Assembly (NCBI GenBank): GCA_031275325.1
Contig: JAISOX010000111.1
Span: forward strand, 1-39,170
Source of the DNA: Treponema sp.
GTDB lineage: Bacteria > Spirochaetota > Spirochaetia > Treponematales > Breznakiellaceae
DNA length: 39,170 nt
Reading direction: 5' to 3'
Shown here: positions 1 to 39,170 of the stretch, one piece after another
Numbering within the stretch: the first letter of the stretch is position 1
How the letters are laid out: each line of letters starts with the position of its first letter
Translations under genes and position numbers: made by a program
The notes under the pieces: model-generated
Told to the model about the DNA's origin: nothing
Seen by the model: only the letters and a program-made list of their open reading frames with translations
Databases searched by the model: none

Positions 1-170
1 TTCTCACTTATACCGTGGCCAAGTCCCGTGGGCTTGGTTCCACAGCGGCAAAGCCCGAAACAAGGGGCGACCCGCGCTCTTACTACCCCGGCATTACAGG
101 GGCATTAAACCCCCTGGGGGGCGCACCTGCGGCGGGCGTTATGGGAGGCTGAGGAGTTCGGGAGTGAGGC

Positions 171-1049
171 TTACGTCCCTTCGTTCCTGCATCCTGCGGG
201 GGTTCTCACGCCTGCGGGAGGCGTTACGTCTCTATGATAAAAGTCAAGCGGTTTTTTCCCATTTTTTTCAAAAAAATTGCAGTACTGGGTCATCTCCGTT
301 TCATGGTTATGCGCGTCCATGTCATACTGGTATTCCCCCTTCTTCAGCATTTGCTAGATCTCCGCAAACACCCGCCGCCGTAATCCCGTCCTCACCAGCC
401 CGGCCTGCTTGTATTCTGACAAACGGTCATACCGCCTCCTCAGGTTCAACCTGGCGTTTAACCCATGGTTCAGTAACAAAGACAAAGAAAGCTTCCGCCC
501 TTTCTTATTTGTCCCTCGGCTGCTGGTACTCGTATTTGAGTTCGCCCCATGGGGGGCTGACCGCACATACGACGTAAAGGGCTTGGAATCCTTAAACCGG
601 CTCATCTCAATAATGTCCGCGATTATCGCTATAGCTATAAACACGCTTACCCCCTTCATGCTGGTCAGGATGTCGATTTGCCCCATGAAAGGCTCGGCAT
701 GAAGCAGTACCTGCTCTTTCAACGCTTCCCCCAGCCTCCTCATCCCCCTCAAGCCGATCCATCACCTGGTTTATCTGGAACTTCAAGACCGGGTCCAAGG
801 GCGGGATGGCCGCCGGCGATAACGACCGCTTTCACCCGGCCCTTGAACAGCCGGGCGAAGGAAAAGGTGGTGATGGCAGCCTCAATGAGGACAGAGGTGT
901 CCGCTGTCAGGGTTTTGAAAGATTGAGCCAGCCCAAAAGCCATTGAGGTCAAAGGTCTCAATGGCTTTTGGACTGTCCACCGATGACGGTTCATTCCGGT
1001 ACCAACCGGTAAACCGGTTGGTATGCAGGTCGATGCCGATAACGTTCAT
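171..1049 (-). pseudogene. Decayed IS110-family transposase/recombinase
   Basis: This is the remnant of a DEDD-type recombinase of the IS110 family. The reading starts at ATG 1049 behind a strong AAGGAGG site with MNVIGIDLHTNRFTGWYRNE, the RuvC-like first strand with its catalytic Asp. That frame stops early. The homologous reading continues in another frame (around 994-749, SVLIEAAITTFSFARLFKG) and returns to the first frame from about 752, giving the C-terminal helix-hairpin domain (LTSMKGVSVFIAIAIIADI, then RFKDSKPF). An in-frame TAG at 354-356 precedes a still readable tail (QMLKKGEYQYDMDAHNHE) open to 171-173. Only about 290 codons remain, against roughly 330-450 in the family, so an internal deletion is likely as well as two frameshifts and the stop. 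The family call rests on motif recognition; inactivity is seen directly. Confidence 0.8.
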
Positions 1050-1164
1050 GCTGAACCTCCTTGAGAAAAGAGTGTCTGTTCGGTCGAATCTCGGTATAAT
1101 GAGCCATGCGTCTATTCGGGGTAGAGATCGGATCAGGATAAGCCCCCAGTAAGCAAATGCGGCT

Positions 1165-1273
1165 ACCGTCGGACTTTTAGTCCGTGGTTATTCGGGGAGA
1201 ACGGGGTCAGTTTCTGCCCCAGCAACGCCCACAACCGGCAGGTGTTCGCGGACGTTAGTCCGACCGAACACCT
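1165..1273 (-). ncRNA. Hairpin cluster, candidate IS110 bridge-RNA remnant
   Basis: Three consecutive hairpins lie 115-225 bases upstream of the broken IS110 recombinase start. They are CGGACT-TTT-AGTCCG (1170-1184), GGGG-t-CAG-TTT-CTG-CCCC (1203-1220), and a long stem of AGGTGTTCG plus CGGAC closing on GTCCG plus CGAACACCT (1240-1273). Active IS110-group elements encode a structured bridge RNA in the non-coding end upstream of the recombinase gene, and the position fits. Whether this stretch was ever that RNA is inference. A palindrome almost identical to the first hairpin also occurs at 21687, away from any IS remnant. Confidence 0.35.
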
Positions 1274-1500
1274 ACACCATACCAGATAACCCCATGTCTT
1301 TATCATAGCTTCGGGGATTGAAATCCGTTGGGCCCTCCTTGACCATTACCCTACGACGGTTAAGGAGCTTATCAATTCCGGTTTTGACATGGCCAGCCCC
1401 TGAGGGAGCCGCGGCCAGCATACATGCCGGGGCAAGGGGGGCCGCCGGATTTTTCCGCCATACTAATAACCGTAACCGCAGCGCTCCCCGGCCCTGCTGG

Positions 1501-2925
1501 TTATAAGGCTACCCGGAAGACGCTTCCGGTACTCCCCTTCTCGGGGCTTGCCTTTTCCACGGTGATTGTTCCGCCGTGCGCGGCTACAATGGCAGCCGCG
1601 ATGGTAAGGCCGATTCCCGCGCCGCCGGTGCTGCGGTTTCGGGATTTATCGGTACGGTAGAACCGTTCAAAGATATGGGGCATGTCCCCTTCGGGTATGC
1701 CCATGCCTGTATCGGCAATGATACCGTCCCAGTGATGGCGGCCTTTCTCTATAGACAGGGTTATCCTTCCTGAATCGGTGTATTTTACGGCATTAGAAAG
1801 GAGGTTCATAAACACCTGTTTAAGCCGGTCATAATCAGCTTCAATAGGACTTTCTTGCAGGTTCAGGCGTAAGGCTATGCCTTTTTCATGCGCCGCGGCC
1901 CTGAACTGTTCTGCAGCGGCCTGTACCAATTTGGCAAGATCAAAACGGGTTTTGTTCAGTTTAATCGTATCCCATTCAAGACCGGTAAGGATATGCAAAT
2001 CCTCAACCAAATGGGTAAGCCGGATTATCTCCTCGTGGCAACTGAGCAAGTGTTCTTTATCCGGTTTATACACGCCGTCAATCATGGCCTCTACGTTTCC
2101 CTGCAAACAGGTGAGGGGGGTGCGCAGTTCATGGGCGATGTCCGCGCTGAGCTGCTTTTGCCGGCGTTCCCCTGCCTCCAATGCCGCGGCCAGTTCATTG
2201 ATAGAATGGGAAAGATCCCGCAGTTCCCCGGTTTTATACTGATCCTGTATCCTGATGACCGGTCTTTCAGGATTGGCGCCCCGGGAATGAACCCGGGCCA
2301 GCGCCCGGGCCGCTTCCGCGGCGTTAAGAACCGGTTTTGCGATGCTTCGGGACAGTCCAAGCGCAATACCCCCGCTTAACAGGGTGAGGATAAGGCCCGC
2401 CGCAAGCAGGAGCCTGTTTATGGAGGTTAAAAAGTGTGTTTCCGTTTCACTATAAAAAAAGGGACCGTATGTTTCTATACGTACCGTTCCAACGGTTTTG
2501 CCGTTATAGTAAACCGGATACCGCTGCTGCTGTATCCCGCCGTTTACGCGGAATTGCCGTTCCATCCGGGAAGCTATACCGTTTATTACCGCAACGCATT
2601 GCTGCATATCGCAGGAACGGGCGTTCCATACCGGTTCTCCTTGCGCGTCTTCCAGACTTACAATATAACCCTCATGGACAAAGTACATGCCCATCGCCTC
2701 TACCGTAAGGCGGTCAAAACCCCCTTTCATGGGCTGGTACAGGTCCCCCATAACCCGCAGGATTTCTTCGCTTTTTCCGCGGATGTTCTCTTTAATCAAC
2801 GCGTTAAACCGTAGGCTGGTAAACAGATTAATAGCCAGCGTTAAGACGCTGAGGGCCCCGCTGATAAACAAGATGTAGGTAAGGGCAAGGCGGTTTTGAA
2901 GGCTTATGGTGAAACGAAGTTTCAT
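1501..2925 (-). CDS. Membrane sensor histidine kinase
   Basis: This is a 474-residue inner-membrane sensor kinase that should phosphorylate the response regulator encoded just upstream. Transmembrane helices are at about residues 15-37 and 170-192, enclosing an extracytoplasmic sensor domain of about 130 residues. A HAMP-like linker follows (about 192-250). The HisKA box LSADIAHELRTPLT carries the phospho-acceptor at about His265. The HATPase domain has an N box (QVFMNLLSNAVKYT) and a G1 box (DTGMGIPEGD, FERFYRTDKS), with GGAGIGLTIAAAIV near the end. The start overlaps the regulator stop by 4 bases, so the two are translationally coupled. The stimulus is unknown. The sensor loop contains two cysteines (about 105 and 110), and a partial copy of this domain lies at 7203-7310. 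The kinase assignment is secure; the ligand is not. Confidence 0.95.
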   Translation of the reverse strand: MKLRFTISLQNRLALTYILFISGALSVLTLAINLFTSLRFNALIKENIRGKSEEILRVMGDLYQPMKGGFDRLTVEAMGMYFVHEGYIVSLEDAQGEPVWNARSCDMQQCVAVINGIASRMERQFRVNGGIQQQRYPVYYNGKTVGTVRIETYGPFFYSETETHFLTSINRLLLAAGLILTLLSGGIALGLSRSIAKPVLNAAEAARALARVHSRGANPERPVIRIQDQYKTGELRDLSHSINELAAALEAGERRQKQLSADIAHELRTPLTCLQGNVEAMIDGVYKPDKEHLLSCHEEIIRLTHLVEDLHILTGLEWDTIKLNKTRFDLAKLVQAAAEQFRAAAHEKGIALRLNLQESPIEADYDRLKQVFMNLLSNAVKYTDSGRITLSIEKGRHHWDGIIADTGMGIPEGDMPHIFERFYRTDKSRNRSTGGAGIGLTIAAAIVAAHGGTITVEKASPEKGSTGSVFRVAL

Positions 2926-3626
2926 GATTCCCCCAGACGGTATCCCATACCGTAGACCGTAGTGATATAGCGGGGCGTTTTAGGATCATCCTCCAGTTTT
3001 GCCCGCAGTTTTTTTATGTGCGTGTCCACTGACCGGTCAAAGCCCTCATAATCCGCCCCTTTTATCGCATCCAGGATCTCTTCGCGGGTGAAGATTTTCG
3101 CCCTGCAGGACATGAGCAGGGCAAGGATATGGTATTCATCCCGGGTGAGCGTAACGGTTTCCCCCTTTCGGCTGACGATCCGCTTTTCCGTATCCACCAT
3201 TAAATCGCGGTAGGCAAGGACCGGATCCCGGGGTTTTTTATCCCCCCTTCTCCGTAACGCGGCGTGGACCCGGGCCATGAGCTGCCGGGGACTGAAGGGT
3301 TTGGTTACATAATCATCCGCGCCGATAGTAAGACCGTGAATTATGTTTTCTTCCTCAACTTTGGCGGTGATCATAATGATAGGAACATCCGACACCTGCC
3401 GTACTTTTTTGCACCACCCTTCACCGGAACAGTCGGGCAGCATCAAGTCGAGGAGTATCAGCGAAACCGGGTTCGGGGAACCTTGATGTTTCTCAAAAAG
3501 CTCCATTCCATCCCTGCCGCTCTGCGCGCACAGGGCCTGAAAACCCTCCATTTCCAGGTATGCTTTTACCAGGTTCAGGATCTTGCCCTCGTCATCTATG
3601 ACCAGGATCGGCTGTTTATCCTTCAT
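2922..3626 (-). CDS. OmpR/PhoB-type response regulator
   Basis: This two-domain DNA-binding response regulator is the partner of the adjacent kinase. The receiver domain (about residues 1-120) starts KQPILVIDDEGK with the acidic pair, has the phospho-acceptor Asp in LILLDLMLPDCSG, the conserved Thr region in PIIMITAK and Lys in YVTKPFSPRQL. The C-terminal winged helix (about 135-234) includes LTRDEYHILALLMS, then DRSVDTHIKKLRAKL and the TVYGMGYRL hairpin typical of OmpR/PhoB. I chose ATG 3626 because residues upstream of it (a TTG start at 3683 is possible) are not part of the fold. It is transcribed away from the cobalamin riboswitch operon; its target genes are unknown. Confidence 0.95.
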   Translation of the reverse strand: MKDKQPILVIDDEGKILNLVKAYLEMEGFQALCAQSGRDGMELFEKHQGSPNPVSLILLDLMLPDCSGEGWCKKVRQVSDVPIIMITAKVEEENIIHGLTIGADDYVTKPFSPRQLMARVHAALRRRGDKKPRDPVLAYRDLMVDTEKRIVSRKGETVTLTRDEYHILALLMSCRAKIFTREEILDAIKGADYEGFDRSVDTHIKKLRAKLEDDPKTPRYITTVYGMGYRLGES

Positions 3627-3773
3627 GCTGTTATAGTACCTAGGGGATACCTCCCTGTAAAGCTCGGCCCCCCTGGGGCGCAAGAACGGGCCGTGCTGTT
3701 AATGCGCCTCAGGGAGCGGTCAATTGGCTCAGGCCGTTGGCGGGGAGTACCGGCGGAGGTTCAGCGTCGCGGC

Positions 3774-3802
3774 TTGACAAAGAAAAAGGCATGGGATATA
3801 GT
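3774..3802 (+). promoter_or_regulatory. Sigma-70 promoter of the cobalamin transport operon
   Basis: TTGACA (3774-3779) and TATAGT (3797-3802) are separated by exactly 17 bases, a near-consensus vegetative promoter. The predicted transcript start, about 3809, is where the riboswitch fold begins, which supports both calls. Confidence 0.75.
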
Positions 3803-3807
3803 GGCTC

Positions 3808-3992
3808 TTGTATACTGAAGGAAGCGGGGCGTAACTCCCCCACTATAGCGTAACTGTGATTGGATGGCCTCTGCGGGAGCGGAGGCTGGATCGTCGCAGA
3901 TGCCGCTGGCGGCTTTTTAGGCGGCTGGGAAGGCGCGGCGGTCAGCGCGGGCTTATCCGTTCATCCATAAGTCAGGATATTTTGGTATGCGG
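3808..3992 (+). promoter_or_regulatory. Cobalamin riboswitch
   Basis: The leader shows the conserved blocks of the cobalamin aptamer in order. An AAGGAAGCGGGGCGTAACTC block is followed by CCC and the strongly conserved GCGTAACTGTGA segment (3848-3859). GGGAAGGCG is at 3927-3935, and a B12-box-like AGTCAGGATATTTTGG is at about 3970-3985. It is immediately followed by two GC-rich hairpins (about 3989-4000 and 4018-4036) that could serve as the expression platform. The gene set downstream is a periplasmic-binding-protein importer of the BtuFCD/siderophore class, as expected for B12 control. The B12 box is a little degenerate, and a covariance-model search would settle it. Confidence 0.8.
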
Positions 3993-4064
3993 CGGGCGTT
4001 GCCCGTGTCGAATCTATCCGCCGGCCTTTGACCGGCGCGGGTCCGCATCAGACCGGAGGATTCC

Positions 4065-4268
4065 ATGTATCTGACAGCCGCCAGGCGGCTCTTTGTAAAA
4101 AGGCCTTTTCACGGCTCAAACAAGCTGTCCGGCATTCTTGTACCCTGTTCCGTTACCCCCTTGTTGACCCTTTTATCATGCACTATAAAAAACAGCGCTG
4201 CTGTAAGCCGCGGGTTAAAAAACCTTGAAGTCCGCGCCGCGGAGAGCGGTCTATCAAAGGGTTTTTAA
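4065..4268 (+). CDS. Possible small ORF or gene remnant in the riboswitch leader
   Basis: A 67-codon reading frame begins with ATG six bases after GGAGG and reads MYLTAARRLFVKRPFHGSNK, then a hydrophobic stretch (SGILVPCSVTPLLTLLSC). The N-terminus resembles the first cytoplasmic segment and membrane helix of FtsX-like permeases, but nothing else of such a protein follows. It may be the stub of a gene deleted from the operon or a short leader. I do not recognise it with confidence. Confidence 0.3.
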   Translation: MYLTAARRLFVKRPFHGSNKLSGILVPCSVTPLLTLLSCTIKNSAAVSRGLKNLEVRAAESGLSKGF

Positions 4269-4295
4269 TACTCCGCTATGGAGGAGGAAATCTAT

Positions 4296-4334
4296 ATGAA
4301 AAACAGTAATTTTGCTTTTGGCAGCTTAACGTAA
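4296..4334 (+). CDS. Possible 12-residue leader ORF
   Basis: ATG 4296 sits behind a strong GGAGGAGG site (about 4281-4287) and opens a frame reading MKNSNFAFGSLT, then TAA. It ends 19 bases before the binding-protein start, which has its own GGAGAG site. It could be a leader peptide or the stub of a deleted gene. Apart from the ribosome site nothing supports translation. Confidence 0.25.
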   Translation: MKNSNFAFGSLT

Positions 4335-4353
4335 AATACAAGGAGAGAAATAC

Positions 4354-5349
4354 ATGAAAAAACATAATGCCAAGCGATTAACCTGCGGCGTTATATATGC
4401 GTTTATTTTGACGCTGTTTTTGGGGCAAACCGCGTTTGCCAGCGCAAAGCGGCAGGTAGAGGCCGTATCGGGTAATAAGGATGTTATTACGGTTGTAAGC
4501 CGTATAGGCGATGTGGATTATGCTGAAGATTTTACCGAAGCCCCGCGCCGTGCCGTAAGCCTGTCCCATTTTACTACCGAGATGATGCTGGCCTTGGGGC
4601 TTGAGCATAGCATGGCAGGCGTCGCGTGGATGGACAACGAAGTGCTGCCCGAATTCATGGCCGCTTTTGAAAAAATACCGAACCTTTCAGACCGTTACCC
4701 GTCGCAGGAAGCGCTGCTGAACGCGGCGCCTGATTTTGTAACCGGCTGGTCCTCGGCATTTACAGAAAAGAATTTTCCTCCTGCCTTTTTGGAGCAAAAT
4801 ACCATATCTTTTTACCTGCCCCGTGTTGAATACCTTGGCTCGAATATGGATTCGGTGTACGAAGACTTTATGCTTTTAGGCAGGATTTTCCGTGTTGAAG
4901 CGAGGGCTGCCGCGGTTGTAAAAAATATAAAGGAAAAGATAGCATCGGTACGTAATAAGACTGAGGCGCTTCAACCGGTTACGGTCTTTGTCTACGATTC
5001 TGGAGATACCGCACCCTATACGGCTGGAAACGCGCTGCCAACGGACCTGATAAAATTGGCCGGCGGCAAGAATATTTATGGCGGCGAACCGAAAAAGTGG
5101 CTTACGGTCCAATGGGAATCGGTCGTTCAGCAGAATCCTGATTGGATAATGGTGATGCAGTACAGCAGCGCCGAAGATGCGTCGAAGAAGATAGATTTTC
5201 TTAAAACCCATGACGGGACAAAGAGCCTTGACGCGGTAAAAAACAACCGTATCTTTGTGATGGGACTCGCTGATGTTACCGGGGGCCCGCGCAATCCCGC
5301 GGCAGTGGAAACTATGGCAAGACATTTTCATCCTGAAGCGTTTAAGTAG
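4354..5349 (+). CDS. btuF: Periplasmic substrate-binding protein, cobalamin/siderophore ABC importer
   Basis: This 331-residue exported binding protein delivers its ligand to the permease encoded downstream. A Sec signal peptide is clear (KKHNAKR, then a hydrophobic core ending QTAFASA, about residues 1-27). The mature part has the class III binding-protein layout: AVSLSHFTTEMMLALGLEHS opens the first lobe, a long helix (about 170-205) bridges the lobes, and the second lobe includes TVFVYDSGDTAPYTAGN and a closing NNRIFVMGLADVTGGPRN. ATG 4354 follows AAGGAGAGA. It is the first full gene after the riboswitch and is 5 bases from the permease. Cobalamin specificity comes from the riboswitch; the fold alone would also fit iron-siderophore or haem. 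Confidence 0.85.
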   Translation: MKKHNAKRLTCGVIYAFILTLFLGQTAFASAKRQVEAVSGNKDVITVVSRIGDVDYAEDFTEAPRRAVSLSHFTTEMMLALGLEHSMAGVAWMDNEVLPEFMAAFEKIPNLSDRYPSQEALLNAAPDFVTGWSSAFTEKNFPPAFLEQNTISFYLPRVEYLGSNMDSVYEDFMLLGRIFRVEARAAAVVKNIKEKIASVRNKTEALQPVTVFVYDSGDTAPYTAGNALPTDLIKLAGGKNIYGGEPKKWLTVQWESVVQQNPDWIMVMQYSSAEDASKKIDFLKTHDGTKSLDAVKNNRIFVMGLADVTGGPRNPAAVETMARHFHPEAFK

Positions 5350-5354
5350 GCTGC

Positions 5355-6404
5355 GTGCAAAACATTCAAGGCAAGCGCTATGCCCTGATCTGTTCAGGAC
5401 TAACCCTTGGCCTGTTAGGGGTAATGGTTTTAGCCATAAATCTGGGCGCGGTACATCTGAAACCAGCATGGATCCTTAAAATAATCCTGAATACCCTTTC
5501 AGGACGCGACCTATTTGCGGGTGAATGGAAACCGCAGATGGTAAGCATCGTTTGGAATCTCAGGCTTCCCAAAGTGATAGCCGCGGCTTTTATCGGCGCC
5601 TCCTTGTCCCTTTCCGGTATTTTTATGCAGGCCCTCACCAGAAATCCGCTGGCAGACCCGTTCTTGTTGGGCGTATCCTCCGGGGCCTCTACCGGCGCGG
5701 TCTCGGCAATCCTGCTGGGAGGCTTGCCGTTTATACGGTATTTTCCGCTGCACCTAGGCGCTTTTACCGGTGCCGTTATCGCAGGAACCCTGGTTTTTAT
5801 GTTCTCTGATGAGCGCGGGAGCATCAGCACAAGCCGTCTGGTACTGACAGGCATGGCGGTATCGGCGATTTTTAGCGCCTTGACCAATCTTTTGATCTTT
5901 GTTACCCCCGATACGCATAAAATAAATTCCGCGGTGTTTTGGATGATAGGTTCCCTCGCGGGAATTACCTGGAAGCATCTGCCTGCGGTAGCGATAGTAT
6001 TTTCTGCTGGTCTGGGCGTAGGCTTTTTAATACACCGTTCTCTGGATATACTGCTGACCGGCGAAGAACGGGCCCTTACCCTGGGGGTTGACCTTAAAGC
6101 CATGCGCCGCGTACTGATAGTAACAAGCGCGCTGCTTGCCGGAGTTGCCGTATCTATATCGGGGGTGATAGGCTTTGTCGGGTTGGTGATACCGCATATA
6201 AGCCGTATGGTGTTCGGACCGGTACACAGGCGGCTCATTGGGCCGGCCTGTCTTTTGGGAGCGGCTTTTATGGTTATGGCGGATATGCTGGCCAGAATGC
6301 TCGCAAAACCGGAAGAAATGCCTGCCGGCATAATCACCGCGCTTGCGGGAGCGCCGTTTTTCCTCCATCTGCTGCGTAAAGGCATGTGTACATTTGGAGA
6401 CTGA
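5355..6404 (+). CDS. btuC: FecCD/BtuC-family ABC permease
   Basis: This is the transmembrane subunit of the importer, 349 residues from a GTG start. The protein is strongly hydrophobic with about ten predicted helices. It has family landmarks such as RLPKVIAAAFIGASLSLSG, QALTRNPLADPFLLGVSSGA, and the late GVIGFVGLVIPHISRMVFGP, the loop that contacts the ATPase. Length is typical of the FecCD group. It lies 5 bases after the binding protein and 3 bases before the ATPase, so one operon is clear. Substrate assignment to cobalamin is by riboswitch context. An open frame of 384 codons runs antisense here but has no family signal. Confidence 0.93.
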   Translation: MQNIQGKRYALICSGLTLGLLGVMVLAINLGAVHLKPAWILKIILNTLSGRDLFAGEWKPQMVSIVWNLRLPKVIAAAFIGASLSLSGIFMQALTRNPLADPFLLGVSSGASTGAVSAILLGGLPFIRYFPLHLGAFTGAVIAGTLVFMFSDERGSISTSRLVLTGMAVSAIFSALTNLLIFVTPDTHKINSAVFWMIGSLAGITWKHLPAVAIVFSAGLGVGFLIHRSLDILLTGEERALTLGVDLKAMRRVLIVTSALLAGVAVSISGVIGFVGLVIPHISRMVFGPVHRRLIGPACLLGAAFMVMADMLARMLAKPEEMPAGIITALAGAPFFLHLLRKGMCTFGD

Positions 6405-6407
6405 AGT

Positions 6408-7199
6408 ATGAAACAGGCCGGACCGCGGCTTTGGGGCGAGCATATTGATTTTACGATAAACCATGCGAAACTGTTGAACGACGTGCATTTCAAAATTGAC
6501 GACGGCTCCTTTACCGGGCTTATAGGCCCCAACGGTTCGGGAAAAACAACGCTGCTTAAAACGATTTACCGGTTGTATACGCCCTCACGGGGCGCGGTAT
6601 ATGTGGACGGAGATGAGCTGCATTCCCTAAAACCAAGAAATGCCGCTCAAAAGATGGCCGTGCTGCCGCAAGAGCATACGCCTATTTTTGATTTTCCCGT
6701 GATGGAAATGGTGTTGATGGCCCGTCATGCAAAAAAGCGCGCTTTTGAAATGGATACTGATGAGGATATTAGGATCTGTGAGCGGGCTTTGAGGCGGCTT
6801 GGTTTGTATGAGATGCGGGATAGGAATTTTCTCAGCCTTTCAGGAGGGGAAAAGCAGCGGGTCCTTCTTGCATCGGTATTCGCGCAGGAAACCGGACTCA
6901 TCATCCTGGATGAACCGGCAAATCATCTTGATATAGGGCAGCAACTGGTGATCCTGGATGCAATAAAGCAACAACCCCGCGCCACGGTGTTTGCTTCGAT
7001 ACACGATCTGAATCTTGCGGCGCGGTATTGCGACAGAATAATGGCTATAAAAAACGGCCGTATCATTGCCGCGGGAATTCCCGAACACATCATTACGGCA
7101 CCCATGATGCAGGAGTTGTTTCACGTTGAAGCAGCCATTGAACGTGAAGCTGAAACCGGATGCCTGCATATCAGGTATATACGGGGTACTGCGGTTTAA
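6408..7199 (+). CDS. btuD: ABC transporter ATP-binding protein (BtuD/FecE type)
   Basis: This is the nucleotide-binding subunit, 263 residues, which powers the importer at the cytoplasmic face. Walker A is GPNGSGKTT (about residues 42-50), the Q-loop lies in MAVLPQEHTP, the signature is LSLSGGEKQR, Walker B is GLIILDEPANHLD and the switch His is in ASIHDLNLAARYCD. It starts ATG 6408, 3 bases after the permease stop. The gene ends at 7199 exactly where sequence resembling the kinase sensor domain begins, so a recombination junction may lie at its stop codon. No terminator was evident to me. Confidence 0.93.
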   Translation: MKQAGPRLWGEHIDFTINHAKLLNDVHFKIDDGSFTGLIGPNGSGKTTLLKTIYRLYTPSRGAVYVDGDELHSLKPRNAAQKMAVLPQEHTPIFDFPVMEMVLMARHAKKRAFEMDTDEDIRICERALRRLGLYEMRDRNFLSLSGGEKQRVLLASVFAQETGLIILDEPANHLDIGQQLVILDAIKQQPRATVFASIHDLNLAARYCDRIMAIKNGRIIAAGIPEHIITAPMMQELFHVEAAIEREAETGCLHIRYIRGTAV

Positions 7200-7202
7200 G
7201 CG

Positions 7203-7310
7203 GAAGGCCTGTTCCATCCGGGAAGCTCTGCCGGTTAGTACCCCAACGCCTTGCGGCATATCGCCGGAACAGGCGTTCCATACCGGTTCTCCTGGGGCGT
7301 CTTCCCGGTT
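7203..7310 (-). pseudogene. Fragment of a second histidine-kinase sensor domain
   Basis: Read on the minus strand, about 36 codons run EDAPGEPVWNACSGDMPQ, then GVGVLTGRASRMEQAFRLNR. They line up without gaps with residues about 92-127 of the kinase at 1501-2925 (EDAQGEPVWNARSCDMQQ, then CVAVINGIASRMERQFRVNG); roughly two thirds of positions are identical. The similarity stops at the ABC ATPase stop codon on one side and fades upstream of the GEPVW segment on the other. No start, helices or catalytic domain remain. It is a relic of a diverged paralogue, not a functional gene. Confidence 0.7.
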
Positions 7311-7383
7311 TAAGGGCGGCAGCGTGAAACCGGTTTACGCGGCGCCTCTCCCGCGCCTCAGCGGGTTGCGGGAAAGGTCCGGC

Positions 7384-7728
7384 TTATCGTTTCGTTATGG
7401 CCGCTGCCTCTATTTCGACCCCTTTAGACCCTCTATCCACTTCGCCGGTTATTTCCACGATGTCCTCTTGGTCTACTGAAATGCCGCGCCAGAGCTTCTT
7501 ATCTATTTCAATGACGATACTTCCCGTGTCATCGGTGAACAAATATTTTTCATCTCCCAAAAATCGTTCGATTTTTCCCTGGACCTTTACGGGATACTCA
7601 TCCTTTAGGGTTTTTGCGGCCTCCACGGTTACCACAGCCGGCCCCGGGCCCCGGTACCCTTCCTGCGCGTTAAGGATGGATCCCATCCATAGGGCCCATA
7701 CCAACAGTACCTGCCATTTCCGGTTCAT
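7384..7728 (-). CDS. Exported BOF (YgiW/YdeI-type OB-fold) protein
   Basis: This is a 114-residue secreted or periplasmic protein. A signal peptide is visible (MNRKWQVLLVWALWMGSILNAQ, cleavage near residue 22). The rest matches the bacterial OB-fold family of YgiW/YdeI stress proteins: TVEAAKTLKDEYPVKVQGKI, then DEKYLFTDDTGSIVIEIDKK, then LWRG and the closing DIVEITGEVDRGSKGVEIEA. Family members are linked to stress tolerance, but the molecular function is poorly known. It is a single gene on the minus strand, convergent with the ABC operon and divergent from mnmE. The ATG start has a plausible AGGAG site about seven bases upstream. Confidence 0.85.
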   Translation of the reverse strand: MNRKWQVLLVWALWMGSILNAQEGYRGPGPAVVTVEAAKTLKDEYPVKVQGKIERFLGDEKYLFTDDTGSIVIEIDKKLWRGISVDQEDIVEITGEVDRGSKGVEIEAAAITKR

Positions 7729-7928
7729 ACGCCTGCTCCTTACTAGCTGAAACTATCTATTTTATAGTACAGCCGCGCTCATTTGTCCACTGCCGTTCTT
7801 GAAATCTTAAAAAAAATGAACCCCTGCATAGGGGGCGCGCCGAGAGGCCCGCCCCCCCTGGATGCGGAGGCGCTACCGAGGGGAATTCCCGTATACACTT
7901 CATCCGGGGTGTTTTATACTGCCTTGGT

Positions 7929-9353
7929 ATGAATCCTTTGTTTTATACCTATGGCGATGACGCCCCCATAGCTGCACCGGCCACTCCTTTGGCTGAATGC
8001 GCGCTGGCGGTCATCAGGACCTCGGGAAAAAATGCCCTCTCCTTGGCGGCTTCGGTTTTTTCCCGGCCTCCCGCGCTGCTGGAGGCTCCGGGAAATACCG
8101 TGGTCCATGGCTGGATCCTGGACAAAACCGAAAAAATCGACGAAGTCTTGGTTTCCGTCTACCGGGGCCCCCGCAGTTACACCGGCGAGGACAGCGCGGA
8201 TATTTCCTGCCACGGAGGTATTGCCGCGGTCCAGGGGGTGATGCGGGCGCTTCGCCGCGCAGGGTTCCGGGATAGCCTTCCGGGAGAATTCACCTTCCGG
8301 GCCTTTATGAACGGGAAACTGGACCTGACCCGGGCGGAATCGGTGATGGAACTGGTTTCCGCGAAAACCGATACGGCAAGAAGCCGCGCGGTGAACCGGC
8401 TGAGGGGCAGCCTGGAACAGGAAGTCCGGAGTATCCGGGATCAGCTCGTGCAGGTTCTGGCAGGAACGGAAATTTTTTTAGACTATGCTGAGGATGAGTT
8501 TATGGAAACCCCCGGAGCGCTGGATGATGAAGCTGCAGGCAGATTGCCGGACCGCGGCCTGGCAGAGGAAGCGCTTGCCCGGCTTCGGGTTCTCGCGAGG
8601 TCTTACCCTATGGAACGGCTGTACCATGAGGGGGCTTTGGTGGTCATTGCCGGACGGCCTAATGCAGGGAAGTCGAGCCTCTTCAATCTGCTCCTCAAAG
8701 AGGACCGGTCCATTGTTACGGACATACCCGGCACTACCCGGGACTGGATAGAGGGCTGGATTGCTATTGAAGGCATACCGGTCCGCCTGGTGGATACCGC
8801 GGGGATCCGGGAGGCCGAGCCTGGGGGGGATATAGAAAAACTAGGGATGGAACGGAGCCGGGCGCTCCTCAAAGAGGCGGATCTGATCCTCTATGTGCTC
8901 GATGGTTCCTGCCGGTCAGATGACGATATGCAGGGTTTCCCTGATTTTCTTCCTGAGGATCCGAAGCGGATCCTCCCGTTGCGGAACAAGGTTGACCTAT
9001 GCGCTCCTGCGGCCATGCGGGAACAAAAGGCAGGTTCCTTCCTGGGGATCAGCGCCAAAACCGGATGGGGTATCCCGGAATTGACCTCTGCCATAGCCGC
9101 GGGTTTGACCCTGGATCGAGGGGGAAAGGAGGGAACCTCACCGGGAATAGGTACGGAACGGCAGAAAGGGCTTATCCAGGGGGCCATAGACAGCTTGGAA
9201 GCGGCCCTGGCCTTGGCGGACCAGGGAGAGCCCCTGGATCTGATCGCCCCGCTGCTTAGGGAAGGGGTCCATGCCCTGGGAGAAATCACCGGGGAGGTGT
9301 CTACTGCGGATATGCTTGAGGTGATGTTCAGCCGTTTCTGTGTAGGCAAGTAG
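7929..9353 (+). CDS. mnmE: tRNA modification GTPase MnmE (TrmE)
   Basis: MnmE works with MnmG to install the 5-carboxymethylaminomethyl group on wobble uridine-34 of certain tRNAs. The 474-residue length is close to the family norm. The N-terminal folate-binding domain has APATPLAECALAVIRTSG and YTGEDSADISCHGG. The G domain, inserted in the helical domain, has GRPNAGKSS (residues 242-250), the DIPGTTRDW switch, DTAG and NKVD. The C-terminus ends FCVGK, which keeps the catalytic Cys of the FCIGK motif (Ile to Val). The ATG start is at 7929. A weak terminator follows, then a 21-bp repeat array. No partner mnmG is in the window. Confidence 0.97.
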   Translation: MNPLFYTYGDDAPIAAPATPLAECALAVIRTSGKNALSLAASVFSRPPALLEAPGNTVVHGWILDKTEKIDEVLVSVYRGPRSYTGEDSADISCHGGIAAVQGVMRALRRAGFRDSLPGEFTFRAFMNGKLDLTRAESVMELVSAKTDTARSRAVNRLRGSLEQEVRSIRDQLVQVLAGTEIFLDYAEDEFMETPGALDDEAAGRLPDRGLAEEALARLRVLARSYPMERLYHEGALVVIAGRPNAGKSSLFNLLLKEDRSIVTDIPGTTRDWIEGWIAIEGIPVRLVDTAGIREAEPGGDIEKLGMERSRALLKEADLILYVLDGSCRSDDDMQGFPDFLPEDPKRILPLRNKVDLCAPAAMREQKAGSFLGISAKTGWGIPELTSAIAAGLTLDRGGKEGTSPGIGTERQKGLIQGAIDSLEAALALADQGEPLDLIAPLLREGVHALGEITGEVSTADMLEVMFSRFCVGK

Positions 9354-9415
9354 CGGGCCCTGGGGAGATCGGTCTTGTGCGCCTGGGCGGTTTCTCATGG
9401 TTTCTCGTGAGACCT

Positions 9416-9443
9416 GCCCTCATAAAAAAAGGGCTTGTTTTTT
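9416..9443 (+). terminator. Weak intrinsic terminator after mnmE
   Basis: GCCCT (9416-9420) and AGGGC (9430-9434) form a short stem over an A-rich loop. A T-rich run follows. The stem is short, so efficiency is doubtful. Confidence 0.4.
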
Positions 9444-9449
9444 CCAGCA

Positions 9450-9534
9450 TTTTTTTTAAGCATGGCTTGTTTTTCCCCCATATGCTCTTTTGAGAATTTT
9501 TTTTAAGCATGGCTTGTTTTTCCCCCATATTCTC
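9450..9534. repeat. Direct duplication of about 48 bp
   Basis: A T-run followed by AAGCATGGCTTGTTTTTCCC and CCATAT occurs twice in direct orientation, starting near 9450 and near 9498. Each copy ends at a GAGAAT motif, which in the second copy becomes the first unit of the neighbouring 21-bp array. Confidence 0.8.
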
Positions 9535-9723
9535 AGTTGAGAATGGTCCGTTTTCAGTTGAGAATGGTCCGTTTTCAGTTGAGAATGGTCCGTTTTCAGT
9601 TGAGAATGGTCCATTTTCAGTTGAGAATGGTCCATTTTCAGTTGAGAATGGTCCATTTTCAGTTGAGAATGGTCCGTTTTCAGTTGAGAATGGACCATTC
9701 TCTTTTGAGAACGGTCCGTTTTT
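9535..9723. repeat. Tandem array of nine 21-bp units, ENGPFS-coding on both strands
   Basis: Nine units follow without gaps from 9535. Units 1-3 are identical, units 4-6 share one G-to-A change, unit 7 reverts, unit 8 has three further changes and unit 9 is the most diverged. Each unit is close to a reverse palindrome around GAATGGTCC. As a result the forward frame reads (V)ENGPFS and the reverse frame reads ENGPFS(T). In units 1-8 every change is synonymous in both frames. Open frames run through the array on both strands (forward 9509-9784, reverse 9867-9328), but neither has a convincing ribosome site. It fills most of the 549-base gap between mnmE and infA. Confidence 0.9.
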
Positions 9724-9834
9724 TTTCCAGCCTGGATCCGCCCTGGCCGCAGGGGATCTTGCATTTTTTGCCTTTCTCCTATAGCATAAGGAACAAGCTA
9801 AAAATTGAAGTTTTACGTACTTGGGTTTTAGAAA

Positions 9835-9855
9835 AACCAGGATCCGATCCTGGTT
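9835..9855. promoter_or_regulatory. Perfect 10+1+10 palindrome upstream of infA
   Basis: AACCAGGATC and GATCCTGGTT flank a single central C, about 48 bases before the infA start. No T-run follows, so it is not a standard terminator. It could be an operator or an mRNA hairpin; the function is unknown. Confidence 0.4.
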
Positions 9856-9902
9856 GAAAACAGCCAAGTCCTAAGATTCTTTTACTGCGCCAAGGAGTTA
9901 TT

Positions 9903-10127
9903 GTGGCTAAAGAAGAAGCGATTGAAGTAGAAGGGATCGTCCGGGACGCGCTCCCGAATACCATGTTTAGGGTCGAGCTTAACAATCAAAATGGACACCT
10001 GATACTTGCCCATCTTTCCGGTAAGATGCGTAAACATTATATTCGTATTGTACCCGGCGACCGGGTACGGATTGCCCTCTCCCCCTATGATTTAAACCGG
10101 GGGCGTATTATTTACCGGGAACGGTAG
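9903..10127 (+). CDS. infA: Translation initiation factor IF-1
   Basis: This is a 74-residue single OB-fold protein that binds the ribosomal A site with IF-2 and IF-3 during initiation. The sequence is clearly IF-1: [60 protein letters not shown] and [10 protein letters not shown]. Length is near the usual 72. The start is GTG 9903, six bases after AAGGAG. It stands alone on the plus strand rather than in a ribosomal-protein operon. A perfect palindrome lies just upstream. Confidence 0.97.
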
Positions 10128-10205
10128 GTACGGCCTGGGGATCCCTTAGGGTTCTCCTTCCCCGGCACCCTCCTGGTTCAATTGCAGGTCTTGCAAGCAT
10201 TTCCT

Positions 10206-10880
10206 TTAAGACCCTTCCCCAAATGAGAATCTATAGAGCCGTTCCAAGATATGGTTGATCTTGTCCCCATAGGACCTATCAACAGACCAGGTTCCTGCAA
10301 GGCCTTTAATGGCCGGCGCGGAGCCATACCGGACCAATCGGTATCGGGGATCTACCAGTCTTTGCTTGAGCGGGGCTTCGGTGGCGTACCCCTTGAGATG
10401 CTGGATCTGGGCTCGGACGCCGGTTTGGGGATCCGGGAACCGTTCCCCGGGCTGTCCAGGCCCTATTGAACCGAGGCCGCAGAAGTTGTTCATATCCGGG
10501 GTTACCAGGTTTCCATACCGGAGGAACCCGGTTTCCAGACACATCTGGGCAAAGGCCACATCATGATTTACCCCTTCAATGCCCGCTTCTTCCACATAGA
10601 CCCTTGCCAGGTTCTTGACAAAGGAGGCTTCCGCTTCGGGATTAGCGGCAAGTAAAAACAACGCCAGCTTTTCCGGAGCGGTTCGCCCCTGGCCCATGAT
10701 ATATTCAGGGATCGGAGGTATGGGAGGGCGGGGAAGATCTTCGGGAACCTTCCCTTGAGGGGTTTCTGAAACCCGAGATTCCGGAACAAGATGTTCCGGC
10801 GTCCCTGATCCGGGACTGGTAGCGCAGGAAACCCATACCCCCGCTGCCAGGATAGATAAAAACCAAATACGATGCTGCAT
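10206..10880 (-). CDS. Exported glucosaminidase-domain protein, probable lipoprotein
   Basis: This 224-residue envelope protein is predicted to cut peptidoglycan glycan strands. The N-terminus (MQHRIWFLSILAAGVWVSCA) looks like a lipoprotein signal with Cys at residue 19; the spirochaete lipobox is relaxed, so this is probable. A Pro-rich linker (about 25-65) leads to the glucosaminidase fold: VYVEEAGIEGVNHDVAFAQM, then CLETGFLRYGN with the putative catalytic Glu, NNFCGLGSIG, and VRAQIQHLKGYA. The end has GTWSVDRSYGDKINHILERL. It is convergent with infA and divergent from flaB. Its neighbourhood suggests wall remodelling around periplasmic flagella, but that is inference. Confidence 0.85.
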   Translation of the reverse strand: MQHRIWFLSILAAGVWVSCATSPGSGTPEHLVPESRVSETPQGKVPEDLPRPPIPPIPEYIMGQGRTAPEKLALFLLAANPEAEASFVKNLARVYVEEAGIEGVNHDVAFAQMCLETGFLRYGNLVTPDMNNFCGLGSIGPGQPGERFPDPQTGVRAQIQHLKGYATEAPLKQRLVDPRYRLVRYGSAPAIKGLAGTWSVDRSYGDKINHILERLYRFSFGEGS

Positions 10881-11282
10881 GGTTTTATATCGGCGTAATT
10901 GGCATATTTTTGTATTTTTCTCATGCGTGCCCTGCTTTTTGAGCGGCCCCTGCGGTTTCCCCAGAGGGGAGATTTTGAAAAAGCCTTTGTTCCCAGATAC
11001 GCTTCGCCGCCCTGGAGGAGATCACATTTTCTCTAAAGCTTTTTTTTGAAATATCCGATACATATAGGGAATCAAACTGAAATCATGGGACGGCGGGCCT
11101 TTTCATGGTTGAACGGATTCACGGATCTTTATGCTTCTTTATTATAACAAAGAGAGGTTGAGGATTCCAAAAACATATTTTTTTGTTACAAACAATAATG
11201 CAAACGGCATGGATGCCGCGGCCTTGAACATTCTAACGTTATAAGGATACGAGAGCGCCGAAAAAGCCAAAGGAGTGACAGC
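10881..11282. other. 402-base gap upstream of flaB
   Basis: No credible gene was seen. The gap holds a sigma-28-like promoter candidate, an AT-rich tract and the flaB ribosome site (AAAGGAG just before ATG 11283). It must also hold the promoter of the minus-strand glucosaminidase gene. Confidence 0.6.
11034..11061 (+). promoter_or_regulatory. Candidate sigma-28 (FliA) promoter for flaB
   Basis: TAAA (11034-11037), a 16-base spacer and TCCGATAC (11054-11061) resemble the FliA pattern TAAA-N15-GCCGATAA. The leader would be about 210 bases, which is long, so this is tentative. Confidence 0.45.
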
Positions 11283-12143
11283 ATGATCATTAATCACAAC
11301 ATAAGCGCTATGTTTGCCGATAGGTCCCTTAAATCGACCCAGACAGCCCTTGAAAAGAACATTGAGAAATTGTCCAGCGGGTTTCGGATCAGCCGATCCG
11401 GGGATGATCCTTCGGGCCTTGCAGTTTCCGAAAAGCTGCGGAGTCAAATCCGGGGCTTGAATGTGGCCTCTGCCAATGCCCAGAACGGGGTTTCGTTTAT
11501 TCAAACTACCGAGGGGTATCTCCAGGAAACCCAGGATATTTTACAGCGGATCCGCGAGTTGGCGGTCCAGTCTTCCAACGGGATTTATACTGAAGAAGAC
11601 CGGACCTATATTCAGATCGAAGTATCAGCCCTGATCGACGAATTGGATCGGGTTGCTTCCCATGCCCAATTCAACGGGATGAACCTGCTCACCGGCCGGT
11701 TCGCCCGGCAAGGGGGTGAAAATGTGGTTACCGCTTCGCTGTGGCTTCACATTGGGGCTAACATGGATCAGCGGGAACAGGTGTTTATCAGCACCATGAC
11801 CGCCAAATCCTTAGGGATTCGGAATGTGGGAGACGATTCCTTGTTGAGCATTGCGGATCCGGATAGCGCCAACCGGGCTCTCGGAACCCTTGATGAAGCC
11901 CTCAGGCTGGTCAGTAAGCAGCGGGCAGATCTGGGAGCCTACCAGAACCGTTTAGAACAGGCCATCCGGGGCATTGATATAGGAGCGGAAAACCTGCAAG
12001 CCTCTGAATCCCGTATCCGGGACGCCAACATGGCGAGCGAAATGGTTTCCTTTACCAAGAATCAGATCATTAGCCAGGCTGGTACGGCTATGTTGGCTCA
12101 GGCTAATCAGCGCAGCCAGGGTATTCTTCAGTTGTTGCAGTAA
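11283..12143 (+). CDS. flaB: Flagellin FlaB, periplasmic flagellar core protein
   Basis: This 286-residue flagellin forms the core of the spirochaete periplasmic filament. The N-terminal D0/D1 segment ([20 protein letters not shown], then [20 protein letters not shown]) and the C-terminal segment ([20 protein letters not shown], ending QGILQLLQ) are highly typical. The central region is short and there is no D2/D3 outer domain, as expected for FlaB. There is no signal peptide, since it is exported by the flagellar type III system. ATG 11283 follows AAAGGAG, and a strong terminator follows the gene, so it is monocistronic. The several FlaB paralogues of treponemes cannot be told apart here. 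Confidence 0.97.
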
Positions 12144-12180
12144 GTTTGAACCATCCCGCCGGGGCATACCTCAGACTATC

Positions 12181-12222
12181 AAAAAGACACCGTTCCCAAT
12201 GAAAAGGGGAAGGTGTCTTTTT
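12181..12222 (+). terminator. Strong intrinsic terminator of flaB
   Basis: AAAAAGACACC (12181-12191) pairs perfectly with GGTGTCTTTTT (12212-12222), with an inner TTCCC/GGGGA extension and a final T-run, 38 bases after the flaB stop. Confidence 0.9.
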
Positions 12223-12424
12223 GAGTTATTTCAAACCCTCGTTAGCGCGGACAAAAGGGTCCGGTAAAACATTTTTTATAAATACGCTTCTCTCTATATA
12301 GCTGCCTCTTTTATCCAGTGAGCCTGTTGTTCCCCATAAGCATATATGCTAGACTCAGAGTGGTTTTTTCAAGATATCCGGTTTTGAAAAACCGCTATTA
12401 TCATTATATCGGAGGATCGATTAG

Positions 12425-13147
12425 ATGTTAAAAAAATGGGTATTAGCTATGGCGCTAATCAGTGCAGGTGGAACGGTTTTCGCGGGAACCTATGATGTGG
12501 TTAATCGTGAAGAAGCGGTGTTCATACTTGACGGCGTTGCGGATGAGCGGGTGTGGGATAGGGTGCCGGCTATCGGTAACTTTGTTCTGCCTTGGGAAGC
12601 AGATGTGGCTCCTGCAACGGTATTTAAGGCTTATCATGATGCAGATAACTTTTACTTCTCCTTTGTCGTTGAAGATGAGGATATCCTATCCGCAGAAGAC
12701 GTGGAGGATGAAGAAGGGGTTGACCGTTTAGATGCGGTGCACCTGTTTTTTGCTTCTCATCAAATAGACCGTCCCCTGGAGGGTGAACTTCCTCCTTACT
12801 ATGTGGTCTCCCTTGATGCACTGGGGCATGTGCATGATTACTCGGCGGTCTATTATCTTCGGGATCAGGATAATGACTGGGCATTCACCGACCAACAAGT
12901 AGCGGGCAGAATTTTTGATGGCCGCTATTCAGTCGAGGGAATGATCCCCCTGGAATCATTCCGGGAACTGGGCCTGCTCAATGAGGACCATGAGACCCTG
13001 CTTCTGGTAGGGCTTTTCCGTACTGATTGGAGCACTGACGGCGAAGAGCCCCGGTGGATATCATGGATTGACGATCTCGCATCGGTAACTGAAACCCCGG
13101 ATATACATCTGGCCGCATCCTTTGGCCGGTTTAGACTGGCTCCCTAA
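12425..13147 (+). CDS. Exported CBM9-like carbohydrate-binding protein
   Basis: This is a 240-residue exported protein with a single domain of the family-9 carbohydrate-binding type (CBM9/DOMON-like beta-sandwich). A signal peptide is evident (MLKKWVLAMALISAGGTVFA, cleavage near residue 20). The domain starts with the usual AVFILDGVADERVWDRVPAI, has the KAYHDADNFYFSFVVEDED strand pair, and ends DIHLAASFGRFRL. There is no attached catalytic domain, so it may be a solute or surface binder. It starts at ATG 12425, following GGAGG, and has its own downstream hairpin. Acidic residues are frequent (DEEGVDRLD), which could bind calcium; that is inference. Confidence 0.8.
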   Translation: MLKKWVLAMALISAGGTVFAGTYDVVNREEAVFILDGVADERVWDRVPAIGNFVLPWEADVAPATVFKAYHDADNFYFSFVVEDEDILSAEDVEDEEGVDRLDAVHLFFASHQIDRPLEGELPPYYVVSLDALGHVHDYSAVYYLRDQDNDWAFTDQQVAGRIFDGRYSVEGMIPLESFRELGLLNEDHETLLLVGLFRTDWSTDGEEPRWISWIDDLASVTETPDIHLAASFGRFRLAP

Positions 13148-13155
13148 ATAGACTG

Positions 13156-13209
13156 AGGCAATGCTGAAGCGGAATGGGGGAAATATCCCCAAAGGCTCAA
13201 ACATTGCCT
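13156..13209 (+). terminator. Hairpin terminator after the CBM9-like gene
   Basis: AGGCAATG (13156-13163) pairs with CATTGCCT (13202-13209), enclosing an inner GGGG-CCCC hairpin. The downstream T-run is poor. Confidence 0.45.
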
Positions 13210-13314
13210 TATGGGGAAGGGCATCGAACCTACGGTTATTATGGGTTGATTTGTCCTTGGGTTGATTAATCAGCCTCTATTGGCAGGTACTAAGAATGCC
13301 GATATTGGTAAGGT

Positions 13315-14868
13315 ATGAATGCCCTGGCAGTATTATATGGGGGCAGCCTTACCGAGGCGGCCTATGAGCGGGTTTTTTCAGGAAAAAGCGCCCTTGCCCT
13401 TGCAGCGGAACGGGCGGCTGCGTTTCCGGATACCCGCAAGATTCTTCTATTGACCCAAACAACGGGGATCCGGCAAGCCGATGCGGTTCAAGGAATTGAG
13501 CTGATACAGGCTGCAGAATGGACTAAAAAACAAGTCCTGGATACCCTCGCCAGGGAATCAGGAGGGTTTGATCTTACCTATTTTGCCTGGGCGGATTGCC
13601 CTTTCTTGGATCCGGACCTGGCCAAGGCTATAGCGGAACGGCATCTCCAGTATGCCGCGGAATATTCTTATGCCGACGGCTGGCCCTACGGACTTTCTCC
13701 TGAGATCCTAGCGCCGGGTATAGCGGGGATTCTCTCAAAAATACTGGGAGATGCGGACGGCCCGGTAGCGCGGGATATGCTGTTTTCGGTTATACAAAAA
13801 GATATCAATACCTTTGATATTGAAACGGTCCTTTCCCCGGTGGATCTCCGCTGCCACCGCCTGAGCCTTACCGCAGATGCTAAGCGAAACCTCCTCCTTT
13901 TAACCCGTTTTGCGGAAGCAGGTTTTTCCAGGGCCCAGGATGCGGAAACCCTTATTGCCGAACAGCCTGAACTCCTGCGGACCCTTCCCAATTTCTTTAG
14001 TATACAGGTAGCCGGTCCCTGTCCTCAGCGCTGTACCCTCTGCCCGTATCCTCGATTCCATGGTTCAGGAGAGCTTACCCAAAGAACCGACTTCCTTGGA
14101 AGCGATCGTTTTGAGGAGCTTTTAACGCGTATCATCCCCTTTGCCGGGGATGGGGTGATCGATCTTTCCCTCTGGGGAGAACTCAGCCTTCATCCAGAAA
14201 AGATGAACCTTATTCGCGGGGTCCTCTCCCGGCCTGAACTATCCCTCGTTATCGAAAGCGCTGGTCTTGGCTGGAAAACCGATGAACTGGAGCAAATTGC
14301 AGCGGAAGCCCAAAAAGCCCTGCCCCGGAGTAATAGAATGGCGCCCCTCTCTTGGATAATTGCGCTGGATGCCCAGAATCCGGCACGGTACCGGGAAATT
14401 CGGGGCTCCGGTTATGCTGAGGCCCTGGCAAATGCCAAAACCTTGATCCGGTTGTTCCCCCAGGACGCCTATGTGCAAGCCGTCAGAGTCAAAGGGTTTG
14501 AAGATGATATTGAACAATTCTATCGGTCCTGGAAAGAAGCGGGGGCCCGTATCATTATTCAAAAATACGATCATTTTTGCGGGTCCCTCCCTGCATGGGG
14601 GGCTGCGGATCTCTCACCGGTAAAACGTCAGCCCTGTTGGCATCTCCTGCGGGATATGGCGATCCTGCTTGATGGAACCGTTCCCTGCTGTAGGGAAGAT
14701 CTAGCGGCTCTGACCGGGGGATCGGAAAAAGGGGTCTGGGGAAATGTTTTTTCGGATCCCCTGGAAACCATCTGGTCCCGGGGCGCAGCCCTCTACCGGG
14801 AACAGTGTATACCGGCTTATACGGGAATATGCGCGGGGTGTGATGAATACTATACCTACAACTTTTAA
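13315..14868 (+). CDS. Radical SAM/SPASM protein with N-terminal nucleotidyltransferase-like domain
   Basis: This 517-residue protein resembles the spirochaete-restricted 'spiro-SPASM' proteins. Residues 1-200 look like a degenerate GT-A/cytidylyltransferase domain (LAVLYGGSLTEAAYERVFSG, then the ADCPFLDPDLAKAI acidic motif). From about residue 236 the radical SAM cluster motif is CPQRCTLC, which is CxxxCxxC. The C-terminus is a SPASM domain with Cys residues around CWHLLRDMAILLDGTVPCCR and a final CIPAYTGICAGCDEYY, able to hold auxiliary Fe-S clusters. The substrate is unknown. It heads a tightly overlapping operon of sugar-nucleotide genes, so sugar or glycoconjugate modification is more likely than peptide modification. 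The ribosome site (GGTAAGG) is weak. Confidence 0.85.
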   Translation: MNALAVLYGGSLTEAAYERVFSGKSALALAAERAAAFPDTRKILLLTQTTGIRQADAVQGIELIQAAEWTKKQVLDTLARESGGFDLTYFAWADCPFLDPDLAKAIAERHLQYAAEYSYADGWPYGLSPEILAPGIAGILSKILGDADGPVARDMLFSVIQKDINTFDIETVLSPVDLRCHRLSLTADAKRNLLLLTRFAEAGFSRAQDAETLIAEQPELLRTLPNFFSIQVAGPCPQRCTLCPYPRFHGSGELTQRTDFLGSDRFEELLTRIIPFAGDGVIDLSLWGELSLHPEKMNLIRGVLSRPELSLVIESAGLGWKTDELEQIAAEAQKALPRSNRMAPLSWIIALDAQNPARYREIRGSGYAEALANAKTLIRLFPQDAYVQAVRVKGFEDDIEQFYRSWKEAGARIIIQKYDHFCGSLPAWGAADLSPVKRQPCWHLLRDMAILLDGTVPCCREDLAALTGGSEKGVWGNVFSDPLETIWSRGAALYREQCIPAYTGICAGCDEYYTYNF

Positions 14869-15964
14869 CGATACCCTGCCTTCATATACTGCTGTGGGGG
14901 GTACTGAACGGGGAGCTTCTACCGGGCTTTCCGCAGTGCTTCTAGGCAGAGGAGGAGGCCGCTATCCTCGGCGTACCCGTTTTCAGGAACTGGAAAAGAT
15001 TGGGTTTGATTATATCATCTCCATGGAAGGCCCCCAGGAACGGTACGATGTGGAAGAGCTCTCTGGGCTTTTTCCCCAAGTCCGTTTTATTTTATTAAAG
15101 GAAGCGGTAAGTATTGGTGAACAGATCAATCTAGCGGCGTCGGAACTCTCCAGTCCCCTCTTTTTTGTATTGCGGAATGATCTGCGGATCCTCCATAGCG
15201 GCGGAGCTTCCCGAATGGAGGAACGGCTTCGGCTGGGCAAGGAAGAATTGTACCGGGGGGAGGGGCAAAAAAGCCTGTATAAACGACTTTGTACGGTCCC
15301 TTTGATTCAAAATTCCCATTTTGAAACCCTGCCCACCCTCATCGCGCCGGCGATGTTCCGTGCCACGGTCAAACCCCTTTTCTTTACCCCGGTTAAAGAA
15401 GGGCAGTTCTCCCTTTACCCCTTTGATGGAGTCGGTATCTATGACCGGACCCGGTTTATCCGACTGGGGGGCTTTGACAGTACCTTAAAAAGTACCCATT
15501 GGCAGCTGATGGATTTTGGGTTCCGGGCCTATCTCTGGGGAGAACAGATCGGGGCTACCCAGCTGATCCGCCTTTCCTATGACGGAGAAACACCTCCTGA
15601 GGATAGTACTGCCGATGAAAGTTACCGGCGTTTTTATCTCAAGAATCTGGCTCCGGTTTTCCGAGGGGATTCTGCTGCGATTCCGCTTCGGTATTTCCCG
15701 CGGTATTTTTGGCGGAGCGGCAGGACCCTCTTGGCTGCATGGGATGATTTTTCCCAGGGACGCCAATGGGTAAAGACCAACCGTTACCGGTTCCGCAGCG
15801 ACGCCCGAGCCATAACCGAGCTTTGGGAGGATATGGGCGAACTATCAGAGGATCATACCCGGATAGAGGAAGGAAGAACGGAAAATCCAGGACTGGAAGC
15901 GCTCAAATTTGAACATCCGAAAAGTGAACCGGAAAGCACGGAAGGTTCAGGGTCTTTGGAATGA
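14843..15964 (+). CDS. GT-A-fold glycosyltransferase-like protein
   Basis: This 373-residue protein starts at ATG 14843, inside the last codons of the SPASM gene (26-base overlap), so the two are probably coupled. I do not recognise a named family. It looks like a family-2-type glycosyltransferase: an N-terminal alpha/beta part (FDYIISMEGPQERYDVEELS), then SSPLFFVLRNDLRIL, where the DxD-like metal site would sit, and later RLGGFDSTLKSTHWQLMDFG, which resembles the GGFDE...DLG acceptor-site motif. There are no transmembrane helices. The charged C-terminal tail (ESTEGSGSLE) looks disordered. It overlaps the next gene by four bases. Confidence is moderate for the fold and low for the substrate. 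Confidence 0.6.
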   Translation: MNTIPTTFNDTLPSYTAVGGTERGASTGLSAVLLGRGGGRYPRRTRFQELEKIGFDYIISMEGPQERYDVEELSGLFPQVRFILLKEAVSIGEQINLAASELSSPLFFVLRNDLRILHSGGASRMEERLRLGKEELYRGEGQKSLYKRLCTVPLIQNSHFETLPTLIAPAMFRATVKPLFFTPVKEGQFSLYPFDGVGIYDRTRFIRLGGFDSTLKSTHWQLMDFGFRAYLWGEQIGATQLIRLSYDGETPPEDSTADESYRRFYLKNLAPVFRGDSAAIPLRYFPRYFWRSGRTLLAAWDDFSQGRQWVKTNRYRFRSDARAITELWEDMGELSEDHTRIEEGRTENPGLEALKFEHPKSEPESTEGSGSLE

Positions 15965-16662
15965 TGACCGCGGTGATACTTCAGGCGCGGCTTGATTCGA
16001 CCCGCCTTCCTGGAAAATCCCTTCTGCCTCTGGGAGGGAAGCCGCTGATCCTGCTGGTCATGGAGGCCCTTAAAGGGGTATGGGGTGATCGGTATGTGCT
16101 TGCCTGCCCGGAGGACTGTGTTAGAGCCTTTGGCCCCTGGGCAGAACAAGCCGGTTTCGATCTGGTAGCAGGATCTAAGGAAGATGTGTTAAGCCGTTAT
16201 TGCGCAGCGGTGCGCCGCTTCGGAATAGACCGCCTTATCCGAGCCACAGGGGACAATCCCTTTGTGTTTGTAGATGCTGCGAATACCCTCAACCAGGAGG
16301 CCCTGAACCGTAAGGCTGATTATGCCGGTTATAGCGGACTGCCCTACGGTGCAGGAGTGGAATCGGTCGCTGCAGAAGCCCTGCTCAAGGCTGAACAGGA
16401 TGCTTCCTTCCAGGCTGAACGGGAACATGTGTGTCCCTATTTGTATACCCATCCTGACTTGTTCCGGCTCCACCGGCCCTTGGCGCCGCTGGTATGGCAG
16501 GCTCCCTCTTTGCGGATAAGCCTGGATACCCCGGAAGATTACCGGCGAGCCCAGGTCTTGTTCGAGGCTCTTGCAGGGTTTGGAGAGGAGCGTTTCCAGG
16601 GGGAGACCATCATCGCAGCATACCGCAGGAGTTGTAACCTTTTAGAAGGCGAACTGCCATGA
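15961..16662 (+). CDS. SpsF-like cytidylyltransferase
   Basis: This 233-residue enzyme of the CMP-sugar synthetase/SpsF family should activate an acidic or other sugar with CTP. The P-loop-like signature TAVILQARLDSTRLPGKSLL is characteristic, followed by LGGKPLILLVMEAL and RLIRATGDNPFVFVDAANTL, with the metal-binding acidic residues. The C-terminal half (YSGLPYGAGVESVAAEALLK, EREHVCPYLYTHPDLF) matches the spore-coat SpsF subgroup. It overlaps the preceding and following genes by four bases each. Together with the SpsG-like domain next door it suggests a pathway like nonulosonic-acid or pseudaminic-acid activation. The actual sugar is unknown. Confidence 0.85.
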   Translation: MMTAVILQARLDSTRLPGKSLLPLGGKPLILLVMEALKGVWGDRYVLACPEDCVRAFGPWAEQAGFDLVAGSKEDVLSRYCAAVRRFGIDRLIRATGDNPFVFVDAANTLNQEALNRKADYAGYSGLPYGAGVESVAAEALLKAEQDASFQAEREHVCPYLYTHPDLFRLHRPLAPLVWQAPSLRISLDTPEDYRRAQVLFEALAGFGEERFQGETIIAAYRRSCNLLEGELP

Positions 16663-18653
16663 TGCATGGCCCCCTCCTGGTAGTTTCCACCGTTGAAAAA
16701 GGCCGCGGGGGAGGGCACCTGGTCCGGTCCCTGGTTCTGGTCCGGTCCCTCCGTTCCCTCAAACAAGAGGCCTATCTTTACATCCCAGAGCTTGAATCCC
16801 AGGATGTCTTGGCGCATAGGTCCCTGGGGATGACGCAAGAGGCGGCGTTTGAAGCATCTTGGCTTATAGGGGATACTGAAACCATCAGGAAACGACACTG
16901 GGAATGTATTATCCTGGATCGTTTCAGAACCGCCCCTGAAGAATTCGCCCAATGGGCGGCCTTAGGTCCCCTGATCGGCATTGATGAAGGAGGACCGCAA
17001 CGGGATAACTTTGATTTTCTCATTGATCTGCTTCCTGGTCCTCCGGACCGGGTTCCTCCCAATATCCTCGCCCCAAGCCTCCTCCCGCTGCCGAAAAACC
17101 GTCGGCCTTCCTTTGATGTTCCCCGAAGGCAGGCATTGAAAATCCTGGTGAGTTTCGGCGCTGAAGATCCTGGGGGACTTACCCTTCCGGTATGTCTTGC
17201 CTTGAAGGCCCCAGGACAAACGGAGATTACCGCCCTATTCGGCGGGTTGCATAAGACCGACGTAAAGGAACAGCACAGGGCAGCCCTAGTGGCCGCAGGA
17301 ATCCAGGTTGTGGAGGGTATGACAGAACTCCGGGAGCAGCTTGCCTGCTATGATCTGGTGATTACCCATTTCGGCCTCACGGCCTTTGAAAGTCTTGCTG
17401 CCCGGGTGCCGGTCCTGCTCTTATCCCCCAGCGCCTATCATGAAAAACTGGCTGTACATACAGGATTTATGTCCGCGGGTATCGGGGAAAAGGGAGCGCA
17501 CCGTTTACGACGCATCCTCTATACCCAGGCAGTTCTTGATACGCAGCACCCCAAGAACCGGAAATCCCTTCGTCTCAATGATGAAGCTCTTACGTCTTTG
17601 AGGGATCGCTGCGAGCGGATCCGGGCACGGTATGGGCTTAATCCGCCAGAAGATGCAGATACTGCCCCTCAAGGGCTGGGTGATCTGGTGAACCGCTATA
17701 CCTTCCGGGTACCTGCAGCCTGTCCGGTCTGCGGTGGTACCATCCCTGCTCAGGATCCGGTCTGTGCCCGGTTTCCGGATCGGACCTACCGGCGGTGCCG
17801 GCGCTGTGGTATGGTGTACCTCCTCCGTTCCACGTTGCCTCCCGTGGAATATGAGGGGGATTATTTTTTTTCATTTTATAAACAGCAATACGGCAAAACC
17901 TACCTGGAAGATTTTCCGAATCTGATACAGTATGGAAAAAAACGGCTTCGTTACAGTAAGCAGATACTCTATCGATCCAAAAGAAACCGAGGGGAGGATC
18001 CTTCCAAGACCCCAGCCCGGCTCCTGGATATAGGTTGCGCCTATGGACCTTTCCTGGTTGCGGCTCGGGAAGAAGGGTTTTTGCCTTTTGGTATGGACCC
18101 CGCGGAAGATGCGGTCCGGTATGTGCGGGATGAACTGCACATTCCTGCATTCCGGGGTTTTTTCCCGGAAACCCCGGTGCCTGAAGCGGTAAGGGCTCCA
18201 GGGTTTGACCTCATCTCTCTGTGGTATGTGCTGGAACATTTTGAAAGACCTGGAGCCGTATTGACAGAGCTGTACCAGCTCCTCAAACCTGGCGGGGTAT
18301 TGGCCTTTTCCACCCCTTCTGGTTCTGGTATATCCGGCCGCAAGTCCTTCCAAGGTTTCCTGGAACAAAGTCCGCCGGATCATTGGACCCTTTGGCAGCC
18401 TTCCCGGACAGGGAGCATTCTCAAACGTTTTGGGTTTAAGCTCAAAAAGGTCGTTATTTCTGGACATCATCCTGAACGGTTTCCTTTAATAGGAAGGCTT
18501 TTTGGTGAAGTTTGGAAAAAAAACAGTATGGTATATGGTTTATGCTTATGGATAAGCCATATATTGCATCTTGGAGATACCTTCGAGGTGTATGCAGTCA
18601 AAAAACCGGCGGTCAAAGAAGGGGCCGTCGCGAAATCAGCAGGTGGGAGATGA
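16659..18653 (+). CDS. SpsG/PseG-like glycosyl hydrolase-transferase fused to SAM methyltransferase
   Basis: This is a 664-residue two-enzyme fusion. Residues about 1-345 form an SpsG/PseG-like GT-B fold (LLVVSTVEKGRGGGHLVRSL near the start, then CIILDRF, LIGIDEGGPQRDNFDF, LKILVSFGAEDPGGLTLPV, and YDLVITHFGLTAFESLAARV, a typical nucleotide-binding end). From about 355 a zinc-ribbon-like motif (CPVCGG, then CRRCGMVYL) begins a class I methyltransferase with LLDIGCAYGPFLVAAREEGF (SAM site) and DLISLWYVLEHFERPGAVLT. PseG cleaves UDP from a UDP-sugar in pseudaminate synthesis. The methyltransferase half resembles UbiG-like and sugar C-methyltransferases. The fusion suggests that the two act on the same sugar. 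It overlaps the previous gene by four bases; the next starts one base after its stop. Confidence 0.85.
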   Translation: MMHGPLLVVSTVEKGRGGGHLVRSLVLVRSLRSLKQEAYLYIPELESQDVLAHRSLGMTQEAAFEASWLIGDTETIRKRHWECIILDRFRTAPEEFAQWAALGPLIGIDEGGPQRDNFDFLIDLLPGPPDRVPPNILAPSLLPLPKNRRPSFDVPRRQALKILVSFGAEDPGGLTLPVCLALKAPGQTEITALFGGLHKTDVKEQHRAALVAAGIQVVEGMTELREQLACYDLVITHFGLTAFESLAARVPVLLLSPSAYHEKLAVHTGFMSAGIGEKGAHRLRRILYTQAVLDTQHPKNRKSLRLNDEALTSLRDRCERIRARYGLNPPEDADTAPQGLGDLVNRYTFRVPAACPVCGGTIPAQDPVCARFPDRTYRRCRRCGMVYLLRSTLPPVEYEGDYFFSFYKQQYGKTYLEDFPNLIQYGKKRLRYSKQILYRSKRNRGEDPSKTPARLLDIGCAYGPFLVAAREEGFLPFGMDPAEDAVRYVRDELHIPAFRGFFPETPVPEAVRAPGFDLISLWYVLEHFERPGAVLTELYQLLKPGGVLAFSTPSGSGISGRKSFQGFLEQSPPDHWTLWQPSRTGSILKRFGFKLKKVVISGHHPERFPLIGRLFGEVWKKNSMVYGLCLWISHILHLGDTFEVYAVKKPAVKEGAVAKSAGGR

Positions 18654-18654
18654 T

Positions 18655-20274
18655 ATGCAAGAACGATTAATGATCCTGGGGGCAGGGGTGATGCAGGGAC
18701 CTGCTATCAGAATTGCCAAGGCATTGGGGCTTGAAACCGTGGTGGTGGATGCGGATCCTCATGCTCCCTGCGTCTCCTTAGCAGATCGATTTGAGCGGAT
18801 TGATTTAAAAGACAAGGAAGGCATTGCAGCCTTGGGAACTTCCCTTAAAGTCCAGGGAGGATTGAATGGGATCATGACCGCAGGAACCGATTTTTCTGCC
18901 ACAGTCGCCTGGGTTGCAGCCCAATTAGGGCTTCCTGGAATCCCCTATGAGGCTGCCCTCAATGCCTCGGACAAGGAACGGATGCGCCGGTGCTTTGAAG
19001 CGGCAGGACTCCCTTCGCCTGCATTTGTGGTGGTGGAAGCGGTACCGGATCCGGAGTTTTCCCCTCCTTTTGGGTATCCTCTGGTGGTCAAGCCTGTAGA
19101 CAATATGGGCGCCCGGGGTTGCTGCAAGGTTGACCGCCCTGAAATGCTCGGTTCTGCGGTGGCCGATGCCCTGAGATTCTCCCGAACCAATCGGGTTATT
19201 TTGGAAGCATACATGGACGGGCCGGAATTTTCGGTAGACGCCTTGGTATACCAAGGGGAGATCCGTATCTACGGCTTAGCGGACCGGCATATCTTCTTCC
19301 CTCCGTATTTCATTGAAATGGGTCATACTATGCCCACCACCCTGAACGCCGCCATGACTGAATCCATCCTTGCGGTCTTTAGAGCCGGGATCAGAGCATT
19401 AGGTATCACCAATGGAGCCGCGAAAGGAGATATGAAACTCACTTCCCAGGGCCCTATGATAGGGGAAATTGCAGCCCGACTTTCCGGAGGGTACATGTCA
19501 GGTTGGACCTACCCCTACTCATCAGGGGTGGAAGTTACCCAGGGAGCCATCCAGATCGCTTTAGGGAGGCCTCCCAAAGGGCTTGAGCCGATCCGTCAGT
19601 GGACCAGCGCGGAGCGGGCGTTTATTTCCATACCTGGAAAGGTTCGGAGTATGCAAGGCATTGAAGAGGCCAAATCCCTTGCATACGTACGAGATCTGTT
19701 CCTCCGGATTGAGCCGGGAACCCGTGTCCAGTTTCCTGAAAACAACGTAAGCAAGTGCGGGAATATTATTAGCGCAGCTCCTACACGGAAAGCCGCGGTA
19801 AACGCAGCGGAACAGGCTGTTCGTGCGGTCTTGATCCGCCTTGAGGCGCCGGATACTGAAACCAGGCAATTCCTCGCTTCTGGTGCAAGGGACCAAGCAT
19901 TTCCCCCTGCGGCTTTTACCATTCCCGAATCCCTCGCTTCCCTCCTGGCCACTTTCCCGGAGCCGGAATATGAGCCGACAAGGATTAAGGAGTCCCTTGA
20001 AATGCCCCAAGTGGTGCTCCTTCGGTTCCAGCCCTTGATCGAATCAGATTTACGGGATTATACCGGGAGGACCCTGCAAGAAAGCCTTGAAGCGGTCCGG
20101 GCAATCACCGGGTTTCCCCTTCCCCTGTGGGAAGCCGGGGCATCTGTCCCGGCTAAGATCCGGGAACCAAGAACCCTGGTTCTGGGCCGCAGTTTTTGGG
20201 CAGCCCTTATCCGGGGAGGGTATCAGGGGGCGGCATATATGGTAGATACCCTGGTACCGTTCCATTCTTTTTGA
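18655..20274 (+). CDS. ATP-grasp ligase
   Basis: This 539-residue ATP-grasp enzyme joins a carboxylate to an amine or similar nucleophile using ATP. The pre-grasp Rossmann part is RLMILGAGVMQGPAIRIAKA, then LETVVVDADPHAPCVSLADR. The grasp part includes YPLVVKPVDNMGARGCCKVD (ATP-binding Lys and Gly-rich loop), RVILEAYMDGPEFSVDALVY (metal-binding acidic region) and IGEIAARLSGGYMSG. A C-terminal extension of about 150 residues is not recognised. ATG 18655 is one base after the previous stop, so this is the last gene of the five-gene operon. Substrate is unknown. By context it may attach an amino acid to the sugar made by its neighbours; that is inference. Confidence 0.85.
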   Translation: MQERLMILGAGVMQGPAIRIAKALGLETVVVDADPHAPCVSLADRFERIDLKDKEGIAALGTSLKVQGGLNGIMTAGTDFSATVAWVAAQLGLPGIPYEAALNASDKERMRRCFEAAGLPSPAFVVVEAVPDPEFSPPFGYPLVVKPVDNMGARGCCKVDRPEMLGSAVADALRFSRTNRVILEAYMDGPEFSVDALVYQGEIRIYGLADRHIFFPPYFIEMGHTMPTTLNAAMTESILAVFRAGIRALGITNGAAKGDMKLTSQGPMIGEIAARLSGGYMSGWTYPYSSGVEVTQGAIQIALGRPPKGLEPIRQWTSAERAFISIPGKVRSMQGIEEAKSLAYVRDLFLRIEPGTRVQFPENNVSKCGNIISAAPTRKAAVNAAEQAVRAVLIRLEAPDTETRQFLASGARDQAFPPAAFTIPESLASLLATFPEPEYEPTRIKESLEMPQVVLLRFQPLIESDLRDYTGRTLQESLEAVRAITGFPLPLWEAGASVPAKIREPRTLVLGRSFWAALIRGGYQGAAYMVDTLVPFHSF

Positions 20275-20279
20275 AGAAA

Positions 20280-20416
20280 GAACCGGTACATCCCTGGGCG
20301 GGTGGTAATTAATGGCGAGGGTACAAGGGCAGGATCTTCTGAAACCTGGTTAGTTTCGATAGTGTCAAGGGTTCCGAGGTGTGGATCGCCCTTACCCGCC
20401 TAACTACTCACGGTTC
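20280..20416 (+). ncRNA. Candidate structured RNA upstream of the amidase gene
   Basis: The gap between the ATP-grasp and amidase genes folds into nested helices by eye: GAACCG 20280-20285 with CGGTTC 20411-20416; GGCGGGT 20297-20303 with ACCCGCC 20394-20400; AAGGGC 20325-20330 with GCCCTT 20388-20393; GATC 20333-20336 with GATC 20384-20387; and GAAAC 20341-20345 with GTTTC 20353-20357. The second and third helices share a strand without a gap. It does not match any riboswitch consensus I know. It may be a small RNA or a leader element. This was assessed by inspection only. Confidence 0.4.
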
Positions 20417-20487
20417 CTGTGGTAACAGTGATTGGTTCAATGCTTCTTCAAGTTGCATGAAAAGGCTTTCTGTGGGTAATAGAATTG

Positions 20488-21555
20488 ATGCATAACCGGC
20501 GTTTCTTGATAGGTCTCTTGTTTTCCAACATGCTCTTTCTGTCCGCACAAATAGTGGGCTTTGGGGATGAGAAGGCCCTCACCTTAGATGAAACCCTCCA
20601 AAACCTCGGTTCCCCAGGAAATGCGGCCGCATTCCGCTGGGATCCCTTTTTCCAGGCCGGGATCTTTTCATGGGCAGATCAGTACGTATCTTTCCGGGTT
20701 GGGATGCCCGGCGAAACAGGTCTGGTTGTACTTAACGGCAAGGAAATACGCTCCCTGCCCTCCCCTTTTCTTGAACAAGGAACGCTGCAGTTTCCCCAAG
20801 CCTTTGTGAGCGCCCTCAGTAAGGCCCTGGAAGACGATCTTCCCCAGGAAGCGCCGGTCCAGTTTCGTATTGCCGCGATTATTGTGGATCCTGGTCATGG
20901 AGGTAAAGATACCGGAGCAGTGGGAAACCATACTATTGATGGAAAATCCTTGCGGGTGGCGGAAAAAGACATAGTCCTCAAGGTTTCCAAGGACCTCCAT
21001 AGCCGGCTTGCCCGGGGGTTTCCAGATAAACAGGTCTTATTAACCCGGGACCAGGATACCTTTATCAGTTTAGATGAGCGGGTAGCCATAGCCAATGGGA
21101 TTCCCCTGAAAGACAACGAAGCCACGGTATTCATTTCCATCCATGCTAATGCATCTTTCAATAAACATGTCAGGGGCTATGAGGTGTGGTACCTCAATCC
21201 CGAGTACCGGCGGACCGTCATCGACCAGTCAAAATACCAGGATGCCCAAGAGGTGGTTCCCATTCTTAATGCTATGCTTGAGGAGGAATTCACCTCTGAA
21301 AGTATCAGGATAGCTGAATCTATTATGAAACGGTTTGATGAAACCCTAGGCAGCTCTTTTCCTTCCCGGGGTATCAAGGCAGAGGAGTGGTTTGTAGTAC
21401 GGAATGTGCGGATGCCTTCGGTCTTGGTCGAGTTAGGCTTTCTGAGCAATGAGCGGGATGCCACGCTTTTGACCGATGAAACCTATTTGCAGCACTTTTC
21501 AGAAGCCTTATATAAGGGTATTATGGATTTTGTGGATGAGTTTGAAGGGTTGTAG
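20488..21555 (+). CDS. N-acetylmuramoyl-L-alanine amidase (Amidase_3)
   Basis: This 355-residue exported zinc amidase removes stem peptides from peptidoglycan. The signal peptide is MHNRRFLIGLLFSNMLFLSA (cleavage near residue 20). An N-terminal region of about 110 residues is unassigned. The catalytic domain (about 130-355) has IIVDPGHGGKDTGAVG (zinc His), TVFISIHANASF (second zinc His) and PSVLVELGFLSNERDA with the catalytic Glu. A long insertion (about 235-285) between the second His and the Glu motif is typical of many Amidase_3 members. A TTG at 20485 is possible, but ATG 20488 is preferred. The SD is weak. It is followed by a hairpin-rich gap and then a GerMN gene. Confidence 0.92.
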   Translation: MHNRRFLIGLLFSNMLFLSAQIVGFGDEKALTLDETLQNLGSPGNAAAFRWDPFFQAGIFSWADQYVSFRVGMPGETGLVVLNGKEIRSLPSPFLEQGTLQFPQAFVSALSKALEDDLPQEAPVQFRIAAIIVDPGHGGKDTGAVGNHTIDGKSLRVAEKDIVLKVSKDLHSRLARGFPDKQVLLTRDQDTFISLDERVAIANGIPLKDNEATVFISIHANASFNKHVRGYEVWYLNPEYRRTVIDQSKYQDAQEVVPILNAMLEEEFTSESIRIAESIMKRFDETLGSSFPSRGIKAEEWFVVRNVRMPSVLVELGFLSNERDATLLTDETYLQHFSEALYKGIMDFVDEFEGL

Positions 21556-21649
21556 GGATGAAGGGTCCCCAGATACAACAGCGTTGTTCGGAGCCTTCAG
21601 TTTCTGAACAAATTCCGCTAAAAAATACGTCAATTTCGCAGCCGGTGAA

Positions 21650-21722
21650 CCAACGGTTCGTTGGCAAAAAATTGCATGGCTTGAAACGGACTTTAGTCCG
21701 CGACAACCCGCCGGGTGGTCGA
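21650..21722. repeat. Three consecutive hairpins, possible dispersed repeat
   Basis: CCAACG-gtt-CGTTGG (21650-21664), CGGACT-TT-AGTCCG (21687-21700) and CGAC-a-ACCC-gcc-GGGT-g-GTCG (21701-21721) follow one another in the gap after the amidase. The middle one matches palindromes at 1170 and, in part, 1252. It is probably a repetitive extragenic element. Confidence 0.5.
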
Positions 21723-21739
21723 ACAAGTCTAATAATCGA

Positions 21740-22273
21740 ATGAAAAGAATGGGCATGGTAAGTAGTGGTACGAGAAACAGGACAAAAAAAGGCGGTTTTA
21801 GGGTAAAATCGTATATTCGGCGTTTGGTTTACCTGATCCTGCTGGGCATCTTCACCTTCATCCAATTCCGGCAAATGAGCCAGGTGAGACGGACCTTTAT
21901 ATTTTATACCTTGGGGGACGGAAAACCAGTGGTAGAAAACCGTATGCTTTCCCGATCCCCCACAGAAGAAATTGCCCTCAGACGCTATGTGGAAGAGATC
22001 CTCCTCGGACCGATTGTACCGGATTCCCTGCCCTTGTTTCCAAGAGAGACCCGGCTTCGTTCATTATTATACCGGGATGCGGTGGTATATATAGATCTTT
22101 CGGAAACCGCTGCCTTACCCCCTTTAGAAGCCCTGAAGAGGGATGTCTTTTGGGGTCTGGATACGCTTCAACAGGGAATCCAGCGGAATTTTCCTTCAGT
22201 ACAAGGGGTCAAGCTTTTTATCTACGGCCATGAGGTACCGGTCATGCAAACCGGTGAAGCAGGGGATCAATGA
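21740..22273 (+). CDS. GerMN-domain membrane-anchored protein
   Basis: This 177-residue protein has one N-terminal membrane helix (RLVYLILLGIFTFIQF, about residues 30-46), leaving the rest outside. The exported part matches the GerMN/sporulation-germination domain: RTFIFYTLGDGKPVVENRML, then EEIALRRYVEEILLGPIVPD, LRSLLYRDAVVYIDLSETAA and a closing VQGVKLFIYGHEV. In other bacteria GerMN proteins accompany wall amidases. Here it follows an Amidase_3 gene, which supports an envelope-remodelling role. ATG 21755 is an alternative start; both ribosome sites are poor. Confidence 0.8.
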   Translation: MKRMGMVSSGTRNRTKKGGFRVKSYIRRLVYLILLGIFTFIQFRQMSQVRRTFIFYTLGDGKPVVENRMLSRSPTEEIALRRYVEEILLGPIVPDSLPLFPRETRLRSLLYRDAVVYIDLSETAALPPLEALKRDVFWGLDTLQQGIQRNFPSVQGVKLFIYGHEVPVMQTGEAGDQ

Positions 22274-22359
22274 AGCAGAGCCATAAGTTGACCTTTAAAC
22301 CGGCCTCAAATAATTCTTTTAAAATTTATCCATATTGCAGAAATTGCGGTAAAAAGCCG

Positions 22360-22387
22360 TTGACAAATAAATTATATTTTGTATACT
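22360..22387 (+). promoter_or_regulatory. Sigma-70-like promoter of flaA
   Basis: TTGACA (22360-22365), a 16-base spacer and TATACT (22382-22387) precede the flaA start by about 50 bases, within an AT-rich stretch. This points to vegetative control of the sheath gene, unlike the sigma-28-like candidate before flaB. Confidence 0.75.
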
Positions 22388-22436
22388 TGTTAATAACTAG
22401 TATGTTAGAATTACAGACAATTGAAAGGAGCTGTGA

Positions 22437-23498
22437 ATGAAACGTATCTTCATTCTTGTCGTCGTCACGTTGTTGGTGATGGGATCGGTGTTTGCTGAGG
22501 AGTCGGTGCTTATTGATTTCTCGAAATTAACGGCTGATATTGTTCCCGATCAAAATGACGTGCCCACTCAAAACCGTGCGACCTTGATGGACTTTACCAA
22601 TGAGGCCACTAGCAACTTCACCGCCCGGCAAAGGGTAGAGATGAAATCTTCTTTAGCTATAGAAAGATGGGATGTGGTATTTGCATCTTCTTCGCAGAAT
22701 GTTACTACCAAGCATCTCAGTTATACTAAAGAGGCCCCTTCTAAAGAATGGGAAAAGGTGATGGGTGTTCGTATCCACTTCCCAGTGGAGCCCTTTAACT
22801 CCTGGGCCATTGTGAAGCCTCCCTTTGACATTCCCGCGTTTGAACCTCCGGCAACCATTGATGACGATGGAAATATCGAACCTGCTGAAGGAGCATCCGG
22901 GGTTACGGGTCCTAGCCGCTTTGAAGGTGAGCCTGATGATGAAGGTAAACCTACCGGTGGTTTAGGGGTGGTCAAAAACGTAGGAACCATTAAGTCAATA
23001 GCAGTAAATGCCTATGGACTCAATTTTCCCCATGCCCTTTCGGTGATCCTGATTGATGACAAAGGGAACGAAAAGACCTTCTTCATGGGTTATCTTAACT
23101 TTGAAGGTTGGGGAGAACTCCGGTGGGAGAATCCTGCATACGTGCAGAATGTTCGGAATCGGGAATTACGGCTGTACCCCATCTATCCTGATTCAACGCC
23201 TTTTGTAAAGTTCGGCGGATTCCTCATTCAGCGGAATGCCTCTAGCCCCGGCGGAGATTTTATCGGTTATTTCAAGGATGTCAAACTCATCTACGATCAG
23301 GCGGTTCTTGATACTGAACGGGATATTGAGGATGAGGCGCTCTGGAATATTATCCAGGATCGGGAGACTGCACGGAAGACGAGAGAATTGCAGCAGCTTG
23401 GTCAAGCTCAAATTCAGCGGTATCTGGATAATCAGCGGCAGGCTACCGAAACTACCTTTACTCCTACTGAGGGAGCCGGTGGCGGCGAGGAAGAATAG
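22437..23498 (+). CDS. flaA: Flagellar filament outer-layer (sheath) protein FlaA
   Basis: This 353-residue FlaA sheath protein coats the FlaB core in the periplasm. The signal peptide is MKRIFILVVVTLLVMGSVFA (cleavage after AEE or FA). The mature part has the FlaA-type order: ESVLIDFSKLTADIVPDQND, MKSSLAIERWDVVFASSSQN, VMGVRIHFPVEPFNSWAIVK, VGTIKSIAVNAYGLNFPHAL, ENPAYVQNVRNREL, and FGGFLIQRNASSPGGDFIGY. A Gln/Glu-rich C-terminal tail (REL-QQLGQAQIQRY) and a Gly/Glu end follow. The gene has a strong promoter, AAAGGAG site and its own terminator, so it is monocistronic. Confidence 0.95.
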   Translation: MKRIFILVVVTLLVMGSVFAEESVLIDFSKLTADIVPDQNDVPTQNRATLMDFTNEATSNFTARQRVEMKSSLAIERWDVVFASSSQNVTTKHLSYTKEAPSKEWEKVMGVRIHFPVEPFNSWAIVKPPFDIPAFEPPATIDDDGNIEPAEGASGVTGPSRFEGEPDDEGKPTGGLGVVKNVGTIKSIAVNAYGLNFPHALSVILIDDKGNEKTFFMGYLNFEGWGELRWENPAYVQNVRNRELRLYPIYPDSTPFVKFGGFLIQRNASSPGGDFIGYFKDVKLIYDQAVLDTERDIEDEALWNIIQDRETARKTRELQQLGQAQIQRYLDNQRQATETTFTPTEGAGGGEEE

Positions 23499-23540
23499 GG
23501 TTGATTGTGAGGTAAGTGGTTAGCTTACCGTAGTTCTAGG

Positions 23541-23596
23541 AATCAAAGGCTACCTGAGAATGCTTAGCGTTTTTTTAGGTGGCCTTTGATTTTTTC
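23541..23596 (+). terminator. Intrinsic terminator of flaA
   Basis: AATCAAAGGC (23541-23550) pairs with GCCTTTGATT (23582-23591), with an ACCT/AGGT continuation inside and a T-run through 23595. Confidence 0.85.
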
Positions 23597-23618
23597 CTAT
23601 AGGAAACTGGGCCGCAGG

Positions 23619-24884
23619 ATGTATAATCCCACAATTCCCGATCAGACTACGCTCCGGCAAGCCTATGAAGGGTATGCCTTGGTAAGGAGTTTCATTGCCA
23701 AGGATATGGAAACCACCCTTGAGGAAAAGCTTAAATTTCTTCCGTCCCGTCCGGTAGTCAAAGGCCGGGTCAAGGAATTTGAGAGTTATTATAAAAAATA
23801 CATCAAACTGCTTCAAAAAGATTCGTCCTGTTCCCAATCTTTGGGTATTACCGATGTAATCGGTATCAGGATTGTATGCCCTTTTTTTGAAGATCTCATC
23901 CTCGTTGAGGGGTGTGTAAAAGCGAACTTTGAAGTTATTGAGGTAGAACGAAAGGGTTCTAATTATTCTTTCAAAGAATTCGGTTATGAATCCATTCATT
24001 TCTTGATAAAAATTCCTGAGGTCCTTATAAAAAAACGAGGGGCCTGCGGATTGGATGTAGTAGAGATTCAAATTCGTACTATTCTCCAGGATGCCTGGGC
24101 TGAAGTGGAACATGAACTGGTGTATAAAGCTGCATTTACCCCCTTTGATGAACCGATGAAACGTAAATTAGCGGCCCTTAATGCCAGCCTTTCCTTGGCA
24201 GATACGATTTTTCAGGAAGTCAGGACCTATCAGCGGCGGCTCAACGGGGAGTTGGAAAAACGGCGGGATTCTTTTTTTAAGAAAATTGAAGCATCCATTG
24301 ATACCCCCCTCTTTGCCAATGAAAAACCGGACAAGCCCCTTCAGAGCCGCCACAAGGAAATCTCGAGAGATGAAGCCTTGCTTGCTGCAGCATCCCAGGA
24401 CTCTCCGGACAGTAATTCGATTGATGAGCTTCTGCTTACGGCCCTGTATGCTCATAACGAGCATCGGTTTACAGAGGCAATTACCTTATACACCGCTATT
24501 CTGAACCTGGAGCCTGAAAATACCATCGCGTCCCTTATTTATAAACACCGGGGCATGGCTAGTTTCGCCCAATCCCAATATGACGACGCTATTGAGGATT
24601 TTACCCGTTCTTTAGCATTGGACCGTGAATCCTATAAAGCCGTTTATTTTCGGGGTATAGTCAAAACGGTTCTGCAGCAGTACCTGGATGCCATTGAGGA
24701 TTTTACCCTATCCCTCAAGATAAACCCCTATCAGGCATTTTGTTACTATCGCCGAGGGCAGGCGTATTATCACCTGGATGACCTTCCCCAATCGCTCGCG
24801 GATTGTGACGCCGCCTTAGCCTTAGAACCGGATTCCAAAGCCATAGCGCGATTCAGGAAGCTCCTGCTGGATAAACTGGCGTAG
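23619..24884 (+). CDS. RelA/SpoT-type alarmone synthetase with TPR repeats
   Basis: This 421-residue protein probably makes (p)ppGpp. The synthetase domain (about residues 40-215) has KGRVKEFESYYKKY, TDVIGIRIVCPFFEDL, FGYESIHFLIKIPE and the closing VEIQIRTILQDAWAEVEHEL. There is no N-terminal HD hydrolase and no TGS or ACT domain, so it is a small-synthetase type. The C-terminal half has at least three TPRs (FTEAITLYTAILNLEPENTI, YDDAIEDFTRSLALDRESYK, YLDAIEDFTLSLKINPYQAF), which should bind a partner. I prefer ATG 23619; a TTG at 23586 would fall inside the flaA terminator. Confidence 0.85.
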   Translation: MYNPTIPDQTTLRQAYEGYALVRSFIAKDMETTLEEKLKFLPSRPVVKGRVKEFESYYKKYIKLLQKDSSCSQSLGITDVIGIRIVCPFFEDLILVEGCVKANFEVIEVERKGSNYSFKEFGYESIHFLIKIPEVLIKKRGACGLDVVEIQIRTILQDAWAEVEHELVYKAAFTPFDEPMKRKLAALNASLSLADTIFQEVRTYQRRLNGELEKRRDSFFKKIEASIDTPLFANEKPDKPLQSRHKEISRDEALLAAASQDSPDSNSIDELLLTALYAHNEHRFTEAITLYTAILNLEPENTIASLIYKHRGMASFAQSQYDDAIEDFTRSLALDRESYKAVYFRGIVKTVLQQYLDAIEDFTLSLKINPYQAFCYYRRGQAYYHLDDLPQSLADCDAALALEPDSKAIARFRKLLLDKLA

Positions 24885-24903
24885 TGCCCGAAGCAAGGGC
24901 CCC

Positions 24904-26019
24904 TCATGCATCCGGCAAGGTCCGCAAAAAGTACCCATTCGGTTCCCAAGCCCGTTCCCCATAACCGCCCGCCATGATCCAGGCAGAGGGAATCCCCCGT
25001 TCTCGGAGGTACTGATAGACGAGCCGGTCCCGTTCAATACAGCAGTCCAGGCTCAGGCGGAGGAGACTGCTGGAAGGGAGCTCATCATGTTCATAAGGGT
25101 CGGACCCGTCAACCACTATGGCCAGGTCTGGCTGCAGGTTTTGGGAGCGTTTCTCCAGCAGTTCTAAACCCTTCTGTAATTCCGGCACATAGGTATCCTC
25201 TGCTCCCGCTTCGATATCGATCTCCACATCTCCCTTAATCCAGGGGGCCCGTCCTAGGGGCGCGGCGTGCAAGGTTTCCTCATCCAAGGGCCATCCTTGG
25301 GCCATGTGTATGGAAAGGGTACTGATCTCAAGCGCCTTTGCAGCGTCTTGATTCCCTCCCAGAGCCCCGGGGATTCGGGAAAAATGTACCAGTTCTGCAG
25401 TACCACACCCTTTATGCGCATCCAGGTCTATAATCCAGATCCGTTGGACCTGGTTTTCAGCCTGCAATTTCCGAGCCGCAATCATCATATCATGGATAAG
25501 ACAAAACCCTGCCCCGTGGTCATACCGGGCATGATGCATACCCCCGCCCAGATAATAACAGAACCCCGGCGTAGGGCCCTCCTGCTTGAGGGCAAGCCGG
25601 CACGCTAGGTAGGTGCCTTCAACCTGGGCTAGGGTAAGGTGAAACAACGCGGCCAAGGGTTTCACTGCCCGATCCGGCTCATAACGGTGGGGCCGCCCCT
25701 GGCTGTCTATAAGCTCATAGGTCTTGAGGAGGGCTTTCACCAGTCCTTGGGAACCTTCCGGGCCCTCTTGGTACAGCGCAGCGACGAACTCCTTTTGATG
25801 GACCCGTTCCAGATCCGCCCGGTTTATGAGGGGCCCTGGGGACTCCCCTAAAAGGCGGCGGGCTCCGGGGCAATCCAAAACAGGTTTGAGCGGATGGGTA
25901 TCCAAGACTCCGGTCTGGGTAAGAAAATCAATGATCCGCGGCGCCCGGGCAGGGGAAATCGGGAGCATGATACCGTAATCTGTATAGGCTTGTATGAGAT
26001 CTGGATCGTATAGAATCAT
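24904..26019 (-). CDS. Histone-deacetylase-fold (acetylpolyamine amidohydrolase-like) enzyme
   Basis: This is a 371-residue zinc-dependent deacetylase of the class II HDAC/acetylpolyamine amidohydrolase superfamily. Landmarks are GGGMHHARYDHGAGFCLIHD (catalytic His pair), WIIDLDAHKGCGTAELVHF (zinc Asp and His), DLAIVVDGSDPYEHDELPSS (second zinc Asp) and the late WIMAGGYGERAW. Bacterial members act on acetylated polyamines or other small amides, and the substrate here is not determined. The gene converges on the alarmone synthetase with 19 bases between stops. It stands alone on the minus strand. Confidence 0.9.
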   Translation of the reverse strand: MILYDPDLIQAYTDYGIMLPISPARAPRIIDFLTQTGVLDTHPLKPVLDCPGARRLLGESPGPLINRADLERVHQKEFVAALYQEGPEGSQGLVKALLKTYELIDSQGRPHRYEPDRAVKPLAALFHLTLAQVEGTYLACRLALKQEGPTPGFCYYLGGGMHHARYDHGAGFCLIHDMMIAARKLQAENQVQRIWIIDLDAHKGCGTAELVHFSRIPGALGGNQDAAKALEISTLSIHMAQGWPLDEETLHAAPLGRAPWIKGDVEIDIEAGAEDTYVPELQKGLELLEKRSQNLQPDLAIVVDGSDPYEHDELPSSSLLRLSLDCCIERDRLVYQYLRERGIPSAWIMAGGYGERAWEPNGYFLRTLPDA

Positions 26020-26584
26020 GGGATCATTATATATATGCTTCCTAAGATAATGCTAGGGTATGCGCTTTAAGTACAGGATAAACCCTCGAAAACGCGGCTG
26101 GGGGCCTCTCGGCCTTCCCTATACAATTGAGCCTGCCAAGGTCTGGATCGTTCCGCGGGAACCCCCAATGCCTTATTCGGGACCCCCAATGCTTCATTCG
26201 GGACCCCCAATGTTGCGGGTTATGATACTTTGGGGATCACCTCCAACCCCTGAAGGGCATTACCGGATCATGTCTGCCTCATGACCATCCTCTCCGGAAC
26301 CCTTCTTGTTATATGATCCGGCTCAGCCCTATAGCGAAGGCTTTCGATACCCCGCCCCTATGTGCTTCATGAGGAAACCGCTGCCTGCCCTTCAGCGGGT
26401 TTCTACGAGGGGGTAACAAAATTTTCTTGACCTTTATAGCGCTGGTTAAGTATGTTTTTAATGAGTAGTAATCTGAGAGACTTAAAGAGCCTTGGGTTTT
26501 AAGCCCATGAATAGCATGTTTAGGGTGTATATGTTTCACCAGGCTGCATCAAGTATCCAGAATTCATAAAAAGGTGTGAATTGT
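26020..26584. other. 565-base gap upstream of grpE
   Basis: No credible gene was seen. It contains three 21-bp tandem units (26156-26219) and a sequence resembling a -35 (TTGACC near 26428). I found no CIRCE inverted repeat (TTAGCACTC-N9-GAGTGCTAA) before grpE. Confidence 0.6.
26156..26219. repeat. Short tandem repeat, three 21-bp units
   Basis: CGGGACCCCCAATG followed by a T-rich heptamer repeats three times at 21-22 base spacing (the first unit has one extra A). In the forward frame it reads EPPMPYS, GPPMLHS, GPPMLR. It lies in a 74-codon open frame (26060-26284) that lacks a ribosome site. Confidence 0.75.
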
Positions 26585-27280
26585 ATGTCAACAGAAAATT
26601 GCCCTCATCCAGAAGAAAATCAGCATTCAGAAGAGGTAACGGAAACCTCCAAAGCCTCCCCCCATCCCCTTACCCCTGAACCTGAGCAGGCTCAGGACGA
26701 ACAAGGGCCTGTAGAACCAACTGAGAACCTTACCCCGGAGGAAAAACTCAAAGATGCGGAAGCGCAGATCGCGGAGCTTAAAGATCAGTATCTACGCAAA
26801 GCCGCAGAATTTGAGAATTTCCGTAAGCGTATGAACCGGGAGAAACAGGAAGCCATTGATTTTGCCAATCAGAGCTTGCTTTTAGACCTCATCCCCATCA
26901 TTGATGATTTTGAGCGGGCCATCAAAGCGGCAGACGCCTCCCAGAAGGGGGCTGCGGACTTCACCGTCTTTTACGAGGGGATCAGTATGATAGAAAAGCG
27001 CCTGTCTTCTCAGTTGGAGAACAAGTGGGGACTTAAACGGTACGATTCCACAGGAGAATCCTTTGATCCCAATCGGCATGAAGCGATCATGATGGAGAAG
27101 TCTCCAGATATAACCGAGCCGGTGGTAAAGGAAGATTTCATTAAAGGATACCTCTTAAAGGACCGGATCGTCAGGAGCGCCAAGGTAAAGGTCTTGATGC
27201 CTGAGCAGCCGGGGAGCGGCAGGGAACCGGGAAGAGCCGACCCTAACGAAGATGCGGAAGCAGGGGAAAATCCCTCATAA
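26585..27280 (+). CDS. grpE: GrpE, nucleotide exchange factor of DnaK
   Basis: This 231-residue co-chaperone releases ADP from DnaK. An acidic, disordered N-terminus of about 65 residues precedes a coiled coil (EEKLKDAEAQIAELKDQYLR, KAAEFENFRKRMNREKQEAI) and the beta domain (GESFDPNRHEAIMMEKSPDI, then LLKDRIVRSAKVKVL). I chose ATG 26585 with AAAAGGTG upstream; GTG 26576 is the alternative. It is followed by dnaK after 129 bases. A long disordered N-terminus and charged C-terminal tail (EDAEAGENPS) are lineage extensions. Confidence 0.95.
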   Translation: MSTENCPHPEENQHSEEVTETSKASPHPLTPEPEQAQDEQGPVEPTENLTPEEKLKDAEAQIAELKDQYLRKAAEFENFRKRMNREKQEAIDFANQSLLLDLIPIIDDFERAIKAADASQKGAADFTVFYEGISMIEKRLSSQLENKWGLKRYDSTGESFDPNRHEAIMMEKSPDITEPVVKEDFIKGYLLKDRIVRSAKVKVLMPEQPGSGREPGRADPNEDAEAGENPS

Positions 27281-27351
27281 TTATACAGGATAGGGGGCGT
27301 ATGATCGCAACCAGGTGATTTTTTAGTATATTTATTTAAGATAGCATACTT

Positions 27352-27379
27352 ATATTTTTCTATTTTTATAGAAAAATAT
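27352..27379 (+). promoter_or_regulatory. AT-only perfect hairpin in the dnaK leader
   Basis: ATATTTTTCTAT (27352-27363) and ATAGAAAAATAT (27368-27379) form a perfect 12-bp stem over a TTTT loop, ending 30 bases before ATG 27410. It has one G-C pair. It is not a CIRCE and not a standard terminator. It may affect heat-dependent translation or simply stabilise the leader. Confidence 0.5.
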
Positions 27380-27409
27380 AGAAAAAATGGGTCAAGGAGT
27401 TTATCATAT

Positions 27410-29329
27410 ATGGGTAAAATAATTGGAATCGATCTGGGAACCACTAACTCATGCGTATCCGTGCTTGAGGGGGGTGAACCTATCGTTATTCAGAATTCTG
27501 AGGGTGGACGGACCACCCCTTCTATTGTCGGTTTCACCAGTAAAGGTGAACGGGTGATCGGTCAACCCGCAAAAAACCAGATGATCACGAACCCTGAGAA
27601 TACGATTTATTCTATTAAACGGTTCATGGGGCGCCGGTATTCTGAAGTGAGCAATGAAATGAAACTGGTCCCCTATCGAGTGGTAGAACAGGGGGATGAT
27701 GTACGGGTGGATATTGACGGGAAAAAGTATTCTCCCCAAGAAATATCCGCCTTTGTTTTGCAAAAAATGAAAAAAACCGCGGAAGATTACCTGGGGGAAG
27801 CGGTTACCGAAGCGGTAATCACCGTGCCGGCCTACTTCAACGACGCTCAACGGCAGGCTACCAAGGATGCAGGGAAGATTGCAGGACTTGAAGTTAAGCG
27901 TATCATCAACGAACCTACTGCCGCGTCTTTGGCTTTCGGCTTTAACAAGGATCAAAAAAAGGAAAAAACCATCGCGGTATACGATCTGGGAGGCGGTACT
28001 TTCGATATTTCCATTCTGGAACTGGGGGAAGGGGTCTTTGAAGTGAAGTCCACCAATGGGGACACCCACCTGGGAGGGGATGATTTTGATCGCCGGATCA
28101 TGGAATGGCTCATTGCCGAATTTAAGAAAGATACTACTATAGACCTTGGGCAAGATCGTATGGCGTTGCAGCGTCTCCGGGAAGCTGCGGAGAAGGCCAA
28201 GATCGAGCTTTCTGCCATGCAGACCACTGAGGTGAACCTGCCCTTTATTACCGCGGATCAATCAGGGCCTAAGCATTTGCAGAAAACCCTTACCCGGGCG
28301 AAATTTGAACAGATGGTCGCGGATCTCCTGGAACGATCCAAAGAACCCTGCAAAAAGGCCCTCGCTGATGCGGGACTCACTGCAGACCAGATTGACGAGA
28401 TCATCCTGGTGGGCGGTTCTACCCGGATCCCTGCGGTACAGCAGATCGTCAAGGATCTCTTCAGGAAAGAACCCAATAAAGGGGTCAACCCTGACGAGGC
28501 AGTGGCCATCGGCGCGGCAATCCAGGGAGGTATCTTGGGAGGAGATGTCAAAGACGTGCTGCTCCTGGATGTAACCCCCCTCTCCTTGGGGATTGAGACC
28601 TTGGGAGGGGTGATGACCAAGCTCATTCCCCGGAATACCACCATCCCCACCAGGAAGAGCCAGATCTTCTCTACTGCTGCGGACGGTCAGACCGCGGTTT
28701 CTATCCAAGTACTTCAAGGGGAGCGGGAAATGGCGAATCAGAACCGTACCTTGGGCCGGTTTGATCTGGTAGGCATCCCTCCTGCGCCTCGGGGTATACC
28801 CCAAATAGAGGTGGCCTTTGATATTGACGCCAATGGTATTGTCCATGTATCTGCCAAAGATTTAGGGACCGGTAAGGAACAGAAGATCCGTATTGAAAGT
28901 TCTTCAGGGCTTTCAGACGCTGACATTGACCGTATGGTTAAGGAAGCGGAACTCCACGCGGAAGAAGATCGAAAGGAACGGGAGCGAGCGGAAGTCCGGA
29001 ACGAAGCGGACACCATGATCTACAGTACCGAGAAGAACATCAAGGATCTGGGGGATAAGATCAATGCTGCGGATAAGGCCAAGGCAGAGGAAGCCATTGC
29101 AGATCTCAAGCGGGCCTTGGAAGGGGCCGAGGTTCAGGCCATCCGGGATAAAACCGAAGCCCTGAAACAGGTATCCTACAAGATTGCAGAAGAAGTATAC
29201 AAGCAGACCGGGGCTCAGCCAGGGCAGCAGGCCGGTTCTAATCCTGCAGGAAGCGGTTCCGCTCAGGATAGCGCTGACCAGACCAAGCGAGCCGAAGACG
29301 TGGATTACGAAGTGGTGGATGACAAATAG
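27410..29329 (+). CDS. dnaK: Chaperone DnaK (Hsp70)
   Basis: This 639-residue Hsp70 hydrolyses ATP to bind and release unfolded segments, with DnaJ and GrpE. It begins [20 protein letters not shown] (phosphate-1 site), with [38 protein letters not shown] (phosphate-2), and [13 protein letters not shown] (adenosine site). The interdomain linker is the usual [18 protein letters not shown]. The lid tail ends [11 protein letters not shown], close to the EEV(D)-like end of bacterial DnaK. ATG 27410 follows AAGGAG. It sits between grpE and dnaJ; no hrcA is in the window. Confidence 0.98.
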
Positions 29330-29419
29330 CAAGGCCTTCATGTGCAATTCTTGTGTCGGGTAAAATCAGGGAATTAAGGGAATTGTAATGAAGTTTACTA
29401 AGGTGAAAAGGGTGTTATT

Positions 29420-30541
29420 GTGGCAAAGCGTGATTACTACGAAGTCCTGGGGGTACAGAAGGGCGCTACCAAAGACGATATAAAGAAGGCATACCGGAAG
29501 CTGGCCATTCAATATCACCCGGATAAGAACCAAGGCAACAAAGAAGCGGAAGAGAAATTTAAGGAAGCTACCGAAGCATACGAAATTCTTTCGGATGATC
29601 AGAAAAAAGCCGCCTACGATCAATTTGGTTTTGCTGGGGTTGAAGGCATGGGGGGGCAGCAGGATTTTTCATCGGCATTCCGCGACTTTGGGGATCTTTT
29701 TGGGGATTTTTCCAGTATATTCGATACCTTTTTTGGCGGCAGCGGCCGTCGTTCCTCCAGCGGCAATGGGGTCCGGCAGGGGGCCAATCTTCGCTATGAC
29801 GTGGATATATCTTTTAAAGATGCGGTATTTGGTACTAAAGTAGAGATCCAGTACTCTCGGAATGAGGCTTGTCCGGTCTGTAAGGGAACCGGGGCCTCCA
29901 GCGGTACGGGCAAAAAGGTCTGTTCCACCTGTGGCGGTTCCGGGCAGGTGCGCCATAGTCAGGGCTTTTTTTCCGTAGCCTCTACGTGTCCAACCTGTGG
30001 AGGGGAAGGGTATATTATCGAACATCCCTGTAAGGAATGTAATGGTGCTGGGACTCAAAAGAAACGCCAAAAGATCATGGTTACCGTGCCTCCAGGGGTA
30101 GAAAACGGCAAGCGGGTGCTTATCCCCCGGCAGGGAGATACTGGTCCCAATGGAGGTCCTCCAGGAGACCTCTATGTGTTCTTCCGGGTTAAACCCCACG
30201 AATATTTTGAACGTCAAGAGATGGACCTGTATTGTGCGGTCCCTATTTCCATAAGCCAAGCAGCCTTAGGAGCGGATATTCACGTTATGACCTTAGACGG
30301 GAAAACCATTAAAGTAAAAGTGCCTCCGGGAATCCAGAATGGTAAAATGCTCAGGATCCGGGATGAAGGGATTCCCGCAGGCCCTGGGGGAAGGCGGGGT
30401 AACCTCTACATCAAACTCATGATTCATATCCCTACTAAACTCTCCAGAAGGGGTAAAGAACTTATGGAAGAGTTTGCCCGGGTTGAAGGTGAAAATGATT
30501 CCCCCAAGCCCATCCCCCTTGCGGAATTATCGGAGCAGTAG
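29420..30541 (+). CDS. dnaJ: Co-chaperone DnaJ (Hsp40)
   Basis: This 373-residue class A J-protein delivers substrates to DnaK and stimulates its ATPase. The J domain (about 1-70) carries HPD in [11 protein letters not shown] Gly/Phe-rich linker ([19 protein letters not shown]) follows. The zinc-binding domain has four CxxCxGxG motifs ([32 protein letters not shown]). The C-terminal beta-sandwich has [20 protein letters not shown]. The start is GTG 29420 with AAAGGG upstream. It is 90 bases after dnaK, so one transcript is likely. Confidence 0.97.
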
Positions 30542-30587
30542 GCTTGCCGGTATAAACCCGCTGTAGCAGGAATTAAAGGAAGGTGCT

Positions 30588-31695
30588 ATGTTGTTATCTG
30601 AATTAGGCGCTCCTATTGAAAGTTTGAGGGCTCAAATCTATGAAACCTGGAGGCGTCTTTGAGGACGCTTCCTTTGTACAGCGTATAGGAGAACTGGAAA
30701 AAAAAGCGGCGGATCCGGATTTTTGGAACGATCCAGGGCAGGCGGAAAAACTCATGGGGGAACTCAAGACCCTCAAGGGCCGGTATGAACCGTGGAAAAG
30801 CCTGCGGATGGCGATCGATGATCTGGTAGTACTCTACGAACTAGCCGTAGAAGCCCAAGACGAGTCTCAGGATGAGGAAATCGAAACTACCCTAACGGGA
30901 CTCAGCGCTCGATATAAAAAACAGCATACTTTTGAACTCATGGGCGGAGAGGTGGATAAAAACGGCTGTTTCCTCACCATTCATTCCGGTGCAGGAGGTA
31001 CTGAAGCCTGTGACTGGTCTCAGATGCTCTACCGTATGTACCTCCGCTGGGCGGAGCGAAAGGGATTTTCCATAGAAGAGGTGGATCATTTGGAAGCAGA
31101 AGGGGGTATCAAGTCCGCTACTGCCCGGATCGAAGGGGATTATGCCTACGGTTACCTCAAAGGCGAGTCCGGGGTACACCGGCTGGTCCGGATTTCTCCC
31201 TTTGACGCTAATGCTAAGCGGCATACTTCCTTTGCTTCAGCATACATTTTCCCGGTGATTGACGATTCTGTAGAAGTAATCATTAGACCGGAAGATCTCC
31301 GGGTGGATACCTACCGTTCAGGGGGGGCTGGGGGGCAGCATATTAACAAGACGGACAGCGCGGTCCGGTTTACCCACCTTCCCACGGGAATCGTGGTAGC
31401 CTGCCAAAATGAGCGGAGCCAGATCAAAAACCGGGCCATTGCCATGAGTATCCTCAAAGCCCGGCTCTATACCTATTACCGGCAGGAAAAAGAAAAGGAA
31501 CATGAAAAGTTTGCCCAGGAAAAAAAGGATATTTCTTGGGGGAATCAGATCCGTTCTTACGTCTTCCAACCCTATACCATGGTTAAGGATTACCGTACCA
31601 AGGCAGAGAGCGGTAATATACAAGCGGTCATGGATGGGGATATCGATCTGTTTATCGAAGAGTACTTGCGTTTTGCCTGGAATTCCCAGGTCTAG
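30588..31695 (+). CDS. prfB: Peptide chain release factor 2, +1 programmed frameshift
   Basis: RF2 recognises UGA and UAA and releases the finished protein. The gene needs a +1 frameshift: ATG 30588 (AAAGGAAGG upstream) opens 24 codons ending CTT at 30657-30659, followed by an in-frame TGA (30660-30662). An internal SD-like TGGAGG (30648-30653) lies three bases before CTT, as in the E. coli signal. Reading resumes at GAG 30661 and runs to 31695, giving about 368 residues, the family norm. RF2 landmarks are RISPFDANAKRH (SPF anticodon mimic) and SGGAGGQHINKTDSAVRFTH (GGQ). An apparent ATG at 30640 in the second frame is a decoy. RF2 level is autoregulated by this site. Confidence 0.97.
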
Positions 31696-31719
31696 GGTGA
31701 AGGGGCCTCATTGAGAAAA

Positions 31720-33186
31720 ATGCTGGTGCTGAAGATGGCTTGTTTTTTGCTTATTCCCTTTTCTTGGCTTGTATGCGGACAAGTTCAAGGGCTGGGCAAG
31801 ACCGATGCCGGGGAGCCTCCCCCAACGCAGAACAAGGAATGGGTTTTGTCGGTAACTGCCTTGGATGTTTCTTCCCTTCCCGATTCTCAGCAGCTTTTAG
31901 GGGAAGTTATGACCCGAAACCTTGTAGAAGCCTTGAAAAAAGTGGATCACCGGATCCGGCCTGCTGAAGAATACCTCTATTATACCCATTACGCGTGGTC
32001 CAAGTCCCAGGCTGCAGCGGCTAAAACACTGGTGGCAAAACGGGAAGAACGGGACAAGCTCCTCTTTGGAGGGGATCCTCCGTGGAAATATCGCAAGACC
32101 CTCAAGACCCTTGAGCAGGATATTCAGAAACTTGAAGAAGCCCTGGATAAGGCTGAAGCAGAAGTACCGCTTATTGCGGAGAGACCGGTTTTTAAGTTTT
32201 CCGATGATACCGTGAAAGGGATCTTTCCATTGCCGCCCAAGCCTGGAGGAGAATACCGGTTTTGTGTCAGCCAAAAGGCCGACGCTTTTCTTGCAGGGAC
32301 TATTGCGGCATTTCACGGCCGCTTATATATCAGGGTGAAACTCTATACCCTGTATACCGGTTCCTTTCAGTATGAGGACAGCAGTATTTTTTCCAGCGAA
32401 GATATGGTCCAGGCAGTGGATGAATTGGCCAACAGGCTTGTAGCAGTGGTTTCTGAAGCGCCGCCTGCGTCCCTTTTGGTACATACCAAGCCGGAAGATG
32501 CCATCCTTTTGGTAGACGGTTCTTTCGCAGGCCGGGGTGAAGTAGGTCCCCGGGAATATCCCCCTGGTTCAGTAGAGATTGAGAGCTTTGCGGATACTTA
32601 TAAGCCTCTGAGCATGTCTTTGGACCTTACTGAAGGGGAGCTCGCAGAGTTGTATATCAATTTACAACCTTTGAGTCAAAGGTCCCTTACTATAGCGGTT
32701 CCCGGGGAAGCCAAGGTGTATCAAGGGGCCCTCTACCGGGGAGAGACCCCTTTACCGGTAGAAATACCCCTCCCTGCATTGGAACATTTCCAGGTTGAAA
32801 CCCCTGAAGGAAAGGTGGCATCGGTAATCATCCAGGAACAGGAACAAGCCAAAACAAGTCCGGCCTCCCTGACGTTAAACCCCAAACCAAGCCACAGCGC
32901 GGAGGAACAACGGGTAGACAAATCCCGAAGGCGCCTGTATAGTGCCTATGGAAGATTCTGGATTGCCTTACCCGTGGCCTTTGTCGTATACGGCATAGCC
33001 ACTGCTCATATAAGCGCCTACAATAGAACGGGGAATCCTGATTTGTACGATGGGGCCCTGAGCCGGTATTATATTTCCATGGGAATAAATATCGCCGCAG
33101 GTGTAGCTTTAGCTGAAACTTTCTACCGTATATTCCGTTATATCAGGACCAGTGGTGAAGGCGCGGCCTTCCTCGTAAAACCGTAG
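31720..33186 (+). CDS. Exported PEGA-domain protein
   Basis: This protein of about 488 residues has a signal peptide (MLVLKMACFLLIPFSWLVCG). A TTG at 31711 is an alternative start. The mature part has a helical, possibly coiled-coil section (about 95-155, TLKTLEQDIQKLEEALDKAE) and a PEGA-type beta-sandwich repeat (about 250-300, SLLVHTKPEDAILLVDGSFA, then GRGEVGPREYPPGSVEIESF). A late transmembrane helix is at about 408-428 (FWIALPVAFVVYGIATA), with a second hydrophobic stretch (about 446-465). PEGA proteins are usually surface or wall-linked. Function is unknown. It lies 24 bases after prfB and 28 before ftsY, so co-transcription is likely. Confidence 0.75.
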   Translation: MLVLKMACFLLIPFSWLVCGQVQGLGKTDAGEPPPTQNKEWVLSVTALDVSSLPDSQQLLGEVMTRNLVEALKKVDHRIRPAEEYLYYTHYAWSKSQAAAAKTLVAKREERDKLLFGGDPPWKYRKTLKTLEQDIQKLEEALDKAEAEVPLIAERPVFKFSDDTVKGIFPLPPKPGGEYRFCVSQKADAFLAGTIAAFHGRLYIRVKLYTLYTGSFQYEDSSIFSSEDMVQAVDELANRLVAVVSEAPPASLLVHTKPEDAILLVDGSFAGRGEVGPREYPPGSVEIESFADTYKPLSMSLDLTEGELAELYINLQPLSQRSLTIAVPGEAKVYQGALYRGETPLPVEIPLPALEHFQVETPEGKVASVIIQEQEQAKTSPASLTLNPKPSHSAEEQRVDKSRRRLYSAYGRFWIALPVAFVVYGIATAHISAYNRTGNPDLYDGALSRYYISMGINIAAGVALAETFYRIFRYIRTSGEGAAFLVKP

Positions 33187-33214
33187 TAGTAGAAGAGATA
33201 AAGAAGGATTGACC

Positions 33215-34102
33215 ATGGGAAGCTTTGCCCAACGCTTAAAGAAATTTTTTGGTATCCAAAATGTCGTTTCCGAATCATTATTTGAAGAATTGACGGATCT
33301 ACTGGTAGAAGGGGATTTTGGAGCTGCAGGGGCTTACAAGACAGTGGATACCTTACGGGCCTTCTGTAAAAAAGAAAAGATCGCCGAAGCCGAGGGGGTA
33401 CGGAAAGGGTTAGCCAAACTGCTGGAAGACCTGCTCCTAGAGCCAAGACAAGGCACAGCGGTATCTCTGGATATACCCGCAGGGACCTTACAGGTGATCC
33501 TCTTATTAGGGGTGAACGGGGTGGGAAAAACCACTACCGCGGCTAAATTGGCGGATCGGTATCGTTCCCAGCAAAAAAGACCGATCCTCGCGGCAGCGGA
33601 TACCTTCCGGGCCGCTGCGATTGATCAGCTTAAAATCCACGGCGACCGCTTAGGGGTGCGGGTAGTGGCCCACAAACACGGCGGCGATCCGGCAGCGGTG
33701 ATCTATGATGCGATTGAAGCGGCTCGTTCAGGGGGCGGGGACCTGATCATTGCTGATACGGCAGGCCGGATGCATACCAAATCCGCTTTGGTGGAGGAAT
33801 TAAAGAAGATAGACCGGGTAGTGGAATCCAAGGCAGCAGGGGCCCGGTATACCAAATGGCTGGTCCTGGATGCTACCACTGGCAGGAACGCCCTGGTTCA
33901 GGCGGCAACCTTTCACCAAGCAGTCGCTCTCGACGGGGTTATCATAACCAAATACGACTCCAGCGCTAAGGGAGGGGTGGTTTTTTCCTTGGCAGAGGAA
34001 CTCAAACTGCCGGTGATTTTTATCTGTACCGGAGAAAAATACCCGGATATACATCCTTTTGATCCCCGCCATTATGCCTTGGAATTTGTCGGCCTTGCGT
34101 AG
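33215..34102 (+). CDS. ftsY: Signal recognition particle receptor FtsY
   Basis: This is the 295-residue SRP receptor GTPase, which docks ribosome-nascent chain-SRP complexes at the membrane. The NG domain is complete: LLLGVNGVGKTTTAAKLADR (G1), AADTFRAAAIDQL (G2 box), LIIADTAGRMHTKSALVEEL (G3), TKYD (G4) and ICTGEKYPDIHPFDP. The protein has no acidic A domain and starts MGSFAQRLKKFFGIQNVVSE. The G4 region reads TKYDSSAKGG where most bacteria have TKLDGTAKGG. ATG 33215 is preferred to TTG 33209. AAGAAGG is the ribosome site. Confidence 0.95.
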   Translation: MGSFAQRLKKFFGIQNVVSESLFEELTDLLVEGDFGAAGAYKTVDTLRAFCKKEKIAEAEGVRKGLAKLLEDLLLEPRQGTAVSLDIPAGTLQVILLLGVNGVGKTTTAAKLADRYRSQQKRPILAAADTFRAAAIDQLKIHGDRLGVRVVAHKHGGDPAAVIYDAIEAARSGGGDLIIADTAGRMHTKSALVEELKKIDRVVESKAAGARYTKWLVLDATTGRNALVQAATFHQAVALDGVIITKYDSSAKGGVVFSLAEELKLPVIFICTGEKYPDIHPFDPRHYALEFVGLA

Positions 34103-35282
34103 CGGGTATGGGCTGGCGCTGGTCTTGCTTATGACCCTGACCAGAGAGGCCCTCCCCGTGGATTGGTATCGTTCCAATGCAGCAGGTATGATCTTAGAAG
34201 GCATTCCCTCCCGGATTGCCGCGTTGCGAAATCAATACTGCCTTTCGGTGGAGTTCATGGCCGCCCAGGACCTGCCCGAACCTTTACAGTCCTATTACCA
34301 GCCTTCATACCGAATCGAACTGCACACCCTCTATGAAGAAGGAGAGGAATCCCGGCGGCAATGGATCTTCCGGAATGAGCAGGGGAAGACCATGCTGGTT
34401 TCCTCTTTGGTGCGTATTCCCGTAACAGAGCCTGATGAAGCAGGCGAGCCTGCCCCTGCTTCAGAGGAGGAGCCTGCGGCACCTGCCCCTGAAAAACCCC
34501 GGTTTACCGGGTTCATCGAAATCTATGATTTTCTTAATGGAAATAACCTGCTGAGGGAAGAGCGCCGCTTTGCCGAAGAGGGGACTGAAACCATCACCGC
34601 CTACTTCTATAATCAACAACTGCTTATTCGAGCGGAAACCCGGCTCAAAACCCCGGCCCCTGTTGATGGAGAAGAGGACGAATCTCCTGAAGCCCCCGGC
34701 GAAAAGATCGAACCGGTGTTGAGCGACTATTACCGGTATAGCCGTTCCTATGCCCTGCGGGCAGTGGAGCGGGTGTATCATCAGGAGGTTGCTACGGACG
34801 CCGGTTTAACCCGCTTGCAGTTTCCCCATTTTGGACTTCAAGATGCGGTGGAAGAACAAAAAAAGGCTTTTGTCAGTCCCAGTACGGCCTATGGTTCGGA
34901 ATTCATGCAGGACTTTTCTTTGGAAACCGCTCATGCCGGGGATCGAGTGGTATACACCGCTGATGAGCGGGGACGGATAGTAACGGAGATCGCCCAAGAT
35001 GAAGCCGGAACCATTTTGAGGGAGATTCGCAATACCTGGAACGGGGACCGGCTGGCTTCGGTGGACTGGAAATCCGGGGAAGAGGAACGGCGTATTGAAT
35101 ACGCCTACGATGGCGCAGGGGACCGTATCCTGGAACGGAATTACCTCAACGGGGTCTTGGAACGGCTTGTCCGCAGGGATCAGGGTCAGGAAATCGAAGA
35201 GTTATATATGGACGGCAGGTTAGTCTTCCGGGCTGTCTGGGAAGAGGGCCGTAAAATATCGGAAGAACGGGTCCGTCCTTAA
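34074..35282 (+). CDS. Exported protein with repeat-like C-terminus, function unknown
   Basis: This protein of about 402 residues overlaps the ftsY end. Possible starts are TTG 34059, ATG 34074 and TTG 34086 or 34095, and I list ATG 34074. An N-terminal hydrophobic stretch (GLALVLLMTLTREALPV) should direct export. An acidic, Ala/Pro-rich insertion (EPDEAGEPAPASEEEPAAPA) splits the middle. The C-terminal 120 residues resemble YD/MORN-like beta-repeats (AYDGAGDRILERNYLNGVLE, then RLVRRDQGQEIEELYMDGRL). I do not recognise a named family. Translational coupling to ftsY is likely. Confidence 0.65.
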   Translation: MPWNLSALRSGYGLALVLLMTLTREALPVDWYRSNAAGMILEGIPSRIAALRNQYCLSVEFMAAQDLPEPLQSYYQPSYRIELHTLYEEGEESRRQWIFRNEQGKTMLVSSLVRIPVTEPDEAGEPAPASEEEPAAPAPEKPRFTGFIEIYDFLNGNNLLREERRFAEEGTETITAYFYNQQLLIRAETRLKTPAPVDGEEDESPEAPGEKIEPVLSDYYRYSRSYALRAVERVYHQEVATDAGLTRLQFPHFGLQDAVEEQKKAFVSPSTAYGSEFMQDFSLETAHAGDRVVYTADERGRIVTEIAQDEAGTILREIRNTWNGDRLASVDWKSGEEERRIEYAYDGAGDRILERNYLNGVLERLVRRDQGQEIEELYMDGRLVFRAVWEEGRKISEERVRP

Positions 35283-35810
35283 ATGGATCGCGCCCATTCT
35301 TTGGAGTTTTCGGCCTCCCCTGGTATCAGAGGCTGTTTCAAAACCTCAAGTTAGGCGTACCCCTTCACGCTGCCTGCTCCCTGGAGGCTTAATGTATGAA
35401 ATGATATAGTAAGAGGGATTTGAGGCTTGTGTTACTGTTTTAAGGAAAAGGGTATTGCGCCAATTTTCCATATAAACTACAATAATTTCATGTTCTTGAC
35501 AACCGAAGCCCAAAAGCCAGCCCCCTCGAGGAGTTTTGCTCCGCAAAACCCCGGGGCAATTCCGCAGATTTCGCCTGTTCCCGCCCCCTCACCCCGTTGT
35601 GGAGTTTGCGAAGCAAACTCCGAGGCAAAGCCGCAGGCTTTGCCGGCTCACGGCTATACGGTATTAAAAAGACGGCGTGTCAAGTACCTAATGCCTAAAT
35701 TGTCCCTTTTTTACGGAAACAAACGGAACCTTTGTTCATTTTCCCCATTTTTAAACAAAATCACCCCGTTGGTAACTACTTCCGGCACAACCGTACCTAA
35801 AGGAGAAAGC
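35283..35810. other. 528-base gap with paired-hairpin modules
   Basis: Apart from an open frame without a ribosome site, the gap contains two copies of a two-hairpin module (35531-35574 and 35601-35644), then an AT-rich stretch leading to the ribosome site of the heptapeptide-repeat ORF. No RNA gene was recognised. Confidence 0.6.
35531..35644. repeat. Duplicated two-hairpin module
   Basis: Module A is GTTTTGC-tcc-GCAAAAC (35533-35549) followed by a degraded GGCAATTCC-gca hairpin. Module B is GGAGTTTGC-gaa-GCAAACTCC (35601-35621) followed by GGCAAAGCC-gca-GGCTTTGCC (35624-35644); both are perfect 9-bp stems with 3-base loops. The start-to-start spacing is about 70 bases. The arms of the first hairpin differ between modules while pairing is kept. 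Confidence 0.75.
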
Positions 35811-36053
35811 ATGAATACCCCGCATTCAGGCGAACACGCCCCGTATTCAGGCAACCGCACCCTCTATTCAGGCAACTACACCCCGTATTCAGGCAACCGC
35901 ACCCCGTATTCAGGCGAACACGCCCCGCATTCAGGCAACTACACCCCGTATTCAGGCAACCGCACCCCGTATTCAGGCAACCGCACCCCGCGTTCAGGCA
36001 ACTACGCCCCGCGTTCAGGCAACTATATAACCGGAGGACTACCATGTCAGTAA
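35811..36053 (+). CDS. Short heptapeptide-repeat protein
   Basis: This 80-residue ORF starts at ATG 35811 with AAAGGAG seven bases upstream. It is almost entirely heptads of the form [N/E][R/Y/H][T/A]P[Y/H/R]SG: EHAPYSG, NRTLYSG, NYTPYSG, NRTPYSG and so on, nine full units plus partial ones. PxSG is nearly fixed and the first three positions and the residue before SG vary. No signal peptide or known fold. The last codons carry GGAGG, and the stop overlaps the start of the next ORF (ATG 36044), so the two are translationally coupled. Function is unknown. The 21-bp period matches the other arrays in the window. Confidence 0.55.
   Translation: MNTPHSGEHAPYSGNRTLYSGNYTPYSGNRTPYSGEHAPHSGNYTPYSGNRTPYSGNRTPRSGNYAPRSGNYITGGLPCQ
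35822..36025. repeat. Tandem array of 21-bp units within the heptapeptide ORF
   Basis: Roughly ten 21-base units spelling CCCCGTATTCAGGCAAC followed by four variable bases are arranged head to tail. Unit types (NRTP, NYTP, EHAP) are interleaved rather than grouped, as expected from unequal recombination or unit shuffling. Confidence 0.9.
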
Positions 36054-36390
36054 CACGAGATTGGCTTCCCGCCACCCGGGACAGCCAATTAGCAATGGCC
36101 CAGGACTGGATGGAACGTGTATGCCCCAACGAGTCCGCATGGGCCCTACCCCCGGCGGCCGTGCAGGAACTGAACACCCTCGGTCAGGAGGCGGAAGACG
36201 CCCTTGCTACGGAGAAAAACGCCCTCCGCAAACCCCGATGATTTATACAAATCTTTTTACGCCAAACGGAAAAGGATGTGATAGAATTTGACTTGGGGGA
36301 CAGCGGAAAGACGGCGTATTTTGCCGTACAGATAGAAAATGAGGGAACGAAAGGCCCTTGGGAGCCTTCGTTTCTGCGCTCTTTCCATGA
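36044..36390 (+). pseudogene. Truncated and frameshifted gene coupled to the repeat ORF
   Basis: ATG 36044, with GGAGG upstream, reads MSVTRDWLPATRDSQLAMAQ, then DWMERVCPNESAWALPPAAV, and stops at 36241 after 65 codons. Further on, another frame reads VIEFDLGDSGKTAYFAVQIE, then NEGTKGPW. The following GGAGCC needs one extra G to continue as GAFVSALFP with its stop (about 36380-36390). From memory, both halves belong to one family of short proteins common in termite-gut treponemes; the middle is missing. I infer an internally deleted gene with frameshifts. Function of the intact family is unknown. Confidence 0.55.
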
Positions 36391-36432
36391 GGGCGGAAAC
36401 AAAAAGCCGATCCTGCATCAGGAGGCTCATTG

Positions 36433-38277
36433 ATGAAAAAAACGGAAAACACGGGTATCAGTATTCTGGTACAAATAGCCGGTTTATCTTCGGGATTTGT
36501 TTTCATGGCTATCCTCATTATGGCGATTACCAGTATTTCCAGCACGAAAACCATAAGTCTGGAAACGGCGCATATCATGGCGGAAAATAAAATCAGGGGG
36601 GATATGGTGTCGTTTCAATATCAGCTTGCCCATGAATATGGTAGCTTGTCCCTTACCGATGGAACGCTGAAGGATGAGCAGGGGCAATCTCTTAATGAAC
36701 GGTATGATCTGATAGACCGGATATCAGCGGATCTTGGTATCGTAGCAACCATCTTTGTGCGGGAAGGCAGTGATTATAGACGGATTACCACCAGTATTCG
36801 GGATACTTCTGGTCAACGGGCGGTTAATACCATGCTTGGAACTTCCAACGCCGCATACAATACGGTAAAGGCCGGTCAGCTCTTTATTGGCGGAGTAACC
36901 ATTCTGGGGAAACCCTACCTTGGCGGGTATCAGCCTTTTTTTAGGGAAAATTCCAAGGATATAATCGGCATTCTGTTTATCGGGATTGAAGAAAGTTCTA
37001 TAATGGATACTATCGCCCATAGAATATACGCTGAAATACGTATTTCCACCGGTATCGCGCTGGTTATACTTCTCATTGCGGTACTGTTAAATATTGTGAT
37101 ATTCAAACAGGTTATTGTCCGCCCTATTCGTACCGTGGTAGCTATGTTAAAAGATATTTCCGAGGGCGAGGGGGATATTACAAAACGTCTTGAAGTAAAG
37201 AACAAAGACGAGATCGGCGCCATGGTCAAATATTTTAACCTCAGCTTTGACAAAATCAAAAATCTTATCCGGGTTATCAAACAACAGAGCGTTTCCCTTT
37301 TCGATATCGGGGACGAGCTTGCTTCCAACATGACCGAAACCGCCGCGGCTATTAACGAAATAACCGCCCATATCCAGAGCATCAAAGGCCGGGTAACCAA
37401 TCAGGCCGCCAGCGTTACCGAAACCAACGCGACCATGGAACAGATCACCCTAAACATCGACAGACTTTCAGGCCATGTGGACTACCAAAGCGCCAGCGTT
37501 GCCCAGTCCTCATCGGCCATAGAGGAGATGCTTGCCAATATTCAGTCCGTTACCCAAACCTTGATCAAAAACACGGATAATGTACAGGAACTCATAAACT
37601 CCTCCGAGGCGGGAAGAACGGGTCTTCAAGAAGTGGTCATGGACATTCAGGAAATCGCCAGGGAATCCGAAGGACTTCTGGAGATCAACGCGGTGATGCA
37701 AAACATCGCCAGTCAAACGAACCTCCTGTCCATGAACGCCGCCATCGAATCGGCCCACGCCGGGGAGTCGGGGAAGGGGTTTGCGGTGGTGGCCGATGAA
37801 ATCCGTAAACTCGCCGAAAGTTCCGGGGAGCAGTCCAAGACCATTGCTGCCGTCCTTAAAAAAATCAAAGACTCCATCGACAAGATAAGCAAGTCCACCG
37901 AAAAGGTGCTGAATAAATTCGAGACTATAGACAGCGGGGTAAAGACCGTTTCGGAACAGGAAGAGAACATCAGAAACGCCATGGAAGAACAGAAGACTGG
38001 TAGCAAGCAGATTCTGGAAGCCATCGGTCAGTTAACCGAGGCGACACAGATGGTAAAAGGCGGCTCGGAGGAGATGCTTGAGGGGAGCAGACAGGTAATC
38101 CAGGAAAGCAGGAATCTTGAAACCGCGACTCAGGAAATCACCAACGGGATGAACGAAATGGCGGCCAGGGCGGACCAGATCAATGTGGCGGTAAACAGGG
38201 TCAACGAGATCAGCGGACAGAACAAGGAAAACATCGACGTACTGGTACGGGAAGTATCAAAATTCAAGGTGGAATAA
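36433..38277 (+). CDS. Methyl-accepting chemotaxis protein, Cache-type sensor
   Basis: This 614-residue transmembrane chemoreceptor signals through CheA/CheW to the periplasmic flagella. It has an N-terminal helix (about 9-35, [20 protein letters not shown]), an extracytoplasmic Cache-like domain (about 55-195, with [20 protein letters not shown] and [20 protein letters not shown]), a second helix (about 203-223), HAMP, and a cytoplasmic signalling domain. The hairpin tip is [20 protein letters not shown], with [20 protein letters not shown] following. There is no C-terminal NWETF-like pentapeptide. AGGAGG lies eight bases before ATG 36433. The ligand is unknown. Confidence 0.95.
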
Positions 38278-38530
38278 AAGAAATCGGACATATAGTGAGC
38301 ATAGTAATTCGACAAACAGAAATAATTCCTCCGCCGTGCATGGCATGGGGCGATCTGCAGGTGGGGGCAAAATAATTTTTAAATGTTATTGCAATAATAA
38401 CTATAAAATAGTTGTATGCAACTTCACCAAAAATGTATTTTAAAATAATTGGATAAAAATAAGCGTAGTAACATAACTGGTGGTACGGCATAGCGGCACA
38501 TAACAGGACTGTATATGTGCAGTGTGCCTT
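38278..38530. other. Gap between chemoreceptor and toxin gene
   Basis: This 253-base AT-rich stretch shows no gene. No clear terminator was found for either flanking gene. It marks the shift from GC-rich chemoreceptor DNA to AT-rich toxin-antitoxin DNA. Confidence 0.5.
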
Positions 38531-38932
38531 TTACCATAGTATTTTTAATCCATTTTCTTTATATTGTTTCAACAAATCATCCTTACTTAATAATATCATT
38601 TCATTTGTTATTGCCTGCCATATTAACATCCTGTCAAATGGATCTTTATGGTTTTCTTTTAATGGAAGTTCATGAAATGTAATCGTTTCCGTTTCTTTCA
38701 GATCTAAAATTGTAAATCCCATTTCTTTGGCATATTTTGGAAAATTTTTTATATCAATTTTTTCAAATGTTAATTTCTTGATACTTGCCTTTAATGTTAT
38801 TTCCCAAAACGTTACTGTACTTACAAATATTTCATTATCTCTATTTGAAATAATTTCTCTCACATTTTTGCTTAGCCTGACTGTTTCCAATGTTACCCAT
38901 ATAAATGCATGGGTATCTAATAGATATATCAT
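38531..38932 (-). CDS. PIN-domain toxin (VapC-like)
   Basis: This 133-residue PIN nuclease toxin probably cleaves RNA when released from its antitoxin. The motifs are MIYLLDTHAFIW (first catalytic Asp), STVTFWEITLKASIKKL (Glu), HKDPFDRMLIWQA (Asp pair) and ILLSKDDLLKQY. It overlaps the antitoxin stop in an ATGA arrangement, so the pair is coupled. The base composition is far more AT-rich than the rest of the window, which suggests recent acquisition. Confidence 0.9.
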   Translation of the reverse strand: MIYLLDTHAFIWVTLETVRLSKNVREIISNRDNEIFVSTVTFWEITLKASIKKLTFEKIDIKNFPKYAKEMGFTILDLKETETITFHELPLKENHKDPFDRMLIWQAITNEMILLSKDDLLKQYKENGLKILW

Positions 38933-39162
38933 AATCCAAGAAACTCTTCAAGAGAAATTTTTCCATCACCATCTTCTTTATATGATGCAATACCATCCAA
39001 AATACCTATTTTTCTGGATGTATTCGTATCTTCCAGTGGAATTATCATTGCAATAGGTTTTTTTGACTTGCCATACAATATTTTCACTTTTTCCCCATTT
39101 TTTACCTGAAAAAGTATGTCCGAAAAATGGGTTTTTACTTCCGCAACTGTTAATGTCTTCAT
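38929..39162 (-). CDS. Phd/YefM-type antitoxin
   Basis: This 77-residue antitoxin is encoded upstream of the PIN toxin. The N-terminal DNA-binding part is MKTLTVAEVKTHFSDILFQV, then KNGEKVKILYGKSKKPIAMI (Phd/YefM fold). The C-terminal 25 residues (KEDGDGKISLEEFLGL) should wrap the toxin. Phd-like antitoxins repress their own operon, and the promoter would lie just at or beyond the window edge. Confidence 0.9.
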   Translation of the reverse strand: MKTLTVAEVKTHFSDILFQVKNGEKVKILYGKSKKPIAMIIPLEDTNTSRKIGILDGIASYKEDGDGKISLEEFLGL

Positions 39163-39170
39163 ATTATCTA

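Follow-up and report, generated by a model that had tools for sequence, protein, structure and literature searches.

A gene cluster beside flaA most likely makes an unusual acidic sugar for the internal flagella of spirochaetes

The gene cluster described here most likely makes an unusual acidic sugar that is attached to the internal flagella of spirochaetes. Nearly all flagellated spirochaetes, Treponema pallidum among them, have kept it, and Borrelia has lost it. The analysed window is a stretch of 39,170 nucleotides from a Treponema sp. (contig JAISOX010000111.1), in which five open reading frames, all on the plus strand, span positions 13315-20274. We hold with good confidence that, together with G1, the encoded proteins G3, G4 and G5 are dedicated to the late steps of a nonulosonic acid (NulO) pathway of the pseudaminic type, and that its product would be O-linked to the flagellin FlaB. 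This reading is founded on gene content, conserved catalytic residues, co-occurrence and a correlation with acceptor sites, all of which were directly observed. The features of the locus are:

11283-12143, plus strand: flaB flagellin, upstream of G1, the probable acceptor
13315-14868, plus strand: G1, spiro-SPASM protein of 517 aa, with a cytidylyltransferase-fold N-domain, a radical-SAM barrel and a SPASM/twitch C-terminus
14020-14043, plus strand: radical-SAM CX3CX2C motif of G1 (C236, C240, C243), intact in the window
14635-14841, plus strand: SPASM/twitch cysteines of G1, C441, C459, C506 and C509 (CX12GX4C...CX2C)
14843-15964, plus strand: G2, GT-A-fold protein of 373 aa, starting at the internal ATG at 14843
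15961-16662, plus strand: G3, SpsF-like cytidylyltransferase (PF02348)
16659-18653, plus strand: G4, whole reading frame of a two-part protein
16659-17648, plus strand: G4 N-part, SpsG/PseG-like NDP-sugar hydrolase domain (TIGR03590 below cut-off; GxGHxxR)
17676-18653, plus strand: G4 C-part, zinc-ribbon SAM methyltransferase (PF13489, Methyltransf_23)
18655-20274, plus strand: G5, ATP-grasp carboxylate-amine ligase of the L-amino-acid-ligase type (LAL_C2, ATP-grasp_4)
20488-21555, plus strand: N-acetylmuramoyl-L-alanine amidase (PF01520, 162.6 bits), by synteny the class-wide downstream neighbour
21740-22273, plus strand: small membrane-anchored protein between amidase and flaA, GerM-like by resemblance only, with syntenic homologs
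22437-23498, plus strand: flaA, filament sheath protein (PF04620, 227.4 bits)

The original prediction had described five genes that are coupled by overlaps or a one-base gap and lie between flaB and flaA, and the coordinates confirm this: G1 and G2 overlap by 26 nt, G2/G3 and G3/G4 by 4 nt each, and G4 and G5 are separated by 1 nt. The domain calls made at that stage were matched as well (SPASM, CTP_transf_3, a PseG-like domain below its cut-off, Methyltransf_23 and ATP-grasp_4/LAL_C2), and G2 models as a GT-A protein. Promoters and terminators inside the operon are no more frequent than in shuffled sequence, and there is no sign of a recent import, the composition being like that of the surroundings. 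Most of 40 loci, drawn from about 20 families, share the order G1-G2-G3-G4-G5-amidase-(small protein)-flaA, which is more than chance, and a fusion of G3 with G4 is seen in treponemes, which speaks for our reading. The linkage to flaA is class-wide, while flaB is a neighbour in the same genus only (L067). For the small protein, a Pfam search gave no match. Outside the class, G2 and G4 were looked for beside G1 and not found, and the pathway may differ there.

Among 74 sampled genomes, 48 spiroSPASM-positive and 26 negative, G1, G3, G4 and G5 track flagellin, a NeuB/PseI-type synthase and Maf with no clear exception. Flagellin is present in 48/48 positive genomes and a full NeuB in 47/48, the exception being the window's own 66%-complete genome, which has weak NeuB matches only; its sibling G366 has both NeuB and Maf. 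Flagellin and NeuB occur together in two of the 26 negative genomes (G321 and G317), and both cases are contig breaks. Each locus (L128 and L192) is cut off where its contig stops, the amidase of L192 being 313 bp away from that point, and these genomes were therefore rejected as true operon-less flagellated spirochaetes. The association of G1 with flagellin plus NeuB gives a Fisher p of 4e-16, a value that ignores phylogenetic kinship. Maf (PF01973) has 3-5 copies in each operon-positive genome tested and none in Borreliaceae and aflagellates, and orthologs of G5 show the same distribution even in genomes such as those of T. denticola and T. pallidum, where they are unlinked. In families f4 and f9, G1 is found in the flagellated relatives and is missing from the aflagellate genera. 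NeuB and a cytidylyltransferase are present in the aflagellate G372, which has neither G1, G5 nor Maf, and from this it appears that NulO genes alone are not enough. Borreliaceae lack G1, G3, G4, G5, NeuB and Maf. The expected co-occurrence with the filament genes across spirochaetes is thus borne out for G1, G3, G4 and G5, and G2 is distributed differently.

The likely target of the sugar is FlaB. That T. denticola FlaB carries an unusual glycan, as had been pointed out for this locus, agrees with the literature, which gives a mass of 450.2 Da and a requirement for filament assembly and motility (PMC9481697). In an alignment, Ser115 (11625-11627) and Ser126 (11658-11660) of the window FlaB fall on the glycosylation motifs VEVSQL and DRIAS of T. 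denticola (PMC7431986), and both serines occur in nearly all sampled flagellins of operon-positive genomes, the exception being an Asn at position 115 in one Brachyspira-type flagellin, found in two genomes. In Borreliaceae, Glu and Asp take these two positions in 9/9 FlaB sequences, and the family may thus be regarded as a natural knock-out, in which cluster genes and acceptor serines are both gone. Sheath proteins of treponemes are reported as unglycosylated, according to the title of a 1998 paper by Wyss (cited in PMC13144727). The product could in principle also be an envelope NulO glycan, carried by lipid or polysaccharide, as the SpsF/SpsG relatives of Bacillus have a sugar of the spore surface as their substrate (PMC7439481), the cluster genes adjoin an amidase, and Leptospira expresses NulOs (PMC3438082). 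We regard this as very unlikely, as aflagellate spirochaetes, some of them with NeuB and a cytidylyltransferase, are devoid of G1, G5 and Maf, and as Borreliaceae are flagellated, yet have neither the cluster genes nor the acceptor serines of FlaB.

For the flagellin glycan, the individual proteins suggest a division of labour. G3 matches PF02348 (CTP_transf_3) with 88.3 bits against a cut-off of 22.6, its residues QxR..S.R..K, RxTxDNP and EH are all conserved in 38/38 sequences, and apart from it T. pallidum has no CTP_transf_3 match, and T. denticola essentially none. Against the curated models for PseF (TIGR03584, 13.1 bits, 205.7 required) and the CMP-Kdo synthetase KdsB (TIGR00466, 30.7 bits, 155.2 required) it stays far below, and it is probably a CMP-nonulosonate synthetase. 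The N-part of G4 likewise reaches 32.3 bits (E 7e-8) with the PseG model TIGR03590, where 153.55 are required, and its GxGHxxR motif is conserved in 33/34. These scores, short of the PseF and PseG cut-offs, count against our reading in that they do not fix the identity of the sugar. The C-part of G4 matches PF13489 with 81.1 bits (cut-off 27), with D457xGC and the cysteines C355/C358/C380/C383 conserved; a search for an anti-phage role of the cluster gave nothing beyond this generic type of methyltransferase match. G5 matches ATP-grasp_4 (48.4 bits, cut-off 27), LAL_C2 (62.7 bits, cut-off 29.4) and PDB entry 3vot (E 3.9e-26). In Leptospira- and Brachyspira-type genomes an FMN_dh domain is fused to G5, and the idea that the C-terminus of G5 is a remnant of such a domain is unsupported (hhalign probability 0.35%). 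A further point against our reading is that in T. denticola and T. pallidum G5 lies far from the other cluster genes.

The T. denticola FlaB glycan was reportedly described by Kurniyati in 2017 as a monoacetyl Pse residue with a 2-methoxy-4,5,6-trihydroxyhexanoyl group. The calculated mass of this structure, 450.185 Da, compares with the known 450.2 Da, and its synthesis needs a methyl and an amide. In the sequence of reactions that we infer, including the acyl substrate, PseB/PseC-like enzymes encoded elsewhere would provide an NDP-linked 4-amino sugar, to whose amino group G5 would join a carboxylic acid at the expense of ATP, in place of or beside a PseH acetylation (PseH has no match in T. 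pallidum and several other genomes). The C-part of G4 may then O-methylate this acyl chain or the sugar, and its N-part would remove the NDP, followed by a condensation with PEP by NeuB, again encoded elsewhere, formation of the CMP-NulO by G3, and transfer to FlaB serines and threonines by one of the 3-5 Maf proteins. A methylated, N-acylated and activated acidic sugar for the filament is still the likely product, as G1, G3, G4 and G5 track flagellin, NeuB and Maf, but the route is not complete as originally predicted: the cluster itself lacks the PseB/PseC-like enzymes, NeuB and Maf, whose genes lie elsewhere.

G1 is a clear member of the TIGR04321 spiroSPASM family (562.7 bits over residues 4-517, threshold 250), a name that says nothing about function, and we found no published work on spiro-SPASM in the literature searched. 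It also matches SPASM PF13186 (23.1 bits, cut-off 21.5), and in its AF2 model (pLDDT 92) the N-part matches the cytidylyltransferase 6oew and the C-part SuiB, BtrN, SkfB and anSME in Foldseek, in line with the nucleotidyltransferase-like and SPASM parts that had been predicted. The CX3CX2C motif is present in the window G1 and absent in 37/81 orthologs, including that of T. pallidum and that of T. denticola, a species with a known glycan, with at least 11 changes of state on the G1 tree. Three of the SPASM/twitch cysteines are kept in 81/81 orthologs and C509 in 80/81. This loss within TIGR04321, documented here from 81 orthologs, led us to reject a central role of radical-SAM chemistry in the pathway, and such chemistry is dispensable. 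An essential radical reaction in glycan building, e.g. a deoxygenation or C-C bond formation, would agree with the intact motif in the window and the modelling of G1 on SPASM enzymes, but such a repeated disappearance makes it highly improbable; the domain could still serve a lineage-specific modification. G1 appears as a constant partner of G3, G4 and G5, of a widespread family that lost the radical-SAM cluster repeatedly and kept the auxiliary site. Tentatively, and with more doubt than conviction, we suggest the combination that G1 is a pseudo-radical-SAM protein, which relies for its conserved work on the cytidylyltransferase-fold domain and an auxiliary Fe-S (or metal) site while the radical cluster was discarded many times, and that Borreliaceae, after losing the acidic flagellin sugar, fixed Glu and Asp at the former glycosylation serines.

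G2 had been counted as part of the pathway, and this assignment could not be upheld. A Pfam search gave no match, and the AF2 model (pLDDT 84) has a GT-A fold that is closest to GT27 polypeptide GalNAc-transferases (TgGalNAc-T3, VIA Z 19.7, 271 residues, 11% identity). The first Asp of the metal motif is the only residue of it that is kept (D113 in 29/33), and no His follows two residues after D113 as in the DxH motif of GT27. A search of genome contigs with G2 found close relatives only, mostly Treponema MAGs. All five genes might nevertheless serve one glycan pathway, with G2 as transferase or adding a second sugar: the 26-nt overlap with G1 is seen in about 31/34 loci, G2 remains with G1 away from flaA in T. 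denticola and T. pallidum, and its nearest fold is that of protein O-GalNAc-transferases. This is rather unlikely, however, given the poorly kept metal motif and the fact that G2 persists beside the amidase in Borreliaceae as well as in aflagellate genomes of f9/f12 that have neither G1, G5 nor Maf, and was not found in Leptospira- and Brachyspira-type genomes, which have all three. The same retention weakens a role as dedicated flagellin transferase. From this distribution of homologs, G2 does not seem specific to the sugar pathway; it may have a separate, amidase-linked envelope function and merely share the locus.

With G1, G3, G4 and G5, we can name candidate genes for the flagellin glycan of spirochaetes; how this sugar is made has been unclear so far. 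For T. pallidum, we predict a complete, scattered NulO pathway, consisting of PseB-like, PseC-like, ATP-grasp, PseG-like, NeuB and cytidylyltransferase proteins and four Maf.

How does this compare with known systems? In Campylobacter and Helicobacter, where pseudaminic flagellin glycosylation is needed for filaments, PseB-C-H-G-I-F and Maf similarly combine an NDP-sugar hydrolase, a NeuB-type synthase, CMP activation and transfer by Maf, but G3 and G4 miss the cut-offs for PseF and PseG by far, and the spirochaete cluster adds a methyltransferase, an ATP-grasp enzyme and G1. The chemistry had been thought to have no obvious precedent, yet two systems provide one. In Bacillus subtilis, SpsF and SpsG belong to legionaminic acid synthesis, and the sps genes (SpsM/C/D/G/E/F) similarly place an SpsF-like cytidylyltransferase and an SpsG-like hydrolase around a NeuB-type synthase, with UDP-linked precursors (PMC7439481); unlike the cluster, this six-enzyme pathway has no SPASM protein or ATP-grasp enzyme, N-acylation is carried out by the acetyltransferase SpsD, and the target is the spore crust. 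In Shewanella oneidensis, a SAM-methyltransferase and an ATP-grasp_4 enzyme decorate a nonulosonic acid, the operon sfmABCDE being required for a NulO that is linked to flagellin and carries an O-methylated moiety, and PseB/PseC homologs are also encoded elsewhere (PMC3765264); in contrast to the cluster, a PseI-like domain lies inside the operon, SpsF, SpsG and SPASM proteins are missing, and the mass is 538 Da. The 450.2-Da glycan of T. denticola FlaB represents the probable product class of the cluster, as its mass fits one N-acetyl and one methoxy-trihydroxyhexanoyl amide. In the window organism, whose G1 retains an intact radical-SAM motif and whose G5 is linked, the glycan may differ from that of T. 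denticola.

All five open reading frames of the original prediction were found in the window, where they lie tightly packed between 13315 and 20274. The GT-A-fold gene G2 starts at an internal ATG (14843) and overlaps the last 26 nt of G1, as in about 31 of 34 loci, 4-nt overlaps connect G2 with G3 and G3 with G4, and 1 nt separates G4 from G5. G1 is a clear member of the spiro-SPASM family (NCBIfam TIGR04321, 562.7 bits, cut-off 250), G3 is a CTP_transf_3 cytidylyltransferase, G4 joins a PseG-like domain to a Methyltransf_23 domain, and G5, an ATP-grasp ligase whose C-domain is of the L-amino-acid-ligase type, is related to BL00235 (PDB 3vot, E 3.9e-26). A Pfam search with G2 gave no match. 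The cluster is real and its individual folds are ordinary, with G1 and G2 being the least understood members. The window also contains a CBM9-like secreted protein (below the Pfam cut-off; 12425-13147, between flaB and G1), matched in the sibling locus L067 alone (88%), and two 21-bp tandem-repeat arrays (9533-9722 and 35817-36025, 9 and 10 copies), in the first of which a repeated heptapeptide reads through in several frames.

When the window's proteins were mapped onto 40 loci, each at most 20 kb long, the order G1-G2-G3-G4-G5-amidase-small protein-flaA was seen in most families of the class. Of the position between both filament genes, the linkage to flaA thus holds widely, while flaB is an upstream neighbour only in L067. 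T. denticola-type (G165, G019, G340), T. pallidum-type (G056) and G276 loci keep G1-G4 as a block that is not adjacent to G5, amidase or flaA. In loci from outside the class, G3 comes after G1 (L047-L050) or G1 is on its own (L032, L033). We take G056, G165, G248, G311 and G212 to be T. pallidum Nichols, T. denticola ATCC 35405, B. burgdorferi B31, T. azotonutricia and T. primitia, and families f25 and f29 are presumably Leptospira-type and Brachyspira-type. In several treponemes, G3 and G4 form a single polypeptide of about 820-880 aa:
L031, 12343-14913: cytidylyltransferase-hydrolase-methyltransferase (G3-G4) fusion, also present in other treponeme loci

The cluster is strongly tied to flagellin O-glycosylation. 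Of 393 genomes in the phylum, 320 encode a spiro-SPASM protein, which in 291 scores above the family cut-off. Among 74 chosen genomes, the 48 positives all have flagellin and 47 have a full NeuB, the nonulosonic acid (NulO) synthase; of the 26 negatives, 15 lack flagellin, nine are Borreliaceae with flagellin and without NeuB, and two (G321, G317) have both. The latter two are assembly breaks and can be dismissed as flagellated genomes without the cluster: in L128 the contig stops just past G4, and the contig of L192 ends 313 bp from the amidase. The Fisher p of 4e-16 for these 74 genomes overstates independence because of the relatedness of the genomes; the stronger evidence is the contrast that recurs within families f4 and f9. 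Maf transferases number 3-5 per operon-positive genome and zero in Borreliaceae and aflagellates. G5 follows the same flagellin pattern wherever it is located, and searches of the aflagellates G149 and G363 gave weak generic ATP-grasp matches only. As NeuB and a cytidylyltransferase are present in the aflagellate G372, which lacks G1, G5 and Maf, the cluster tracks flagellin and not NulOs in general.

The acceptor agrees with this distribution. T. denticola FlaB is glycosylated at the motifs VEVSQL and DRIAS, whose serines are substituted in B. burgdorferi FlaB (PMC7431986), and extra cryo-EM density at Ser115 of L. biflexa FlaB1 was read as glycan (PMC13144727). In our comparison of 41 flagellins, including the window's, both positions are serine in nearly all operon-positive genomes, the exception being Asn at Ser115 in one Brachyspira-type flagellin of two genomes. 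Borreliaceae FlaB (9/9; L193-L201) carry Glu and Asp there, which may stand in for the charge of the acidic sugar. To our knowledge, as far as an incomplete literature search goes, acceptor-serine loss has not been linked to operon loss before.

The T. denticola glycan is reportedly a monoacetylated pseudaminic-type residue that carries a 2-methoxy-4,5,6-trihydroxyhexanoyl amide (Kurniyati, 2017). From this structure we calculated a residue mass of 450.185 Da, compared with a reported 450.2 Da (PMC9481697). For a glycan of this type, G4 would supply the methyl group and G5 would form the amide. Conservation of the catalytic residues is complete or almost complete in G3, G4 and G5. The G5 of Leptospira- and Brachyspira-type genomes carries a fused FMN_dh (FMN-dependent alpha-hydroxy-acid dehydrogenase-type) domain, which as a first lead would fit a hydroxy-acid substrate; in class Spirochaetia, G5 has another C-terminus, about 135 aa long, that matches no known family:
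L132, 8173-10341: G5-FMN_dh fusion
L134, 8416-10659: G5-FMN_dh fusion

The G1 model (pLDDT 92) combines a cytidylyltransferase-like N-domain (6oew, TM 0.71 on target) with radical-SAM and SPASM/twitch domains (SuiB, BtrN, SkfB, anSME). The CX3CX2C motif is kept in 44 of 81 orthologs and absent from 37, which have no replacement cysteines at its position, while C441, C459 and C506 (81/81) and C509 (80/81) persist. On a tree calculated without the motif columns, the motif state requires at least 11 changes, four of them forced by well-supported branches. As T. denticola and T. pallidum G1 lack the motif, it is unlikely that classical radical-SAM chemistry by G1 is needed for the 450.2-Da glycan; in motif-bearing species, such as that of the window, G1 could possibly add a further modification.

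The G2 model (pLDDT 84) best matches GT27 polypeptide GalNAc-transferases (Z 18-20 across roughly 260-270 residues, against about 15 and below for other GT-A enzymes), and the GT27 DxH metal motif is not kept. Profile searches recovered G2 from Borreliaceae (E about 1e-80) as well as from aflagellates of f9 (1e-90) and f12 (3e-39, 1e-31), directly 5' of the amidase every time; the Leptospira- and Brachyspira-type genomes that were searched gave no G2 hit. In L183 and L184 (Borreliaceae) and L185-L187 (aflagellates), the G2 homolog precedes Amidase_3 and G1, G3, G4 and G5 are absent; the Borreliaceae order is G2-amidase-small protein-flaA-cheA. This suggests that G2 and the amidase form an ancient unit within the class, and G2 is therefore tied to the amidase neighbourhood at least as much as to the sugar genes.

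T. pallidum has a single CTP_transf_3 gene, inside this operon, one PseB-like gene adjacent to one good PseC-like gene, one NeuB, G5 and four Maf; a PseH search gave no match. The two genes after NeuB are shared between T. denticola- and T. pallidum-type genomes (L119:9660-12031, L122:10232-12675): one encodes a small protein, which in T. denticola weakly matches DnaJ, and the other a protein of about 650-680 aa that matches no Pfam family.

Known systems offer parallels. B. subtilis needs spsG to synthesize legionaminic acid and spsF to transfer it to the forespore (PMC7439481), the latter being consistent with CMP activation. The sfm operon of S. oneidensis, which includes genes for a SAM-methyltransferase and an ATP-grasp enzyme, is needed for a NulO with an O-methylated moiety (PMC3765264). 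NulO-flagellin systems are known already, and what is new is this cluster as a variant of them.
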